Origin: Tepidanaerobacter acetatoxydans Re1
GTDB lineage: Bacteria; Bacillota; Thermosediminibacteria; Thermosediminibacterales; Tepidanaerobacteraceae
Length of the DNA stretch: 64,000 nt
Direction of reading: 5' to 3'
NCBI RefSeq assembly: GCF_000328765.2
Contig: NC_019954.2
Coordinates: 1,430,501 to 1,494,500, forward strand
Below, in pieces: positions 1-64,000 of this stretch (its first letter is position 1; each line of letters starts with the position of its first letter). Made by a program: the position numbers and the translations under genes. The notes below the pieces were generated by a model, which had not been told where the DNA came from, did not search any database, and was given only the letters and a program-made list of their open reading frames with translations.

Positions 1-354
1 TTTTAGTGCAGAGGCAGGAACCATTTTGCCATTCAAACGAGAAAAACTGCGACCTTGTGCATTTATTTCCCTACTTATGATCAATGTATTATCTTCTGGT
101 TCTATACCATATTCTGCCAGAATATCGTCTATGGCTGCATCTTTATAGGCAAAAGCTGCCTCTACGCTAGCATTTTGTTTTCCTGTACGAATAAAATCGG
201 TATAAGCCCTTTCCCCAATAATAAGATTAATTGCGTCTATTATTATTGATTTTCCTGCTCCAGTCTCGCCGGTGAGAATGTTCAGCCCGGGACCAAAAGC
301 AATTGATAAATTATCAATTAACGCATAATCTTTAATGCAGAGGTTAAGGAGCAT
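1..354 (-). CDS. recN: DNA repair protein RecN, N-terminal part (cut by window edge)
   Basis: SMC-like ATPase acting at DNA double-strand breaks. The 118 residues present begin MLLNLCIKDYALIDNLSIAF and carry the Walker A loop GLNILTGETGAGKSIIIDAI at about residues 23-42, the standard RecN N-terminus. The ATG at 354 follows a TAAGGAGG that overlaps the argR stop codon, so the two genes are translationally close. The coiled coil, Walker B and C-terminus lie beyond position 1. The gene order xseA-xseB-ispA-tlyA-argR-recN is conserved in Firmicutes and supports the call. Confidence 0.95.
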   Translation of the reverse strand, partial: MLLNLCIKDYALIDNLSIAFGPGLNILTGETGAGKSIIIDAINLIIGERAYTDFIRTGKQNASVEAAFAYKDAAIDDILAEYGIEPEDNTLIISREINAQGRSFSRLNGKMVPASALK

Positions 355-366
355 AAGTCTGCCTCC

Positions 367-813
367 TTATCTCATGATTTCTTCAAATTTTTTTAAGATA
401 TCATTTACGACTTTCTTAGATTTAGCAATAACTAAAATAGTGTTATCACCTGCTACAGTTCCTACTATATCAGACCAATTAAGCCCGTCAATAGCTTCAC
501 CTACAGCCGATGCAGTTCCTGATGACGTTTTAATCACAATAAGATTTTCTGCTGTATCAAAACTTATAATAGATTCTTTAAACATTTTGAGCAATCTGTC
601 TGAGGATATTGAGGTTTTTTCAGGCTCTGCATAGCAATAATGTTCATTGTCTCTTAAAACTTTTATGAGCTTTAATTCTTTAATATCTCTGGATACTGTT
701 GCTTGAGTTACATTAAATCCTTCTTTTCTAAGTTCAACTGCCAATTCTTCTTGAGTTTCTATTGGTTTTTCTCTTATTATTTCACGAATTTTGAAGTGTC
801 TTTTTTGTTTCAC
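367..813 (-). CDS. argR: Arginine repressor ArgR/AhrC
   Basis: Arginine-dependent transcription regulator of 148 residues, the usual family length. The N-terminal winged helix-turn-helix includes QATVSRDIKELKLIKV (about residues 37-52). The C-terminal arginine-binding and hexamerisation domain has the GTVAGDNTILVI stretch matching the family GT(I/V)AGDDT motif. The start is GTG at 813, preceded by GGAGG with 7-nt spacing. It lies between nadK and recN, the usual position in Bacillus and Clostridia. No arginine biosynthesis gene is in the window, so its targets are elsewhere. Confidence 0.96.
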   Translation of the reverse strand: MKQKRHFKIREIIREKPIETQEELAVELRKEGFNVTQATVSRDIKELKLIKVLRDNEHYCYAEPEKTSISSDRLLKMFKESIISFDTAENLIVIKTSSGTASAVGEAIDGLNWSDIVGTVAGDNTILVIAKSKKVVNDILKKFEEIMR

Positions 814-845
814 AGATGCGCCTCCTCATATTGTTATAATTTCGC

Positions 846-1694
846 TCATTCACTTAGTTTTTTCCTCAGCACATCATAAAAGCTCCTTTTTTTAATACGT
901 ATCAAACGAGTTGAAAAAGAAGACTTCCTGACTATGATTTGATCTCCGGGCAGCAATTCATATCCTTGTTGCCCATCTACAGTCAACATAATTTCAGGAT
1001 GTTCAGCCAAAAGTTTTACCTTAATAATATCATCCTTTGATACGACAATAGAACGACTTCGCAGTGTATGAGGACATATTGGGGTCAATAACAATAAGTC
1101 CATGTCAGGATTTATTATTGGTCCTCCTGCTGATAAAGAATAAGCAGTAGAGCCAGTGGGCGTAGCAATAATTAGCCCATCAGCATGATAAGTATCTACA
1201 TAGTCTTCATTAGCGTAAGTTTTGAGGCGTATTAATCTTGCAAAAGGCCCTTTAGTCACAACCACATCATTTAGAGCTAAAAAACTTTCCAAAACCTCAC
1301 CATTGCGAACCACTTCTGCCTCTAACATCATTCGAATATCAATGCTGTAATCCTTTCGGTTGAAGCGCTCTAAATCAGTATATAAATCAGATATTTCTAT
1401 TTCCGTCAAAAATCCAACATGTCCTAAATTTATACCTAATATAGGTATTTCATAAGGGGCTACTTGTCTGGCAACACTTAAGAGTGTACCATCACCGCCT
1501 AAAGTTACAGCAACATCTATTTTTTTTACAAGTTCATCTTTATCAGCCGAAAGATGAGATAAATAAAGTGAATCAGCAACTTCTTGTGGCAGCATTACTG
1601 AATAATCTCGGTTCTCAAACCAGTTGATTAAACCTCCGGCTATTTTCATCAAATTTTTTTTATATACATTTGGATACAGACCTACTGTGAACAT
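846..1694 (-). CDS. nadK: NAD kinase
   Basis: ATP- or polyphosphate-dependent phosphorylation of NAD to NADP in the cytoplasm; 282 residues. The diagnostic GGDGT motif is at residues 66-70, followed by NLGHVGFLTE, and the NAD-binding TPTGSTAYSLSAGGPI segment lies in the second half. The ATG at 1694 has a strong AGAGGAGG upstream. It sits two bases after the stop of the upstream nuclease-like gene, so the two are probably co-transcribed, and argR follows after about 30 bp. Confidence 0.97.
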   Translation of the reverse strand: MFTVGLYPNVYKKNLMKIAGGLINWFENRDYSVMLPQEVADSLYLSHLSADKDELVKKIDVAVTLGGDGTLLSVARQVAPYEIPILGINLGHVGFLTEIEISDLYTDLERFNRKDYSIDIRMMLEAEVVRNGEVLESFLALNDVVVTKGPFARLIRLKTYANEDYVDTYHADGLIIATPTGSTAYSLSAGGPIINPDMDLLLLTPICPHTLRSRSIVVSKDDIIKVKLLAEHPEIMLTVDGQQGYELLPGDQIIVRKSSFSTRLIRIKKRSFYDVLRKKLSE

Positions 1695-1695
1695 T

Positions 1696-2217
1696 TCATC
1701 CTCCTCTGGTTAAAAAACCAATGATAAATCCAATGGCAATTAAAATGAAAATCCGTGTCAAATATTTTATATATATCATTTTATCATATTCCAAGATAGA
1801 GTATTCCACAGTCCTGATTTTTTGCCTTTCCATATCAACTAAAATTAGACCATTGGGTTTAAATACCATGTAATACTCCAATAACTGGCGGCGTGTATCA
1901 GTATATTTAGGTGAAGTTACTTTTTCACCGGTTTTTACTTCCGCAACATAAAACCTATTGTCCTTCTTAACTATCATATCGGCTCTCACCGTTATTTTAT
2001 GTGGCTTATCATCAATAAATAATGTATAGGATCCTTCTTTTTGTAAATCTAATATTTGATAGCCCTTATTCTGCATAAACTCTATAGCCTTATATTCACT
2101 TTTTTTTGCCTTTTGCATTCTCTTTTTTAGATTATATCTTCTTAAATATTTTAAGATATTAACAGTTAAAACAGCCCCGATTATCACGCCAAATATTATG
2201 TAAGAACTAATATCCAT
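1696..2217 (-). CDS. Membrane-anchored PD-(D/E)XK nuclease-like protein
   Basis: No named family recognised with certainty. From the ATG at 2217 the protein has 173 residues: a TM segment at about 6-24, a basic linker, a soluble domain, and a second TM segment near 153-170. The soluble part shows the RecB/YraN-like nuclease layout: E46 in an AIEF helix, D80 in VRADMIV, E93-x-K95 in VAEVKTG and a QxxxY-type motif (Q111-Y115). An upstream TTG at 2238 lacks an SD; GAAAGG lies 7 nt before the ATG at 2217, so I chose the latter. It is located between tlyA and nadK. Nuclease activity is inferred from residues only. Confidence 0.7.
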   Translation of the reverse strand: MDISSYIIFGVIIGAVLTVNILKYLRRYNLKKRMQKAKKSEYKAIEFMQNKGYQILDLQKEGSYTLFIDDKPHKITVRADMIVKKDNRFYVAEVKTGEKVTSPKYTDTRRQLLEYYMVFKPNGLILVDMERQKIRTVEYSILEYDKMIYIKYLTRIFILIAIGFIIGFLTRGG

Positions 2218-2312
2218 TTTCATACCTTTCATGAGCAAGTTAGCAGAAACAGCCGGTATACCCTTATCACTCTATATTCAATTCTACAAGAATAGAAAAA
2301 TTCCTTTCATCT

Positions 2313-3116
2313 TTATAACAATTCAAGATGCGACTTTTTAACTACATCTTCTATATCAACGGAATTACCAACTTTTAAATCCTTTCTGAAATGAGCAAGA
2401 TATTCTATATTGCCCTTTGGACCTTTTATTGGAGAAAAGGTAAGACCAATTACAAAGAAATTATGTTCAGCAGCATTAGAAATTATCTTGTTAATTGCTT
2501 TTACATGAAGATTGAAATCTTTAACAACACCTTTTTTGCCAACATCTTCTCTGCCAACTTCAAACTGAGGCTTTATTAGTGTGATTAAATCTCCATTTTC
2601 ATTAAGTAATTTGTAAAAAGGCTCAAACACCTTAGATAAAGATATAAATGATAGATCCGCAGTGATGATATCCACTTTTTCACCAATATCTTCAAAGCTC
2701 AAATACCTAACATTTTTTCTTTCTAAGACCACAACTCTTACATCTTCCCTAAGACTATACGCTAGCTGACCATATCCGACATCTACCGCGTAAACTTTCT
2801 TTGCACCTTTTTTTAACATACAGTCGGTAAAACCTCCAGTAGAAGCACCTGCATCTAACACGATCTTGTCTTTAACCTTTATATTAAATAATTCAAGAGC
2901 TTTTTCTAGCTTAAGTCCCCCTCTGCTTACATATGGAAGCGATTTTTTTTTAATTGTAATATTACTTTCTACATCAATTAAGGTTCCAGGCTTATCAATA
3001 ATTTGAGCATTTACTATTACATTTCCACACATTATTTCTGCCTTTGCTTTTTCTCTGCTATCAACCATGCCTTTATTTACTAATAATACATCTAACCTTT
3101 GTTTGTTTTGACTCAT
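2313..3116 (-). CDS. tlyA: TlyA family rRNA (cytidine-2'-O)-methyltransferase
   Basis: RNA methyltransferase of the TlyA/YqxC family, 267 residues. An N-terminal S4 RNA-binding domain (about 7-65) is joined by the conserved SRGGLKLEKAL linker (64-74) to an FtsJ-like Rossmann domain with the SAM-binding VLDAGASTGGFT motif (about 86-97). Family members methylate 16S and/or 23S rRNA cytidines; which site is used here cannot be read from the sequence. The ATG at 3116 follows TAGGAG and comes 2 bp after oapA, consistent with the conserved ispA-(OLE-oapA)-tlyA-argR-recN arrangement. Confidence 0.94.
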   Translation of the reverse strand: MSQNKQRLDVLLVNKGMVDSREKAKAEIMCGNVIVNAQIIDKPGTLIDVESNITIKKKSLPYVSRGGLKLEKALELFNIKVKDKIVLDAGASTGGFTDCMLKKGAKKVYAVDVGYGQLAYSLREDVRVVVLERKNVRYLSFEDIGEKVDIITADLSFISLSKVFEPFYKLLNENGDLITLIKPQFEVGREDVGKKGVVKDFNLHVKAINKIISNAAEHNFFVIGLTFSPIKGPKGNIEYLAHFRKDLKVGNSVDIEDVVKKSHLELL

Positions 3117-3118
3117 TG

Positions 3119-3736
3119 TTATTCTCTCCTAATTTTCCCCTTAGTTACGCCATTTCTCGGTAAAATATCAATATGCAACTTATTGTTTAACATATATAAA
3201 AATAAAGCTACATTATGCACTACCGTTTTGGAATTTTTTATAGCTATGCCCTTTCCCATTGCTTTTCCTCCAATGGTCAGTGTTGAAATAATCCCAGTCA
3301 ATAATATACTGAGAATTATATCATTTTTATCATAGGCTATCTTAAGTATTATAGCCGCTCCAGCAGCTCCACTTATAATCCCGCATATATCACCAACGAC
3401 GTCATTACAAAAATTCGATACTATGTCAGCATTTCTGATCAGCTTTACTGCTTCTTTTCCACCGGGAATCTTATCTGCGGCCATAGCATGAAAAGGCGCC
3501 TCGTTTGCCGAAGTAACAGCTATACCAATTATATCAAAAATAACTCCTATAGCAATTATTATAAGCAAAATGACTAATGATACAATAACATTTACACTCT
3601 TTAATAGCACTTCTGAAATCAAACTAAAAAAAACGGAAAGTCCAAAAGCCAAAACGCATGCTCTATACACCCATTTGGTTTTTGAATTTCCGTTATTTTT
3701 TTTAAACTTTTTATTTTCTAAATCAGAATTCAACAA
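3119..3736 (-). CDS. oapA: OLE-associated membrane protein OapA
   Basis: 205-residue polytopic membrane protein encoded directly after the large structured RNA, the hallmark position of OapA, the protein partner that holds OLE RNA at the membrane. Predicted TM segments lie at about 26-45, 47-68, 117-133 and 140-158. The conserved loop NEAPFHAMAADKIPGGKEA precedes RNAD and the D-x3-D motif DVVGD (112-116). The fold resembles the DUF21/CNNM transporter membrane domain without CBS domains, which explains CorB-type annotations of relatives. Tandem TTG codons at 3736 and 3733 follow CGGAGG; the second has better spacing. Identity rests on context plus topology. Confidence 0.88.
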   Translation of the reverse strand: MLNSDLENKKFKKNNGNSKTKWVYRACVLAFGLSVFFSLISEVLLKSVNVIVSLVILLIIIAIGVIFDIIGIAVTSANEAPFHAMAADKIPGGKEAVKLIRNADIVSNFCNDVVGDICGIISGAAGAAIILKIAYDKNDIILSILLTGIISTLTIGGKAMGKGIAIKNSKTVVHNVALFLYMLNNKLHIDILPRNGVTKGKIRRE

Positions 3737-3756
3737 ACTACCTCCGTTTTTTTAAC

Positions 3757-4366
3757 AAGAACAGGCGGTAATGGACAGGGTAAATTTTGTGGCTTAGGTC
3801 TAGCAGGATTTCCCCAGCAGACATCTAATCGTTGCCGAAAAGACGGTTCCCCTTTAAGTCTGCTACTGCTATGTCACCATAAACAGGGCTAGATTACCAC
3901 TTAGTCCACACTGTAATCCCCAGTCCATTTCCCAAAAGGACAGTCTAGGAGATTTCCTCACCAAAATCACTCTCCTCCTAGCCTCTTTTGCAAGATGGAT
4001 TTCAAAGGTAAAAAATTGATTTGCAATTTGGCCAAATTACAAATCAACCGATAAGCCTTTTTCCGCCCATCTCACTCAAGGCAGGCTACACTGCACCCAA
4101 CATTTTATCGAATGCAGGTTCACACCCTAAGCCATAGTAATTGAGAATCTCTCTCAAACCACGCACTTAGGTCTCCGCGGAGGTAGGGTCAACGCCTACA
4201 TGCCTTTGCAGATCGCCCCATCCTCCTTACTCCCAGCACCAGCCCCCAACTGGGCGTCGGCAGCCAGCACTAAGAACTTCATCGATATGCCCTTGACGGA
4301 TTTTTAGCCCCGCCTTCAGAGGAGCGATTTTGACTAGAATACTGTACCACCTGTTTTTCTTACTTA
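3757..4366 (-). ncRNA. ole: OLE RNA (ornate, large, extremophilic)
   Basis: About 610 bases without a plausible reading frame, distinctly more G+C-rich than the flanks, between ispA and oapA, exactly where OLE RNA is found in Firmicutes. Length, position and orientation all match this class. The transcript would start about 7 nt after the consensus promoter at 4373-4401 and run into the oapA leader without a terminator. Several strong local helices are visible, for example the GATTTGTAATTTG/CAAATTGCAAATC pair around 4015-4050. OLE RNA forms a membrane ribonucleoprotein with OapA linked to cold, short-chain alcohol and magnesium/energy stress responses. The ends are inferred from the promoter and the oapA start. 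Confidence 0.88.
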
Positions 4367-4372
4367 GAAAAT

Positions 4373-4401
4373 ATTATATCACAAAAAATAGATGATTTCA
4401 A
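4373..4401 (-). promoter_or_regulatory. Promoter of OLE RNA
   Basis: Minus-strand TTGAAA (4401-4396), 17-nt spacer, TATAAT (4378-4373), a near-consensus housekeeping promoter just after the ispA stop. It would give the OLE RNA-oapA unit expression independent of the upstream operon and predicts a start near 4366. Confidence 0.75.
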
Positions 4402-4419
4402 TAATTGTCGCCTTACATT

Positions 4420-5310
4420 TTAATAATCTCGTTTTGAAATAAAATCAGTTAATTGTATAAAGAAATCATTATTATTATAATTTGATATTAGTTGTTTTGC
4501 CTCTAATGATAAATTGTTAACTATTTCTACTGATTTATTAAAGCCAAATAAATTGACAAAAGTATTCTTTTTATTTTTCATATCGCTTCCTACTGGCTTA
4601 CCTAAAACTGCTTCGCTACCTTTGATATCTAAAATATCATCGACGATTTGAAAAATCAACCCCAGTTTTTCTCCAAAGCATTTAATTGTTTCCAAATCTT
4701 CTTTTGATGCTCCCGCAAGCCTAGCGCCAGACCAAAAAGAGACGCTCATCAAGCATCCTGTTTTATGTGTACTTATATAAAAAAGGGTGTCACGGCTAAC
4801 GTCTTTTCCTGATGTAATAATATCGACGGTTTGTCCTCCGATCATACCATATCCTCCAGCTGCTAGGGACACTTTCTCAATAACATCCACGACTGCGTCA
4901 GGATTTATACCGCTAATTTTGGAATTTTTAGCTATTGTTGCAAAAGCATGTGTCAAAAGTGCATCACCTGCCAGCAGTGCTACTGCATCTCCATATATCT
5001 TATGACATGTTGGCTTTCCTCTACGGAAATCGTCATTGTCCATAACAGGTAAATCGTCATGTATTAAAGAATATGTATGTATCATCTCAATACCACATGC
5101 TGTAGGAATTACTTTTTCATAAGATATTCCAAAAAGTTCTGCAGCCTTCATAACTATAATAGGTCGGAGTCTTTTGCCGCCTGAAAGAGTACTGTAATGC
5201 ATTGCTTCGTGAAGCTTTGATGGGAATTCATCTTTTCGAGGAAGATAGCGAGACAACTCTTGTTCCACAACTTGTGCCATATATTTCATTTCACCTTCGA
5301 ATTTATTCAA
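4420..5310 (-). CDS. ispA: Polyprenyl (farnesyl) diphosphate synthase
   Basis: Condenses isopentenyl diphosphate with allylic diphosphates to make farnesyl or geranyl diphosphate for undecaprenyl and quinone precursors. 296 residues with the first aspartate-rich motif HDDLPVMD (84-91), the second motif DDILD (about 225-229), and GGKRLRP (44-50) for pyrophosphate binding. The TTG at 5310 overlaps the xseB stop; a downstream ATG at 5289 preceded by GAAGG is an alternative start. No dxs follows, unlike in Bacillus; the OLE RNA unit takes that place. Confidence 0.94.
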   Translation of the reverse strand: MNKFEGEMKYMAQVVEQELSRYLPRKDEFPSKLHEAMHYSTLSGGKRLRPIIVMKAAELFGISYEKVIPTACGIEMIHTYSLIHDDLPVMDNDDFRRGKPTCHKIYGDAVALLAGDALLTHAFATIAKNSKISGINPDAVVDVIEKVSLAAGGYGMIGGQTVDIITSGKDVSRDTLFYISTHKTGCLMSVSFWSGARLAGASKEDLETIKCFGEKLGLIFQIVDDILDIKGSEAVLGKPVGSDMKNKKNTFVNLFGFNKSVEIVNNLSLEAKQLISNYNNNDFFIQLTDFISKRDY

Positions 5311-5545
5311 TTACTTCAGAACCTCCGTTAAAATCTTTTATAATTAAATCTCCATTTAAATCTTTTGTTAAAACTTGTATTTTGCCTTCTGCTTCATCCA
5401 ATATTTTTGAACATGTCTTGATAAGGTTGATTCCTTCCTCAAAAAAAGTAAGGGCTTCTTCTAATGTTAAATCACCTTTTTCTAGTTGCTCTGCAATATA
5501 TTCTAATCGTTCTATACCATCCTCATATTTGTAGGCAGAATTCAA
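5303..5545 (-). CDS. xseB: Exodeoxyribonuclease VII small subunit
   Basis: 80-residue subunit that bundles on the XseA C-terminal coiled coil to form ExoVII, which degrades single-stranded DNA. The family pattern YEDGIERLEYIAEQLEKGDL and LEEALTFFEEGINLIKTC is clear. Its ATG overlaps the xseA stop as ATGA, and it overlaps ispA by 8 nt, so the three genes form one tightly coupled operon. Confidence 0.95.
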   Translation of the reverse strand: MNSAYKYEDGIERLEYIAEQLEKGDLTLEEALTFFEEGINLIKTCSKILDEAEGKIQVLTKDLNGDLIIKDFNGGSEVIE

Positions 5546-6759
5546 TCATCATCACCCTTTCTTTTGCTATCTTCCACACTACATAAAAGGCGTCCACCAG
5601 ACAATAGTATAACAACGGAATCGCCTTTTTTAACATCCTCCGGATGTTTTATAATTTTGTTCGTATCAGCACTCATACATATGCTGTAGCCTCTCTTTAG
5701 TATTGATAGGGGGTTTAAAGCTTCAAGTCTGGCAATGTAATGATTTAAAATTGATTTATTTTTCGATATGTAAAGGTCAATATCCTTTTGCAATCTTTTT
5801 GAAGTCTGGTCTATTATAAGGCTACAATTAATAATATATGTTTCCGGCCTTTTAAAAATAGGTGCTCTTTTTAGATATTCAAGCTTTTGCCTTCTGGCAC
5901 CTATGTAACTTAATATGCCATTAATTAACCTTAGACTTATGTATCGAATTTCATTTTGTAGCACTCGTTTTTCAGGTACAGCAATTTCACCTGCAGCCGA
6001 TGGAGTTGGTGCTCTTTTATCAGCCACAAAATCACTTATTGTGTAATCGGTTTCATGACCCACGGCAGATATAACCGGAATTAGTGAATTTGCAATTGCC
6101 CTGGCAACTTTCTCTTCATTAAATGCCCATAATTCCTCAATAGAGCCGCCGCCTCTACCTACTATAATTACATCAATATTCTTTAACCTATTAAGCTCAA
6201 GTATAGCAGAACAAATCTCTTCAGCCGCATCCCTACCTTGAACCAGCACCGGAGCAATTATAATATCAACATTGGAAAATCTCCTTTTTATTACAGTTAA
6301 TAAATCTCTTATTGCAGCTCCTGTCAAAGATGTTATTATGCCAATCTTTTTGGGCAAAAAAGGTATCGGTTGCTTTCGCTGCAATTCAAAAAGGCCTTCT
6401 TTATCCAATCGTTCCTTCAGCTTTTCAAAAGCAATATGTAATGCTCCAATGCCATCTGGCTGTAAATCCTCTATATATAGCTGATACTCACCACTTTTAG
6501 CAAAAATACTTATAAAACCAAGCGCTACCACTCTCATTCCGTTTTCTGGCATAAAAGGAAGTAATATATTATTGTTTCTGAACATGACACATCGAATTTG
6601 AGATTTTTCATCCTTTAAGGTGAAATACATATGCCCAGATATATGATGCTTAAAGTTAGAAATTTCTCCCTTGATATACACATGCCTTAAAATCTCATTG
6701 TTGTCAAAAAGATATTTTATAATATTGGTGACTTCACTTACAGTTAAAACTGGTTTCAA
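5542..6759 (-). CDS. xseA: Exodeoxyribonuclease VII large subunit
   Basis: Catalytic subunit of ExoVII, 405 residues. An N-terminal OB-fold (ILRHVYIKGEISNFKHHISGHMYF, about 20-43) precedes the nuclease domain with GRGGGSIEELWAFNEE and SAVGHETDYTI, the family signature, followed by a coiled-coil C-terminal part that binds XseB. It starts at ATG 6759 with an upstream GGGAGG. The gene follows nusB after about 130 bp in the long asp23-nusB-xseAB-ispA cluster; folD, often between nusB and xseA elsewhere, is absent. Confidence 0.96.
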   Translation of the reverse strand: MKPVLTVSEVTNIIKYLFDNNEILRHVYIKGEISNFKHHISGHMYFTLKDEKSQIRCVMFRNNNILLPFMPENGMRVVALGFISIFAKSGEYQLYIEDLQPDGIGALHIAFEKLKERLDKEGLFELQRKQPIPFLPKKIGIITSLTGAAIRDLLTVIKRRFSNVDIIIAPVLVQGRDAAEEICSAILELNRLKNIDVIIVGRGGGSIEELWAFNEEKVARAIANSLIPVISAVGHETDYTISDFVADKRAPTPSAAGEIAVPEKRVLQNEIRYISLRLINGILSYIGARRQKLEYLKRAPIFKRPETYIINCSLIIDQTSKRLQKDIDLYISKNKSILNHYIARLEALNPLSILKRGYSICMSADTNKIIKHPEDVKKGDSVVILLSGGRLLCSVEDSKRKGDDD

Positions 6760-6890
6760 GGTAAGCCTCCCTAAATTTACGGCGATTAGTAAAATAATGC
6801 TATGAAAATACTCTTTATTATTACAATATATTTCAATTTTATTACACAGTTCGATAATTTAAAAAAACATAAAGCAAGATAATGGCGATG

Positions 6891-7298
6891 TTATTGCTTT
6901 GACGCATGATCTTCGGCAATAGACCCCAATAGACCGTTGATAAATTTATAAGAATGCTCATCGCCATACTTCTTCGCAATTTCAACAGCTTCATTTATAG
7001 AAACACTTATTGGTATGTCTTGAGAATAAATAAGCTCATATACAGCAAGTCTTAGTATATTCCTATCTGTTGCAGCCATGCGATCTATTGACCAGTCGTC
7101 GGAGTATTTATTTATAATTATATCTATATTCGATAAATTCTTAAGAACACCTCTAACTTCATTTAAAATAAATGATTTTTGGTTTTCGTCTTTTAAAAAT
7201 TCAATCACGATCTCTGATGCTTCTTCAACTGTATTATTGCCTACATCAATAGCAAAAAGTATTTTAAATGCTTGTTCCCTAGCAATTTTCCTACTCAA
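6891..7298 (-). CDS. nusB: Transcription antitermination factor NusB
   Basis: Binds boxA RNA with S10 (NusE) in rRNA antitermination. About 135 residues, all-helical, with the typical SRKIAREQAFKILFAID start and the C-terminal signature SINEAVEIAKKYGDEHSYKFINGLLG. I chose the TTG at 7298 because GAGGAG lies 8 nt upstream; a GTG at 7307 falls inside that SD. It is separated from the DUF2273 gene by about 12 bp, suggesting co-transcription with asp23-amaP. Confidence 0.95.
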   Translation of the reverse strand: MSRKIAREQAFKILFAIDVGNNTVEEASEIVIEFLKDENQKSFILNEVRGVLKNLSNIDIIINKYSDDWSIDRMAATDRNILRLAVYELIYSQDIPISVSINEAVEIAKKYGDEHSYKFINGLLGSIAEDHASKQ

Positions 7299-7310
7299 AA
7301 AAGGCACTCC

Positions 7311-7529
7311 TCATCTGCTACCCGGAGGTAAGATTTTATCTAAAATATCACGAATATCCTCTTTGTTATCTATGGATTTACCTATATAGTATCCCACCAA
7401 AGCACATAGAATAACAAATAAAGCTTTTAAAAAACCTATTGCAATTATTATTATACCAATTAGGAGCCCTAAGATTCCCCCAAGTATTTTTCCTCGATGC
7501 TCAACCCATAACTCATGTAAGAAGTCCAA
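7311..7529 (-). CDS. DUF2273 family small membrane protein
   Basis: 72-residue protein with two hydrophobic segments (about 14-31 and 33-50: GKILGGILGLLIGIIIIAIGFLKALFVILCALVGYYIG) and a charged tail. It matches the DUF2273 proteins that accompany AmaP and Asp23 in Firmicutes cell-envelope stress clusters. The function is not established. The TTG start at 7529 has GAGAGGTGAG upstream. Its position between amaP and nusB supports the family call. Confidence 0.85.
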   Translation of the reverse strand: MDFLHELWVEHRGKILGGILGLLIGIIIIAIGFLKALFVILCALVGYYIGKSIDNKEDIRDILDKILPPGSR

Positions 7530-7542
7530 TTGCTCTCACCTC

Positions 7543-8079
7543 TCATTTTGCAACTTTTTGCTTGAGCTGATTTGAAACGTTATCTATGCTTATTTGTATA
7601 TCATTAACTGAAATCCCTGCAGTAGTTTCTATATAATCCTTAATAGTTTTTTGCAGTTCTGAAGTCATCTCTGGGATTATTACATCATAATTAACCGTAA
7701 GTTTTAGTAGTATTGAAATTCCATTTTCCTGCTTTTTAACTTTTATCTTCGAATCTTTTATATTTTCAATATCTCTTATTACTTTCAAAGCAAGGTTTTC
7801 TATAGCAGCTAAGGTTATACATACCCTTCCTAACTCACCGTCTTTTACAGTGGTTTCAGGAACACTTTCAGACTTTAGGCCGTAGAATAAAAACCTCAAG
7901 CTTATAAGTAATAAGACTATGCCTATAACACCCGTTTCCCATCTACCATACAAAATTGATAAGCTTGTAATAACATATTGGAAACTAACTATTTTAACGG
8001 AAAATAGAATGAGGACAATAGCTAGCAAGGAGAAAAATAGTGCATAAACAGCTAACATAATTCTATCGAAAAGATTCAT
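7543..8079 (-). CDS. amaP: Alkaline shock response membrane anchor protein AmaP
   Basis: 178-residue membrane protein. Two N-terminal TM segments (about 4-25 and 46-68) are followed by a cytoplasmic domain with Asp23-like sequence (ELGRVCITLAAIENLALKVIRDI). In Staphylococcus AmaP anchors Asp23 at the membrane. The start at ATG 8079 follows AAAGGGG; the longer frame to 8097 lacks an SD. It is separated from asp23 by a strong hairpin at 8107-8131. Confidence 0.88.
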   Translation of the reverse strand: MNLFDRIMLAVYALFFSLLAIVLILFSVKIVSFQYVITSLSILYGRWETGVIGIVLLLISLRFLFYGLKSESVPETTVKDGELGRVCITLAAIENLALKVIRDIENIKDSKIKVKKQENGISILLKLTVNYDVIIPEMTSELQKTIKDYIETTAGISVNDIQISIDNVSNQLKQKVAK

Positions 8080-8106
8080 ATTTAAAACCCCTTTCAAGCT
8101 GAATCA

Positions 8107-8131
8107 GCCCCCTGAATTGCTATCAGGGGGC
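8107..8131 (-). other. Intercistronic hairpin between asp23 and amaP
   Basis: Perfect 9-bp stem GCCCCCTGA/TCAGGGGGC with a 7-nt loop, directly after the asp23 stop and before the amaP SD. No U-run follows, so it is a poor intrinsic terminator. It is more likely a stabiliser or processing element giving asp23 more transcript than its anchor gene. Confidence 0.6.
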
Positions 8132-8142
8132 ATTATTAGATT

Positions 8143-8529
8143 TTATTTATTCTCTTCTTCCTTTACTGTTGGAGAATCGAAATTTACGCCTTGAACATGA
8201 ATATTTACTTCAACAACGGATAAACCCGTCATATTTTCAATAGCTTTTTTGACATTTTCTTGCACATTCCATGCTACTTCAGGTATTCTCACCCCATAGT
8301 CTACAATAACATATAAATCAACAACAGCCTCTTTTTCGTTTACTTCAACCTTAACACCTTTGGCCAAATTTTTACGTCCCAGCATTTCCGTAATTCCACC
8401 AACGATTCCTCCGCTCATACCTGCTATTCCTGCAACTTCTGTAGCAGCAAGGCCGGCTATCACTCCAACAACATCATCAGCAATTTTTATAGAACCTTTT
8501 TCATTATTCTCATCTTTATTATTACTCAT
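8143..8529 (-). CDS. asp23: Asp23/Gls24 family envelope stress response protein
   Basis: 128 residues with the family core IKIADDVVGVIAGLAATEVAGIAGMSGG, GVKVEVNEKEAVVDLYVIVDYGVRIPEVAWNVQENVKKAIE and VVEVNIHVQGV. Cytoplasmic, probably tethered to the membrane by AmaP encoded downstream. The ATG at 8529 follows AAAGGAG; the longer frame to 8556 lacks one. It is the first gene after the promoter at 8568-8596. Whether it answers alkali or general envelope stress here is unknown. Confidence 0.92.
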   Translation of the reverse strand: MSNNKDENNEKGSIKIADDVVGVIAGLAATEVAGIAGMSGGIVGGITEMLGRKNLAKGVKVEVNEKEAVVDLYVIVDYGVRIPEVAWNVQENVKKAIENMTGLSVVEVNIHVQGVNFDSPTVKEEENK

Positions 8530-8567
8530 ATCTTTTCTCCTTTCGCAAAGTATCAAAACCTAAGGTT

Positions 8568-8596
8568 ATTATAGCAAAATAATTGAAGTATTACAA
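8568..8596 (-). promoter_or_regulatory. Promoter of the asp23-amaP-nusB operon
   Basis: Minus-strand TTGTAA (8596-8591), 17-nt spacer, perfect TATAAT (8573-8568), 39 nt before the asp23 start and downstream of spoIIIAH. It separates vegetative expression of this cluster from the sporulation operon upstream. Confidence 0.65.
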
Positions 8597-8625
8597 TTGC
8601 AATTGAATTACTGTAATGAAACCTC

Positions 8626-9174
8626 CTATTTTCTTTCTATGATAGTAATTTTATCTACTGTAACACCAGATGTTTTTGTGGCCACATCTGTAATTTGTGC
8701 AACATCTTTAGGCAAAAGTCCGTCAGCTTTAACCACTATATTGATAAATTCATCAGAGAAGAAGACTACTGCATTCTCAAATCCCTTTGCTTTTATTAAG
8801 TTCTCTGTAATCATTTCTTTCTCGATTTTTTGAGACAATGTAATCAAATCTTGTTGTGCTTTTTCTTTAGACTCATTACTTACATTAGGATTGTTTATTA
8901 GCTCACGCAAATAATCAGCCTCTTGACTCCTCAAGCGATCTCTTTCAAGTTTATAGTCTATAAAAAAATCACTCTCGAGATTTTTGATACTTTGCATCTT
9001 AACATCATCAGTGTTTGCTTGAGTTGTTGATGTCTTTTCTAAGTCTGAAGGATTAAGCTGTTTGTTATATGTTACTTTAGGAGAGTTACCTAAGAACATC
9101 ATACAAATTGATAATACTAATACTAAAGCAAATAAAATCATTAGAACAGTTCTTTTTCTCACCATGAATGCCAT
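8626..9174 (-). CDS. spoIIIAH: Stage III sporulation protein AH
   Basis: Mother-cell membrane protein whose extracellular YscJ/FliF-like domain binds forespore SpoIIQ across the septum, forming the feeding channel. 182 residues: one N-terminal TM (about 10-28), a coiled linker rich in Q/E (LRSQEADYLRELINNPNVSNESKEKAQQDL) and the C-terminal ring-building domain GFENAVVFFSDEFINIVVKADGLLPKDVAQI. The start at ATG 9174 follows GGGAGGG. Last gene of the spoIIIA operon. The spoIIQ partner is not in the window. Confidence 0.95.
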   Translation of the reverse strand: MAFMVRKRTVLMILFALVLVLSICMMFLGNSPKVTYNKQLNPSDLEKTSTTQANTDDVKMQSIKNLESDFFIDYKLERDRLRSQEADYLRELINNPNVSNESKEKAQQDLITLSQKIEKEMITENLIKAKGFENAVVFFSDEFINIVVKADGLLPKDVAQITDVATKTSGVTVDKITIIERK

Positions 9175-9290
9175 TTTCTTTCCCTCCCGTAAGAAATTAT
9201 TTTTACAAAACATAGATAAATAGATAAAATGTCAAATTGTAATAAAGTTATGTTAATTAATTGTGTTATTTATAATTTTATTTTTTGCAA

Positions 9291-9890
9291 TTATTTTTCC
9301 AATACACTTATTTTATAAATTGGGATATCGAATAATGTGGCTGTTGATTTAATAATTTTATCTCTAACCTTCGATGAAAAAGCTCCATCGGCAATAATAA
9401 GTATTCCTTTTATCTTAGGTGTTGTTTTCTTTAAAATCAAAGGCTGCTCCTCTCCGCTTTTTTTAAGCAGTACTAATTGAGTGTTTGTTTGTTTTTCTGT
9501 GATTGTTCTCACACCTCCTTCATTGTCTTTCTCTTCGGAATTTTTCTCAGTGCTAACAATATTGAACGCAGGTTCTATTGAGCTTTCATCTTCTAATGTA
9601 ATCATTATTTCTACATTTCCAACGTCTTTAACCTGGTGTAGTAATTCAGAAAGCTGTTTTTCCAGTTTTGCTTCATAGGAGAGCTCTTTTATGATCAAGT
9701 CTTGCTCTGCGCTATTACCTATTTTTTCGGATGACATATTATCATATGAATTGTTATTTGCGGTCAAAAGTTTGCTTAAAGATAACATTAATAATCCCAA
9801 AATAAATACAAAAACAAGTTTCGATACTGCTTTGTTCTTAGGATTTTTAATCCAGTCCGTCAACAAACTTATATTTAGGTTTGGTATCAT
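9291..9890 (-). CDS. spoIIIAG: Stage III sporulation protein AG
   Basis: 199-residue membrane protein that forms a large ring in the SpoIIIA-SpoIIQ channel. One TM (about 23-41) precedes the extracellular ring-building domain, with EVEIMITLEDESS-like and KIKGILIIADGAFSSKVRDKIIKSTATLFDI segments typical of the family. The ATG at 9890 overlaps the end of spoIIIAF closely (4 nt between), with GAGGAATG serving as the SD. Confidence 0.94.
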   Translation of the reverse strand: MIPNLNISLLTDWIKNPKNKAVSKLVFVFILGLLMLSLSKLLTANNNSYDNMSSEKIGNSAEQDLIIKELSYEAKLEKQLSELLHQVKDVGNVEIMITLEDESSIEPAFNIVSTEKNSEEKDNEGGVRTITEKQTNTQLVLLKKSGEEQPLILKKTTPKIKGILIIADGAFSSKVRDKIIKSTATLFDIPIYKISVLEK

Positions 9891-9894
9891 ATGT

Positions 9895-10524
9895 TCATTC
9901 CTCCAAACTCATATGAATATTTTCCTTTGGGATACCAAATGTTATGTGTAAATATTCCTTGATGTTTTCAACTTCATTATTTTTTTGGTCGCACTCAATA
10001 TCAATATCTTCTTTTTCGCTTTGATTGTATCCAATTTTAATTGTTTCAACTGTAATTTTTTCTTTTTTTGATTCATTTTTTTGAGCCGGCTCTTTCCCTA
10101 ACGTTACTGAAAGTTGAGTTATTTTTCCAAAGCTTTCGTCTGAATAATTTTCATCTATTGTAATTTTTACATTTTTTACATCATAAGGGGCAATATTTTT
10201 TATCTCTTGAGTCAAATACTTTTCAACTTGATATTTATACTCGTTAATAGCTAACTCGTTATTTTTTTTATTTAAAATATTTGCGTTATACTTTATGGTA
10301 TTCTTATCGACAAAGTCTTCAAAAACAAGTGGGATTTCAGTCAAATGTATATCTTTTTTAAAAATTTGTAGCAGTGGGTTTATTATTGCTAACATAACTA
10401 AAAGGCCTAGAAATACTTTGATATATTTCAAAAATTTGTTCTCTGGTATTAGAAATCCGATAAAAGTTGTAAACATAACTACTAGAACAATCTGTTTTAT
10501 CCACAGACTAATGGCATCAATCAT
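9895..10524 (-). CDS. spoIIIAF: Stage III sporulation protein AF
   Basis: 209 residues: two N-terminal TM segments (about 10-24 and 33-50), then a soluble region ending in a conserved EKEDIDIECDQKNNEVENIKEYLHITFGIPKENI segment. Component of the mother-cell SpoIIIA complex needed for sigma-G activity in the forespore. The ATG at 10524 has GAGGTGA upstream and follows spoIIIAE after 4 nt. Confidence 0.93.
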   Translation of the reverse strand: MIDAISLWIKQIVLVVMFTTFIGFLIPENKFLKYIKVFLGLLVMLAIINPLLQIFKKDIHLTEIPLVFEDFVDKNTIKYNANILNKKNNELAINEYKYQVEKYLTQEIKNIAPYDVKNVKITIDENYSDESFGKITQLSVTLGKEPAQKNESKKEKITVETIKIGYNQSEKEDIDIECDQKNNEVENIKEYLHITFGIPKENIHMSLEE

Positions 10525-10528
10525 GAAC

Positions 10529-11710
10529 TCACCTCATCATTACAGTTATATTTCCAGAAGCGATTATCACTGTAATTGCTACAAAAAACATCAATGCTAC
10601 AGAGCCCACCGTAATTGCAATAAATGTTACATGGCTTGCCATGTTATTCAGACACTTAACCATTGTTTCTTCTCCAAGTGGCTGTATGATGGCACCGGCT
10701 AATTTGTAAATAAATACGATCGTCAAAATTCTTATTACCGGAAACAAAATAGTTAATAGTATTATTACTAAACCGGCAAATCCAATGGTATTTTTTAAAA
10801 TTAAAGAACAACTTACAATCGTATCTACTGTGTCTGAAAAAATACCGCCAACAATAGGAATAAAATTTTTTGAGGCAAATTTAGCTGTTCGTATTGATAT
10901 TCCATCTACCACTGATGCCGCAGCTCCTTGAACAACTAATATACCTAAGAATGTGCTAAGGAAAAGTCCTAATAAGAAAACACAAATTTGTTTCAATAAT
11001 GTAGATAGTGCAGATACATGTAAATGCTTTGAAAAATTGCTTATTAATCCTAATACTGCTACAAAATATATTATTGGCAAAAGAATATTTCTAATCCACA
11101 TACTAGATATAGTGACACCTATAAAAATTAATGGATTAAAAACTGCTACAGAAGTCATTCCTCCAACAGAAGCTAAAAGCGTTAAAATTATTGGCATCAA
11201 TGCTTGAATAATGCTAACCATTTGATCGATAGCATTTTTGCCAATATTTAGTGCTAAATTAAAACTTTGAATGGCAATTGTACTTAATACCAGAAATACA
11301 AATCCATATGTTACTTTTTCTATATTATCGTTTTCAAAAGCGCTTTGAATATTTTTCAGAATAGCGCAAATCATCGATAAAATAATGAGTTCACCTAATA
11401 AATGAAGATTTATTGATATTTCGCGAAAAAAATACTCTGTTATACCTTTTAATAAACTATTGAAATCATAAGATTTTTCTCCTCTAATAACCTTAATCAA
11501 CTCATTAAGACTGTACTGAGGCATATAATCTTTATAGTCATCATTTAACCGGTTTACAAAGGTATCAAATTCGGATTTATCAATCATTTCAAACTGTTGT
11601 TCTATAATTTCATCATCAGCAATAGCTATTGTATTTATTGGGTAAAATACAGTAAATAACATGATAAGAATTACTGATGTTTTTTTTAAAATAATAACAT
11701 CTCCTTTCAC
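10529..11710 (-). CDS. spoIIIAE: Stage III sporulation protein AE
   Basis: Polytopic membrane component of the SpoIIIA channel, 393 residues, with a signal-like N-terminus (VILIMLFTVFYPINTIAIADD) and about seven TM segments after residue 100, including the conserved GISIRTAKFASKNFIPIVGGIFSDTVDTI stretch. The frame opens with GTG at 11710 overlapping the spoIIIAD stop, but the only SD (AAAGGAGATG) lies inside the first codons, so translation may begin several codons later at a non-standard codon. The 5' end is therefore uncertain. Confidence 0.92.
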   Translation of the reverse strand: MKGDVIILKKTSVILIMLFTVFYPINTIAIADDEIIEQQFEMIDKSEFDTFVNRLNDDYKDYMPQYSLNELIKVIRGEKSYDFNSLLKGITEYFFREISINLHLLGELIILSMICAILKNIQSAFENDNIEKVTYGFVFLVLSTIAIQSFNLALNIGKNAIDQMVSIIQALMPIILTLLASVGGMTSVAVFNPLIFIGVTISSMWIRNILLPIIYFVAVLGLISNFSKHLHVSALSTLLKQICVFLLGLFLSTFLGILVVQGAAASVVDGISIRTAKFASKNFIPIVGGIFSDTVDTIVSCSLILKNTIGFAGLVIILLTILFPVIRILTIVFIYKLAGAIIQPLGEETMVKCLNNMASHVTFIAITVGSVALMFFVAITVIIASGNITVMMR

Positions 11711-12096
11711 GGAAGAATTTTTAGTATTAAGTTCATAACAGCCATCAGAATTGGCAAAGATAAGACTAAAATAAATATTTTTGCGGCAAATTCTATTTTT
11801 GATGCTATCGATGATGAGCCTGCGTCTTTACAAATCTGTGACCCAAACTCAGCAATATAAGAAATGCCAATAATTTTAAAAATAGTAGAAATATACAAAT
11901 TATCAATATTTGCCTTTTGAGATAAATCCTTTAAAAACTCTATTACAGCAAAAATTTGATTCATTATCCTTAAAAAAATTATTATCCCTGCAACTAAGGT
12001 CATTTGGAGGGCTATTTCCGGCCTATCTTCACGTACCAGCACAATAAGTATACTAGCTATAAGACTTAATGCCACGATTTGTATAATTTCCATCAA
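11707..12096 (-). CDS. spoIIIAD: Stage III sporulation protein AD
   Basis: 129-residue membrane protein with four hydrophobic segments and the family segment IFKIIGISYIAEFGSQICKDAGSSSIASKIEFAAKIFIL. SpoIIIAC and AD are related to each other and are thought to build the membrane base of the channel. It starts at ATG 12096 after AGGAGG and overlaps spoIIIAE by 4 nt. Confidence 0.94.
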   Translation of the reverse strand: MMEIIQIVALSLIASILIVLVREDRPEIALQMTLVAGIIIFLRIMNQIFAVIEFLKDLSQKANIDNLYISTIFKIIGISYIAEFGSQICKDAGSSSIASKIEFAAKIFILVLSLPILMAVMNLILKILP

Positions 12097-12104
12097 ACAA
12101 CCTC

Positions 12105-12302
12105 CTAGTAAAGCTGAAACAAGGTTTTTACACTAGAAAAAAGCTGATTTACTAGTTGTATTACCATCATGAGAACAATCACTACACCGGCAAGAGTTGT
12201 CAGCTGTGCTTGTTCCTTTCTGCCTGCTTCATCTAATACTTTACTTAAGATTGAAATAACTATACCAATAGCAGCAATTTTGAACAAAATATCTACATCC
12301 AC
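12105..12302 (-). CDS. spoIIIAC: Stage III sporulation protein AC
   Basis: 65-residue two-TM protein, MDVDILFKIAAIGIVISILS at its start and LTTLAGVVIVLMMVIQLV in the second helix, the usual length and sequence of SpoIIIAC. The conserved DEAGRKEQAQ loop lies between the helices. Located between AB and AD as in all spoIIIA operons. Confidence 0.95.
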   Translation of the reverse strand: MDVDILFKIAAIGIVISILSKVLDEAGRKEQAQLTTLAGVVIVLMMVIQLVNQLFSSVKTLFQLY

Positions 12303-12318
12303 TCTAACACCCCTCTTA

Positions 12319-12840
12319 CTAATATAATAGTAAAAATATCATAAGGCCTGATAGTATTCCTAAATATTTCCATAACTTTTCATTTTTTTGTTTCTCTTCA
12401 AGTGCCAAAATTTCTTGTTGTTTTAAATTATCTACAGTAAGTTTAATATTTTTAATTTGATCCTTCTTATCTGTAAAACCTAAATATTTACCAAAAGCAA
12501 TTAATATTTCATAATCGTTTTTCGTAATATATGAATTGCTATAAAATTTATTTAATGCTTTTTCCCAGGCCTCACATGCAGTAAATCCATTGCGTAAAGC
12601 TAAGTTATTTGTAGTTAGAACAAAAAGTTCGGCAACATCTTTTTCACATTTCCTACTTATACTTCTAAGAGCCTCAGGCAGTGTTGAATGGCCGTAATTT
12701 ATTTCAGTTTCAAGCATAGAAAGAGCTACTTGCAAATCCCTTAAAGTCTTGGGTCTGTACTTAAAATTATCAGCAATAATAAATCCTATAATACTGCAAG
12801 AAATAACAACTGTTGCACCACCTATCATCTTCAACCACAT
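12319..12840 (-). CDS. spoIIIAB: Stage III sporulation protein AB
   Basis: 173 residues, related to GspF-type platform proteins of secretion systems. N-terminal TM (about 8-24), conserved KYRPKTLRDLQVALSMLETEINYGHSTLPEAL motif, helical middle region and C-terminal TM (KYLGILSGLMIFLLLY). It overlaps the spoIIIAA stop by 10 nt, indicating translational coupling with the ATPase gene. Confidence 0.94.
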   Translation of the reverse strand: MWLKMIGGATVVISCSIIGFIIADNFKYRPKTLRDLQVALSMLETEINYGHSTLPEALRSISRKCEKDVAELFVLTTNNLALRNGFTACEAWEKALNKFYSNSYITKNDYEILIAFGKYLGFTDKKDQIKNIKLTVDNLKQQEILALEEKQKNEKLWKYLGILSGLMIFLLLY

Positions 12841-13853
12841 TGTATTTTCTTTCCTTTCTTACATTTATATATATTCTCAAAATTGTTGCCTTTCAGTATA
12901 GCCTCAATACTGCCCACACCGGAGCTTGTACCGAGGATTATGTACCTGTCAAAAAAACCTTTGTTTATTAGTTTTCTAATCGTGGGTCGCCTCCTTATAT
13001 CATCAAGGTCCGAGCCATGTGCCGTTGTAATAATTGTAACCCCAGTATTTATTGCTTCTTCAATTGCTATGACATCTTCATTTCTCCCTATTTCATCAGT
13101 AGCTATTATATCCGGTGACATAGATCTAAGAAGCAGCATAATACCTTTAGCTTTAGGACAACTATCAAGAACATCAGTCCTTATACCAACATCATTTTGA
13201 GGTATACCTTCATAGCAGCAAGCAATTTCTGATCGTTCATCCACAAGGCCTATATTAAAGCCCTTTATTCCAAATTCATCAACTCCAGAACTAAGTTGCC
13301 TTATAATATCCCTTAAAAGCGTAGTTTTACCGGCTTTCGGCGGAGAAATAATAAGAGTATTTAGTGCCTTACCGCCATTTATTATAAAAGGCAAAACCTT
13401 ATCCGCAGCTCCAATAACTTCTCTTGCAATTCTAATGTTGAAACCTGAGATGTATTTAATAGTTTTAATATTCTCATTTTCCAACAAAACACGACCGGAA
13501 AAGCCGACTCTATGACCACCAGATAACGTTATATAGCCATTTCTTAACTCTTCTTCAAAAGAATAGACTGAATACTGACTTATAAAATGAAATGTTTTAT
13601 AAATATCATCCTTTGTTGTGTGATAAGCCTTGCTGGATTCATTTGTTATTCTTCCGTCATCATTAATCATGAAATCCTCATTATTTATTACTAGCATCAA
13701 AGGCTTAGTTGGTCTTAATCTAATTTCTTCTAAATTTATGAGCTGGTTAATTGGTACCTTTTTTATCAGTTCGACTATGTTAAGTGGTAACAATGGTAAT
13801 ATTTCAAAATCTAAGATTCTTTTTATAGTTTTTTTATTATATGTATCTTCCAT
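12831..13853 (-). CDS. spoIIIAA: Stage III sporulation protein AA (ATPase)
   Basis: First gene of the spoIIIA operon, a secretion-type ATPase of 340 residues thought to power channel function. Walker A SPPKAGKT at 170-177, Walker B-like stretch SPDIIATDEIGRNEDVIAIEEA, then TTAHGSDLDDIRRRPTIRKLI. The ATG at 13853 has AAAGGAGGA upstream. A sigma-E promoter is expected in the roughly 60-bp leader, but I could not fit both hexamers convincingly. Confidence 0.95.
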   Translation of the reverse strand: MEDTYNKKTIKRILDFEILPLLPLNIVELIKKVPINQLINLEEIRLRPTKPLMLVINNEDFMINDDGRITNESSKAYHTTKDDIYKTFHFISQYSVYSFEEELRNGYITLSGGHRVGFSGRVLLENENIKTIKYISGFNIRIAREVIGAADKVLPFIINGGKALNTLIISPPKAGKTTLLRDIIRQLSSGVDEFGIKGFNIGLVDERSEIACCYEGIPQNDVGIRTDVLDSCPKAKGIMLLLRSMSPDIIATDEIGRNEDVIAIEEAINTGVTIITTAHGSDLDDIRRRPTIRKLINKGFFDRYIILGTSSGVGSIEAILKGNNFENIYKCKKGKKIQCG

Positions 13854-13911
13854 TGCCTTGTCCTCCTTTTTATAATTTATATTTATGGATTTTGTTTATT
13901 ATGACTGAGAT

Positions 13912-13938
13912 AAAAAAAAAGAGGGTTTAAACCCTCTT
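13912..13938 (-). terminator. Terminator after the pepP-efp-CD1247-like cluster
   Basis: Self-complementary AAGAGGGTTT/AAACCCTCTT (13938-13919) followed on the minus strand by nine T residues. It insulates spoIIIAA from the vegetative genes upstream. Confidence 0.9.
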
Positions 13939-13961
13939 AATTATTAATAATTTTAATTCCT

Positions 13962-14399
13962 TTAATCATTACTATTTTGAATTTCATTTAACTCAATAAC
14001 TGCTTTGCAGTTAGGACATTCGGCTTTGCCATCATCAATAAAATCTTCGTCGATGTACACGGTTTCATGGCAGTTTGGACAATCAATTTCTATAAAATCT
14101 TCATAATTAAAATCAAACTCATCATCATCATCGTCGTAATCAAAATCGTCCTCATAATCTTCATAGTCTTCGTAATCATCATTATAGAATTCCTCTTCTA
14201 ATTCACCTAGATCTTCATCAATACTTTCGACATACTCTTGAGTATCTTCCACCGTTATTGTTAAATCATTAATAGCTTCAGCCATTTCATCTAAAACATT
14301 TACTATCTCAGACATTAGTTTTTTGATCTTATTGTCCTCAATTTCTAGACCTTCTACGAGACCTTTTACATAAGATACTTTTAATCTGACATCATACAT
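13962..14399 (-). CDS. CD1247-like domain protein with zinc ribbon
   Basis: 145 residues. The N-terminal helical part (VRLKVSYVKGLVEGLEIEDNKIKKLMSEIVNVLDEM, about 4-40) matches the CD1247 N-terminal domain known from Clostridia. A very acidic Asp/Tyr/Glu-rich linker (about 72-100) leads to a C-terminal zinc ribbon with two CPNC knuckles. The function is unknown; the ribbon suggests nucleic acid or protein binding. The ATG at 14399 follows GGGAGG. It is the last gene before the terminator at 13912-13938, downstream of efp. Confidence 0.8.
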   Translation of the reverse strand: MYDVRLKVSYVKGLVEGLEIEDNKIKKLMSEIVNVLDEMAEAINDLTITVEDTQEYVESIDEDLGELEEEFYNDDYEDYEDYEDDFDYDDDDDEFDFNYEDFIEIDCPNCHETVYIDEDFIDDGKAECPNCKAVIELNEIQNSND

Positions 14400-14422
14400 T
14401 CTTAATTCCTCCCTAATATGTT

Positions 14423-14980
14423 TTATACTCTACTTAAATACTCTCCTGTTCTTGTATCCACTCTTATAATATCCCCTATATTTATAAATAATGGAACCTG
14501 AACTATCGCTCCAGTTTCAAGGGTTGCAGGCTTTGACCCACCGGTTGCTGTATCGCCCTTAAATCCTGGTTCAGTTTGCACCACTTCCAGTTCAACAAAA
14601 GTTGGCATTTCTATACCTATCGAAATACCTTCGTAAAACATTACCATAACTTCCATATTTTCCTTTAAGTAATTAATTGAATCTCCAATTTGTTCCTTAG
14701 TAAGGGGTATTTGTTCAAAAGTCTGCGTATCCATAAAATAGAATACATCGCCTTCCGAATACAAAAATTGCATGTTTTTTCTTTCTATTATAGCTCGATT
14801 AAGTTTTTCTCCTGCTCGAAAGGTTCTCTCAAATACTTGCCCAGTTTTCACATTTTTTATTTTAGTCCTTACAAAAGCAGCACCTTTTCCAGGTTTTACA
14901 TGCTGAAAATCAACTACCATATAAACATCGCCATCAATTTCTACAGTTACACCAGTCCTCAAATCATTAGTTGATATCAA
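14423..14980 (-). CDS. efp: Elongation factor P
   Basis: Relieves ribosome stalling at polyproline. The TTG at 14980 ([10 protein letters not shown]...) preceded by GGAGGTGC gives 185 residues, exactly the usual length; the longer frame to 14995 runs through the SD. The KOW-like N-terminal domain contains [19 protein letters not shown], where K32 sits in the loop modified in some bacteria, and the two OB domains end with [17 protein letters not shown]. Confidence 0.97.
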
Positions 14981-15002
14981 AAAAAGCACCTCCAACTATA
15001 AA

Positions 15003-16070
15003 CTATAAACATATTAATTGTTTTTCACTTTTTGTCAAGTTTTCAAATCCATTTTCAGTTATGACAAGCATGTCTTCTATTCTCACTCCGCCAAAGTTCT
15101 CTATGTAAATTCCGGGTTCGATGGTTACTATCATTCCAGGTAAAAGTTTATTTTCGCCTTTTGGCGACAATTTTGGCACTTCATGAATCTCTAAACCTAC
15201 ACCATGTCCTAAACCATGACCAAAGTAATCGCCAAAGCCCTCCTCTTGAATAAATTTTCGAGCTACTCCATCTATATCTTTGCCAGTTAAACCAGGTTTG
15301 ACATGCTCAATAGCCTTGACTTGAGCACCAAGAACCGTATTATAAATAGAAAGCTGCTTTTCTGAAGGCTTACCGATAATTACAGTTCTGGTCATATCGG
15401 AACAATATCCGGAAAAACGGGCTCCAAAATCTATAGTCACCAAATCTCCTGCCTGCAACACACGTTTTGACGGAATTCCGTGTGGCAATGAAGTCCTTGA
15501 CCCTGAAACCAATATTGTATGAAAAGCTGTGCCTTGGGAGCCGCTTTTCTTCATAAAATATTCCAACTCAGCAGCTAACTCCAACTCACTTACACCTGGT
15601 TTTATAAAATCCAAAATATATTCAAAAGCTTTGTCGGTTATTTTCTGAGCCGATTTTATAAGACTAATTTCATGCATATCTTTTATAGCTCTCAGCTGCT
15701 CAATCAGTCCTTCTGTTTTTATCAGGTTTATATCTTTAAAACTCTCAGTCAGTTCATCATATTCCTTAACAGTGAGTGAATGGCTTTCAACACCTATCAT
15801 TCGCAAGCCCAATTCTTTTATTATTTTAAAAGAAATTGAAAAAGGCGAAAAACCGGCTTTTGTTTCAATAATTTCAAAACCTGAAGCTTCATCCTTTGCT
15901 TGCTCGGTATATCTGGAATCTGTAATAACATAATTTTTGTTTCCGGTAATTATTGTTAAACCTTCACCACTAAAACCACTTAAGTAATATTGATTTTCTG
16001 GCTTGCTTACAATAAATCCATCTATATTGTTTTTTATGAGTTTTTCTGCTAACTTTTTAACGCGAGTCAA
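15003..16070 (-). CDS. pepP: Xaa-Pro aminopeptidase (M24B family)
   Basis: Metallopeptidase removing N-terminal residues before proline. 355 residues from the TTG at 16070, which has GGGGGG upstream. The N-terminal creatinase-like domain (SKPENQYYLSGFSGEG) precedes the pita-bread domain with metal ligands in VTIDFGARFSGYCSDMTRT, GHGLGHGVGLEIHE and IEPGIYIENFGGVRIED. Located directly upstream of efp, the common efp-pepP pairing in Firmicutes. Confidence 0.94.
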   Translation of the reverse strand: MTRVKKLAEKLIKNNIDGFIVSKPENQYYLSGFSGEGLTIITGNKNYVITDSRYTEQAKDEASGFEIIETKAGFSPFSISFKIIKELGLRMIGVESHSLTVKEYDELTESFKDINLIKTEGLIEQLRAIKDMHEISLIKSAQKITDKAFEYILDFIKPGVSELELAAELEYFMKKSGSQGTAFHTILVSGSRTSLPHGIPSKRVLQAGDLVTIDFGARFSGYCSDMTRTVIIGKPSEKQLSIYNTVLGAQVKAIEHVKPGLTGKDIDGVARKFIQEEGFGDYFGHGLGHGVGLEIHEVPKLSPKGENKLLPGMIVTIEPGIYIENFGGVRIEDMLVITENGFENLTKSEKQLICL

Positions 16071-16201
16071 AACACATATCCCCCCCTTTTTAATAAAAAT
16101 CATTTATAATTCCATCGAAGATGCTACTTTGAGTATTTCCCCCGAAGTTTACAATTATTCTCTTATTCATATTATCATATTTCCTTTTTTTTGAATAGGT
16201 T

Positions 16202-16792
16202 TTAGTGCTCATATTTAATTTGGGACGGTAGGTAATAAAGATTAACTTTAATCGTAAGTTCCCATGGAAATTGCGATTTGACCGATGAATCAGTTGATGT
16301 ATTTAATTTTAATCCTTCAATCTTTAAAATCCTCGAATAGTTTTCCATCTGGCCAATAAAACTCAAAAGTGAATCATAATTGCCTTTGATGATGATTTCA
16401 AAAGGAATAAAATTAACAGTAGTTTCTGCAATATTTTCTGTCATTGTGCTCTGAGAATAAATTGAAACTATGGTACTTCCTTTATCATCAGCCCAATTCT
16501 CCATATCTACTAAAAATCCCGATACATCTTTGTCTTTTGGTACTTTTTGGATAATATCATTAGACTTAACCGCTGTTGCTTTGTAATTATTATGGTTTTC
16601 GTAAAGCCGTTTATAAGTTATTTTAGCATTTGATACTTCCAGTAATTGTTTCCTTAAATTACTAAGCTCAATTACTCTAGGATAAAATATAAAATACAAA
16701 CCGTAGAATATTAAACAAACAATAAAAGCAATTACTAATTTATGTTCTCGTTTTGTAAGAGGTCTATTTAAAATTGACCGTCGTACTTTCAA
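16202..16792 (-). CDS. pilO: Type IV pilus assembly protein PilO-like
   Basis: 196 residues: one TM (about 23-38), a coiled coil, then a ferredoxin-like domain with the PilO-type pattern FIPFEIIIKGNYDSLLSFIGQMENYSRILKIEGLKL. PilO pairs with PilN to form the inner-membrane alignment complex. It follows pilN after about 7 nt and is the last gene of the pilus operon. A TTG start is used; the SD is weak. Confidence 0.85.
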   Translation of the reverse strand: MKVRRSILNRPLTKREHKLVIAFIVCLIFYGLYFIFYPRVIELSNLRKQLLEVSNAKITYKRLYENHNNYKATAVKSNDIIQKVPKDKDVSGFLVDMENWADDKGSTIVSIYSQSTMTENIAETTVNFIPFEIIIKGNYDSLLSFIGQMENYSRILKIEGLKLNTSTDSSVKSQFPWELTIKVNLYYLPSQIKYEH

Positions 16793-16799
16793 TTCTTCA

Positions 16800-17348
16800 T
16801 CAATCCTCTGTTAGTTCCGCTACTATTTCAAAATAATAACTATGACCAGATTTATTTTCATCTTCTTTATACAGAACAAATCCCAGTGACACATCGAATA
16901 TATTATCAATACTCTTTATGTCTTCCAAAATTTCAGCCACATATTTATTGTAGGGAGCATAACCATTTATTATTAAGCAATTACAATCATCTATTTTAAA
17001 AGAAATTATAGTTATTTCCTTTGGCATCAAAGATATCACTTTACTTAAGATTTGTGAGTAATTAATTCTGTTTCTCACCAAAGTCTCGTATATATTTTGT
17101 CTTTTCTCACAATCATCCAACATTAATTCAAAGCTATCCCAAGCCTGCATATGGGTTCTTATGTCAACTATATCTTGGTGGGTAGTTTCAATTTCGTTTT
17201 TGAGAAAAATCTTAGAACTATTTATGAACATCAGAATACAGATTAATGATACTAAAAAAATAATTACAATCAAGATTAAAAATAGATGATGTTTCTTTTT
17301 TGCTTGACTAATCAATACTTCTGTTGGAAGAAGATTTAACTTATGCAC
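16800..17348 (-). CDS. pilN: Type IV pilus assembly protein PilN-like
   Basis: 182 residues beginning with HKLNLLPTEV, the short cytoplasmic NLLP motif through which PilN binds PilM. One TM (about 22-41) and a periplasmic-side ferredoxin-like domain (KEITIISFKIDDCNCLIINGYAPYNKYVAEILEDI) follow. The GTG start at 17348 has GAGGTTAAG upstream. It lies directly after pilM. Confidence 0.87.
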   Translation of the reverse strand: MHKLNLLPTEVLISQAKKKHHLFLILIVIIFLVSLICILMFINSSKIFLKNEIETTHQDIVDIRTHMQAWDSFELMLDDCEKRQNIYETLVRNRINYSQILSKVISLMPKEITIISFKIDDCNCLIINGYAPYNKYVAEILEDIKSIDNIFDVSLGFVLYKEDENKSGHSYYFEIVAELTED

Positions 17349-17352
17349 GTTC

Positions 17353-18327
17353 TTAACCTCTTAATGCAAATCCAATGGCACTAATATAATCAACATAGTC
17401 GCCATTTGACTTAATATTTTCATTTACAAAATCAAGCTTAATTTCTCTACCGGTATAAACTTCGATATGAAAATAACTTCTAAAAATATCTTTACAGTAA
17501 TGCGATTCTCCAGCCTTCCCTATTAACATAATTTCATTTATTCGGCAACCTTTGCTTTGCAAAGAATAAAATTCAAATGTTCTTGAAATCTCTAAAATAA
17601 TGTTTTGATATGGCAATGGTAAAAAATCAAAACCTGTTTTGATGTTATTAAACCAGCTACTATCAGTTTTAATAATTTTGCATAGTTCATCATCAATTTT
17701 ATTGATATCGAAAAAATCTAGGCATCTGTTGAAAACAATTTTACCATTGTCTACCATGGTTATTTCACTATGGCTTGAATTCAAGTCTATAATTGCTGTT
17801 ACGCCATGTTTTTTTTGAGTTTCTAAAACACGTGCATTAGCAAGAGGATATACATCTAATGCTTTTAAGGGGAGCCCTGCATCGACGGCAATTTTTGCAT
17901 AATCCATAGCTATGTCTTTAGACGCCGCAGCTAATAGAATATGATATGTGTTATTTCGATTATCAAGCAACTCATAGTCGCTTATAAATTCGCCATTAAA
18001 CATCGCAGAAAATTCCTGAATTTCCCAAAAAATGGCTTCATATAGTTCCCTTCCTTTTAATAGGGGAAACCGTACATTCCTGAATATTAAATGCTTGCTA
18101 GAAATTCCAATTACTGCACTCTTAGAAGGAAAAATCTTATTTATTTTTGCAAAGCATTGACATATTGCATCTTTTTCTTCCGGTCTGTCAAATGCTATCT
18201 TACCTATAGGATTTTCTATTTTATATAGACTTTTTATAGTTTTTGTATTTCTTTTCTTTGCTAAATGTGCCACTTTAATACTATCTACACCTAAATCAAT
18301 GCCTATACATAATGGTTCAAACAGCAT
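17353..18327 (-). CDS. pilM: Type IV pilus assembly protein PilM
   Basis: Actin-like cytoplasmic ATPase of the pilus alignment complex, 324 residues. The N-terminus CIGIDLGVDSIKVAHL is the phosphate-1 loop of the ASKHA fold; GVTAIIDLNSSHSEITMVDNGKIVFNR is phosphate-2. The ATG at 18327 is preceded by GAGG with 6-nt spacing and lies one base after the comFB stop; the frame extending to 18369 would run back into comFB. Confidence 0.88.
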   Translation of the reverse strand: MLFEPLCIGIDLGVDSIKVAHLAKKRNTKTIKSLYKIENPIGKIAFDRPEEKDAICQCFAKINKIFPSKSAVIGISSKHLIFRNVRFPLLKGRELYEAIFWEIQEFSAMFNGEFISDYELLDNRNNTYHILLAAASKDIAMDYAKIAVDAGLPLKALDVYPLANARVLETQKKHGVTAIIDLNSSHSEITMVDNGKIVFNRCLDFFDINKIDDELCKIIKTDSSWFNNIKTGFDFLPLPYQNIILEISRTFEFYSLQSKGCRINEIMLIGKAGESHYCKDIFRSYFHIEVYTGREIKLDFVNENIKSNGDYVDYISAIGFALRG

Positions 18328-18328
18328 T

Positions 18329-18619
18329 TTAGTCCTCAAATATACTATGGTGTGGATTTTTTGAAACAATTTCCATAGCCTTTAGTAATTGGATAATAAC
18401 ATCTGTTCGATATTGCCTGCTTAAAAGATCAGTTTTTGCATAAACTTCACCTTTTCTTGTTACAATGTATTTTGGAGGCAGATTATTTAAAGCGATGGCC
18501 ATCATGTCTAAACGACAAAGTTCGCATTTACACACATCCCTATCTCTTGTAAGTTCATCTAGTAATAAAGCCACTACATCTTCCATATAGTTTTTCAGTT
18601 TCAATTCATCTTTCTTCAT
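18329..18619 (-). CDS. comFB: Late competence development protein ComFB family
   Basis: 96-residue protein (ATG 18619, SD GAGGGG). The conserved MEDVVALLLDELTRDRDVCKCELCRLDMMAIALNNLPPKYIVT matches ComFB, with the Cys-rich CKCELC motif. Related proteins in cyanobacteria bind cyclic dinucleotides; the role in Firmicutes is unclear. Its place inside a pilus operon, between the pseudopilins and pilM, supports a link to transformation pili or their control. Confidence 0.88.
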   Translation of the reverse strand: MKKDELKLKNYMEDVVALLLDELTRDRDVCKCELCRLDMMAIALNNLPPKYIVTRKGEVYAKTDLLSRQYRTDVIIQLLKAMEIVSKNPHHSIFED

Positions 18620-18656
18620 TCCTATACCCCTCATTCCAAAAATCGTTATATTTCTT

Positions 18657-19130
18657 TTAATTTACCCACAATCCAAAAGGTGTTGCTTTTGTTTTTATTA
18701 TAATATCATCGCCTTCTTTTCCCTGTGCGGCTAAGAAGATTTCTATATACTGTTTATCTTTAGGCTGCTTAAATTTTAACTGACTTAATTCGGCTATTGG
18801 ATTTATACCATTGTTTTTTTCCCTGTAAAGCACCCCATTTTTAAAATAGTATATAATCGTTTCACCATCACCGGCTACAGTTTTTATGCTATTTTCAGAC
18901 ATCACCTCAACGCTTCTAGCCTGCTTGATGGAAGTGGAAAGCCATAGAAAAGCTTGTCTTGCATTTTGCTGAACAAAAATCTTACTATTCTCATATTCAT
19001 AAGTTTTTTGTCCGGCACTGTAAATAGTAAATGATGTAGTCATAATTAAGCTTAAAAGTCCTAATGCAAGGATCAATTCAATGAGTGTAAACCCATTTGT
19101 ATGTTTAGTATTTACCTCGATATGTAGCAA
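18657..19130 (-). CDS. Pseudopilin with type IV N-methylation motif (PilW/GspJ-like)
   Basis: 157 residues. A short basic leader ends in NG before FTLIELILALGLLSLIMTT, the prepilin peptidase site with Glu at +5 and the hydrophobic helix. The remainder is a small beta-rich domain with YYFKNGVLYREKNNG, typical of PulJ/PilW minor pilins. The TTG start at 19130 follows CGGAGAG at 7 nt and lies inside the previous gene, which it overlaps by 26 nt. Confidence 0.85.
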   Translation of the reverse strand: MLHIEVNTKHTNGFTLIELILALGLLSLIMTTSFTIYSAGQKTYEYENSKIFVQQNARQAFLWLSTSIKQARSVEVMSENSIKTVAGDGETIIYYFKNGVLYREKNNGINPIAELSQLKFKQPKDKQYIEIFLAAQGKEGDDIIIKTKATPFGLWVN

Positions 19131-19461
19131 GATTAATCTCTCCGTTTTTTCCTTTAACTTTAACAGTAATTTTTAACAGATTTTCTTTTTTTATTTGCAC
19201 TTTTACACTCCGTTGGAAGTGATGATTATTAAATTCTATTCGATCTTCTTGTTCTCCAAGCTTAGCCATTATTTTGTTAAACGAATCGCCCTTTAGCTCT
19301 TCAATTGTATCTTGGGCCAAGGCAGTAGCAGCCATCATTTCTTTGACATTTAAATTTGAATATACGCTCTCAGATAAAAGAGCACATATAGGAACTGTAA
19401 TTAAAGCTAATATGGTTACAGCAATAATAATTTCAATAAGAGTTGAACCCTTTTCAGACAT
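19105..19461 (-). CDS. Pseudopilin (PilV/GspI-like)
   Basis: 118 residues with a very short leader MSEKG followed by STLIEIIIAVTILALITVPICALL, the prepilin cleavage site and helix. The conserved helix region VKEMMAATALAQDTIEELK resembles minor pilins of the PilV/GspI group. It comes shortly after the GspH-like gene and overlaps the following pseudopilin gene. Confidence 0.85.
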   Translation of the reverse strand: MSEKGSTLIEIIIAVTILALITVPICALLSESVYSNLNVKEMMAATALAQDTIEELKGDSFNKIMAKLGEQEDRIEFNNHHFQRSVKVQIKKENLLKITVKVKGKNGEINLATYRGKY

Positions 19462-19470
19462 AGTATGTCA

Positions 19471-19962
19471 TCACCTCTTCGGAGGTACTTTTGAAACTCT
19501 TACCCGGCCAGTCGCTACTGAAACAATCACATATAGTGTATTATCATCACCATTTACAATTGCTATAGTGCCTCCTTGATTTGGGGCTCCCGAGGGACTA
19601 AACGACAAAGTCTTATTAACCTCAGAATAAGTTGTCCAATCAAAAAATACGCCAGAAGGTAATTTTATAAGCTTGCCACGCCCAAAAGAAAGCATTTGAT
19701 AACTATTTTTCTGGTTCAAATCGAATACTATTTTATAAGTAATACCCTCTGAGATAGATTTTTGCTGAGTCAAACGTATATTCTGGGCAAGTTCATAAGC
19801 AGCCACCTCTAATTTATACTTTGTCATAGTCTTTTTAAAATCAGGAAGTGCTATTGTAGATAATAAACCTAACAATGCTATTACCATGATAACTTCAATA
19901 AGGGTATAACCATTGCGATTTATGTTTTTTTGTATGTTCACCTTTGAGTTGAAATTTCTCAT
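19471..19962 (-). CDS. Pseudopilin (GspH/FimT-like)
   Basis: 163 residues: basic leader ending NRNG, then YTLIEVIMVIALLGLLSTIALPDF, with a Tyr rather than Phe at the mature N-terminus. The GspH-like domain has the ELAQNIRLTQQKSISEGITYKIVFD pattern and a C-terminal beta strand region. It follows pilC after about 30 bp. Which of the three pseudopilins makes the fibre is not decidable from sequence; no obvious major pilin (ComGC type) lies in the window. Confidence 0.86.
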   Translation of the reverse strand: MRNFNSKVNIQKNINRNGYTLIEVIMVIALLGLLSTIALPDFKKTMTKYKLEVAAYELAQNIRLTQQKSISEGITYKIVFDLNQKNSYQMLSFGRGKLIKLPSGVFFDWTTYSEVNKTLSFSPSGAPNQGGTIAIVNGDDNTLYVIVSVATGRVRVSKVPPKR

Positions 19963-19991
19963 AATATTTTAATACTAGTTTATTCTCCTTA

Positions 19992-21206
19992 CTAAAATAA
20001 ATTGTAAATGTCAAACATTGGAATAACTACAGAAATTACAATAAAGGATATTATAAGTGTTAGCACTATTATTATGACCGGTTCAATAAACAAAATCAGT
20101 CTATCTTCGAGGATTTTCGCTTCGTTTTCATTAAATGAAGCGGCTTTATCAAGCATTTCTTCCAAAGCACCGGATTCTTCACCTATAGCTATAATTTCTA
20201 CCATTATAGGAGAAAAAATTTTCTCAGACATAAGCTCTGATAAGTTCTTGCCCTGCTTTAGGCCCTCGTGAACTTTTATAAGCTCCATTTTTATAACCCG
20301 GTTTTTAACAGTATTACAGGAAACTTCCAGAGCTTTCAACATAGGAATTCCACTAGATGATAAGATAAATAATAGTTTAGCTATCTGAGATGAAATAGAT
20401 TTTTTTATTAATTGGCCCATAAATGGAATTGAAAGCTTTAATTTGTCAATCTGATACATGATTTTTTCTGATTCTTTAAATTTTATCGTTCCTACGAATA
20501 AGAAAACAAATAACAATAAAACTATGATAAACAAATTTATCATATTCGAACCCAGCAACAGAAATATTTGGGTAATTTTGGGCAACTGTACTCCGGCTGA
20601 AGAAAATATATTCGCGTAAACAGGTAAAACTTTTGTGGTCAGAAAAACAACTACGAACAAAGATATAATACTTAATATACTGGGATATACCATAGAACTT
20701 TTAATTTTCTCATTTTGTTTTGCCATATCGGAATAATAAGCAGATAACATTTTTAAAATATCACTTAAGTTTCCCGATAATTCTCCTGCTTCAATCAGAC
20801 AAATAAAAATTTCCGAAAATACATAGGGTTGATTTTTGCAGGCCTCAGCCAAGGAATCCCCACGCCTTATATGCAAATTTAGATTAAATATGATTTCACG
20901 TAACCGCTTATTTTCTGTTTGTTTTGCAATTGAAGTAAGACTTTCTAAAATATTTACTCCGGCATCAAGCATAACTGCAAGTTGCCGGCAAAATACAGAT
21001 AAATCAGAGAAACTAATCTTATTAAAAAAGGCAGTTACTGTATATGTAAAACTATTAGTATTAATTTTTTTTATTCTAACCGGGATATAACCTTGATTTT
21101 TTATTTTTTTTGCAACCAAAGATTCATTTTTAGACTCTATAACGCCATTAATTTTTTCACCAATAAAATTTTTTCCTTCATAATAAAACAGCGTCAACAT
21201 TATCAA
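19992..21206 (-). CDS. pilC: Type II secretion/type IV pilus platform protein GspF/PilC
   Basis: 404-residue inner-membrane platform. Two copies of the GspF domain are visible: FCRQLAVMLDAGVNILESL near residue 70 and LFILSSSGIPMLKALEVSCNTV near 275, each followed by a helical bundle and TM segments (around 170-190, 220-240, 375-400). It comes 3 nt after pilB. Pairs with the PilB ATPase to polymerise pilins. Confidence 0.94.
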   Translation of the reverse strand: MIMLTLFYYEGKNFIGEKINGVIESKNESLVAKKIKNQGYIPVRIKKINTNSFTYTVTAFFNKISFSDLSVFCRQLAVMLDAGVNILESLTSIAKQTENKRLREIIFNLNLHIRRGDSLAEACKNQPYVFSEIFICLIEAGELSGNLSDILKMLSAYYSDMAKQNEKIKSSMVYPSILSIISLFVVVFLTTKVLPVYANIFSSAGVQLPKITQIFLLLGSNMINLFIIVLLLFVFLFVGTIKFKESEKIMYQIDKLKLSIPFMGQLIKKSISSQIAKLLFILSSSGIPMLKALEVSCNTVKNRVIKMELIKVHEGLKQGKNLSELMSEKIFSPIMVEIIAIGEESGALEEMLDKAASFNENEAKILEDRLILFIEPVIIIVLTLIISFIVISVVIPMFDIYNLF

Positions 21207-21209
21207 TCC

Positions 21210-22865
21210 TTACTCGAGACTTTCCTGAAAAATGACTTGCAGTGCTTCTTCAAATGTAGTAATTCCACTTTGAACCAATTTAAGAGCATTATCTTTTATA
21301 TGTTCATAACCAAAAGTGCGGGAGACTTTATCGATTTCTTGTAAGTTTGCTTGCCTTGAGATTAATTTACGGTGTGCTGAATGAACATTAATTACTTCAC
21401 CAACTACTGTGCGACCGCTATAACCTGTAAAATTGCAGGAATTGCACCCTTTGCCTTTAAAAAGTCTAAGACCTTTATTTTCATCCCTCACATTCATATA
21501 GGCTTTTTCGTTTTCTGATGCCAGGTATTCTTCCTTGCACATAATACAAGTTTTTCGTACTAACCTTTGCGAGATAATTCCTGCCAGACATGAAGCCAAA
21601 AGATAAGGTTCAACTCCCATGTCTAAAAGACGCGCAATTGCTCCTGATGCACTATTAGTATGTAAAGTCGAAAAAACTAAATGACCTGTAAGCGCTGCTC
21701 TAATAGCAATATCAGCAGTTTCCCTATCTCTTATTTCCCCAACCATAATAATATTAGGGTCTTGCCTCAAAATAGCACGAAGTCCATTAGCAAAAGTAAT
21801 GCCACTTTTGGGATTAATCTGCATCTGATTAATGCCGCAAAGTGCGTATTCGACTGGATCTTCCAGTGTTACAATATTTTTATTAGATTTGTTTATATGA
21901 TTTATCATTGAGTAAAGCGTGGTAGTTTTGCCACAACCGGTAGGACCGCATACCAGAATCATACCGTAAGGTAATTCAAGCATTTTATATATGCAACTTT
22001 TTTGTTTTTTATTAAATCCCAGCTGATCTATGCTAAGCAAAAACCTATCACGGTTTAATACCCGCAGCACAGCCTTTTCACCATTAATGGTAGGAATCGT
22101 TGACACGCGGATATCTATTATGTGATTTTCAACTGTAAGTTTAAAGCTCCCATCCTGAGGAACTCTCTTTTTAGTAATATCTAAATTCGCCATTACTTTG
22201 ATACGTGCTATAACCGCTTGAAGTAATGCCTTATCAAAAAGCATTATTTGTGTTAACTCACCATCTAACCTATATCTAACACGAACATTTTTTTCTTGAG
22301 GTTCAATATGAATATCACTGGCATTTTTCTTTACTGCCTGGTGCACTAAAGTATCGACCAGTTTTATTACAGGTGCTTTTTCAGCCTCCTCTAATTCTTC
22401 ATTTACATTATTAGTTTTGTTTACAACCATATCTGCATATGGCTTATAATAAGCTTCTATAGCTTTCTGTATTTCCTTTTTTGTAGCAAGAACAAGTTGG
22501 ATATCATAACCACTGGCAATCTTAATATCATCAACAGCAAAAATATCATAAGGGTTACTTATTGCTAATATCAATGAATTGCCATCCTTTTTTATTGGCA
22601 GAACTATATGTTTTCTCGCCAGATACTCCGGCACTAAATTAATTACATTGGGATTAATATATAGTTTACTTAAGTTAACGCGCGGGAAACCCGTACTAAG
22701 AGCTAATATTTCTGTCAATTCTCCCTCGGAAATAAAACCTTCATCAATAATTATCTCATATAATTTTTTATCACTTGCAATCTGTATTTCTTTAACCCTT
22801 TTCAGATCCGTTTCTGTCATGTAGTTCTCTTCTAATAAGTAATCTTCCAGATTTTTCCTATCCAT
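21210..22865 (-). CDS. pilB: Type IV pilus assembly ATPase PilB/GspE
   Basis: Hexameric ATPase driving pilus extension; about 551 residues from the ATG at 22865. N-terminal GspEII domain, then Walker A GPTGCGKTTTLYSMI, Asp box ITLEDPVEYAL-like segment, Walker B VGEIRDRETADIAIRAALTGH and a tetracysteine zinc motif (CIMC and CNSC pairs) typical of PilB. The open frame reaches a TTG at 22889, but neither start has ideal SD spacing. First gene of the pilus operon. No PilT retraction ATPase is visible. Confidence 0.94.
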   Translation of the reverse strand: MDRKNLEDYLLEENYMTETDLKRVKEIQIASDKKLYEIIIDEGFISEGELTEILALSTGFPRVNLSKLYINPNVINLVPEYLARKHIVLPIKKDGNSLILAISNPYDIFAVDDIKIASGYDIQLVLATKKEIQKAIEAYYKPYADMVVNKTNNVNEELEEAEKAPVIKLVDTLVHQAVKKNASDIHIEPQEKNVRVRYRLDGELTQIMLFDKALLQAVIARIKVMANLDITKKRVPQDGSFKLTVENHIIDIRVSTIPTINGEKAVLRVLNRDRFLLSIDQLGFNKKQKSCIYKMLELPYGMILVCGPTGCGKTTTLYSMINHINKSNKNIVTLEDPVEYALCGINQMQINPKSGITFANGLRAILRQDPNIIMVGEIRDRETADIAIRAALTGHLVFSTLHTNSASGAIARLLDMGVEPYLLASCLAGIISQRLVRKTCIMCKEEYLASENEKAYMNVRDENKGLRLFKGKGCNSCNFTGYSGRTVVGEVINVHSAHRKLISRQANLQEIDKVSRTFGYEHIKDNALKLVQSGITTFEEALQVIFQESLE

Positions 22866-22967
22866 CGGTGCAGGCTCGCTCCTAATCAATACGTTGTATA
22901 TGCTATTCTACTATTATTCAACAATTTATTTAAAATTCCTTCTTGTTTCGATGCAATCGGACAAAAA

Positions 22968-22998
22968 ATAAAAGCCTAACTTTAGTGGCTTTTTTAAT
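22968..22998 (-). terminator. Terminator between yqeG and pilB
   Basis: AAAAGCC/GGCTTTT stem with inner partial pairing, flanked by T-runs on both strands (TTATTTTTT on the minus strand). It separates yqeG transcription from the pilus operon. Confidence 0.65.
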
Positions 22999-23048
22999 AC
23001 AATACATTTTTAAGTATTTTTAGACCTGACAATTAAAATACATTTAGT

Positions 23049-23564
23049 TTATCGGTTTAATGATATTAGCTTTTTACTTTCCATTATTTTTAATAGAAGG
23101 TTTTCTAACTTCCTCATAATTTTTGTCCAATAAAACTCTTGATCATTTATCGGTTTTACTAAAATTGCAAACAATCCCATCCGCTTTGCTCCTAAAATAT
23201 CGGTAAATATTTGGTCTCCAAGAACCGCAGTTTGCTCTGCTTGAGTTCCTAATATGTCTAGGCCACGCTTAAAGACTTTTTTAAACGGTTTAAATGAGCC
23301 AAACACTGCGGGAATGCCAAGCTGTTCTGCACAATGCTTTATGCGACCGTATTTATTGTTAGATATAATGCATAGAGAAATACCTTCTTCCTGGCATTGA
23401 TTAATCCAGCCCATCAATCTATCTTCAATATAGACTGAATCCCATGGAAGCAAAGTATTGTCAAGGTCTATCAATATTCCTTTTATATTTTTTCTCTTGA
23501 TATACTGTAAATCTAATTTATAAATATTTTCGATGTAAATATCCGGACAGAATAATTTCAGCAT
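23049..23564 (-). CDS. yqeG: YqeG family HAD IIIA-type phosphatase
   Basis: 171 residues. The HAD motif I GILIDLDNTLLPWDS (about 30-44) has both nucleophile aspartates, motif II is SNNKYGRI, and the loop QTAVLGDQIFTDILGAKRMG carries the C-terminal metal-binding Asp pair. YqeG proteins of Bacillus and mitochondrial Gep4 belong to this group; phosphatidylglycerophosphate dephosphorylation is known for Gep4, but the substrate here is not proven. ATG 23564 with GAGGAAGG. Confidence 0.9.
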   Translation of the reverse strand: MLKLFCPDIYIENIYKLDLQYIKRKNIKGILIDLDNTLLPWDSVYIEDRLMGWINQCQEEGISLCIISNNKYGRIKHCAEQLGIPAVFGSFKPFKKVFKRGLDILGTQAEQTAVLGDQIFTDILGAKRMGLFAILVKPINDQEFYWTKIMRKLENLLLKIMESKKLISLNR

Positions 23565-23662
23565 AATCCTTCCTCTGTAATATATTTTAAATATATATTA
23601 TATAATCTATTACTTATTTGCAACTGTCCGATCGCAACAATTGATTTTTTATCGATGATAAG

Positions 23663-24385
23663 TCAAAGTGGTTTGAAACTATCATTTAATTCTTTAGAAA
23701 GCTTTTTTATAGCTCGCTTTTCTATTCTTGATACATAGGATCTTGAAATCCCCAATATTTTAGCAATTTCTCTTTGCGTTTTAGTTACCCCGTTAAAAAG
23801 TCCATAGCGAAGCTCAATTACTTTGCGTTCCTGACTTTTCAAAGATGTGCTAATTTTTTCATATAGTTTTTCGTTTTGAAACTTTTTTGTTATTTCATCC
23901 GTAACTGCGTCAACTTCGGTGCCTAACACATCGATTAGTGAAATTTCATTTCCTTCCTTATCTACGCCAATGGGTTCCTGTAGATAAACTTCGGACTTTA
24001 TTTTTTTGGTAGATCTTAAATTCATAAGTATCTCATTTTCTATGCAGCGAGCTGCATATGTGGCAAGTCGGCTGCCTTTGCTATAGTTAAAGGTTGAAAT
24101 AGCCTTTATAAGACCTATGGTACCGATGGAAATTAAATCATCCATATCTTCGCCGGTACTTGCAAATTTTTTTACAATATGCGCAACCAACCTTAAGTTA
24201 TGCTCGATAAGTATATTTCTCGCTTCTTCGTCTCCTTTGCTGTATAAAAGTATATATTTTTTTTCTTCTTCAGGAGTAAGAGGCTGTGGAAATGTCGTAG
24301 AACCTGTTATAAACGCCAGCCAAGCTAATATTTCCTTAAAAAACAAAACACCCAAAGTCACTAAAACTGACAGGGCATCTCCCAT
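23663..24385 (-). CDS. sigK: Sporulation sigma factor SigK (pro-sigma-K)
   Basis: Late mother-cell sigma factor, 240 residues. The hydrophobic N-terminus (LSVLVTLGVLFFKEILAWLAFI) resembles the cleaved pro-sequence of Bacillus, followed by the conserved FPQPLTPEEEKKY junction. Region 2 is ARNILIEHNLRLVAHIVKKF and DLISIGTIGLIKAI; region 4 ends with TQREIAKILGISRSYVSRIEKRA. The frame is continuous, with no skin-type insertion. ATG 24385 with GGGGAGG. A sigma-E-like promoter lies at 24419-24447. Confidence 0.97.
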   Translation of the reverse strand: MGDALSVLVTLGVLFFKEILAWLAFITGSTTFPQPLTPEEEKKYILLYSKGDEEARNILIEHNLRLVAHIVKKFASTGEDMDDLISIGTIGLIKAISTFNYSKGSRLATYAARCIENEILMNLRSTKKIKSEVYLQEPIGVDKEGNEISLIDVLGTEVDAVTDEITKKFQNEKLYEKISTSLKSQERKVIELRYGLFNGVTKTQREIAKILGISRSYVSRIEKRAIKKLSKELNDSFKPL

Positions 24386-24418
24386 CTTTTAAAGCACCTC
24401 CCCTGTGGCGGTACCTAT

Positions 24419-24447
24419 AGTATATGACTTCAGATGCTAAAACGTGC
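24419..24447 (-). promoter_or_regulatory. Possible sigma-E promoter of sigK
   Basis: Minus-strand GCACGTT (24447-24441), 14-nt spacer, CATATACT (24426-24419). This matches 5 of 7 and 7 of 8 positions of the sigma-E consensus as I know it. sigK is sigma-E dependent in other spore formers. Confidence 0.4.
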
Positions 24448-24457
24448 ATGTTTTTAA

Positions 24458-26041
24458 TTACCTAATTACTGATATTCTTTCAATTATTTCTTTGAAAATT
24501 GGTGCAGCTATAGCTGAACCTGAGCCGCCATGTTCAACAAATACAGACATCACTAATTCCGGTGCATCAGCCGGGTAATATCCAACAAACCATGCATGTG
24601 AAGCTTGACTTTCAATTTCAGCTGTTCCTGTTTTTCCACCTATCCGACGATTGTTTCGCGGATTAGCACTTTCTCCCGTACCGTATTCAGCAGCCGCCTC
24701 CAAAGCTTCCCTTACCTTTTTAGCTGTTTCTGGAGACAGTATTCTTTCTGGTTTTGCATCTGCAACATTAAATACTGGCGTGTCCCCGTCTTGGTCTATT
24801 ATCTCTTTTATCAAAATTGGTTTTTTAGTAACACCGTCATTGACAATTGTTAAAATAATTTGTGCCGCTTGAATTGGTGTAATGCCAATCGCTCCTTGGC
24901 CAATGGATAAATTTCCCAAGTCTTGATAAAAGACTTCATCTTTAGATGGTAAACTACCTCCTTTTTCTTCCGGCAAACCAATAAGAGTTTTTTCGCCCAA
25001 GCCAAATAAGCTTGCATATTCGAGAATCTTATCTTTTCCCAGTCTAATACCTAATTGGATAAAAACCGAATTACATGAAAAAGCTAAGGCATCTTTTAAG
25101 GTTATTTCTCCATGACCGCTACGTTCATAACTTGAACATTTAAAAATATTTTCTCCAACTTTTTCAAATCCAGAGCAGTAAAAGATCTCATCTAATTGTG
25201 TTATTTTTTCCTCCAGAGCAGCAGACAAAATTACTATTTTAAAAATTGAACCAGGGGCATAGCTTTCAACTGCTCGATTAATCAATGGTGCATTTTCTTG
25301 ATTTAAATACTGTTCTAATTGAAACTGCTTATAATTAGGCCTACTTGCCATAGCCAGAATTTCTCCTGACTTTGGTTCAATTACTACAACTGCTCCACTT
25401 TCTATACTTTTATCCATAACATCTTCAACGATTTTTTGAAAATCTCTGTCTATAGTTAATTTCACACCCCAAGTTTCAGACATTTGCTCGTTTAAAGTAA
25501 GGCCAGCAATAGGCTGGCCTAAACCATCGTTATATACATACCCGCTTTCTATATCACTGCTTAAAAAACTGTCAAAGGTTTTTTCAATTCCGGTTTCACC
25601 TTCAAAGCCTACCACATGAGTAGCTAAAGCCGTTGGTCCATATCGGGTATTTTTATCATAAATAAATATACCAGGTGTTTTATCTTTTAGGTCATACAGC
25701 ACGTCCTGATTTTCAGGAGTAACGCTAATGTTTTTGACGTCATCATCGTCAATAGAATTCAAAATATTTTCTTTTATCAACAGTTGTTTTTCCGATAGTG
25801 TCAGCCAGTTTGGGGATATAATAGCATAGCTTGAAGAATAAGTTCCTGTTAGGGGTTTACCATTTCTATCAAAAATTTGTCCTCTAACTTTTTCTCCTAT
25901 ACCTGAGGTTTTTTGCAAAAAGGACTCATGAGTTAAAAAAGGACCTCTCACAATTTGAATATAAAAAAGTCTAAAAATTAGCATCATACACATAACAGCA
26001 ACTGAAAAAAACAAAATTAATATCCTATTGTTTTTTTTCAT
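24458..26041 (-). CDS. Class B penicillin-binding protein (transpeptidase)
   Basis: D,D-transpeptidase that cross-links peptidoglycan, 527 residues. N-terminal TM (8-30), dimerisation domain with GQIFDRNGKPLTG (54-66), catalytic SIFK at 265-268, SCN at 322-324 and GGKTGTAE near 470. Between SIFK and SCN is the paired-cysteine stretch ending in SGHGEI found in PbpA-like enzymes. It lies between mltG and sigK, so a sporulation or elongation role is possible, but this cannot be told from sequence. No PASTA domains. Confidence 0.92.
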   Translation of the reverse strand: MKKNNRILILFFSVAVMCMMLIFRLFYIQIVRGPFLTHESFLQKTSGIGEKVRGQIFDRNGKPLTGTYSSSYAIISPNWLTLSEKQLLIKENILNSIDDDDVKNISVTPENQDVLYDLKDKTPGIFIYDKNTRYGPTALATHVVGFEGETGIEKTFDSFLSSDIESGYVYNDGLGQPIAGLTLNEQMSETWGVKLTIDRDFQKIVEDVMDKSIESGAVVVIEPKSGEILAMASRPNYKQFQLEQYLNQENAPLINRAVESYAPGSIFKIVILSAALEEKITQLDEIFYCSGFEKVGENIFKCSSYERSGHGEITLKDALAFSCNSVFIQLGIRLGKDKILEYASLFGLGEKTLIGLPEEKGGSLPSKDEVFYQDLGNLSIGQGAIGITPIQAAQIILTIVNDGVTKKPILIKEIIDQDGDTPVFNVADAKPERILSPETAKKVREALEAAAEYGTGESANPRNNRRIGGKTGTAEIESQASHAWFVGYYPADAPELVMSVFVEHGGSGSAIAAPIFKEIIERISVIR

Positions 26042-26106
26042 TTAAAATTCACCCAAAAGTATGATGCCCATACGATAGCTTTTTATGCTCAAAAATAAAT
26101 CATCTA

Positions 26107-27192
26107 TTACTTGTATTGAACTCTGTTTTTGGCTTTCAAATGTTCGGCATAAGTTCTGCTAAACACATGAGAACCATCTCCCTTAGCTACAAAATAAAGA
26201 TAATCTACTTTTGCCGGATCGGCCGCCGCCAACAGGGATGAAAGTCCTGGCGCTCCAATCGGTCCGGGTGGCAAGCCTTCGTTTTTGTATGTGTTATATG
26301 GGGAATCTATCTCTAAATCATCAAGGGATAACCATTCTTTGTGTTCATCCAAAATAAACTCTATTGTTGCACAGGACTGCAAAGGCATCCCTTTTTTTAG
26401 TCGATTATAGAAGACGCCTGCAATTATTGGTCTTTCACTTTCCAGTTTTGCCTCACCTTCTACAATGGAAGCCATGGTTACAATTTGGTATATATTAAAA
26501 TCAATTTCGTTTTCTCTTACAATCGGATCTACTTTATTGAAATAAATATCTTCAAATCGCTTTAAAAATATATCAATATAAAGCTCTGTATTTTTACCGG
26601 GCGGTAGAAAATATGTATCAGGGAAGAGGACTCCTTCTAAACTAGCATTTGAAGGAAAATCTTTCAGGAAAAAATATTTTTCTTTGAATTTTTCTACCAT
26701 AGCACAATTTGCAAATTCCTCTATATCATTAACCACACCTTTTTCATTTAAGATTCTAGCTATGTTTTTCAACGTGCTCCCCTCAGGTATTGTCACCTTA
26801 ATGTCATTATCAATAGTATCCCCTTGCACCAGTTTATCGAGAATTTGCTCTACTGTCATTGAGGGACTTAAATAATATTTACCAGATTTTATTTTTATAT
26901 CTTTCCCTTTCATCTTTGCATATAGTCTAAAAACTTTATGATTTTTAATTATGCCTATCTTCTGCATTTGTACCGCTAGCTGGTCTGCAGTGGTTCCGCT
27001 GCTTACTTCGACTTCCACAAAAGCTTTATCTGCAGCATTTTTAGGATGCAGCATAGCTTTAAACCATATTGCTGTAAAAGCCATAACTAATATCATTAAA
27101 ATTAAAGTAATTAATATTATTTTTTTCTTACTTTTTATGTATCTTAATACATTGCTTTCATTAAATCTATAGTAGAGGTTTTTTATATTCAA
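26107..27192 (-). CDS. mltG: Endolytic murein transglycosylase MltG
   Basis: Cuts nascent glycan strands at the membrane. 361 residues: TM at about 27-44, LysM-like YceG subdomain (TTADQLAVQMQKIGIIKNHKVFRLYAK), then the catalytic domain with ASIVEGEAKLESERPIIAGVFYNRL, whose Glu is the active-site acid, and LPPGPIGAPGLSSLLAAADP near the end. The TTG start at 27192 follows GGGG. Sits between queT and the PBP gene, a plausible functional pair in wall synthesis. Confidence 0.95.
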   Translation of the reverse strand: MNIKNLYYRFNESNVLRYIKSKKKIILITLILMILVMAFTAIWFKAMLHPKNAADKAFVEVEVSSGTTADQLAVQMQKIGIIKNHKVFRLYAKMKGKDIKIKSGKYYLSPSMTVEQILDKLVQGDTIDNDIKVTIPEGSTLKNIARILNEKGVVNDIEEFANCAMVEKFKEKYFFLKDFPSNASLEGVLFPDTYFLPPGKNTELYIDIFLKRFEDIYFNKVDPIVRENEIDFNIYQIVTMASIVEGEAKLESERPIIAGVFYNRLKKGMPLQSCATIEFILDEHKEWLSLDDLEIDSPYNTYKNEGLPPGPIGAPGLSSLLAAADPAKVDYLYFVAKGDGSHVFSRTYAEHLKAKNRVQYK

Positions 27193-27207
27193 AAAACAGC
27201 ACCCCTT

Positions 27208-27765
27208 TTATTTATTCCTTCTAAAAAAATCCTTCAAGCTTGTCCTCTGTATTAAATAAAATAAGGGAATTCCAAATCCTGCTACGGATATTAATTCACC
27301 AAACCCGATATATAAAGCAGTCATCCAATAGGGAACACTATAGATTTTTGATAAATAATATGCAACACCAAAAGCATTCAAAATAATCGGAGGAAAAGCA
27401 CCTAAGATCGGGCCGGGCATTTTACCTGTTATATATGCTGCTATTAGTGTTATCAAACTTCCTAAGCAAATATCCCATAAGCCTAAGCCACCCAATATGT
27501 TAGCTAACAAACAACCTATAAAAAGGCCAGGAACAGCAGAAGATTCCAGAAGAGGTAATAATGTCAATGCTTCAGATACTCTGACCTGAATCGGACCATA
27601 ACTTATAGGTTTAAAAATGTAGGTAGTTAAGGCATAAATGGCAGCTATAACCGCCGCTCTTGCTATATAAGCAGACCGATTATTAATTTCATCTTTCTTC
27701 ATTTTACTTAATATATAGCCCGTCAATAAACCAATTATCAAGACAAGTATTGCAATCCACAGCAT
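27208..27765 (-). CDS. queT: QueT family transporter
   Basis: 185-residue integral membrane protein with about five TM segments and the family stretch YGPIQVRVSEALTLLPLLESSAVPGLFIGCLLANILGG. QueT proteins are putative S components that bring queuosine precursors into the cell with a shared ECF module, often under preQ1 control. No preQ1 aptamer was found in the leader, so the substrate remains inferred. ATG 27765 after AGGAAGG. Confidence 0.85.
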   Translation of the reverse strand: MLWIAILVLIIGLLTGYILSKMKKDEINNRSAYIARAAVIAAIYALTTYIFKPISYGPIQVRVSEALTLLPLLESSAVPGLFIGCLLANILGGLGLWDICLGSLITLIAAYITGKMPGPILGAFPPIILNAFGVAYYLSKIYSVPYWMTALYIGFGELISVAGFGIPLFYLIQRTSLKDFFRRNK

Positions 27766-27805
27766 TCAAACACCTTCCTACATAATTTTTTTACCCTCTT
27801 GCCTT

Positions 27806-27834
27806 AGTTTAACCCTACTATTAGCACTAGTCAA
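27806..27834 (-). promoter_or_regulatory. Promoter of queT-mltG-PBP
   Basis: Minus-strand TTGACT (27834-27829), 17-nt spacer, TAAACT (27811-27806). It is divergent from the riboswitch promoter only 10 bp away. Confidence 0.5.
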
Positions 27835-27844
27835 TATTTCGCAG

Positions 27845-27873
27845 TTGACAGTTTGCAAATTTTACTATAAGAT
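27845..27873 (+). promoter_or_regulatory. Promoter of the riboswitch-P-type ATPase unit
   Basis: TTGACA (27845-27850), 17-nt spacer, TAAGAT (27868-27873), about 40 nt before the aptamer P1 helix. Confidence 0.6.
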
Positions 27874-27913
27874 TATTTGTGAATAAAGTGTTTATTAAAT
27901 ATGCTCATTATTA

Positions 27914-28019
27914 GATTACCCGTTAAGGGGGAGTAGTCATATATGATAAAGTCACCAGCACGGCTTTTGCCTGGCTTTATCGTTCAGTTTATCTGAAAGA
28001 CAAGACCTTTAACATAATC
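27914..28019 (+). promoter_or_regulatory. yybP-ykoY (manganese) riboswitch
   Basis: The leader has the class hallmarks: GGGGAGTAG (27928-27936) after the P1 5' strand, GTCACCAGC in the middle, and AGACAAGACC near the 3' end. P1 forms between GATTA-ccc-GTTAAGG (27914-27928) and CCTTTAAC-a-TAATC (28006-28019). This class senses Mn2+ and switches on genes for Mn2+ efflux or tolerance. The 3' P1 strand is shared with the terminator at 28003-28045, so aptamer folding should prevent termination. Confidence 0.9.
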
Positions 28020-28045
28020 ATGTTGATTATGTTAAAGGTCTTTTT
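28003..28045 (+). terminator. Riboswitch-controlled terminator
   Basis: 17-bp perfect stem (28003-28019 with 28025-28041), 5-nt loop, followed by a T-run. Its 5' arm contains the P1 3' strand of the aptamer, so the two folds exclude each other: an expression platform at the level of transcription. Confidence 0.93.
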
Positions 28046-28144
28046 GTGTTTGTAACAACGACTATATAAAAGGTGGTGGTTGGTTTTTAATAATAATTTT
28101 TTTTCTTCATATAATAATTACATAATTTCGAAGGAGGATATTTA

Positions 28145-30841
28145 TTGGAAAAAATTAACTGGTACTCCCTGGAAAAAGAGGATATATCCGGAAAATTAAA
28201 TACAGATTTAAAAAATGGGCTTCCTTCTGATTTGGTCGAAAAGCGTTTGGAATCAATTGGTTACAACGAACTAGTCGGCAAAAAAGGTGTAACTATTTGG
28301 CAAATGTTATTGGAACAATTTAAAGATTTTCTTGTCTTAATCCTCATAGGTGCAAGTTTTGTTTCAGCAATTATCGGAGAGGTAACTGATGCAGTTGTAA
28401 TAATACTTATAGTAATTTTAAATGCGGTTTTAGGAGTTATGCAAGAGTTTAGAGCTAATAAAGCTTTGGAAGCTCTAAAGGAAATGGCGGCACCTGAAGC
28501 AAAAGTCATAAGAGACGGTAAGATAATAGAAATTCCGTCTCGTGAATTAGTCCCTGGTGACCTTGTGCTTTTAGAAGCAGGAAATTATGTTCCTGCAGAT
28601 ATTAGGCTTGTTGAAAGTGTAAACTTAAAAATTGAAGAAGCATCTCTTACAGGTGAATCAGTCCCTGCAGAAAAAAATGCCGAAGTGGTATTAGGCGGAG
28701 AAGTACCTTTAGGCGATCGAAGCAACTCAGCTTTTATGGGTACGGTAGTAACCTATGGCAGAGGTAAGGGAATAGTTGTTGCTACAGGGATGAACACCGA
28801 AATAGGTTTAATCGCTGAAATGCTTGAGTCTTACGAAGAAGGGGAAACACCTCTCCAGAAAAAACTAGATGAATTGGGGAAAATTCTCGGAATTGCAAGT
28901 TTAGCCATCTGCGGTATCGTTTTCTTATTAGGCATTTTTCGAGGAATTCCGATTTTGGAAATGTTTATGACATCAGTCAGCCTTGCAGTTGCAGCTATAC
29001 CTGAAGGTCTTCCGGCTATAGTAACCATAGTGTTAGCACTTGGTATGCAGCGAATGGTCCAAAAACATGCAATTATAAAAAAGCTGCACGCAGTTGAGAC
29101 ACTTGGAAGCACTACCGTCATTTGCTCGGATAAAACAGGTACCTTAACTCAAAATGAAATGACAGCCAGAAAAGTATTTGTCAGCAATAAAGTATATTCT
29201 ATTTCTGGAGAAGGCTATAAACCTCATGGTGATTTTTCAATTGGCGACTCAAAATGTGAACCTTTAGCAGATACTGATTTAAAAATGCTTCTAACTATTG
29301 GATTGTTGTGTAATGATGCAAAATTAGAAGAAAGTAGTTACGGCGACGAAAAGACATGGCGTATAATAGGAGATCCAACCGAAGGATGTCTGGTGGTTGC
29401 AGCAACAAAAGCAGGTTTAGACACTGATGAATTATGTAATCGCATGCCTCGACTTCAAGAAATACCATTTGATTCAGAGCGCAAACGTATGACTACTTTT
29501 CATTCATATGAACAAAAATATGTAGCATTTACAAAAGGCGCACCTGATATTATGCTTAATTTATCAAGCAAAATATTGAAAAATGGCAAGATTTTCGATA
29601 TTAATGATGAAGATCGCAAACAAATTTTAGAGGTTAATCATAATATGGCTTCTCAGGCATTACGAGTCTTGGCTTTTGCATTTAAACCAATAAATGATAT
29701 CCCTAAAAAGCCCGACCCTGTTGAGATTGAAAAAGACATGGTTTTTGTCGGTCTCATCGGTATGATTGATCCTGCAAGACCCGAGGCAAAAGACGCCATA
29801 AGAATATGTAAAGAGGCTGGTATTAGACCTGTAATGATAACCGGTGATTATAAAGATACCGCTGAGGCTATCGCTCGGGAGTTAGGTATGATTGATGAAA
29901 ATTCCAAGGCTCTTACCGGAACAGAGCTTGATATGATGGATGAGCAGCAATTGGCTGCTGCCGCCAAAGAAGTTTCGGTCTATGCCCGAGTTTCACCTAT
30001 CCACAAGCTAAGGATTGTAGATGCAATAAAGCAAAATGGTCATATTGTTGCGATGACCGGTGATGGTGTAAATGATGCTCCTGCTCTTAAAAAAGCTGAT
30101 ATCGGTATTGCAATGGGAATTACAGGAACTGATGTCGCAAAAGAAGCTGCTGATATGATTCTAACAGACGATAACTTTGCGAGCATTGTTTCTGCTGTAG
30201 AAGAAGGTAGAGTTATTTACTCAAATATACGTAAGTTTATATTTTTCCTCCTGTCGTGTAATATTGCTGAGATACTAATCATCTTTGTAGCCATGTTGTT
30301 TGGTTTACCAGTGCCACTTAAACCAATTCAGCTTCTATGGCTCAATTTATTAACTGATGCATTTCCCGCTTTGGCTTTAGGAATGGAAGCTAAAGAGCCT
30401 AATATTATGAAAAGGCCACCCAGAAATCCGGATGAACCAATATTAGATAGACAAATGAACTGGCAAATTGCTATTCAAAGTACTTTTATGACTATTGCAG
30501 TTCTAGGCGTCTTTGTGTTTTCTTTGAACAATACTTCAAATTTAGAAATTGCACGGACCTATGCCTTTGCTACTTTAATTTTCAGTGAACTTTTAAGGGC
30601 TTATACATCTCGTTCGGAAACTTTATCAGTATTTAAAATAGGCTTTTTCAGTAATAAATTTATGGTAGGAGGAACTCTAGTATCTTTCTTGCTACTGCTA
30701 GTTGTACTATATGTACCGGCATTAAGATATATATTTGATACGGTAAAACTTTCAATTTATGATTGGGATATTATAGTGCTCTTTGGTATAATGCCCTTCT
30801 TAGCTGCAGAAATAGGTAAAATGTTTTTGAAGTCAAAATAA
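28145..30841 (+). CDS. P2A-type cation-transporting ATPase, probable Mn2+ (or Ca2+) exporter
   Basis: 898 residues, SERCA-like. N-terminal cation ATPase domain, actuator motif TGES, M4 motif IPEGLP, phosphorylation site CSDKTGTLT, hinge TGDGVNDAPALKKADIGIAMG, and M5/M6 residues SCNIAE and NLLTDAFPALALGME that supply the ion ligands. Relatives are annotated as calcium pumps, but the manganese riboswitch in its leader points to Mn2+ efflux. TTG start at 28145 after AGGAGG. Transcribed alone, ending at a bidirectional terminator. Confidence 0.93.
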   Translation: MEKINWYSLEKEDISGKLNTDLKNGLPSDLVEKRLESIGYNELVGKKGVTIWQMLLEQFKDFLVLILIGASFVSAIIGEVTDAVVIILIVILNAVLGVMQEFRANKALEALKEMAAPEAKVIRDGKIIEIPSRELVPGDLVLLEAGNYVPADIRLVESVNLKIEEASLTGESVPAEKNAEVVLGGEVPLGDRSNSAFMGTVVTYGRGKGIVVATGMNTEIGLIAEMLESYEEGETPLQKKLDELGKILGIASLAICGIVFLLGIFRGIPILEMFMTSVSLAVAAIPEGLPAIVTIVLALGMQRMVQKHAIIKKLHAVETLGSTTVICSDKTGTLTQNEMTARKVFVSNKVYSISGEGYKPHGDFSIGDSKCEPLADTDLKMLLTIGLLCNDAKLEESSYGDEKTWRIIGDPTEGCLVVAATKAGLDTDELCNRMPRLQEIPFDSERKRMTTFHSYEQKYVAFTKGAPDIMLNLSSKILKNGKIFDINDEDRKQILEVNHNMASQALRVLAFAFKPINDIPKKPDPVEIEKDMVFVGLIGMIDPARPEAKDAIRICKEAGIRPVMITGDYKDTAEAIARELGMIDENSKALTGTELDMMDEQQLAAAAKEVSVYARVSPIHKLRIVDAIKQNGHIVAMTGDGVNDAPALKKADIGIAMGITGTDVAKEAADMILTDDNFASIVSAVEEGRVIYSNIRKFIFFLLSCNIAEILIIFVAMLFGLPVPLKPIQLLWLNLLTDAFPALALGMEAKEPNIMKRPPRNPDEPILDRQMNWQIAIQSTFMTIAVLGVFVFSLNNTSNLEIARTYAFATLIFSELLRAYTSRSETLSVFKIGFFSNKFMVGGTLVSFLLLLVVLYVPALRYIFDTVKLSIYDWDIIVLFGIMPFLAAEIGKMFLKSK

Positions 30842-30870
30842 AGATGAGCCCGAATGGGCTCATCTTTATT
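30840..30870. terminator. Bidirectional terminator between the ATPase gene and fur
   Basis: 12-bp stem AAAGATGAGCCC/GGGCTCATCTTT with GAAT loop between two convergent genes. T-rich sequence follows the stem on the plus strand; the fur stop codon lies inside the second arm. Confidence 0.85.
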
Positions 30871-31324
30871 TTGTTTCTTTGCAATTCTTACAATATCCGA
30901 AGAATTTCACCATATGATCTAAAACTGTGAAATCGTTGCTTTTATAGATTTTTCCCTCTAATTCATCTAATAAATCATCATCAAACTCATAAACATTTCC
31001 GCACTTAATACAAATCAAATGGTGATGCTGATGTCTCTGGTCTTCACTTAATTCATACCTATAACATCCATCATTAAAATCCAATTTTTTAATAATATTA
31101 AAGTCATCAAATAATTGTAAGGTTCTATATATAGTAGCAAGACCTACATCGGGAAATTTATTCTTTACCAATTCATAAATATCTTCCGTACTAAGATGTT
31201 TCGACTGATTCTCAATAAGCACATCAAGTGTAGCTCTTCTTTGGGGTGTAAGCCTACACTCTTTCTCTTTTAGTTTCTCTTCAATGAACCTCATTTTGTA
31301 TTTTTTTTCTTCATCTGTTAACAA
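30866..31324 (-). CDS. Fur family metal-responsive repressor
   Basis: 152 residues from the TTG at 31324, which has AGGAG 8 nt upstream; internal ATG starts are possible. Winged helix with CRLTPQRRATLDVL and VGLATIYRTLQLFDDFNII, metal-binding HQHHHLICIKCGNVYEF, and a second CxxC (CKNC) near the C-terminus that would make a structural zinc site. Fur, PerR and Zur cannot be separated with confidence. The adjoining promoter has a 15-bp Fur-box-like sequence, suggesting self-control. It is convergent with the metal ATPase gene. Confidence 0.9.
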   Translation of the reverse strand: MLTDEEKKYKMRFIEEKLKEKECRLTPQRRATLDVLIENQSKHLSTEDIYELVKNKFPDVGLATIYRTLQLFDDFNIIKKLDFNDGCYRYELSEDQRHQHHHLICIKCGNVYEFDDDLLDELEGKIYKSNDFTVLDHMVKFFGYCKNCKETK

Positions 31325-31361
31325 AAATACCACTCCTGGCATCTATGCGTTTTTTTATATA

Positions 31362-31390
31362 AGTATATTGCAAATAATATTCATTGTCAA
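31362..31390 (-). promoter_or_regulatory. fur promoter with overlapping Fur-box-like operator
   Basis: Minus-strand TTGACA (31390-31385), 17-nt spacer, TATACT (31367-31362). The sequence TGACAATGAATATTA (31389-31375) overlaps the -35 and spacer and fits 12 of the 14 defined positions of the 7-1-7 Fur box TGATAATnATTATCA. It lies just past the serA stop codon. Confidence 0.65.
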
Positions 31391-31394
31391 GAAT

Positions 31395-32966
31395 TTAAAA
31401 TTTTATAAATACAGCATCAGAAACATCTTTTATTTTTTTTATTTCGTCCAATACATTTTCCGGAATTTCTTCATCAGTCCCTAATACCATCAAGGCTTCG
31501 CCTCTAAACGATTTACGCCCCAATTGCATATAAGCAATATTGATATCATTACGTCCTAAAAGATTTCCCACTTCACCTACTATGCCAGGTCTATCTCGAT
31601 GAAATGACATTAACGCATAGCCTTTCGGAATGAGGTCTATTTTATAATCGTCAACAGCAATTATCCTCTGCTCATTTTTTTCAAAAACCGTTCCCGATAC
31701 ACTGCCTACTCCCTTATCTGTGGTAATTTTTAAAATCACATTACCCGGTGCATCCTGATCTTTGCTTATCTTCTTTTCTATAATCTTAATGCCACGTTCC
31801 TTAGCTAAAAAATAAGCATTGACCAAGTTGGCTGGAATTTCTAAGATATTTGTTAAAATGCCTTTTATGCCTGCTGTAGTAATTGGTTTTACGTCAAATC
31901 TCGTAATCTTACCGGTATATATCATTTCAACTTCACTAATGCGGCCATTTTTTAGCTGAGTATAAAGTGAGCCCATTTTTTCAGCTAATTCTATAAAAGG
32001 CTTTATCTCGTTGTATTCTTCAGGCCTAACAGTTATCATATTTACAGGATTTTTGACCATCTCTCCTTTTAATGCTCTGATTATATCCTTTGCTACATCC
32101 ACTGCCACGTTAACCTGAGCTTCTGCCGTCGAAGCACCAAGATGCGGTGTTGCAATTACATTTGGCAAATCAATAAGCGGACTTTCCAGCGGCGGTTCAT
32201 GCTCAAATACATCGAGAGCACAAGCAGCTACTTTACCTGAGACAAGTGCATCATAAAGAGCAGTTTCATCAATTATACCTCCACGAGCACAATTAATGAT
32301 TATAACTTTATCTTTCATCATGGAAATACGCTCTTTATCAATCATATGATAAGTTGTCTTTGTAAGAGGAACGTGAAATGTTATAAAATCAGCTTCTTTA
32401 ATTACTGTTTCCAAATCAGCTACTTTTATATGAATATTTTCCACATGATCTTTTATCACATATGGATCATATGCCAAAACATTCATTCCTAAGCCGATTG
32501 CCTTATATGCTACGTCTTTACCAATTCGTCCTAAACCCACAACGCCAAGAGTTTTCCCTCGAAGCTCTACACCTACAAAACTCTTTCTATCCCATTTTTT
32601 ACTTTTTAGGCTTGCTACTGCTGCCGGTATATTTCTGGCTGCAGCCATTAGTAATGCTACGGTATGTTCACTTGCTGCTATAGTATTTCCTTCCGGGGCA
32701 TTTACTACTAAAATACCTTTTCTGGTTGCAGAATCAACATCGATGTTATCAACGCCAACACCTGCTCTGCCAATAACCTTTAAATTGCTTTTATCTATGA
32801 TGTTTTTCGTAACTTTTGTCGCACTTCGAACAACAAGTGCATCATAATCCTGAATTATTTCCATAAGTTGTTCTTCACTTAAGCTTGTCTTAACATCAAC
32901 ATCAAATTCCTGCTTTAAAATGTCAATACCTTCATGTGCAAGATCATCACTTACTAAAATCCGCAT
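31395..32966 (-). CDS. serA: D-3-phosphoglycerate dehydrogenase
   Basis: First step of serine synthesis. 523 residues from ATG 32966 (SD AAGGAGAAGG). NAD-binding domain with GVVGLGRIGKDVAYKAIGLGMNVLAYDPY, substrate and catalytic residues in NCARGGIIDETALYDAL and TPHLGAST, an intervening ASB domain, and a C-terminal ACT domain (SFHRDRPGIVGEVGNLLGRNDINIA) for serine feedback. The leader is a serine T-box. No serC or serB neighbour is present. Confidence 0.96.
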   Translation of the reverse strand: MRILVSDDLAHEGIDILKQEFDVDVKTSLSEEQLMEIIQDYDALVVRSATKVTKNIIDKSNLKVIGRAGVGVDNIDVDSATRKGILVVNAPEGNTIAASEHTVALLMAAARNIPAAVASLKSKKWDRKSFVGVELRGKTLGVVGLGRIGKDVAYKAIGLGMNVLAYDPYVIKDHVENIHIKVADLETVIKEADFITFHVPLTKTTYHMIDKERISMMKDKVIIINCARGGIIDETALYDALVSGKVAACALDVFEHEPPLESPLIDLPNVIATPHLGASTAEAQVNVAVDVAKDIIRALKGEMVKNPVNMITVRPEEYNEIKPFIELAEKMGSLYTQLKNGRISEVEMIYTGKITRFDVKPITTAGIKGILTNILEIPANLVNAYFLAKERGIKIIEKKISKDQDAPGNVILKITTDKGVGSVSGTVFEKNEQRIIAVDDYKIDLIPKGYALMSFHRDRPGIVGEVGNLLGRNDINIAYMQLGRKSFRGEALMVLGTDEEIPENVLDEIKKIKDVSDAVFIKF

Positions 32967-33177
32967 TTTTACCTTCTCCTTTTGCAAAAATCTTTTCGGC
33001 TGCACTTATACCAGCCCAAATAAGTGTTCATCATTTATTGCCATTTCCAATCAGTTTTAAGATCCACTGAAGATCCACTGCTCCTAAACAACTTATCCTT
33101 ATCGCATCAACTAAGACCAGTGCCGGATCATTTTACCACTCTCCCAAATACGTACAAAATATGTAGTTAAAAATATA

Positions 33178-33390
33178 ATAAAAAAACCGCCCAATGCAAG
33201 GGGCGGAATTTACCGCGTTGCCACCCTATTTCAGTTTCCCAAAATATGCAACCCTTTAGAAAATTTAACGGTTAAAACCGTTTGACTCTTCGTCAACGAC
33301 TCCAAGGCGGAAATAAAGCATTTTTACCGATTTACACCACCCATCGGCTCTCTTTAAAAAAATATCTTTAACTTTCCTTTTCATAGTCTT
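33178..33390 (-). promoter_or_regulatory. T-box leader, serine specifier, controlling serA
   Basis: The minus strand carries the conserved T-box AGGGTGGCAACGCGG (33227-33213) and then a terminator, CCGCCC/GGGCGG with a T-run (33206-33179). Stem I closes with GACT...AAGG (33388-33376) against CCTT...AGTC (33307-33298); the triplet just inside is TCC (33311-33309) followed by G, a serine codon, as expected for serA. Uncharged tRNA-Ser should allow readthrough. Confidence 0.9.
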
Positions 33391-33411
33391 TAACTGATTA
33401 AATTATAAATT

Positions 33412-33440
33412 ATTATAAAGCAGGTTAGCCATCCTGTCAA
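33412..33440 (-). promoter_or_regulatory. Promoter of the serA T-box transcript
   Basis: Perfect consensus on the minus strand: TTGACA (33440-33435), 17-nt spacer, TATAAT (33417-33412). It starts transcription just before T-box stem I and just after the DUF1292 gene. Confidence 0.85.
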
Positions 33441-33455
33441 GTTTTTTAACAGTAC

Positions 33456-33764
33456 TTATTCATCATATTCATCAAAATCATCTTCATCATCCAGTTCAAA
33501 CTCATCCACACATAACGTTTCCCATGCATCCTTCACCATTTCAAATTCCCCGTCATCTTCAACTTCTGAAAGAACTTCCTCACCATTTTCATCAGTATCA
33601 ACTCGAAAGATATATGCTTCCTCTTCCTCTTCATCTTCATCTTCTTCACTAATGGGAATTAAAATCGCATAGTCAGTATCCTCAACATTAACAACTCCTA
33701 ATACCTCAAATACGGCTTCCTCACCATTTTCATCCAATAATGTTATAGTTTCTAACTCATCCAT
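33456..33764 (-). CDS. DUF1292 domain protein (YrzB-like)
   Basis: 102 residues, extremely acidic, especially the C-terminal third (many Asp/Glu). The N-terminal ETITLLDENGEEAVFEVLGVVNVEDTDYAILIPI is the DUF1292 signature. Function unknown. In most Firmicutes it follows ruvX and ireB after alaS; here it follows ruvX as expected. Confidence 0.88.
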   Translation of the reverse strand: MDELETITLLDENGEEAVFEVLGVVNVEDTDYAILIPISEEDEDEEEEEAYIFRVDTDENGEEVLSEVEDDGEFEMVKDAWETLCVDEFELDDEDDFDEYDE

Positions 33765-33815
33765 ATGTTTTTCAACTCCAATTCACTTTGAATTAAAATT
33801 ATTTTATAGTAATTT

Positions 33816-34247
33816 TTATCTAGTGTCAACTCCATATTTAGAGTCCAAATAACTTTGAAGTATTAATACAGCTGCTAGTTTATCAATAACTCCTTTCCTT
33901 TTTTGACGTGAAACATCTGCTTCAATCAAAATTCTTTCCGCTGCCGCAGTAGTCAACCTTTCATCCCAAAACTCCAAATCAATGCTTATAGCTTTTTGTA
34001 GCTTCTTCGTATAATTCTCAACCGCTTCACTGCTAGGCCCTAGTGTACCGTTCATATTTTTGGGCAGCCCAACTATAACCTTTGTAACATTATAATCCGA
34101 AATAATCCGGCATATTCTATCTATGTCCTTATTTTTACCATCATTCTTTCTTTCTATTACATCTATCCCTTGAGCAGTTAAACCAAGTTCATCAGATATA
34201 GCGACACCTACTCTTTTTTCACCAACATCCAAACCTAAAATACGCAT
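33816..34247 (-). CDS. ruvX: Holliday junction resolvase-like RuvX/YqgF
   Basis: 143 residues with RNase H-like fold: [20 protein letters not shown] carries the first catalytic Asp, [12 protein letters not shown] the phosphate-contact motif, and [15 protein letters not shown] the DERLT motif. YqgF proteins process pre-16S rRNA 5' ends and have also been called resolvases. The upstream SD GGGG is weak. It comes 15 bp after the aldo/keto reductase gene. Confidence 0.94.
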
Positions 34248-34262
34248 TAAAGTTTGCCCCTT

Positions 34263-35210
34263 TTAAAGGATTTTTATACAAAACTCAGGACAATATCCCG
34301 AACAATAACCGCATAGTATGCAGGCATCAGGATTAACCGTAGAATGGCCATTGACAACATGCAGCGCATTATAAAGGCAATGCTTTACACATTCTCCACA
34401 ACCTACGCACCAATCTTCAATCAACAGTTTTCTCTTCTCACTGCTCAATCTTTCCTCTATATGTGAATCTACAGTTTTGCCATCAAAAATACTAATATTT
34501 GCAACAACTTCATCATTAGATTTCATACCAACTGCTACAGAATGTAAATACGGAAATGAAAGTATATAGGAAAATGCTCGCTTTTTATCGCTTATTAAAT
34601 TTCCCCCACCTAAGGCTTTCATTGCATAGATACCTTTCCCATTCTTATATGCTCTTTCTATGGCCTTTTCCATGTCTTGCAAACTTCCGTCTTTTATGCC
34701 TATTCCCCGGAAATTTATTATTGGATGAATGACTTCGATTTCTTCCATATCGGATGCAACATTAACCACTTCTACCGTATGTGTTGAAACACCAATCGCC
34801 TTTATTAATCCCTTTGCCCGAGCATCCACCAAATATTCCAAAGCCTCTCTATGGCCTTTTAGTGTTAGCCTTGTTTCTTGCTCATGAAGCATGAATATGT
34901 CTATAACATCTTTGCCTGTTTCCTTTCTGGCTTTTTCTACACTTTTCTTCATCCCTTCATAGGTATAGGCATAAGACTTCGTAGATATAATAAAATCTTT
35001 TTTCGACCTTGTAAGTGCTTTATTTATGTAACAATAGTTTTGATAAAATTCGGCTGTATCTATAAAATTAACGCCCATATTCATCGCCGAAAGTATAATA
35101 TCTGCCCCATCGTCAACTGGTAAACCAGCTTGAAGAGGGCTTATTGTCAAACTGCCAAAACACAAGCGAGATACTTTTAAATCTGTATATCCCAGATTTA
35201 CATATTCCAT
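34263..35210 (-). CDS. Aldo/keto reductase with C-terminal 4Fe-4S ferredoxin domain
   Basis: 315 residues. TIM-barrel reductase domain (SRLCFGSLTISPLQAG, FIDTAEFYQNY with the catalytic Tyr region, IDIFMLHEQE) fused to two 4Fe-4S motifs (CVGCGECVKHC and CILCGYCSGYC, about 270-310). Such proteins occur in anaerobes; substrates are mostly unknown. It interrupts the usual alaS-ireB-ruvX-DUF1292 run. An inverted repeat upstream (35271-35298) may be an operator. Confidence 0.9.
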   Translation of the reverse strand: MEYVNLGYTDLKVSRLCFGSLTISPLQAGLPVDDGADIILSAMNMGVNFIDTAEFYQNYCYINKALTRSKKDFIISTKSYAYTYEGMKKSVEKARKETGKDVIDIFMLHEQETRLTLKGHREALEYLVDARAKGLIKAIGVSTHTVEVVNVASDMEEIEVIHPIINFRGIGIKDGSLQDMEKAIERAYKNGKGIYAMKALGGGNLISDKKRAFSYILSFPYLHSVAVGMKSNDEVVANISIFDGKTVDSHIEERLSSEKRKLLIEDWCVGCGECVKHCLYNALHVVNGHSTVNPDACILCGYCSGYCPEFCIKIL

Positions 35211-35270
35211 GTTTCTCGAACCTCTTTACAAAGATAAAATAACATAATCTCATTTATATTCTATATGGAC

Positions 35271-35298
35271 TTTTATACTGCTAATACGAAGTATAAAA
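35271..35298. repeat. Inverted repeat upstream of the aldo/keto reductase gene
   Basis: Perfect 9-bp arms TTTTATACT/AGTATAAAA separated by 10 bp, about 60 bp before the start codon in an AT-rich region. No U-run follows on the coding strand. It is a candidate regulator-binding site. Confidence 0.5.
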
Positions 35299-35389
35299 AA
35301 TCAAATACCAATCATAAGCTTAAATTGTTAGAGTTTTCAAGAGCATCTTTTCGAGTCAGTTAGCTTTGATATTTTTTTTGAAGAAAATA

Positions 35390-35441
35390 TCGGCAGGCAA
35401 TGCCCAAATCGCATCAAAACTGCACTACCTGTCGATTTTAA
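35390..35441 (-). terminator. Probable hairpin/terminator after ireB
   Basis: Imperfect 15-bp stem (about 35441-35427 with 35404-35390; one mismatch, two G-T pairs) and an 18-nt loop, about 13 bp past the ireB stop. The downstream T-tract on the minus strand is short (ATTTTC), so termination may be weak. Confidence 0.45.
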
Positions 35442-35453
35442 AGTTTAAAACAG

Positions 35454-35711
35454 TTATTTAGTTTCAATATAGCTTTTTAATAATTCTTCTAGCAATTCAT
35501 CCCGTTCAAGTTTCCTAATAAGGTTTCTGGCATTATTATGACTGGTAATATATGCTGGATCGCCAGATAAAAGGTAGCCCACAATTTGGTTTATTGGATT
35601 ATATCCTTTTTCTTCTAGTGCTGTACAAACCTCTTTTAGAATTGTTCGAACATCAATGTCGATTTCCTTGTCTACTTTAAATTTAACAGTTTCATCCATT
35701 TTTTGCCCCAT
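35454..35711 (-). CDS. ireB: IreB family regulatory phosphoprotein (UPF0297)
   Basis: 85 residues with the family sequence [72 protein letters not shown]. In Enterococcus IreB is a substrate of the IreK Ser/Thr kinase and acts on cephalosporin resistance. N-terminal Thr4 (counting from MDE) is the usual phospho-acceptor region. The ATG at 35711 follows GGGAGGG. Placed directly after alaS as in most Firmicutes. Confidence 0.95.
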
Positions 35712-35738
35712 TTAAATCTCCCTCCATTTGCTTTTGTA

Positions 35739-38369
35739 CTAAATATTCATTATAATTTCTGAAACAGATGACAAAGCTTCATCAATTTTTGCTGGGATTT
35801 TACCGCCTGCCTGAGCAAAATCCGGCCTGCCGCCGCCGCTTCCGCCTGCTATTTGAGCTATATTTTTTATTATCTTTCCGGCATGATAACCTTTTTTAGT
35901 TAAATCATCTGTTACAGCAACTACAAATGATACTTTATCATCATTGCAGCTTCCTAAAGCCACAATACCCGTTTTAATTTTTTGCTTTAACATGTCACAC
36001 ATTTTCCGAAGATCATCGATATCTTTAGACTCTGTTTTAGCAGAAATTACATTAATATTGTTTACGCATTTTGCGTTTTTTAATATTTCTACAACCTCAG
36101 AATTTATAACCTGCTGTTTTAATGAGTCTATTTCTCTTGCCTGCGACCTGATTTTTTCTTGCAGCTCTTGAATCTTTTGAGTAATTTCATTTGGGTAAGC
36201 CTTAAGCAGCTGTGCTGTTTCATTTAAAATTTCCAGGTTATCATATAAATACTGCATTAAATTAAAGCCGCACACTGCTTCAATTCGTCTAAGACCAGAG
36301 CCAATGCTATTTTCAGAAACAATTTTAAAAAGTCCTATTTCTGATGAGGACTTTACATGAGTCCCGCCACACAGTTCTTTGCTATAATCTCCAAAGCACA
36401 CCATGCGGACACGTTCCTGATATTTCTCACCAAATAGTGCTACAGCCCCTTGTTCTTGAGCCTCATGAAGAGTTGTCCAATGTATATTCGCTGGAAGATT
36501 TTTCAATATAGCGTTATTTACCTTCATTTCTACTTGTAATATTTCATCAGGCGTAAGGCCTGAGAAATGCGAAAAATCAAATCTTAATCTATGTTCATCA
36601 ACTAATGAACCAGCTTGATTAACATGTTCCCCTAAAACTTCTTTTAGTGCTCTATGTAAAAGGTGTGTAGCACTATGATTTCTGGAAATGCTTTGCCGCC
36701 TTTCCACATTAATTCTAGCTAAGACTGTATCACCAACATTAATATTGCCCTTTTCTATTTTACCTATGTGATAAATTTTCCCATCAGGCGTCTTATGAGT
36801 TTCAGTTACTCTAAATAAAAAATCTTTTCCTTCAATTATACCCGTATCTCCTACTTGCCCGCCTGATTCAGCATAAAATGGAGTTTTGTCAAGCACTAAT
36901 ATAATGTCCTTCACTTTATTATTGCAGGCTTTTACCGGTTCATTACCTGATAAAATAAATTGTACACTACTACTTGATTCAAAAGTATCATACCCTACAA
37001 AAACCGAAGAAGGAAGATGTGCTATGATTTTAAAGAATTCATCAACTTCATACATTTCTTTACGTGCAGCTTTAGCCTTTTCCCGCTGTTTAGTCATAAG
37101 TTGTTCAAAAGTCTTAATGTCCACTGACATACCATTTTCTTCAGCTATATCACAAGTTAAGTCGATCGGAAAACCATAGGTGTCATAAAGCATAAAAGCC
37201 GTGCGGCCGGGTATTTCCCTTTTATTTTCCTTTGATAATCTTTCAATATTTTCATATAAAATCTTGAGACCATCACTTAGTGTTTCGAGAAATCTTTCCT
37301 CCTCAGACTTTACTATTTTTTGTATATATGTTATATTCTTTTCAAGTTCAGGATAAGCATCTTTCATTAGCGAAACAACTTGTGGAACTATTTTGTATAA
37401 AAAAGGTTCATTTAGGTTCAGCTCTTTCCCATAACGAGCTGCTCTTCGTATGATTCGCCTTAAAACATAATTTCTTCCTTCATTTCCAGGCAGTACGCCA
37501 TCAGAAATCAAAAAGGTAATGGCTCTAGAATGATCGGCAATAACTCTGAAAGGAAAGCCTTCTTCGCCTCCTTTATATTTCTTGCCAGTCATGCTTTCTA
37601 AAAAAGTTATTATGGGCCTTAAAAGATCTGTATCATAGTTACTATATACATCTTGCATTACGGTAGCAATACGTTCAAGACCCATTCCAGTATCTATACT
37701 GGGTTTAGGCAAAGGTGTCATAGTTCCGTTCTCATCTCTGCTGTACTGCATAAAAACCAGATTCCATAATTCACGCCATCTATCACAATCGCATTTGCCT
37801 AGTGCACATTCCTTTGCATTACAGCTGTGCTCTTCGCCGCGATCAATGTATATTTCGCTGCAAGGACCACATGGTCCCGTATCTCCCATACTCCAAAAAT
37901 TATCCTTTTCACCCAGTCGGACAATTCTATCTGCCGGAATATAAGCTTGCCACAATTCAAAAGCTTCTTCATCTTCCTCAAAAACACTGACCCATAGCTG
38001 TTCTTTCGGCAGTTTTAACACATCAGTTAGAAATTCCCATGCATATTCTATTGCTTCTTTTTTAAAATAATCACCAAAAGAAAAATTACCTAGCATCTCA
38101 AAGAATGTATGATGTCGAGCCGTTTTCCCTACACTTTCCAAATCGTTATGCTTGCCTCCTGCCCTAACACATTTTTGACAAGTAACCGCTCGAGAATAAG
38201 GAAGGCTCTTAAGACCCAGAAAAACATCTTTAAACTGATTCATGCCGGCATTAGTAAATAAAAGCGTAGGATCATTTTGCGGTATCAAAGAAGAGCTGTC
38301 AACCCTTGTATGACCTTTGCTTTCAAAGTAACTTAAAAATTTTTCTCTAATTTCATGACTGGTCATCAT
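35739..38369 (-). CDS. alaS: Alanyl-tRNA synthetase
   Basis: Class II synthetase, 876 residues from ATG 38369 (SD GGAGGG at 7 nt). Catalytic core with RFDFSHFSG and HNDLESVGKTARHHTFFEMLGNFSFGDYFKKEA, editing domain zinc ligands HSATHLLH and CGGTH, C-terminal coiled coil and DHHA1 domain with GGSGGGRPDFAQAGG. No T-box is present; transcription starts about 53 nt upstream from a consensus promoter. Confidence 0.97.
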   Translation of the reverse strand: MMTSHEIREKFLSYFESKGHTRVDSSSLIPQNDPTLLFTNAGMNQFKDVFLGLKSLPYSRAVTCQKCVRAGGKHNDLESVGKTARHHTFFEMLGNFSFGDYFKKEAIEYAWEFLTDVLKLPKEQLWVSVFEEDEEAFELWQAYIPADRIVRLGEKDNFWSMGDTGPCGPCSEIYIDRGEEHSCNAKECALGKCDCDRWRELWNLVFMQYSRDENGTMTPLPKPSIDTGMGLERIATVMQDVYSNYDTDLLRPIITFLESMTGKKYKGGEEGFPFRVIADHSRAITFLISDGVLPGNEGRNYVLRRIIRRAARYGKELNLNEPFLYKIVPQVVSLMKDAYPELEKNITYIQKIVKSEEERFLETLSDGLKILYENIERLSKENKREIPGRTAFMLYDTYGFPIDLTCDIAEENGMSVDIKTFEQLMTKQREKAKAARKEMYEVDEFFKIIAHLPSSVFVGYDTFESSSSVQFILSGNEPVKACNNKVKDIILVLDKTPFYAESGGQVGDTGIIEGKDFLFRVTETHKTPDGKIYHIGKIEKGNINVGDTVLARINVERRQSISRNHSATHLLHRALKEVLGEHVNQAGSLVDEHRLRFDFSHFSGLTPDEILQVEMKVNNAILKNLPANIHWTTLHEAQEQGAVALFGEKYQERVRMVCFGDYSKELCGGTHVKSSSEIGLFKIVSENSIGSGLRRIEAVCGFNLMQYLYDNLEILNETAQLLKAYPNEITQKIQELQEKIRSQAREIDSLKQQVINSEVVEILKNAKCVNNINVISAKTESKDIDDLRKMCDMLKQKIKTGIVALGSCNDDKVSFVVAVTDDLTKKGYHAGKIIKNIAQIAGGSGGGRPDFAQAGGKIPAKIDEALSSVSEIIMNI

Positions 38370-38428
38370 TTTAACACCCTCCGACGTCAAACAAAATCTT
38401 TATTTCTCCAATTTCCATTACTGCTGGG

Positions 38429-38457
38429 ATTATATAAAAGATATAGTCCATTGTCAA
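38429..38457 (-). promoter_or_regulatory. Promoter of alaS
   Basis: Minus-strand TTGACA (38457-38452), 17-nt spacer, TATAAT (38434-38429), full consensus, between the RseC-like gene and alaS. Confidence 0.85.
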
Positions 38458-38460
38458 TAT

Positions 38461-38892
38461 TTACCTATTATCATTTGAAATTCTTATAATGCGAGGAGAA
38501 TACTTGTTTTCAATTTCCCTGCGTCTAGTAAAAAAATGTATGCTGGCAAAGCTAATAATCATTAACACTAAGCCAATCAGAATTGCAAAAGGTTCAGTTG
38601 AATTTATGTTTAATAAGCCTGATATTTTATATCCTAAACCTATGCCTGCTAAAAATGATAAAAGAGGGATTGCATATACTATTAAGGTAGCTGACAAAAA
38701 TGTTGATGCACCGAGCTCTACCTCAACAACTTGACCCACTTTTGCATTAACGCAATTTTTAGCCCAAACTCTTATTGGTTTTCCTTCTTTACCTGCGGAA
38801 CAACCCCTGCAACCCTTGCAAGAAGAATTGGGTCTAATTTCTATTTGTGCGTGCTCCTTTTTATTTGCCACTACAATAGCTTTTTCCCTCAT
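38461..38892 (-). CDS. SoxR-reducing system protein RseC/MucC-like
   Basis: 143 residues from ATG 38892 (SD GGAGGGG). N-terminal soluble part with the family cysteine cluster (NSSCKGCRGCS), then two TM segments (about 66-88 and 100-120). RseC proteins are linked to redox and Rnf-type electron transfer; the Cys cluster suggests metal or redox function. Single gene behind its own promoter, with a roughly 150-nt leader. Confidence 0.85.
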   Translation of the reverse strand: MREKAIVVANKKEHAQIEIRPNSSCKGCRGCSAGKEGKPIRVWAKNCVNAKVGQVVEVELGASTFLSATLIVYAIPLLSFLAGIGLGYKISGLLNINSTEPFAILIGLVLMIISFASIHFFTRRREIENKYSPRIIRISNDNR

Positions 38893-39048
38893 TTTCCCCT
38901 CCGTAAACAATAAAAAATTTAAGAGTTCAATTTATTACTTTCTATTTTAGGAAACATTTGAATAAACTGGTCTTGTTTCCGAAATACGAGCAATCATCAC
39001 GTTCATGCCCATAGAATTACCTAATATGTCTTATGGTAGTATGAACCT

Positions 39049-39077
39049 ATTATATAATATTGCTGCAGCTCGGTCAA
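39049..39077 (-). promoter_or_regulatory. Promoter of the RseC-like gene
   Basis: Minus-strand TTGACC (39077-39072), 17-nt spacer, TATAAT (39054-39049). The -35 element overlaps the tcdA stop codon. The leader of about 150 nt contains a 21-codon open frame (39012-38947). Confidence 0.7.
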
Positions 39078-39760
39078 TTTCTTATCAACCTGCGTATTAC
39101 TTCACCGGCAATTATTAATCCCATTACTGAAGGAACAAATGAAACACTGCCTGGTGGATAATGTTGTTTTAAAGGAGTTTCTGTAGAAAATACAACTTGT
39201 AATCCTTTTTTTATACCAAGCTTTCGGAGTTCTTTCCTAACCTTTCTGGCCATAGGACAAACATAAGTTTCGGATATGTCTGCCACTTTAAACTTAGTAG
39301 GGTCTAATTTGTTTCCTGCTCCCATAGCTGAAATAATCGGAACGCCTAGTTCTATACAATTTACAATAAGATTTATTTTAGATCTCAAGCTATCTATAGC
39401 ATCCACTACATAATCAAAATTACCGCTTAAAATATCTGGAGCGGTGTTTTCAGAATAGTACTCTCTTATTCCAATTACCTTTGCACAAGGGTTGATATCC
39501 AAAATCCTATTTTTCATAACATCAGCTTTATGTAAACCAACGGTAGAGCAGCTGGCATGAATTTGACGATTTATGTTAGAAGGAGAAATTATATCATGGT
39601 CAACGAGAATGAGTTCACCTATTCCTGCTCTCGCAAGAGCTTCTGCCGCAAAAGAACCAACTCCGCCAAGGCCTAGTACGGCAACTTTGGCATTCTTTAA
39701 TTTTTCTATACCATCCTTACCTACGAGTATTTCCGTCCTAGAAAACAAATTCTCTTTCAC
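39074..39760 (-). CDS. tcdA: tRNA threonylcarbamoyladenosine dehydratase (TcdA/CsdL)
   Basis: E1-like enzyme that dehydrates t6A37 in tRNA to cyclic ct6A. 228 residues with the ATP site VAVLGLGGVGSFAAEALARAGIGELILVDHD (about 28-58), INRQ in SPSNINRQIHA, and a C-terminal region rich in basic residues. GTG start at 39760 after TTGGAG. It lies next to 6S RNA and aspS, the same order as yrvM-bsrA-aspS in Bacillus. Confidence 0.93.
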   Translation of the reverse strand: MKENLFSRTEILVGKDGIEKLKNAKVAVLGLGGVGSFAAEALARAGIGELILVDHDIISPSNINRQIHASCSTVGLHKADVMKNRILDINPCAKVIGIREYYSENTAPDILSGNFDYVVDAIDSLRSKINLIVNCIELGVPIISAMGAGNKLDPTKFKVADISETYVCPMARKVRKELRKLGIKKGLQVVFSTETPLKQHYPPGSVSFVPSVMGLIIAGEVIRRLIRN

Positions 39761-39785
39761 TAAAATCGCTCCAAAATTAAACAGA

Positions 39786-39983
39786 TAAAAACAAACCCCA
39801 CCATGCCGTGTTTGCTGACCGTAAATAGAGACCCGGCTTCCCAGGTGGGTGTCCTCCTGAATGCATTATATTTCCCTTATAAAGGGCATATATGCAGCAA
39901 ACAGAGACCGGACTCCCTATATTAGAGTGTTGGCTCTTTACTAAGCCAGTTTACACGCACACAGCAGGGTATATTTATTTTCT
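39786..39983 (-). ncRNA. ssrS: 6S RNA
   Basis: About 195-nt RNA with its own promoter, between aspS and tcdA as 6S-1 (bsrA) in Bacillus subtilis. The ends can pair (CCCTGCTGTG near 39970 with CACGGCATGGTGGGG near 39795) and GTTTGCTG/CAGCAAAC flank a long central region, giving the extended hairpin that mimics an open promoter and binds RNA polymerase-sigma. It ends near a T-run (GTTTTTATC). Exact ends are estimates. Confidence 0.82.
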
Positions 39984-39989
39984 AAAGCT

Positions 39990-40018
39990 ATATTATCACA
40001 AAACTTACTATTTATCAA
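39990..40018 (-). promoter_or_regulatory. Promoter of 6S RNA
   Basis: Minus-strand TTGATA (40018-40013), 17-nt spacer, TAATAT (39995-39990), about 40 bp after the aspS stop codon. Confidence 0.65.
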
Positions 40019-40059
40019 GGTTTCGCCCTAATTAAGTCATGCCAATTTATGTTGATATG

Positions 40060-41832
40060 TTATATTTTTACCTGAATGTGTAGCTCTTTTAACTGTTTTG
40101 CATCAACCTCACTTGGTGCATCAGTCATCGGGCAAGAGGCGTTTTGTGTCTTGGGAAAAGCTATGCAATCCCTTATGCTGTCAAGACCCAAAAGTAGCAT
40201 AATCATACGATCAAGCCCATAAGCTATACCACCGTGTGGTGGTGTCCCATACTCAAAAGCCTTGAGCAGAAATCCAAAATTATTCCATGCTCTTTCTTTA
40301 GAGAAACCAAGGGTTTCAAACATTTTTTCCTGAAGGGCTGCATCATGTATTCTTATACTTCCGCCTCCAAGTTCAGTGCCATTTAAAACAATGTCGTAAG
40401 CTTTTGCCCTAACTCGCGAAGGTTCTTTGTCAAGTAAAGGAATATCTTCTTCCATTGGTGAAGTAAATGGGTGATGCTTTGCTACAAACCTTTTTTCTTC
40501 CTCATTATATTCTAGTAGAGGAAACTCAGTAATCCATAAGAAGTTAAGCTTATTTTTATCTATTAAGTTTAATGCCTTCGCTAAGTAAATCCTAAGGCTA
40601 CCCAAAGAAGTCATTACGAGCTCGGCATTGCTGTCAGCTATAAATACTATTAAATCGCCTACTTCACAATCAAATTTGTCTTTAATTTCTTTTATAGTTT
40701 GTTCGTCAAAAAATTTAGTTATAGGAGACTTTATACCTTCTGATGTAACATTCATCCATGCAAGGCCTTTTGCTCCAAATTCTTTTGCCTTCTCTACAAG
40801 CTCGTCAATTTGTCTGCGGCTAAAAGCCTTTCCTCCATTTTTAATATTTATGCCTTTGACTCTTCCACCATCTTTAACTACATCACTAAACACTTTAAAA
40901 CTACTGCTACCGACTATATTAGATATATCAACCATCTCCATACCAAATCTGGTATCAGGCTTATCTGAACCATATTTTTCCATGGCTTGTTCATAAGTCA
41001 TTCTAGCGAAAGGTATTTCAACTTTTATTCCAGTAACTTTTTCTACCACATATTTTATTAATTTTTCATTTAAAGAAATTATATCGTCAACATCTACAAA
41101 AGACATTTCTATATCAAGCTGTGTAAACTCCGGCTGCCTGTCTGCTCTCAAATCTTCGTCCCTAAAGCATCGTGCAATTTGATAATATCTGTCCATACCG
41201 GCTACCATCAGTATTTGCTTAAATAACTGAGGTGACTGAGGCAGTGCATAAAATTTACCAGGATTTAAGCGGCTGGGAACTAAATAATCGCGTGCACCCT
41301 CCGGAGTGCTTTTTGTAAGAACAGGTGTCTCCACCTCTACAAATCCGTTTTCATCCAAAAAATCTCTTATAGCCTTATTAATCTTGCTGCGAAAAATCAT
41401 ATTATATTGCATACTGGGTCTTCTTAAATCAAGATATCGATATTTGAGCCTCACAATTTCATCGACCTTTATATTGTCTTCTATGGGAAAAGGCGGAGTT
41501 TTGGCCTTACTCAAAATATCTAATTCTTCTCCAATTACTTCAATGTATCCAGTAGAAATTTTCGCATTTACATTTTCCGCAGGCCGCCTGCAAACTTTGC
41601 CCTTTACAGCTATAACATATTCACTCCTGATTTCATCGGCTTTCTTAAAAGCTTCTTTACGCTCAGGATTAAATACAACCTGAACAATACCGCTGCGATC
41701 TCTTAAATCCACAAAAATTAAACCGCCTAAGTCGCGACGAGTTTGAACCCAGCCTGAAAGGCATACTTCCTCGCCTTCATGCTCCTTAGTCAAATCACCG
41801 CAATAATAATTTCTTTTAATCTTTTTTTTCAC
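40060..41832 (-). CDS. aspS: Aspartyl-tRNA synthetase, bacterial type
   Basis: 590 residues from the GTG at 41832 (SD AAAGGGG; the TTG at 41841 abuts the SD). Anticodon-binding OB domain with SGWVQTRRDLGGLIFVDLRDRSG, class II motif 1-2 regions (LRRPSMQYN, RCFRDEDLRADRQPEFTQLDIEMSF), GAD insertion and motif 3 GIAYGLDRMIMLLLG. The RRDLGG Leu is typical of tRNA-Asp-specific enzymes. Yet its T-box specifier appears to be AAC (Asn), which would suit an enzyme that also charges tRNA-Asn. Confidence 0.96.
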   Translation of the reverse strand: MKKKIKRNYYCGDLTKEHEGEEVCLSGWVQTRRDLGGLIFVDLRDRSGIVQVVFNPERKEAFKKADEIRSEYVIAVKGKVCRRPAENVNAKISTGYIEVIGEELDILSKAKTPPFPIEDNIKVDEIVRLKYRYLDLRRPSMQYNMIFRSKINKAIRDFLDENGFVEVETPVLTKSTPEGARDYLVPSRLNPGKFYALPQSPQLFKQILMVAGMDRYYQIARCFRDEDLRADRQPEFTQLDIEMSFVDVDDIISLNEKLIKYVVEKVTGIKVEIPFARMTYEQAMEKYGSDKPDTRFGMEMVDISNIVGSSSFKVFSDVVKDGGRVKGINIKNGGKAFSRRQIDELVEKAKEFGAKGLAWMNVTSEGIKSPITKFFDEQTIKEIKDKFDCEVGDLIVFIADSNAELVMTSLGSLRIYLAKALNLIDKNKLNFLWITEFPLLEYNEEEKRFVAKHHPFTSPMEEDIPLLDKEPSRVRAKAYDIVLNGTELGGGSIRIHDAALQEKMFETLGFSKERAWNNFGFLLKAFEYGTPPHGGIAYGLDRMIMLLLGLDSIRDCIAFPKTQNASCPMTDAPSEVDAKQLKELHIQVKI

Positions 41833-41971
41833 AATGAACAACCCCTTTTAGTTATTGACTTTTAAATCAGTTTAAATTATTTCATAAGAGTTCATATAAA
41901 ATTTTCAAGGCAAAGGCCTTCTTTATTGTTTAAATCATTTACCATAAAACAGCATTACAATTTTTGCTGAT

Positions 41972-42205
41972 AAAAAAACTCTCATCACTGATAATAATAA
42001 ATAATATCAGGGACGAGAGTCTTCCCGCGGTGCCACCCTGTTTGGAAAATCCCACTTAAAATTTTAACGCATAAAACGTAAATCCCTACTTATATTCGAG
42101 ATTTAAGCTCCGGGGTGTTATATTGGTAGACATATACTTATCCAAAAGAGCTCTCAATCTTGGCCCTTTCTCCCTGTTGAGTATTATACATGCCATTTCC
42201 CCATC
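41972..42205 (-). promoter_or_regulatory. T-box leader of aspS (specifier read as Asn AAC)
   Basis: T-box AGGGTGGCACCGCGG on the minus strand (42039-42025), followed by a terminator of ACTCTC/GAGAGT ending in seven T residues (about 42022-41972). Stem I can be drawn as GGGG (42202-42199)/CCCC (42115-42112) plus GGCATGTA/TATATGTC; the triplet next to the lower stem is AAC (42119-42117) then A. No GAC (Asp) triplet occurs in the stem I region. T-box identity is certain; the specifier is moderately sure. Confidence 0.85.
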
Positions 42206-42319
42206 TTTGCTTTTATTTATATATTTATATCTTTTTTAACAATTATAAATAAATTACTGTTGTATGTCAATGCTATCGCGGCTTAAAATTCACAAATTCA
42301 TAACAAATTTCACATGAAA

Positions 42320-42348
42320 TTAATAAATTAAATGTATATAATTATAAT
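42320..42348 (+). promoter_or_regulatory. Possible promoter of htrA, next to an inverted repeat
   Basis: TTAATA (42320-42325), 17-nt spacer, TATAAT (42343-42348). A palindrome AATTTCA-CA-TGAAATT (42306-42321) touches the -35 and could be a regulator site. Confidence 0.4.
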
Positions 42349-42381
42349 AGAGTACAAAATGATTAAGAATGGAGGTCGGTT

Positions 42382-43554
42382 ATGATGAATCTCAATAAAA
42401 AGAAATATTTTGTTGCAGTATTAATAGGCCTTGCCGTAGGAGTCGCCTTAGTAACCGGAGGTATTTTAGCTTATAACTCCATTTATCCGGGGTCTTCGGC
42501 TCATGCCGATATAGATGGAAACACTCAGGCAAATTTAACTTCTACTGCCTTACCTGCAAACATACCCGAAATTGTTGAAAAAGTCAGTGATGCAGTAGTA
42601 TATATTGAAACAACAGTAGAAAGTCAAGATAATTCAGACCCATTTTTTAATGACCCATTTTTTAGATATTTTTTCGGAGACAGCTTCAGTTTTCGCACAA
42701 CCCCAAAAGTCAGTAAGGGTTTAGGTAGTGGTTTTATTATCAACTCCGAGGGATATATTCTTACTAACGAACATGTTATAAGCGGAGCTAAAGAAATCAC
42801 CGTAACCGTAAAAGGATTTCAGGAACCCTTTACAGCAACTGTCGTAGGAAAGGATTCTAACATGGATTTAGCAGTAGTAAAGATTAATTCTTCGGAAAAA
42901 TTACCTTATATAGAATTAGGAGATTCTGACAGCGCACGGGTAGGGGAATGGGTTATTGCAATAGGAAATCCATATCGACTTGACCACACGGTAACCGTTG
43001 GAGTAATTAGCGCTAAAGAAAGACCTATTACTATTGCGGATCAAAGTACAGGTAATACTAGGGTTTACAATAACTTGATACAAACAGATGCAGCCATAAA
43101 CCCTGGTAACAGCGGTGGCCCGCTTATATCACTTGACGGAAAAGTTATAGGAATAAATACCGCAGTTAATGCTCAGGCTCAAGGTATAGGCTTTGCAATA
43201 CCTATAAATAGCGTTAAAGAGGTCTTGGACGAACTGATAAAAAACGGATCAATCACTCGGCCTTATATTGGAGTGGCACTTCAGGATATGACAAAAGATT
43301 TGGCAGAATATTTTAAGCTTGAGGAGCCAAATGGTGCTATCATTGCCGATGTCATTTCTAACAGTCCTGCGGCAAAAGCCGGTCTTATGCGTGGCGATGT
43401 TATTTTAAAAATAAATGATACTACAATAAAAAATTCTAATGATGTTAGTGCAATAGTAAGCGAAGCTAAAATAAATGAAAAATTGGTAATGCTCATATTG
43501 CGAAACGGTCAAACTAAATTTGTTACCGTTGTAGTTGAAAAACGGCCAGAATAA
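42382..43554 (+). CDS. htrA: HtrA/DegP-type membrane-anchored serine protease
   Basis: Protein quality-control protease outside the membrane. 390 residues: N-terminal TM (about 9-32), trypsin-like domain with catalytic His in LTNEHVI, Asp in SNMDLAVVKI and Ser in NPGNSGGPL, then one PDZ domain (SNSPAAKAGLMRGDVILKIND). Tandem ATG codons at 42382; SD GGAGG. Monocistronic, between the aspS T-box and a bidirectional terminator. Confidence 0.95.
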   Translation: MMNLNKKKYFVAVLIGLAVGVALVTGGILAYNSIYPGSSAHADIDGNTQANLTSTALPANIPEIVEKVSDAVVYIETTVESQDNSDPFFNDPFFRYFFGDSFSFRTTPKVSKGLGSGFIINSEGYILTNEHVISGAKEITVTVKGFQEPFTATVVGKDSNMDLAVVKINSSEKLPYIELGDSDSARVGEWVIAIGNPYRLDHTVTVGVISAKERPITIADQSTGNTRVYNNLIQTDAAINPGNSGGPLISLDGKVIGINTAVNAQAQGIGFAIPINSVKEVLDELIKNGSITRPYIGVALQDMTKDLAEYFKLEEPNGAIIADVISNSPAAKAGLMRGDVILKINDTTIKNSNDVSAIVSEAKINEKLVMLILRNGQTKFVTVVVEKRPE

Positions 43555-43577
43555 TAATTGTTACTTTGTATATTTTT

Positions 43578-43619
43578 AAACCCCGGCTTTAATACAAGTA
43601 TTATGAGCCGGGGTTTTTT
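43578..43619. terminator. Bidirectional terminator after htrA
   Basis: AAACCCCGGCT/AGCCGGGGTTT stem, loop of 17 nt, T-runs on both sides. The second arm lies within the last codons of the convergent small gene (43601-43807). Confidence 0.85.
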
Positions 43620-43807
43620 AACGTATTAAAGCTTTCTTCATTAATCCATGTGTGTTTGATACTTCTTACTGTATCTAAGTCAGCATTTACATATTGGGCT
43701 ATATCTTCATCTGTTATATCATCTTGGCTAAAAAGGTCGAGTATATCAGCATAGTTTTCGCTAAAATTGAACACTTTATTAGCATTCCGTATTTTCTTCT
43801 TTGACAT
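43601..43807 (-). CDS. Hypothetical small protein
   Basis: 68 residues, not recognised. The sequence is hydrophilic, basic at the N-terminus and acidic in the middle; ITDEDIAQYVNADLDTVRSIKHTWI has the helix spacing of a small helix-turn-helix, which is only suggestive. ATG 43807 with GGGAGGG gives good translation signals. Its last codons form one arm of the terminator shared with htrA. Confidence 0.7.
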   Translation of the reverse strand: MSKKKIRNANKVFNFSENYADILDLFSQDDITDEDIAQYVNADLDTVRSIKHTWINEESFNTLKNPGS

Positions 43808-43904
43808 ACAATCCCTCCCTATATCTACTCTTAGTTTTCCCTGTATGCATTAAAATATGTTTAGGCAAAATAATCATATAATGTATCTGAAATACAATAA
43901 AATT

Positions 43905-44531
43905 TCAGATATTGCACAGAAAGGGATTTATTTTTTTCTCAATACTAAGAGTTGAAGGTTCTCCATGACCTGGCAATATTGATATGTTATCACCTAATGG
44001 TAATAATTTATCTCTTATCGAGTTTATAAGTTCATCATACGAACCTCCCGGAAAATCCGTTCTTCCAACTGAACCTGCAAATAAAGTATCTCCGGTAAAT
44101 ACAATATTACCAACCTTTATCGATATACCTCCAGGAGTATGACCGGGGGTATGGATTATTTCTAAAACCAAATCTCCAACCGCAAACTTTTCATTACCTT
44201 TTAGCATTATATCTGGCGGAGGTTGTATGAAACCCTCACCAAAATATATAGAAAGATTGTCTTTCGGCGAAAGAAGCATTGGAGCATCTTGCTCGTGAAT
44301 TGCTATTTTTGCATCAGTTGCATTTTTTACTTCTTTTAATGCAGAGATATGATCACTATGACCATGAGTTAAGAAAATATATTTCACAATAAGATGTTCT
44401 TTTGTTATTGTCTCTATAATCTTATCAGCATCTGCGCCCGGATCAATAATAGCCGCATTTGCATTTTTTTCATCGGCAATAATATAACAGTTAGCAGCTA
44501 AATCTCCAACCTGTAAGCGTTTTAAAAACAT
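43905..44531 (-). CDS. MBL-fold metallohydrolase (glyoxalase II-like)
   Basis: 208 residues from ATG 44531 (SD AGGAGG). Metal ligands HGHSDH, HTPGHTPGG and FTGDTLFAGSVGRTDFPGG, and ILPGHGE near the end, match the YcbL/glyoxalase II-like hydrolases. A longer frame into dtd lacks an SD. The substrate is unknown; hydroxyacylglutathione is unlikely in an anaerobe without glutathione. Last gene of the recJ-apt-relA-dtd operon. Confidence 0.92.
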   Translation of the reverse strand: MFLKRLQVGDLAANCYIIADEKNANAAIIDPGADADKIIETITKEHLIVKYIFLTHGHSDHISALKEVKNATDAKIAIHEQDAPMLLSPKDNLSIYFGEGFIQPPPDIMLKGNEKFAVGDLVLEIIHTPGHTPGGISIKVGNIVFTGDTLFAGSVGRTDFPGGSYDELINSIRDKLLPLGDNISILPGHGEPSTLSIEKKINPFLCNI

Positions 44532-44541
44532 AGCATACCTC

Positions 44542-44991
44542 CTAAAACTGTTTATCGCTATCAATCAATATCGTAACAGGACCATCATTTAGCACATTTA
44601 CCAGCATTTCTGCTTGAAATTGACCCTCTTCCACTGCTTTAACCTTTTTTTTACAAGCTTCAATTAAAGCTTTATAGAGTTTTTGAGCTTCTTTTGGATG
44701 TGCTGCCTTAGAAAAACTTGGCCTGCGCCCTTTTCTGACATCTCCTAAAAGGGTAAATTGAGATACGATGAGTATTGCAGCATCAATATCTTGAACAGAT
44801 TTATTCATTTTCCCTTCTTCATCTTCAAAAATTCTCAGCCCAACGATTTTTTCCGCTAAATAATCAACATCTTCCATAGTATCGCCCTCAGCAACACCTA
44901 AAAAAACCACAATGCCATTATCAATTTTTGAAATATCTTTTCCCTGTACAGAAACAGAAGCCTTCTTTACTCTTTGAACTACTGCTCTCAT
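44542..44991 (-). CDS. dtd: D-aminoacyl-tRNA deacylase
   Basis: Removes D-amino acids from mischarged tRNAs. 149 residues with the two diagnostic motifs SQFTLLGD (with catalytic Ser/Thr region) and GPVTILIDS near the C-terminus; the N-terminus MRAVVQRVKKASVSV is typical. It follows relA after 10 bp, the common relA-dtd pairing in Firmicutes. Confidence 0.96.
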   Translation of the reverse strand: MRAVVQRVKKASVSVQGKDISKIDNGIVVFLGVAEGDTMEDVDYLAEKIVGLRIFEDEEGKMNKSVQDIDAAILIVSQFTLLGDVRKGRRPSFSKAAHPKEAQKLYKALIEACKKKVKAVEEGQFQAEMLVNVLNDGPVTILIDSDKQF

Positions 44992-45001
44992 AAAATCCTC
45001 C

Positions 45002-47167
45002 TTATTGGTTCATGACCCTTCGTATATTATATATTCCGTTAATCTTTTTTATCTTTTGCATTACATTTTCTAAATGCTGTTTATTATTAATCTCTAAAAT
45101 TAAATCTATAATAGCAACACCATCTTTGGTAGTACGGGCATTAATAGCATCAATATTAGTTTTCATATCACCAACTAAATTTATTACCTCGGAAAGTATA
45201 CCAGGCCTGTCATAAGCTGAAGCTTGTATCTCAACAGGGTATGAGGTTTCTTCAAATCCTTCCCATTTAACATCTACAAGTCTTTCCTTGTCAAAAACAC
45301 CGCTGCTGACGTTTTTACAGTCCTGTCTATGAATTGATACGCCACGACCTCGGGTAATATATCCAACAATTTTATCACCCGGAACCGGATTACAGCATCG
45401 AGAAAATTTTACTAAAAGATTATCTATGCCATCTATTTTTATACCATGATCAATTTTCTTTTTTGTCTTAAGTTTGTTATTGGATTTCTCTATTAATATT
45501 TCCGGCTTATTTAGTTTAACGCTTTTCTTGTATTCGTCAAGAATCTTTTGAAGTATTTGTTTTGTCGTAACGGCTCCATAGCCAATAGCAGCAAACATAT
45601 CATCAATATTTGCAAAGCTCATGCGTTTTAGTAAATTGTTCATAAAGTCAAATTTAATGAGCTGGTAAATATCATAGCCCTGTCTATGGGCTTCTTTTTC
45701 TAGCATTTCTTTTCCACGAGCTATATTTTCATCGCGTCGTTCCTTCTTAAACCATTGCCGAATTTTATTCTTTGCTTGAGGTGATTTTACTATATTTAAC
45801 CAGTCACGGCTCGGTCCGTTACTGTGACCTGAAGTTACAATTTCTACTATATCACCATTAGCCAGTTTATAATCCAAAGGAACCATTTTGCCGTTCACCT
45901 TGGCTCCAATGCATCTATTTCCAACATCTGTATGAATTCTATACGCAAAATCAACAGGGCAAGACCCCATCGGCAAATCTATTACATCACCTTTAGGTGT
46001 AAATACATAAACTTCATCAGTAAAAAGATCAATTTTTAAATTCTCCATGAAGTCTTTCGCATCACGCAGTTCTCGCTGCCAATCGAGAATCTCTCTTAAC
46101 CATGAAAGCTTTTGTTCAAATTCATTACTATTTTTGTCACCTTCTTTGTATCTCCAATGAGCGGCAATTCCATACTCTGCAGTTTTATGCATTTCATATG
46201 TTCTTATTTGTATTTCCAGAGGATCTCCGGAGGAATCAATTACCGTTGTGTGAAGCGATTGATACATATTCGGCTTAGGCATAGCAATATAATCCTTAAA
46301 TCTGCCGGGGATGGGCTTCCATAAAGTATGGACAACACCCAGAGCACCATAGCAGTCTTTAACAGTATTTACGATTACTCTAACAGCTGTTAAATCATAA
46401 ATTTGTTCAAATGTTTTATTTTGGTCCTTCATTTTTTTATATATGCTGTAAAAATGCTTGGGCCTTCCTTGTATCTCAGCATTAATTCCTGTAGCTAATA
46501 ACCGCTCATTAAGAATATCAATCATTTTATTAATGTGATTTTCTCTTTCCTGTCTCTTTTTTGCAACTTTTTCAACTAGGTCATAATAATGCTCTGGTTC
46601 TAAATACCTAAATGCTAAATCCTCTAGTTCCCACTTTATTTTAGATATCCCTAAGCGGTGAGCAAGAGGTGCAAAAATATCAATGGTTTCCATAGCCTTT
46701 TCACGCTGTTTTTCTTCAGGCATAGATTTTAAAGTTCTCATATTGTGCAGCCTATCTGCTAATTTTATCAAAATAATACGGATGTCTTTTGCCATGGCAA
46801 AAAACATTTTTCTAAGATTTTCAGCTTGCTGTTCTTCTTTTGTCTTAAACTCAAGTTTGCCTAATTTTGTTACACCATCCACTAAGATGGCAATTTCAGA
46901 GCCAAAAATTTTTTCAATATCTTCTATAGTATAGTCAGTATCCTCTACCACATCATGTAACAGACCGGCAGCAATGGTAGGAATATCTAATTCTAAATCA
47001 GCTAAGATCATAGCTACACCCAGGGGGTGAGATATAAATAGTTCACCGGAAACCCTGTGCTGTCCACTGTGTGCTTCCTTTGCAAACATATAAGCCTTTC
47101 TTATTAAGTCAAGGTCAGCCGATGGGCTATAAGATAAAATTTGCTTTTCCAATGAATCAAAATCCAA
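45002..47167 (-). CDS. relA: Bifunctional (p)ppGpp synthetase/hydrolase RelA/SpoT
   Basis: Stringent response enzyme, 721 residues. HD hydrolase domain (HSGQHRVSGELFISHPLGVAMIL, LLHDVVEDTDYT), synthetase domain (YDLTAVRVIV, GRFKDYIAMPKPNMYQSLHTTV), TGS domain (VYVFTPKGDVIDLPMGSCPVDFAYRIHTDVG), zinc-finger-like CCNPVPGD and C-terminal ACT. TTG start at 47167 after GGGGGG. Lies between apt and dtd as in Bacillus. Confidence 0.97.
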   Translation of the reverse strand: MDFDSLEKQILSYSPSADLDLIRKAYMFAKEAHSGQHRVSGELFISHPLGVAMILADLELDIPTIAAGLLHDVVEDTDYTIEDIEKIFGSEIAILVDGVTKLGKLEFKTKEEQQAENLRKMFFAMAKDIRIILIKLADRLHNMRTLKSMPEEKQREKAMETIDIFAPLAHRLGISKIKWELEDLAFRYLEPEHYYDLVEKVAKKRQERENHINKMIDILNERLLATGINAEIQGRPKHFYSIYKKMKDQNKTFEQIYDLTAVRVIVNTVKDCYGALGVVHTLWKPIPGRFKDYIAMPKPNMYQSLHTTVIDSSGDPLEIQIRTYEMHKTAEYGIAAHWRYKEGDKNSNEFEQKLSWLREILDWQRELRDAKDFMENLKIDLFTDEVYVFTPKGDVIDLPMGSCPVDFAYRIHTDVGNRCIGAKVNGKMVPLDYKLANGDIVEIVTSGHSNGPSRDWLNIVKSPQAKNKIRQWFKKERRDENIARGKEMLEKEAHRQGYDIYQLIKFDFMNNLLKRMSFANIDDMFAAIGYGAVTTKQILQKILDEYKKSVKLNKPEILIEKSNNKLKTKKKIDHGIKIDGIDNLLVKFSRCCNPVPGDKIVGYITRGRGVSIHRQDCKNVSSGVFDKERLVDVKWEGFEETSYPVEIQASAYDRPGILSEVINLVGDMKTNIDAINARTTKDGVAIIDLILEINNKQHLENVMQKIKKINGIYNIRRVMNQ

Positions 47168-47189
47168 ATCTTGCTCCCCCCTGCCTGTT

Positions 47190-47702
47190 TCAATATTTTA
47201 TAAGTGAAAAGACATCATACTCGCTTAAATTCTCTCTTCCGTTTATATCGGTTAATTCAATTAGGAAAATTGCTGCCGAAATTTCCCCTCCAAGTCTTTC
47301 CACAAGTTCTATGGTGGAAAAAATTGTTCCGCCAGTTGCCAACAGATCATCTGCTACAATAACTTTTTGGCCCGGTTTTATTGCATCTTTATGCATCTCA
47401 ATAATATCTATACCGTATTCTAATTTATACTCAACCCTTATTGTTTCCCCCGGCAGCTTGCCATTTTTCCTTATTGGTACAAATCCGGCACCTAATTCAT
47501 ATGCAATCGGCGCCCCAATAATAAATCCACGAGCTTCCGGAGCAACTACTAAGTCAGCTTCTTTATGTCGAACAAGATCTGCCATTGATTTTATTACCCG
47601 TCTGAAAGCTTTTCCATCTTTTATTAGAGTCGTGATATCCTTAAAACTTATTCCTTTTTGTGGGAAATCTTCAATTACCCTGATTTTCTCTTTCAAGTCC
47701 AT
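47190..47702 (-). CDS. apt: Adenine phosphoribosyltransferase
   Basis: Purine salvage: adenine plus PRPP to AMP. 170 residues with the PRPP-binding loop VIVADDLLATGGT and the LVVAPEARGFIIGAPIAYELGAGFVPIRK stretch. It overlaps the recJ stop by 10 nt and precedes relA, the conserved recJ-apt-relA block. Confidence 0.97.
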   Translation of the reverse strand: MDLKEKIRVIEDFPQKGISFKDITTLIKDGKAFRRVIKSMADLVRHKEADLVVAPEARGFIIGAPIAYELGAGFVPIRKNGKLPGETIRVEYKLEYGIDIIEMHKDAIKPGQKVIVADDLLATGGTIFSTIELVERLGGEISAAIFLIELTDINGRENLSEYDVFSLIKY

Positions 47703-50278
47703 TCAATTTCCTCCACATTCATAAATATATCTGATTGTAAAATTTGAAACTTATTATAAAATTCTACTACATTCCTTTTAAGTAGATAAAGATGTAAATA
47801 TGTTTTGGAACGTTCCAGCTGAAACTTATTATTGTGCTTTTCATGACCTAATATATGAAAAAAACCATCTTCTATATTAAGTTTAATAATGCCTATTTCC
47901 TGAAATATTTTAAAAACATTTATCAATCTACACAGGTGCATATCTATCCCTGACTGTTTCTGTAACAAATTTCTAAATTCATTTATGTTTAGAGAACCTT
48001 CAAAAGTTCCCAAAGTTAATTTTCCAATCATTTGGTACACAACTTTTAATTCATTAATACTTGGTAAAATTTGCTGACACACCAAGTAATTATAGCGTAA
48101 ATCTTCTCGTTCAAAAAGTATATGCGTCTTTGAATTTGGTGGTACTTCGGCTAATTGTTTTTTTAAAATATCAACACTAAAAGGTGTATCATAAAATACT
48201 ATATCCTCAAAATTTTTATTATTGCATATAGCTAATGGGTTTACTGCAATAACATTATAGTCATGACTCTGAGCAGGTAAATCTAAGCAATAAGACACTT
48301 TGGCTCTGTTCCTTAAATCATCATCTTCTCTTAGATACGTCAATAGCTGCCATGCTTTATACGGTGTATTTATTGCTATCATTACTTTGCTTTTTGCTTT
48401 TAAAAGTGAATTTATATATCCTATCTTCGCTTGAATTCTCTTATTTTTTAAAATAAGCATATTATCTTCATTTATTAATTTATCCTCACTTGACGTCCTA
48501 ATGCTTTTTCCATTTAAGACATTTAAGTAGGAGTAAAAATATCGATAATAATTATTTTCAACATCAAGCAGCAATTCATCTCTAAAAAAAGGAACTCTTA
48601 AATCTTTTATATTCAACTGTGGTTCGATGGATCCTTTCCACCGATTTACTTCTAAATAAAAAGCTGCATCCATTATTGTTGCCATGTCTAAATCTTCCTT
48701 ATAAAGGCCAAAGTTAAATCCTATAGCATCAATATTATTTTCATGACTTTTTAGATTTAATTTTAAGTGTTTATCTCCGCTGCCCACCGTCCTTAAGTTC
48801 TGAATATGCAAGTTTCTACACATAAATACCGGCTTAGGATTCCCGTATCCAAATGGTTTCATAAGCTCCAGCTGCTCTGCCAGTTTCAAATTAATATCGC
48901 TCTGGTTTAATTCCAAATCTATGTCAAGCTTAGGACTTGCATCTTTTTGCACAGTATCCTGCACGAAAAGTTGATTTAATTCCCTTCGAAATGTACCAAT
49001 ATTTTCTACTTTGATACTTAAACCAGCAGCCTGTTCATGACCTCCAAACCTTATAAGGAGATGAGATAACTTACTTAATGCATTAAAGAGATTAAATCCC
49101 GAAATACTTCTTCCAGAGCCCCGGCCTTCATCACCTTTTTCTGAGATTATAATACACGGCCTGCTATAGATTTCTACCAGTTTTGAAGCTACTGTTCCGG
49201 TAACTCCAGGGTGCCAGTTGGCACTGGAAATTACTATTATATTTTCTATATCTAAGTCAATTTCCTGTTCTATTACTGTTTTTGCTTCGTCTAATATTTT
49301 AGCTTCGAGAGTCTGCCTTTCCTGATTAATTCTTTCAAGAGTTGTAGCAAGTTCAAAAGCTCGTTTTGCATCTTCACATAGCAAAAGCTCTACAGCAATT
49401 TCGGGATTTGCTATCCTCCCGGCAGCATTTAATCTTGGTGCCAATAAATAGCTAATCTTTCCCGGCTCTATTGAAATATCATTTAAGTTTAACAGATTCA
49501 TCATCGCTTTAAGACCTAAATTTTTTGTATTTCCTAAGTCATCAAGCCCATTTTTGACAATTATTCGGTTTTCATCTAACAGTGGAACAATATCTGCCAC
49601 GGTACCAATAGCTGCCAATTCAAGTAGCTCTTTTCCAAACTTTAAATCTTTACCCTTCAGAGCACATGCAAGTTTCAACGCCACACCAACACCTGCTAAT
49701 TCTTTGAAAGGATAACTGCAATCTTCTCTTTTGGGATCAACTATTGCAATAGCAGCCTGAGGCATTTTTTGCTGAGGCTCATGATGGTCAGTAATGATAA
49801 CATCCAAGCCTAAGCTAGAAGCATATTGTACCTCTTCACATGAACTAATGCCATTATCTACAGTTATAATTAGCTTTGTTCCTTGCTTATGTATCATATC
49901 TATAGCATCTTTATTGAGACCATAGCCTTCATCTAGTCTTGAAGGTATATAATAGTTAACCGTTCCGCCTAAATTTTTTAATAACTTCATAAGAACAGCA
50001 CAGCTGGTTATTCCGTCAGCATCATAATCACCATAAATTGTAACTTTTTGTTTTTTTGATAGGGCTTCTTTAATGCGTACAACAGCTTTGTCCATATCTT
50101 TCAGCAGCATAGGGTCATATAAGTTATCCAGTTTAGGATATATATATCCATGAATCTGCTCAGGTGTAACTATACCTCTTTTTTTGAGCAATTGCAGGAT
50201 TACATGGTGAAATTCGTCATAATTATCATCAACTTCTTGTGTTGACCCTACTTGCCATATATAGTTGCCATTAATCAT
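47693..50278 (-). CDS. recJ: Single-stranded-DNA-specific exonuclease RecJ
   Basis: 5'-3' ssDNA exonuclease, 861 residues. DHH phosphoesterase core: YGDYDADGITSC, VDNGISS, TDHHEPQ and GTVADIVPL; the DHHA1 domain holds GRGSGRSISGFNLFNAL and RFGGHEQAAGLSI; an OB domain follows. The C-terminal 300 residues form the additional Firmicutes RecJ extension. ATG 50278 after GGAGG. Confidence 0.95.
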   Translation of the reverse strand: MINGNYIWQVGSTQEVDDNYDEFHHVILQLLKKRGIVTPEQIHGYIYPKLDNLYDPMLLKDMDKAVVRIKEALSKKQKVTIYGDYDADGITSCAVLMKLLKNLGGTVNYYIPSRLDEGYGLNKDAIDMIHKQGTKLIITVDNGISSCEEVQYASSLGLDVIITDHHEPQQKMPQAAIAIVDPKREDCSYPFKELAGVGVALKLACALKGKDLKFGKELLELAAIGTVADIVPLLDENRIIVKNGLDDLGNTKNLGLKAMMNLLNLNDISIEPGKISYLLAPRLNAAGRIANPEIAVELLLCEDAKRAFELATTLERINQERQTLEAKILDEAKTVIEQEIDLDIENIIVISSANWHPGVTGTVASKLVEIYSRPCIIISEKGDEGRGSGRSISGFNLFNALSKLSHLLIRFGGHEQAAGLSIKVENIGTFRRELNQLFVQDTVQKDASPKLDIDLELNQSDINLKLAEQLELMKPFGYGNPKPVFMCRNLHIQNLRTVGSGDKHLKLNLKSHENNIDAIGFNFGLYKEDLDMATIMDAAFYLEVNRWKGSIEPQLNIKDLRVPFFRDELLLDVENNYYRYFYSYLNVLNGKSIRTSSEDKLINEDNMLILKNKRIQAKIGYINSLLKAKSKVMIAINTPYKAWQLLTYLREDDDLRNRAKVSYCLDLPAQSHDYNVIAVNPLAICNNKNFEDIVFYDTPFSVDILKKQLAEVPPNSKTHILFEREDLRYNYLVCQQILPSINELKVVYQMIGKLTLGTFEGSLNINEFRNLLQKQSGIDMHLCRLINVFKIFQEIGIIKLNIEDGFFHILGHEKHNNKFQLERSKTYLHLYLLKRNVVEFYNKFQILQSDIFMNVEEIEWT

Positions 50279-50350
50279 TATATCCTCCAGTTTTGTAGCA
50301 AAAAATTTGAATAAATTTTATCTGTCCATACCAATTATACAATATATATA

Positions 50351-50379
50351 ATTATAAACTAATCCCATTTTTATATCAA
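50351..50379 (-). promoter_or_regulatory. Promoter of the recJ-apt-relA-dtd-MBL operon
   Basis: Minus-strand TTGATA (50379-50374), 17-nt spacer, TATAAT (50356-50351), directly after the terminator of the VWA gene. Confidence 0.7.
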
Positions 50380-50389
50380 CGAAAACAAA

Positions 50390-50438
50390 AGAGAGCATTG
50401 TAAAACTGCTTAAAAACTAGTTTTATAATGCTCTCTTT
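50390..50438 (-). terminator. Terminator after the ATPase-VWA operon
   Basis: Long near-perfect stem AGAGAGCATTGTAAAACT/AGTTTTATAATGCTCTCT with a small loop; T-rich on both sides, about 55 bp past the VWA stop codon. Confidence 0.85.
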
Positions 50439-50492
50439 TATTTACAAAGTTAAAGATTTTTAACAGGCCTTCTGATACCTTATATTTTTTGG

Positions 50493-52136
50493 CTACCACT
50501 GACTGCTCTTTTTAGCAACTTCAACTAATCCTTCGCGATTCAGCTCATCTAAGATGTATAACTTTCCTCTTGCAGCATCAGTAATCTTGATTAGACAATC
50601 TTTATTAGGTTGGAGGCCAATACAACAGAAATTAATTTTATTTTTTGCAATTTTATCGGCCGCCGAAACAGCATCATTAATTGGGTCACTTGTCCATAAA
50701 GATACTGTAGGTATCCCATCGGTTATAAGCATAATCAGTGGATTTTTTAAATTTTTTTTATTAATATGGCAGATGCCTTTGTCTAAGGCTAATGCCAATG
50801 GTGTTAAACCAGTTGCCACTATCTTATTTATACCTTCTTCCATTATGTCATAGTTTCTTGTAAAAGGAACACAGACATTAACTTCTTTTTCTTGGAAAGC
50901 CATAATACTTACTTGAGTATTTGGCTTTAAGACAAGATATCTTGCCAAATATTTAGCATTTCTAAGCCTAAAACCAGCCATACTAGCACTGGCATCTATT
51001 ATCAAGCAAATGTCTTGCTGTAATTTTGGAGTTCGCTTGATAGCAACTATGTCTTCCTGTTCAATACTGAATTTTTTATTCTCGATATAGCTTCTTACCA
51101 GCGATTTTCTAACAGTTTCCGATATATCCAATTCCTCAGGCCATTCTTCAGAAACATAAGGTTTGCAAATACTTGGTCCGCTTCGATATCCTGTTTCTCT
51201 GCTAGATAAATGGTTGATTGCAAAACCTTTATAGTTATTAATCCTCTGCGGATTCTTTATGGTTCTTTTTAGCACAAACTCTAATTCTCTCTTGTATATC
51301 CTTAAAAATTCTTTTAATTCTTTCCCTTTACTGGTTAAACGGTACTTATTTTGATGTTTGCTTAAAATATTTGTTTGCTCGAAATATTTTATTATATCGT
51401 TAAAGTCATCATTTTTTTCTGTTATATGCAATGCTCTTCCTGATATATCACTCTCAAATTCAAAATTTTTAATTGCATCTTCTACCTCTTTTAAGCTCCC
51501 AAAATACTCAATCATCGCTGTGGTTTCACTAAAAAGGCTATCCTTTTTAGAACAACCGCCATTTTGCTTTAAATATGAATCAGAGTCGGTGGTATATGGT
51601 GACATATCTATGGGAGTATTGCCAGTTTCATGTTTTATTCTCTCAATTTTTCTAAGTTCAACACCCTGCTCTTGAAGAGCCTTTTCCGTCTCGGCAACTA
51701 TTAAAAATATGTTTTCTAATTCTTCATTAGTCATAAATGCTGTTATATGGACATGATTTAAGTGGTTTTTCTTAAGATTTTCGGTTATCCCATAACTTAG
51801 ACTCCCTGTCAGCCGGCCTCCTCCCGATCCTGTCTGAATATCAATATTGTCAATTAAATAATCCAATGAATTTTCTACGAGACTTTTTTTAAGAAAGTCA
51901 GCCATTTGCATCAAATTAAATATCTTTATTTCATGAAACAAATCTACATGAATTATCTCGTTTTCAACAAAACGATAATAAAAGGCTTGACCGGCATCAG
52001 CATTAATGATTATGTTCACATTTTGCGGAGTATCGTAATTGATTGTATGGACTTTTCGACTAACAACAGCTGCTTGACCTACTCTAACACCCTTACCATT
52101 ATTTAACTCCATCTGCAGTTTCTCTATAGAACTCAT
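50493..52136 (-). CDS. VWA domain protein, partner of a MoxR-like ATPase
   Basis: 547 residues. The C-terminal von Willebrand A domain has an intact MIDAS: DASAS at 381-385, Thr in GLTPLA (about 445) and Asp in TDGIP (about 473). The N-terminal 370 residues are not recognised; the region includes a Gly-rich QTGSGGGRLTGSLSYG stretch and a winged-helix-like part (KYRLTSKGKELKEFL). It overlaps the ATPase gene by 4 nt (ATGA). Such pairs resemble BchD/CoxE-MoxR chaperone systems that insert metals or remodel proteins. The client is unknown. Confidence 0.8.
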   Translation of the reverse strand: MSSIEKLQMELNNGKGVRVGQAAVVSRKVHTINYDTPQNVNIIINADAGQAFYYRFVENEIIHVDLFHEIKIFNLMQMADFLKKSLVENSLDYLIDNIDIQTGSGGGRLTGSLSYGITENLKKNHLNHVHITAFMTNEELENIFLIVAETEKALQEQGVELRKIERIKHETGNTPIDMSPYTTDSDSYLKQNGGCSKKDSLFSETTAMIEYFGSLKEVEDAIKNFEFESDISGRALHITEKNDDFNDIIKYFEQTNILSKHQNKYRLTSKGKELKEFLRIYKRELEFVLKRTIKNPQRINNYKGFAINHLSSRETGYRSGPSICKPYVSEEWPEELDISETVRKSLVRSYIENKKFSIEQEDIVAIKRTPKLQQDICLIIDASASMAGFRLRNAKYLARYLVLKPNTQVSIMAFQEKEVNVCVPFTRNYDIMEEGINKIVATGLTPLALALDKGICHINKKNLKNPLIMLITDGIPTVSLWTSDPINDAVSAADKIAKNKINFCCIGLQPNKDCLIKITDAARGKLYILDELNREGLVEVAKKSSQW

Positions 52137-53452
52137 TTTATCAAATCCTCTTCGGTCTTTACATATTCTGTTATCTTTAATTTATCCATTGGTAATGCTT
52201 TTTGCGGCGGCGCTTTTATACTAGGATTAGGTGCTGTGCTGCTTGTGTTTGAACTTTTTGCTGATTCAGCATTTGGGACAAATCGTTGTAAAAGTTTTTT
52301 TAAAAAATCGAAGCTAAAAGTTTTAGAGTTTTTGTTTTTATTCTCATTAATTTCCGAGACTTTAGTAGAATCAGGTAATTTATTTTCATTCTGAATAGAA
52401 GTTTCAACACTAATCGAGTCTTTTTTTATTAGGCTCTTTTTTTCTTCTAAGTTCTGCAATATATTATTTAAGTCTTTCATTTCTACTCTATGTCGTAAAG
52501 CATAGCGTGTAATAAAAATAACATCTTCTATATTTGGATTTCGCTTTAATAGGGCACCTCTTATTTTTGTTCCAAGTAAAGCGGCCTCTACATATCGAAG
52601 GCTTTCTATGCCATAATTGACATATAATGATGCCAAAAGATCTCTTATTTCTTGGGTAGGTTTGAATCTATTTATATTTTTTTTTGCTTCTAAAAATTCT
52701 TTTGTTTTTTGTATTGTTGCTGTATTAACAACGTTTAATACTTCATCACTAAAAATTCTGTTAATTACGCAAGTATCAAGAGGCCTTTCAACGTTTACAG
52801 TAAAATCAAATCGATCTGAGAGTTGGCGCCGAATATTCTCTAACGGGCCAGGATCTTCATCCGGATTTGAGGCAGCCCAAATACTGACTTGAACCGGTAT
52901 TTCTGTAACAGGCAGCCCCGCTTCCTCGATTTGTATTCTCCCAGGTTTTGTTCCCATTGCATCGAGCAGCAGATCAACAATTTCAGGCGAAGTATCAGCG
53001 ATACGATTTATTTCGTCTATAAAAACTATTCCCCGATGTGCCTTTGGAATAGTTCCTAATAAAAGTGCAGCTTCCGGACTTTCTTTCGAAGATATTTTTT
53101 TTAAATCGATACTACCTACAACAGATCCTTTTTTTGCAGAAGGCGAAATTTCTAAAAACGGCATATTAATTCTTTCTACACCGATTTTTTCGATTTCCTC
53201 ACTAGTCAGATTATAATGCTCAGGACAATGGGGATTGGATGGATCACAATTATACAAACACCCCTTTATTCTGTTAATTTTAGGTAAAACTTCTTTATAT
53301 GCTCTTATGATGGTTGTTTTTCCTGTACCCCTTAACCCTTCGGCGTGAATATGAATAGGCGTACCTGTCAAAGATCCGGTTACCGACACATCTAATATAT
53401 CAAAAAGTGAAGCATTACCGGAATGTCTTATTATCTGGGAATAGTTCTTCAT
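52133..53452 (-). CDS. MoxR/ChlI-like AAA+ ATPase
   Basis: 439 residues. Walker A GLRGTGKT at 39-46, Walker B GIVFIDEINRI, sensor 1 WAASNPDED, arginine-finger region IRRQLSDRFDF, close to the magnesium chelatase I subunit. After Walker A a cysteine group (C65, C69, C76) lies in a short insertion and may bind a metal or Fe-S cluster. The C-terminal 100 residues are low-complexity Ser/Asn/Lys-rich and probably disordered. No chlorophyll or cobalamin gene is nearby. Confidence 0.85.
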   Translation of the reverse strand: MKNYSQIIRHSGNASLFDILDVSVTGSLTGTPIHIHAEGLRGTGKTTIIRAYKEVLPKINRIKGCLYNCDPSNPHCPEHYNLTSEEIEKIGVERINMPFLEISPSAKKGSVVGSIDLKKISSKESPEAALLLGTIPKAHRGIVFIDEINRIADTSPEIVDLLLDAMGTKPGRIQIEEAGLPVTEIPVQVSIWAASNPDEDPGPLENIRRQLSDRFDFTVNVERPLDTCVINRIFSDEVLNVVNTATIQKTKEFLEAKKNINRFKPTQEIRDLLASLYVNYGIESLRYVEAALLGTKIRGALLKRNPNIEDVIFITRYALRHRVEMKDLNNILQNLEEKKSLIKKDSISVETSIQNENKLPDSTKVSEINENKNKNSKTFSFDFLKKLLQRFVPNAESAKSSNTSSTAPNPSIKAPPQKALPMDKLKITEYVKTEEDLIK

Positions 53453-53607
53453 AATATATCCCTCACGATTTTTTCATTATTTGTGTGATACCACTATTTT
53501 TTTCATTGTTTATTCAGCATCACCATAGCCCAGTTTTATCTATTAAATATTTTTTCCGAAAAGACTTTTTTTATAACCCATTACCGGCAAATATATCGGA
53601 TAAACGA

Positions 53608-53636
53608 AAAAATACCCTCATTAAGAAGGTATTTTT
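53608..53636 (-). terminator. Terminator after rpmF
   Basis: AAAAATACC/GGTATTTTT stem with inner pairs, T-run on the minus strand, 11 bp past the rpmF stop codon. It ends the DUF177-rpmF transcript before the ATPase-VWA genes. Confidence 0.75.
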
Positions 53637-53646
53637 GTAAAAATTT

Positions 53647-53835
53647 TTAGCTTTTTTTAGCTTCCACTTTTATAACTTCGCGATTTTTGTAGTATCCACA
53701 GTTGGGACATGCCCTGTGGGACAGTTTTGGTTCACGGCACTGGGGACATTCTGAAATCGAAGGCAATGTTAATTTCCAGTGGCTTCTACGAGAACCTTTT
53801 TTGGATTTAGATGTTCTATGTTTAGGATTGGCCAT
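53647..53835 (-). CDS. rpmF: Ribosomal protein L32
   Basis: 62 residues beginning MANPKHRTSKSKKGSRRSHWKL, start ATG 53835 after GAGGAGG. Two CxxC knuckles (CPQC and CPNC) make the zinc-binding form, so this is the C+ L32 type. It follows the DUF177 gene, the classical yceD-rpmF pair. Confidence 0.98.
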   Translation of the reverse strand: MANPKHRTSKSKKGSRRSHWKLTLPSISECPQCREPKLSHRACPNCGYYKNREVIKVEAKKS

Positions 53836-53852
53836 TACAACACCTCCTCTAA

Positions 53853-54359
53853 CTATTCGCTCTTTAATAATTTTTTCAATACTGCAAATCGGGGATCCAA
53901 ATTTTCTGTTTCGCACTTACAAATACTTGTGTTTAAGTTGGCTCCGCACTTAGGACATAATCCCTTGCAATCAGTTTTACATAAAATTTGACTAGGACAG
54001 TTTAAAATAATTTCGTTTACGACTTGAGGATACAGTTCAATTTCCTCACCATCGAATTTTATTAGTTCTTCAGATTGTGCCAAAATATCACTAAATTTCA
54101 GCGAAAAATCCATAGCAAACCGGACCTTAGTTTGTGTAAGACATCTTGAACATAACCCGGTAGCAGTAACTTCAATCTGCCCATCTGCTTGAAATATTCT
54201 GTCTCCCAGATTTTCTATTTTGCCTTTTACCCTTACCGGTCCTACGCTACTGATGCCCTCACGTTTTAAATCTAAATTCATGGTTGGTTGTGTAAAGTCA
54301 AATTCAGCCGTGCTTCCTACTACATGTTTCATTCCTGCCAGACTCAGTTTCACAATCAT
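53853..54359 (-). CDS. DUF177 (YceD) protein
   Basis: 168 residues. The family core VKGKIENLGDRIFQADGQIEVTATGLCSRCLTQTKVRFAMDFSLKF and the zinc-like CPSQILCKTDCKGLCPKCGANLNTSICKC cluster identify it. YceD is linked to 23S rRNA and ribosome assembly and is co-transcribed with rpmF. ATG 54359 is close to its SD; a GTG six bases downstream is possible. Confidence 0.93.
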   Translation of the reverse strand: MIVKLSLAGMKHVVGSTAEFDFTQPTMNLDLKREGISSVGPVRVKGKIENLGDRIFQADGQIEVTATGLCSRCLTQTKVRFAMDFSLKFSDILAQSEELIKFDGEEIELYPQVVNEIILNCPSQILCKTDCKGLCPKCGANLNTSICKCETENLDPRFAVLKKLLKSE

Positions 54360-54382
54360 TCACCCCGAAGAAATTACACTTT

Positions 54383-54411
54383 ATTATATATTTACATAAA
54401 ACCAGTGTCAA
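54383..54411 (-). promoter_or_regulatory. Promoter of DUF177-rpmF
   Basis: Full consensus on the minus strand: TTGACA (54411-54406), 17-nt spacer, TATAAT (54388-54383). The -35 overlaps the ackA stop codon. Confidence 0.85.
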
Positions 54412-55610
54412 GCAGTTTTAACAAGAGACATCGTATCTAAGGCTATCATTAGTTCTTCATTTGTTGGAATAACAAGCGCTTTTGCTTTAGCCTCTTCAAA
54501 AGAAATATCTGCCTGCTTTCCTCTGACTTGGTTTTTAGCTTCATCAATCTTTATTCCTAAATATTCCATATCCTTACAAATCATCTGCCTCATTGTAGCA
54601 GAATTTTCTCCAATACCGCCGGTAAACACAATAGCATCAAGCCCATTCATGATCGCAGCATAGGAACCGATGAATTTTTTAGCTTGATAAGAAAACATCT
54701 TTAAGGCTAAGTCGGCACGTTTATTACCGTTTTTTGCCGCTTCTTCTAAGTCTCTGAAATCACTGCTAACTCCGGAAATTCCATAGACTCCGCATTTTTT
54801 ATTCAGGTACTCGTTCATTTTATCCGGTGATATTCCTTCTTTTTCCATTATAAATGGCACTATTGCCGGATCTATATTGCCACAGCGTGTTCCCATTATA
54901 ATACCTTCCAGCGGCGTAAATCCCATGCTGTTTTCAATAGATTTACCGTTTTTGATCGCTGTTATACTTGAACCATTGCCCAAGTGCAATGTAATCATTT
55001 TTAATTCTTCAATAGGCCTGTTTAACATTTTTGCAGCCTCAGCTGATACAAAGCAATGAGAAGTACCATGAAAGCCGTATCTTCTTACGGCATATTTTTC
55101 ATATAATTCATAAGGTAACCCATACATATAAGCATATTGAGGCATAGTTTGATGAAATGCCGTATCGAACACTCCAACCATCGGAACGTCCGGTAACATC
55201 TCCCGAGCTGCTTCAATACCTACAATGTTAGGCGGATTATGTAATGGAGCAATGGCTACACATTCTTTTAACACATCCATGACTTCATCCGTTATTTTTA
55301 CAGAGCCGGAAAATTTTTCTGCACCATGTACTACGCGATGACCTACTGCTGATATTTCCGAAATATCTTTTAGAACACCGTGATTTTTATCTAAAAGAGC
55401 ATCAAGCATCATTTTTACGGCTACCTTATGGTTTGGAATATTGTCCGATACTTCTATCTTATCTTTACAGTAAGGCATATGCTTGAGCATTCCAACTTCA
55501 AGACCTATTCTTTCCACTAAACCCTTAGCCAAAACTGATTGATCTTTCATATTGAAGAGCTGATATTTCAAAGACGAACTGCCGCAATTGATAACAAGAA
55601 CCTTCAACAA
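54408..55610 (-). CDS. ackA: Acetate kinase
   Basis: Acetyl phosphate plus ADP to acetate plus ATP. 400 residues with the ASKHA signatures [16 protein letters not shown] (residues 4-19), [21 protein letters not shown] and [12 protein letters not shown] start at 55610 after AGGAGG. Together with pta it forms the substrate-level ATP step of acetogenic or fermentative metabolism; the reverse direction would activate acetate. Confidence 0.98.
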
Positions 55611-55630
55611 AAAAACCTCCTAAATTTTTA

Positions 55631-56617
55631 TTAATTTGCTTGCAGAGATGTAATTGCAACCACATTTACGATGTCTTCTACGCTACATCCTCTTGAAAGA
55701 TCATTTATAGGTGCAGCCAAGCCTTGACTTATGGGACCAACTGCCTCTGCTTTTGCAAGCCTTTGCACTAGTTTATAACCAATATTGCCTGCATTAAGAT
55801 CTGGAAATACCAGTATATTGGCTCGTCCCGCAACTGGGCTGCCTGGTGCCTTAGAACTAGCCACCTTAGGAACCAAAGCGGCATCAGCCTGCAATTCACC
55901 ATCCGACAAGAGATTGGGTGCCTGCTGCTTAAGTATTTTAGTGGCTTCAACCACTTTATCTACCATTTCATTTTGAGCACTGCCCTTAGTGGAAAAGGAT
56001 AGCATTGCCACCCTCGGCTCATCGTCCATTAAAGACTCCCATGTTTTTGCAGTAGAAACTGCAATCTCAGCAAGCTGCTTAGCATCCGGATTCGGATTTA
56101 TGGCGCAATCTGCAAAGAGTATATGCCCATTAGACCCAAATTCACAATTAGGTACAATCATCATAAAAGCACTGGATACAACGCCTATACCCGGTGCCGT
56201 TTTAACTATTTGGAACGCTGGCCGGAATACATCTCCGGTCGCTGTAACTGCACCAGCCACCATTCCATCGACATCGTTATTTTTTACCATCAAAGTACCA
56301 TACCATATTGGATTTTTTACCAATTCTCTGGCTTTCTCCATAGTCATACCCTTGTTTTTACGAACTTCGTATAACAAAGTTGCATACTCTTCAGCTTTTG
56401 GTGATAACTCCGGATCGATAATTTCCACACCTGAAAGTTCAAATTCTTTCGATGCGTTTTTAAGGTTATCTACATTTCCCAATAACACTACTCTTGCAAT
56501 TTTTTCCTTTGTAATGATTTCTGCGGCTTTAACGACTCTTTCATCACTTCCCTCGGGAAGAACTATCGTTTTGGGTGATGTCGTTGCACGCTCTCTTATT
56601 TTTTTGATAAAATCCAT
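55631..56617 (-). CDS. pta: Phosphate acetyltransferase
   Basis: Interconverts acetyl-CoA and acetyl phosphate. 328 residues, the short Pta type without the N-terminal regulatory domain. Typical stretches: TTSPKTIVLPEGSDERVVKAAEII, VDGMVAGAVTATGDVFRPA, and FPDLNAGNIGYKLVQRLA near the C-terminus. It precedes ackA by 20 bp in the same transcript. Confidence 0.97.
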   Translation of the reverse strand: MDFIKKIRERATTSPKTIVLPEGSDERVVKAAEIITKEKIARVVLLGNVDNLKNASKEFELSGVEIIDPELSPKAEEYATLLYEVRKNKGMTMEKARELVKNPIWYGTLMVKNNDVDGMVAGAVTATGDVFRPAFQIVKTAPGIGVVSSAFMMIVPNCEFGSNGHILFADCAINPNPDAKQLAEIAVSTAKTWESLMDDEPRVAMLSFSTKGSAQNEMVDKVVEATKILKQQAPNLLSDGELQADAALVPKVASSKAPGSPVAGRANILVFPDLNAGNIGYKLVQRLAKAEAVGPISQGLAAPINDLSRGCSVEDIVNVVAITSLQAN

Positions 56618-56708
56618 TTTTATTACTCCTTCCTTTATGCTACATAAAATATTTTAATTTCATTTTTCATTAATACACACTAATTATTTTGCATACAAGA
56701 CATTGTTA

Positions 56709-56738
56709 ATTATACCACAATATTTATAAAAAGTTTAA
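56709..56738 (-). promoter_or_regulatory. Promoter of pta-ackA
   Basis: Minus-strand TTAAAC (56738-56733), 18-nt spacer, extended -10 TGGTATAAT with TATAAT at 56714-56709. The start lies about 85 nt before pta. Confidence 0.55.
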
Positions 56739-56898
56739 TAAACTATAATTATATGACTGTAGTCAGTAAATCAAAGCTAATTCTGTCGTTTATTGTTATA
56801 TAATCGTAATAGATGTTCTATGCTAAATTAAAAAAATCCTTCTTAATATTTTTTTATTTTTGTTATATAATAGTCAAAAGCCTTTAGGTGGTGGTGTT

Positions 56899-58158
56899 TT
56901 GAATATCGTTGGCATTATTGCTGAATATAATCCTTTTCACAATGGCCATCTGTATCAATTATGCACTGTTAGAAAAAATTTAAAGCCTGACGGAATAATA
57001 GTCATTATGAGCGGAAACTTTGTCCAGCGTGGTGAACCGGCAGTTTTTAGCAAGTGGGCTAGAGCTGAAATGGCACTTTGTGAAGGGGCTGATTTGGTTA
57101 TAGAACTGCCTGTTTGTTTTTCTACGGCTACAGCTGAAATATTTGCAGAAAGTGCCGTAAAATTGCTATTGCAATCTCAGGTTGTCAATACCATAAGTTT
57201 TGGCATAGAAAGATATTGCCAAAAAGAATTATTTTATTTAGGCAAACTATTATCCGAAGAACCAGATTTATTTAAACATTTCATGAATAGCTATCTGAAA
57301 AAAGGGTTATCATTTCCCGCTGCCAGGGAAAAAGCTGTGATTAAATATATGATGGTAAAAAACATTAATTTAGACAGACAATTGATATCTGATTTGCTAA
57401 AAAAACCAAATTATATTTTAGCTGTTGAATATATAAAAGCTATAAATAAACTGGAAGCAGGCTTTTCGATTTTTCCCGTTCTCAGGCAAGGTCATGATTA
57501 CCATGATAAAGAACTTACGCAGCAATATGCAAGTGCATCTGCTATAAGACAAGAATTGTTTTATCACCAACAAGATTTTAGCAATGAACTTATTAATAAT
57601 CTACCTGATTCAACTCTTCGAATTATTAAAAAAGAGATAGAAGATGGCCGTACTCCCGTTTTTTTACAAGATTTTGAAACTATCCTTTTATATGCTTTGC
57701 GTCGTATGCCGGTATATGAACTTAAAACTTACTTTGATGTGGCAGAAGGACTTGAAAATCGAATTAAAAAAGCTGCACAAGCTTCTGGAACTCTTGAGCA
57801 GCTCATTTCACAAATAAAATCAAAAAGATATCCGGTAACCAGAATTCAGAGGATATTAATGCATATATTGCTCAATGTACCTAAGGAGATAGTTGAAATA
57901 AGGTCACCACAGTATTTAAGAGTTTTGGGATTTACACAAAAAGGTGCTCTTATTCTAAAAAAAATGAATAGTAAAGCCACTGTTCCTGTAATAACCCGAG
58001 CTTCGGAATACAAAAACCTAAATCAAAGTGCAAAAATAATGTTCGAAAAGGATTTACTTTCATCGGATGTTTACTCACTTGTATATAAAAATGCAGCACT
58101 TAGAAATGGCGGAGTAGATTTTAGAAGAAGTGTTATCTACTTTAATTCTTCTAAGTAA
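56899..58158 (+). CDS. tmcAL: tRNA(Met) cytidine acetate ligase TmcAL (YlbM)
   Basis: Makes N4-acetylcytidine at the wobble position of elongator tRNA-Met from acetate and ATP. 419 residues from the TTG at 56899 (SD AGGTGGTGG): NIVGIIAEYNPFHNGHLYQL is the nucleotidyltransferase HxGH-type motif, then MSGNFVQRGEPAVFSKWARAEMAL. The use of free acetate fits the neighbouring ackA-pta. Its 3' end overlaps the convergent protease gene by 22 nt. Confidence 0.94.
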   Translation: MNIVGIIAEYNPFHNGHLYQLCTVRKNLKPDGIIVIMSGNFVQRGEPAVFSKWARAEMALCEGADLVIELPVCFSTATAEIFAESAVKLLLQSQVVNTISFGIERYCQKELFYLGKLLSEEPDLFKHFMNSYLKKGLSFPAAREKAVIKYMMVKNINLDRQLISDLLKKPNYILAVEYIKAINKLEAGFSIFPVLRQGHDYHDKELTQQYASASAIRQELFYHQQDFSNELINNLPDSTLRIIKKEIEDGRTPVFLQDFETILLYALRRMPVYELKTYFDVAEGLENRIKKAAQASGTLEQLISQIKSKRYPVTRIQRILMHILLNVPKEIVEIRSPQYLRVLGFTQKGALILKKMNSKATVPVITRASEYKNLNQSAKIMFEKDLLSSDVYSLVYKNAALRNGGVDFRRSVIYFNSSK

Positions 58159-59141
58159 TCTAATATATCATCAAGTTTAGTTACTGAAATTATTTCTATA
58201 TTTAAACCTTCTGCAGCTTTTACTGCATCATTTGCATTTCTCTCAGGAACAAAAAATATTTCAGCTCCATCTCTATAAGCAGCTTTAACTTTTTGTTGGA
58301 CACCACCGATTTCACCTATCTGCTCATCTAGGCTTATAGTCCCAGTTCCTGCAATCTTATGCCCTTTGGTTAAATTTTCAGAAGAAAGTTGATTTAAAAT
58401 TTCCATAGTTAACATGCTCCCTGCTGAAGGGCCGCCAATATCTCCTGTGTCAATATCTATCTTCAGAGGCAGGATAGGTTTCCAATTTAATGTTGTTATA
58501 TATATACCTATTACAGACTTTCCCTTTTCAGTCTTGCTTTCCATAGTAGGTATAAAGACTGTTATAGTTTTATTTTGCCTTTCTACTTCTAGTTCTACCA
58601 TCTCACCTATATTGTGATTTGAAACCTTTTTTACTACTTCTTCTGCAAGATTTACTTTTTCCTTATCAACCTTTTTTATTATGTCACCAGGAAGGAGCTT
58701 TCCTTTTGCAGTACTTTCCGGCATAATCTCTACCACTTGTGCACCATCACCTAAAATCTGGGTGTTATATCCTGCTTTTCTCAATGCTACTACCTCTGCT
58801 ATTTTCTGACTCTCCTCCATCCATCTTCTCATGTAATCCATATACTGCTGCATATCCCAGCCGGTAGGTATCATTTGCTCTTTTCTCTCAATATTTACAT
58901 AAGGGTCTACAGCAGCATAAAACAGTAAGGGGATATTAAGTGTTCGGCTTGATACTGTCGTTAAAAAAAAAGAGCCTTCTTTATGCTTAGACCCGTTTTC
59001 AACTGTTACAATTTCCTTAAGATCAACAGTTATGCCCGGAGCTACTATAGTATACGTTTGACCCAAATAGTAATTTAAACCTAATAATAGTATTATTATT
59101 GTTATAACTTGTAAAGACCTTTTTCTTTGCTTGCTTACCAT
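58137..59141 (-). CDS. SepM/YlbL-like PDZ-Lon serine protease
   Basis: 334 residues from ATG 59141 (SD AAGAGG). N-terminal TM (about 12-28), an extracellular PDZ domain (GAQVVEIMPESTAKGKLLPGDIIKKVD) and a C-terminal Lon-like S16 domain with the Ser in GGPSAGSMLTMEIL and the Lys dyad in GVQQKVKAA. Relatives process SepM-type peptides; the substrate here is unknown. It sits beside tmcAL (ylbM) and ylbJ as in Bacillus. Confidence 0.92.
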   Translation of the reverse strand: MVSKQRKRSLQVITIIILLLGLNYYLGQTYTIVAPGITVDLKEIVTVENGSKHKEGSFFLTTVSSRTLNIPLLFYAAVDPYVNIERKEQMIPTGWDMQQYMDYMRRWMEESQKIAEVVALRKAGYNTQILGDGAQVVEIMPESTAKGKLLPGDIIKKVDKEKVNLAEEVVKKVSNHNIGEMVELEVERQNKTITVFIPTMESKTEKGKSVIGIYITTLNWKPILPLKIDIDTGDIGGPSAGSMLTMEILNQLSSENLTKGHKIAGTGTISLDEQIGEIGGVQQKVKAAYRDGAEIFFVPERNANDAVKAAEGLNIEIISVTKLDDILDYLEELK

Positions 59142-59355
59142 TATTATCCTCTTTTCTATACTTTTTTCGGGTAAAATCATTTGCCTGCCATTTTTGATAA
59201 TGTGCATAAAATAGTCCTTGTTTTTGAAGCATTTATATAGAAGTTATTCTCAATAACAACTATATATTCCAACAACCTATCTAAGCATATTAAAACTGCC
59301 AAAGAAATATATATATATTAAAATGAACGAAATTACACACTTGGGAGGCTCAAAA

Positions 59356-60618
59356 ATGAAAATTAAAAATTTACATTCTTATATGTTCAAAGCTTATCAG
59401 CTATTTTTGCCTATATTAGCAGTAATTATTACGGTATCTATTGTCTGTTTCCCTGATGAGGCCTTCAATGCAGCTTTAGAAGGACTTAATACATGGTTTG
59501 CAATAGTTCTGCCGGCACTGCTTCCCTTTTTTATAGGTTCACAACTTCTAATGGGGTTAGGAGTCGTTCACTTTATGGGCGTATTATTGGAACCTTTTAT
59601 GCGTCCTTTATTTAATGTACCCGGTGCAGGATCTTTTGTCATGGCAATGGGTCTTGCCAGTGGATATCCTGTTGGTTCTATGCTTACAGGTAAATTGGTC
59701 AAAAATGAATTATGCAATACCTGGGAAGCAGAACGGCTTATGTCTTTTACAAATACAGCTGATCCCTTATTTATGATTGGAGCTGTTGCAGTAGGAATGT
59801 TCAAAGATGCAAGATTGGGCATAATAATTGCTCTGTCACACTACATATCAGCAATTATTTTGGGGCTTATTATGCGTTTTTATGCCAAAAATAAAGAAAT
59901 TACGCCATTAGCATCAACTTTTAAAAAACAAGGTGGTGTTTTTTTAAGGGCTACGCATGAACTTTTAAGAGCTCGTAAAGAAGATGGAAGGCCATTTGGT
60001 CAGTTATTGGGAGATTGCATAAAAGACTCTGTAAACTCATTGCTTATGGTACTTGGATTTATCGTACTATTTTCAGTCATAATCAGGACCATAACAGTCG
60101 CCGGTTTTATAGATATTCTGATTCCAGTAATAGAAACGATTTTGAAAGCATTTGGTTTTGATATCAGCTTAGCTCCAGCTATTTTAAGCGGATTTTTTGA
60201 AATAACTCTGGGAACACAATTAGCAAGTACTGCTAGTGCTCCTTTAATGCAGCGAGTAATTATTGTAAGCAGTATAATCGCATGGAGTGGTCTTTCTGTG
60301 CATTTTCAAGTTATTAGCATGGTAAGTGATACAAAAATAAAGATTGCCCCTTACATTTTTGCAAGACTATTGCATGCTTTTCTTGCAGGATTTGTAGCAT
60401 ATGTATTAATGATAACACCTATCTATGGTTTTGAATCATTAGTAATACCCGCATTTGCCATGTCACCACAAACCACATCCGAAAGTTGGTTCAACATATT
60501 TAAAACTTCTACGGAGGTTTTTGTATTATTATTTATTTTAATACTCCTTACATCAATTATTACTCACTTGATGAAAAATTTAAACATTATCGGTTTTAAG
60601 GTTGTAAAGAAAAAATAA
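59356..60618 (+). CDS. ylbJ: Sporulation integral membrane protein YlbJ
   Basis: 420 residues from ATG 59356 (SD GGGAGG), about eight TM segments, with nucleoside-recognition (Gate) domains: LPFFIGSQLLMGLGVVHFMGVLLEPFMRPLF and GMASGYPVGSML-like stretch. In Bacillus YlbJ is a sigma-E gene needed for spore cortex and proper envelope. The transported substrate, if any, is unknown. Confidence 0.93.
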   Translation: MKIKNLHSYMFKAYQLFLPILAVIITVSIVCFPDEAFNAALEGLNTWFAIVLPALLPFFIGSQLLMGLGVVHFMGVLLEPFMRPLFNVPGAGSFVMAMGLASGYPVGSMLTGKLVKNELCNTWEAERLMSFTNTADPLFMIGAVAVGMFKDARLGIIIALSHYISAIILGLIMRFYAKNKEITPLASTFKKQGGVFLRATHELLRARKEDGRPFGQLLGDCIKDSVNSLLMVLGFIVLFSVIIRTITVAGFIDILIPVIETILKAFGFDISLAPAILSGFFEITLGTQLASTASAPLMQRVIIVSSIIAWSGLSVHFQVISMVSDTKIKIAPYIFARLLHAFLAGFVAYVLMITPIYGFESLVIPAFAMSPQTTSESWFNIFKTSTEVFVLLFILILLTSIITHLMKNLNIIGFKVVKKK

Positions 60619-60619
60619 A

Positions 60620-61066
60620 TCACCTTGTTTTATTAAGCTCTTCTCTGCTCTTTTTTAAGGTTTCCAGCAGCCTTTCAAGATGCTTTTGTGCATCTTCTAA
60701 GACCTCATCGGCATAGGCATTTGCTCCCGTACGTAAATCGCGGGCTGTTTGCTTAGCAAAAGTCAATATTTGATCCGATTTTTCTTTAGCCATTTTAGTA
60801 ATTTCATCCTGGTTTATCATCTTCTCAATTGTATCCTGTGCCTCTTTAACTATTAATTCTCCTTGCTGTTGCGCTTCAATTAAAATGCGCTGTCTGTCTT
60901 CAATAATCTTTTTAGCATCTTTCATATCTTCAGGAATCTCTCTTAAAAGTTCATCGATAAGGTTTAAAATTTGGTCTTGATTGATTACCACTTTGTTCGA
61001 AAGCGGTATTTTAGGGCTATTGATTATTAATGTTTGAAGTTGTTCTATAATTTGAAAACAATTCAT
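60620..61066 (-). CDS. Coiled-coil protein next to coaD
   Basis: 148 residues, almost wholly helical and charged, from about residue 45 to the end, with EDRQRILIEAQQQGELIVKEAQDTIEKMI resembling the b-subunit stalk of F-type ATPases, which is why relatives are often named ATPase. No TM segment, so it is not an F0 b subunit. The function is unknown. It follows coaD closely and ends two bases after ylbJ. Confidence 0.8.
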   Translation of the reverse strand: MNCFQIIEQLQTLIINSPKIPLSNKVVINQDQILNLIDELLREIPEDMKDAKKIIEDRQRILIEAQQQGELIVKEAQDTIEKMINQDEITKMAKEKSDQILTFAKQTARDLRTGANAYADEVLEDAQKHLERLLETLKKSREELNKTR

Positions 61067-61094
61067 TCAAAAACCTCCTTCAAGGTTTTTATTT

Positions 61095-61577
61095 TTAATT
61101 GATTTTAAATTTCTGTTTTAAGCGTTTTTCCACCAAAGGTGGAACGACAGTTGCAACACACCCCCCAAGGCTTGATACTTCTTTTACTACGCTGGAACTT
61201 AGATATGAGTACTTGCTATTTGTCATTATGAAAATAGTTTCAATACGCTCATCCAATTTTTTGTTCATAAGAGCCATTTGAAGCTCGTACTCAAAGTCTG
61301 ATACAGCTCTTAAGCCTTTTACAATAACACGGGCCTTTTTTAATTTGGCAAAATCCACTAACAAGCCCGAAAAACTATCAATTTCAACGTTTGGAATATC
61401 ATGTACGGAATCACGTATCATTTCGATTCTTTCTTCCACAGTAAAGAGCGGTTTTTTTCGAGGATTGGATAAAACGGCTACAATTAACCTGTCGAACAGT
61501 TTCGAACTCCTTTGTATAATATCCAGGTGCCCATAAGTAATAGGATCAAAACTCCCCGGATATATCCCTATATTCAA
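61095..61577 (-). CDS. coaD: Pantetheine-phosphate adenylyltransferase
   Basis: Fourth step of CoA synthesis. 160 residues, standard length, with [14 protein letters not shown] (TxGH, residues 8-21), [19 protein letters not shown] and the ISSTxVR-like [13 protein letters not shown]. It follows rsmD by 6 bp, the conserved rsmD-coaD pair. Confidence 0.97.
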
Positions 61578-61583
61578 AATTGG

Positions 61584-62123
61584 TCACTCCTTTGTTAAAA
61601 ATGTTAATGCGGTTCTGCCATATTGTTTGTGTTTACAGCATGCAAAACCATCAAACTTGAGCAGCTCATCTTTTGGATGTTGAATTATAATAATTGATTC
61701 TGCTACATTAAAATCTTTTAAAACATCTAATGTTGCTCCTATATTATTTTTGAAATAAGGAGGATCCATAAAGATTATATCAAAATTATTGCCCTCTAAA
61801 ATTAATTTTTTCAAAGCAGATATAACATCACTTTGAATAACTCTTCCTTTACCGATTAATTTCAAATCTAAAAGATTTTGTTTGATTATTGAACACGCTA
61901 TTGGATTCTTTTCTATAAAAATAGCATTTTGGGCACCTCGGCTCAGTGCTTCAATACCTACTGCTCCCGTTCCTGCAAACAAATCCAAAAAACAACTTCC
62001 CACAACATCACTGCCAATTATATTAAATAATGCTTCTCTTACAAAATCTGATGTTGGGCGGGTGTTCATACCGTTTATCGATTTAATTTTTCTACCTCTG
62101 TGAAAACCGCCAATAATTCTCAT
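61584..62123 (-). CDS. rsmD: 16S rRNA (guanine(966)-N(2))-methyltransferase
   Basis: 179 residues. RIIGGFHRGRKI at the N-terminus, RPTSDFVREALFNII, the SAM-binding FLDLFAGTGAVGIEALSRGA (about 43-62) and the catalytic IIFMDPPY motif. Probably led by the region from 62140; the start is ATG 62123. Confidence 0.95.
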   Translation of the reverse strand: MRIIGGFHRGRKIKSINGMNTRPTSDFVREALFNIIGSDVVGSCFLDLFAGTGAVGIEALSRGAQNAIFIEKNPIACSIIKQNLLDLKLIGKGRVIQSDVISALKKLILEGNNFDIIFMDPPYFKNNIGATLDVLKDFNVAESIIIIQHPKDELLKFDGFACCKHKQYGRTALTFLTKE

Positions 62124-62178
62124 AAGCCAAACACATTAAACTCCTTTCAAGCAATATTCTAACATATTAGCGACAAGT

Positions 62179-62277
62179 TTAAAACAAATAATTGTATTTT
62201 AACGATATTTTATTTAAAGGTATTGAATACTTTTCTTTAGGTCGGCTTATACTATAACTGTAATAAACTTTCCCCAT
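62179..62277 (-). CDS. Possible small protein, 32 residues
   Basis: Unannotated 33-codon frame in the 270-bp gap between rsmD and the spore protein gene. The ATG at 62277 has GGAGG 8 nt upstream, better than many genes here, and ends at TAA 62179. It is Lys/Tyr/Ser-rich and basic with no TM helix. An inverted repeat (62306-62329) lies just upstream. No homologue recognised; coding status is inferred from the SD alone. Confidence 0.35.
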   Translation of the reverse strand: MGKVYYSYSISRPKEKYSIPLNKISLKYNYLF

Positions 62278-62305
62278 AAGCTCTTCCTCCGGTTTCTCCT
62301 CTCCC

Positions 62306-62329
62306 AATGCCGGCATTTATGCCGGCATT
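62306..62329. repeat. Palindromic hairpin AATGCCGGCAT
   Basis: 11-bp arms AATGCCGGCAT/ATGCCGGCATT around a 2-bp centre; each arm holds GCCGGC. There is no T-run, so it is unlikely to be a terminator. It lies about 20 nt before the SD of the small frame at 62179-62277. Confidence 0.55.
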
Positions 62330-62354
62330 ACTATTTGTTTAATTTACTTTGTAT

Positions 62355-62391
62355 AAAAAAAGGCAGGCTCAAAACGAGCCTGCCTTTTTTT
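62355..62391. terminator. Terminator after the spore protein gene
   Basis: 16-bp arms AAAAAAAGGCAGGCTC/GAGCCTGCCTTTTTTT with a 5-nt loop, 8 bp past the SASP stop codon; effective in both directions. Confidence 0.92.
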
Positions 62392-62398
62392 GATTTAT

Positions 62399-62623
62399 TT
62401 ATTGAGTTGTCGTTCCGCCACTTGCACGTCTTTGATAATCCTCAATCATTTTTCTTACCATATGGCCACCGACAGCACCACAATCTCTCGAAGAATAATT
62501 TCCCCAATATCCATCTGCAGGGGCTTGAATTCCAACTTCTTTAGCAACTTCATTTTTAAACTGTTCCATAGCCTTATACGCTTCAGGAACTACAAGCTTA
62601 TTTCTTTTTTGTCCCAATGCCAT
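62399..62623 (-). CDS. Alpha/beta-type small acid-soluble spore protein
   Basis: 74 residues. Both SASP signatures are present: KNEVAKEVGI with the germination protease site region and GYWGNYSSRDCGAVGGHMVRKMI. Coats spore DNA into an A-like form and protects from UV. ATG 62623 after AAGGAGG; a sigma-G-type promoter lies at 62657-62685. Monocistronic with its own terminator. Confidence 0.97.
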   Translation of the reverse strand: MALGQKRNKLVVPEAYKAMEQFKNEVAKEVGIQAPADGYWGNYSSRDCGAVGGHMVRKMIEDYQRRASGGTTTQ

Positions 62624-62656
62624 AATCTGATTTCACCTCCTTCATCATCGTACTGT

Positions 62657-62685
62657 TAATATAACCTAAGAAAAAGTCTATATAC
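62657..62685 (-). promoter_or_regulatory. Sigma-G-type promoter of the spore protein gene
   Basis: Minus-strand GTATA (62685-62681), 17-nt spacer, TATATTA (62663-62657), close to the forespore sigma-G consensus (GHATR, CATnHTA; one mismatch). Fits the known forespore expression of SASP genes. Confidence 0.55.
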
Positions 62686-62734
62686 TAGAATAATCTGCCT
62701 TGAAATCCAATCGATTCATAAAATTTTTATAAAA

Positions 62735-62787
62735 AAATAAACGACTACAGCATCTTTCAAAACTCAATATACTTAAGTCGTTTATTT
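62735..62787 (-). terminator. Terminator after recG
   Basis: AAATAAACGACT/AGTCGTTTATTT arms with a 29-nt inner loop, T-run on the minus strand, about 55 bp past the recG stop codon. Confidence 0.7.
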
Positions 62788-62842
62788 TATGTAATAAATT
62801 ATTTTTTATTTCTTAACAATAATTAAGTTTAATGGATAAAAA

Positions 62843-64000
62843 CTATATGCAGATTTTTGTTTCCAATGACTTTTTTAGATTTTTATACTCAGGCAACAGA
62901 AGATATTTTTTTTCTAAAATTTGATTTGCTAACTTTTGTGTGGTTTTAAGAATTTCTATGTTATCAATAAAACTGGCAAATTTAAATTCAAAAAATCCAT
63001 GCTGCTTAACCCCTAAAAATTCTCCGGGGCCTCTAAGCTCCAAATCCTTTTGCGATATTTTAAAGCCATCATAGCAGTTCATTAGATAATTCAATCTTTC
63101 CCTTGCAGTTCCTTGATTAGAACCTGATATTAAAATACAGTAAGACTTTAAAGAACTTCTGCCAACCCTGCCTCGTAATTGATGAAGTTGAGCAAGCCCA
63201 AATCTTTCGGCATTTTCAACTATCATCAAAGTAGCAAGTGGAACATCAACACCAACTTCCACAACTGTAGTTGCTACAAGAACTTGGATTTTTTTTAATA
63301 AAAATCGATTTAGCATCTTATCCTTTTCATCCTGCTTCATTTTACCATGCAACATTCCGATTTGTAAGTATGGATACTCTTGTCTTAAGTATGCTGTGTG
63401 TTGTTCAACATTAATTATTTCTAATTCATTTTCCTCAACTGCCGGACATACCACATAAACCAAATGACCCTTTTTGACTTCTGAAGCCATAAAATCATAT
63501 ATTCTTTTTCTCATAGAATCGTTTACTACATAAGTATCCACCTTCTGCCTGCCTGCCGGCAATGTATCAATAACAGAAATATCTAAATCGCTGTATAGTG
63601 CCATAGCAATCGTTCTGGGTATAGGAGTAGCACTCATTACTATAACATCTGGACAATGACCTTTTTTTACCAGATTTTCTCGTTGTTTTACTCCAAATCG
63701 ATGCTGTTCATCAGTAATAACCATTCCCAGTTTTTTAAACTCTACATCTTCTTGTATAATTGCATGTGTCCCCACTAAAACATCTACAGTCCCATTTTTC
63801 AGTTTTAAGAGAAGTTTTTTTCGTTCTTTTTCGGCAAGCCCTCCTTTTAGCATGTCTACATTTATATCAAATGGACTGAGAAATCGTTTCAGTGTATTAT
63901 AGTGTTGTTCTGCTAAAATTTCCGTAGGAGCCATCATAACACCTTGAAAACCATTTTTTACCGACAGATATAATGCAGCACACGCTATTACAGTTTTACC
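62843..64000 (-). CDS. recG: ATP-dependent DNA helicase RecG, C-terminal part (cut by window edge)
   Basis: Branch-migration helicase for stalled forks. The frame is open to 64000 and begins at the Walker A GKT, then VMMAPTEILAEQHY (motif Ia), VGTHAIIQEDV, ITDEQHRFGVKQR (DEQH box), MSATPIPRTIAMALYSDLD and the C-terminal helicase half with QLRGRVGRSSLKSYC. The N-terminal wedge domain and most of motif I are outside the window. Confidence 0.96.
   Translation of the reverse strand, partial: GKTVIACAALYLSVKNGFQGVMMAPTEILAEQHYNTLKRFLSPFDINVDMLKGGLAEKERKKLLLKLKNGTVDVLVGTHAIIQEDVEFKKLGMVITDEQHRFGVKQRENLVKKGHCPDVIVMSATPIPRTIAMALYSDLDISVIDTLPAGRQKVDTYVVNDSMRKRIYDFMASEVKKGHLVYVVCPAVEENELEIINVEQHTAYLRQEYPYLQIGMLHGKMKQDEKDKMLNRFLLKKIQVLVATTVVEVGVDVPLATLMIVENAERFGLAQLHQLRGRVGRSSLKSYCILISGSNQGTARERLNYLMNCYDGFKISQKDLELRGPGEFLGVKQHGFFEFKFASFIDNIEILKTTQKLANQILEKKYLLLPEYKNLKKSLETKICI

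Follow-up and report, generated by a model that had tools for sequence, protein, structure and literature searches.

The locus under study consists of two genes on the minus strand of the window, by which we mean the whole 64,000-nucleotide stretch of Tepidanaerobacter acetatoxydans Re1 DNA that was analysed; the host genome is a single contig of 2.76 Mb. The upstream gene encodes a ChlI-type AAA+ ATPase and the downstream gene a partner protein with a VWA domain (Table 1). Both reading frames are intact and overlap by 4 bp (ATGA), in agreement with a preliminary description of this DNA that had proposed a translationally coupled pair at this place. The closest named relative, a Tepidanaerobacter MAG, carries an ATPase that is 92% identical. 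The window also contains a gene for a small acid-soluble spore protein (SASP) of the alpha/beta type at 62399-62623 (minus strand); some 9 kb away, it is no direct neighbour of the pair and does not count here as evidence.

Table 1. Features of the ATPase-VWA locus, in window coordinates
Feature	Position	Strand	Basis
ChlI-type AAA+ ATPase gene, 439 aa	52133..53452	-	Open reading frame; best PDB matches are magnesium-chelatase ChlI
VWA partner gene, 547 aa	50493..52136	-	Open reading frame; AlphaFold model with mean pLDDT 83.6
ATPase motif C65-x3-C69-x6-C76-x2-H79, predicted, probable metal (zinc-like) site	53216..53260	-	Conservation; homology to CobN-linked ChlI
VWA protein, private N-terminal domain, residues 1-172	51621..52136	-	Conservation in 69 proteins; model pLDDT 95
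VWA protein, weak winged-helix-like segment, residues 245-283	51288..51404	-	Pfam HTH_45
VWA protein, VWA domain with intact MIDAS, residues 375-522	50571..51014	-	Pfam VWA_2 2.3e-11, VWA 3.4e-8
Predicted sigma-F type promoter, TTATA-N14-GGAAAAAATA	53548..53576	-	Lies about 96-124 bp upstream of the ATPase start codon

The motifs expected of a complete ATPase, as the gene product had been described, are all conserved: Walker A (GLRGTGKTT), Walker B (FIDEIN), a sensor-1-type motif (ASNPDE) and the arginines R208, R214 and R286 are invariant or nearly so among homologues. The protein matches Pfam PF01078, the ChlI-type AAA+ core, above the gathering score, and its top three PDB sequence matches are ChlI or BchI proteins (magnesium-chelatase ChlI 8osf, E 3.5e-17). 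In a search of Pfam-A at E values up to 1, neither the AAA_3 (MoxR-type) nor the CbbQ_C model matched it. The original label of MoxR/ChlI-like therefore stands for ChlI and falls, by sequence, for MoxR. Among NCBIfam models the best match was TIGR02442 (putative cobaltochelatase), at 118 bits against a cut-off of 779; TIGR02030 (Mg-chelatase ChlI) gave 88 bits against a cut-off of 467, and the ATPase fell far below every NCBIfam equivalog cut-off. With scores this far under the cobaltochelatase and Mg-chelatase cut-offs, no strong match to a characterized system emerged, in keeping with the earlier view of the ATPase as uncharacterized. A profile search of 398 genomes set the family sharply apart, with members at E <= 1e-120 (a few truncated matches excepted) and the next proteins at about 1e-31; the latter behave like ordinary ChlI. 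In the tree, the ATPase family is parted from the CobN-linked ChlI proteins that form the outgroup by a branch roughly 4.4 substitutions per site long.

The preliminary description had drawn attention to a three-Cys insertion after Walker A. Its cysteines proved to be invariant, C65, C69 and C76 being identical in 79 of 79 ATPase sequences, as is H79, which had been missed. The region is no insertion, however, since it aligns almost gap-free with the ordinary ChlI loop (8osf, 6l8d), where the corresponding residues are not Cys. At the equivalent position, CobN-linked ChlI paralogues in other genomes carry GC-x3-C-DP..C-x2-C, and because this motif is homologous, the Cys motif of the pair is a trait inherited within the cobaltochelatase-like branch, with the fourth Cys changed to His. 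The link to CobN is illustrated by locus L129, in which the gene after the ChlI paralogue reads, by its sequence and size, as CobN. Most simply, the CCCH motif in the ATPase would be a structural site of the zinc type.

In the VWA protein, the MIDAS (DxSxS-T-D) had been called intact, and its residues D381-S383-S385, T445 and D473 are indeed invariant across 69-73 homologues. The best PDB sequence match of the protein's profile is the chelatase VWA subunit 2x31, the structural matches of its model are VWA domains, including the NorD VWA (9qh6_G), and its best NCBIfam match is again TIGR02442 (85.7 bits, cut-off 779). The N-terminal half, described beforehand as unfamiliar, kept that character in the profile search: the first 330 residues matched no family model, save for a weak winged-helix match at residues 245-283. 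This match, to HTH_45, recurs in 23 of 69 members of the family (best value 1.2e-4), with the window protein under the gathering score. Residues 1-172 are confidently predicted by the structural model to fold as a compact domain, and S26, H30, D47, G49, H63, D65, H68, T102, H128, H130, E151 and R162 within it are conserved across 69 proteins. A Foldseek search of this N-domain against the PDB returned nothing at E <= 0.001, and its sequence profile found a single PDB match, at E 0.68. VIA-align gave a best Z of 5.5, with several weak rows that include biotin ligases and were taken as uninformative, and such weak matches do not prove that the fold is new. Among 398 genomes, N-domain matches lay nearly all in VWA-sized reading frames and essentially in ATPase-bearing genomes, with essentially no fusions to other proteins beyond those of VWA size.

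We surveyed the neighbourhood of the pair in 80 loci and found the ATPase and VWA genes adjacent in nearly all complete ones. In the deep branches of the tree, the pair is located between secD-secF and lapA-recJ-apt-relA, and this secDF-recJ position is that of the ancestral lineage, to which the window belongs. The recurring neighbours are yajC, secD, secF, lapA, recJ, apt, relA, dtd and gloB, with other blocks in a relocated clade of 28 loci of the Syntrophomonadaceae/Thermincola/Thermacetogenium type (support 0.992). Several of the Syntrophomonadaceae-type loci encode a GerM-domain (Germane) sporulation protein directly downstream of the pair. The absence of metal-cofactor genes noted at the outset holds more widely, as no enzyme, metal, cofactor or metabolic gene was a recurrent neighbour in the 80 loci, nor did any third gene recur beside the pair. 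CobN (PF02514) had no match in the window's genome, with 5 of 14 control genomes positive, and the pair was absent from the phage and plasmid collections.

Several features of gene order vary between groups. When window positions 53450-56620 are set against loci L024-L033, the pair follows pta-ackA-DUF177-rpmF instead of yajC-secDF, so that in this genus the ancestral block has undergone rearrangement on its left. In many of the loci L021-L100, the VWA gene is separated from recJ by a stand-alone LapA-like (DUF1049) gene, and those of the Tepidanaerobacteraceae have a small phasin-like gene directly upstream of the ATPase gene. Genomes of the Thermincola type (loci L040, L047, L049, L054, L061 and L075) have a single ATPase gene with two or three VWA paralogues behind it, as well as a second ATPase locus; one motor with several VWA adaptors suggests several clients.

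We compared the distribution of the pair with that of sporulation genes in two genome samples. The class of Lucifera butyrica was sampled with 250 genomes, of which 26 have the ATPase family (threshold E < 1e-100) and 41 have SpoIVA. All 26 carriers have SpoIVA, counting one genome (G436) in which the match is fragmentary only, and none of the 209 genomes without SpoIVA is a carrier (Fisher p 4e-25, not corrected for phylogeny). In a phylum sample of 398 genomes around the window's lineage, SpoIVA is present in 107 of 109 pair carriers. Both exceptions are fragmented assemblies, one with SigG (G096) and one that also lacks a full-length SigG (G239). The latter forms one family with G172 and G218, in which SpoIVA is fragmentary or missing, which would mean that the assemblies are poor or that sporulation is decaying. 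Among spore formers of the Clostridia type and of the Negativicutes, the pair is widely conserved. In the 398-genome sample it is found in about one third of the SpoIVA-positive genomes and is absent from about two thirds, and for this reason it counts as accessory to sporulation and not as part of its core gene set.

A loss within the genus bears on the same association. One congener of the window's organism (G001, 99% complete) lacks SpoIVA, SASP, SpoIIR and SigG and is apparently asporogenous. Its syntenic locus (L195, G001:C9:352500-357200) retains the pta, ackA, DUF177 and rpmF region and recJ, the pair is missing, and no remnant of it was detected there. This joint loss sidesteps part of the shared-ancestry problem in the co-occurrence counts.

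To score promoters upstream of the ATPase gene, we used the published B. subtilis consensus sequences for sigma-F (GTATA / GGNAANAMTR) and sigma-G (GNATA / CAWAMTA), which were not fitted to the tested upstreams (PMC3416734, Table 4). The test masked the ribosome-binding site and compared 36 non-redundant upstreams of the secDF-recJ lineage against dinucleotide shuffles; the upstream sequences had been inspected beforehand, and the spacer ranges were our choice. The lineage scored z 11.7 for sigma-F and 9.5 for sigma-G (n = 36). Signals for sigma-A (z -0.4) and sigma-K (z -0.1) were absent from the same upstreams, and sigma-E gave a weaker signal (z 2.7 to 4.0, with the secDF-recJ lineage at 4.0). 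The positive control spoIIR, a known sigma-F gene, reached z 8.7 for sigma-F and 5.0 for sigma-G in the same genome group. Controls at recJ, relA, apt, dtd, gloB and the VWA gene were near zero, and most control genes had an absolute z of about 2 or less; somewhat raised sigma-F values were seen for queA (z 4.0, n = 10), secD (2.4) and tgt (2.1). The queA upstreams above shuffles for sigma-F were those of loci L024-L031, L079, L081 and L096.

The promoter predicted in the window matches the published sigma-F consensus at 12 of 13 letters, and its site is a conserved island in a spacer that is otherwise poorly conserved among eight relatives. Other lineages show an equivalent layout with other letters (for example GTATG-N15-GGCCATAATA and GCATT-N15-GGAAACACTA). 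In the relocated lineage (20 non-redundant upstreams from 28 loci), a forespore promoter was absent within 120 bp and within 450 bp. The secDF-recJ lineage, the window included, then has a predicted forespore promoter of the sigma-F/sigma-G type, and the relocated lineage has none.

Sequence and comparison support a gene pair with intact motifs that is confined to spore formers, was lost together with sporulation genes in a congener and, in the ancestral lineage, appears to carry a forespore-type promoter. Because of this near-confinement and the probable switch-on in the forespore, the pair looks like an unrecognized part of spore formation. Of the two roles guessed at in the preliminary description, a chaperone for a metalloenzyme or a sporulation complex, it is the sporulation part that is strongly supported, by SpoIVA co-occurrence, the loss in G001 and the promoters. 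We think it probable that the pair encodes a forespore-expressed AAA+/VWA remodelling machine of endospore formation. Points against it are the relocated lineage with no forespore promoter, the carrier G239, the sigma-E signal, the raised queA and secD controls, the two thirds of spore formers that lack the pair and co-occurrence tests that take no account of phylogeny. By descent the machine would be a side branch of the ChlI/ChlD chelatases, now operating without a catalytic subunit of the CobN/ChlH type. In such a machine, the ATPase would assemble as a ring, on which the VWA protein would be seated and would dock the client via its MIDAS metal site. ATP hydrolysis could then act as it does in NorQ/NorD and ChlI/ChlD, twisting or opening the client, and the private N-domain, with its conserved His and Asp residues, may pick the client or hold a metal or cofactor.

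A narrower form of this explanation, and not an alternative to it, would make the forespore machine one for metal insertion, with a spore metalloenzyme or cofactor as its client. The conserved Cys/His motif of the ATPase and the His/Asp residues of the VWA N-domain point in this direction, as does the promoter evidence, but the CCCH motif is most simply read as a structural zinc site, and we put this form forward only tentatively. A further, likewise tentative version extends to a forespore machine for metal or cofactor insertion in which the VWA N-domain has a new fold that binds metal or is catalytic and a spore protein is readied for dormancy, across Clostridia-like and Negativicutes spore formers. 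The chelatase ancestry could also be taken at face value, as a sign of a vegetative anaerobic metallochaperone or chelatase that places metal into a cofactor or metalloenzyme and was retained by chance in sporulating lineages. The nearest sequence relatives of the pair are indeed subunits of Mg and Co chelatases, the CCCH motif is common to CobN-linked ChlI, and the N-domain has its conserved His and Asp residues. Yet CobN was not found in the genome, the 80 loci offer no recurrent metabolic or cofactor neighbour, the upstreams of the ancestral lineage give a promoter signal of forespore type and none for sigma-A, and the pair and the sporulation genes disappeared jointly in G001, so that we regard a vegetative role as unlikely.

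The distribution itself could be a coincidence, with a clade-restricted gene tracking phylogeny rather than sporulation. Spore formers in the sampled class may cluster phylogenetically, and the Fisher values therefore overstate independence; the promoter evidence, however, is independent of the phylogenetic profile, and the joint loss took place inside one genus, which leaves chance association improbable. Pairs of an ATPase and a VWA protein are also at the heart of the ternary conflict systems described in PMC7159879, and an anti-phage or other conflict system of the MoxR-VWA type would have the same two genes. Against this stand an ATPase without a PADLOC match and a VWA protein with weak winged-helix matches only, a third component that recurs nowhere in the 80 loci, an ancestral place in a housekeeping block in diverse lineages, and the absence of the pair from the plasmid and phage collections. 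A role in conflict is accordingly the reading to which we give hardly any credence.

Known roles of chelatase-lineage AAA+/VWA machines lie in cofactor synthesis and in the assembly of respiratory enzymes. The Carboxydothermus genome paper reportedly includes a phylogenetic profile for sporulation genes. To our knowledge, the main model spore formers lack the pair. Chelatase, VWA and AAA go unmentioned in a 2012 survey of sporulation genes, and a keyword search, which had most subscription journals outside its reach, found no literature linking such an ATPase-VWA pair with sporulation. If the remodelling explanation is true, the forespore programme gains an energy-driven remodelling step, one to which work on the main model spore formers would give no clue if those are without the pair. 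It predicts that the pair is expressed in the forespore and that its deletion leads to a spore defect. We rate what is new here as an AAA+/VWA pair of known kind in an unexpected setting, sporulation.

Among known systems, the pair resembles Mg chelatase (ChlI/BchI with ChlD/BchD) in its ChlI-type AAA+ core, its loop arrangement and its separate VWA partner with a MIDAS. It differs in scoring far under the ChlI and ChlD cut-offs, in having Cys and His in the ATPase loop, in a new N-domain that replaces the AAA half of ChlD and in its occurrence in spore formers, and neither ChlH nor CobN was found in the window's genome. With the CobN-linked ChlI/ChlD proteins of TIGR02442, its best NCBIfam match, it shares a Cys-rich loop after Walker A (GC-x3-CDP..C-x2-C in those proteins), but the pair is two proteins where TIGR02442 is fused, CobN is absent, the fourth ligand is His instead of Cys, and a long tree branch lies between them. 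NorQ/NorD likewise combines an ATPase with a VWA partner that has a MIDAS, and the NorD VWA (9qh6_G) is among the structural matches; that system, whose VWA partner attaches to the ATPase ring and passes a twist on to the client (PMC13036017), supplies the working model for the pair. NorQ is MoxR-like, however, whereas the ATPase of the pair is ChlI-like by sequence, the N-terminal half of the VWA protein is without a recognized relative, and NO reductase genes were not seen in the neighbourhood. The vWA-MoxR ternary conflict systems also co-encode an ATPase and a VWA protein (PMC7159879); unlike them, the pair has no third component and no ATPase match to a defence family, is not mobile and is tied to sporulation. 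From every one of these named systems the pair departs in at least one defining feature, yet it would act like the known AAA+/VWA chaperones.
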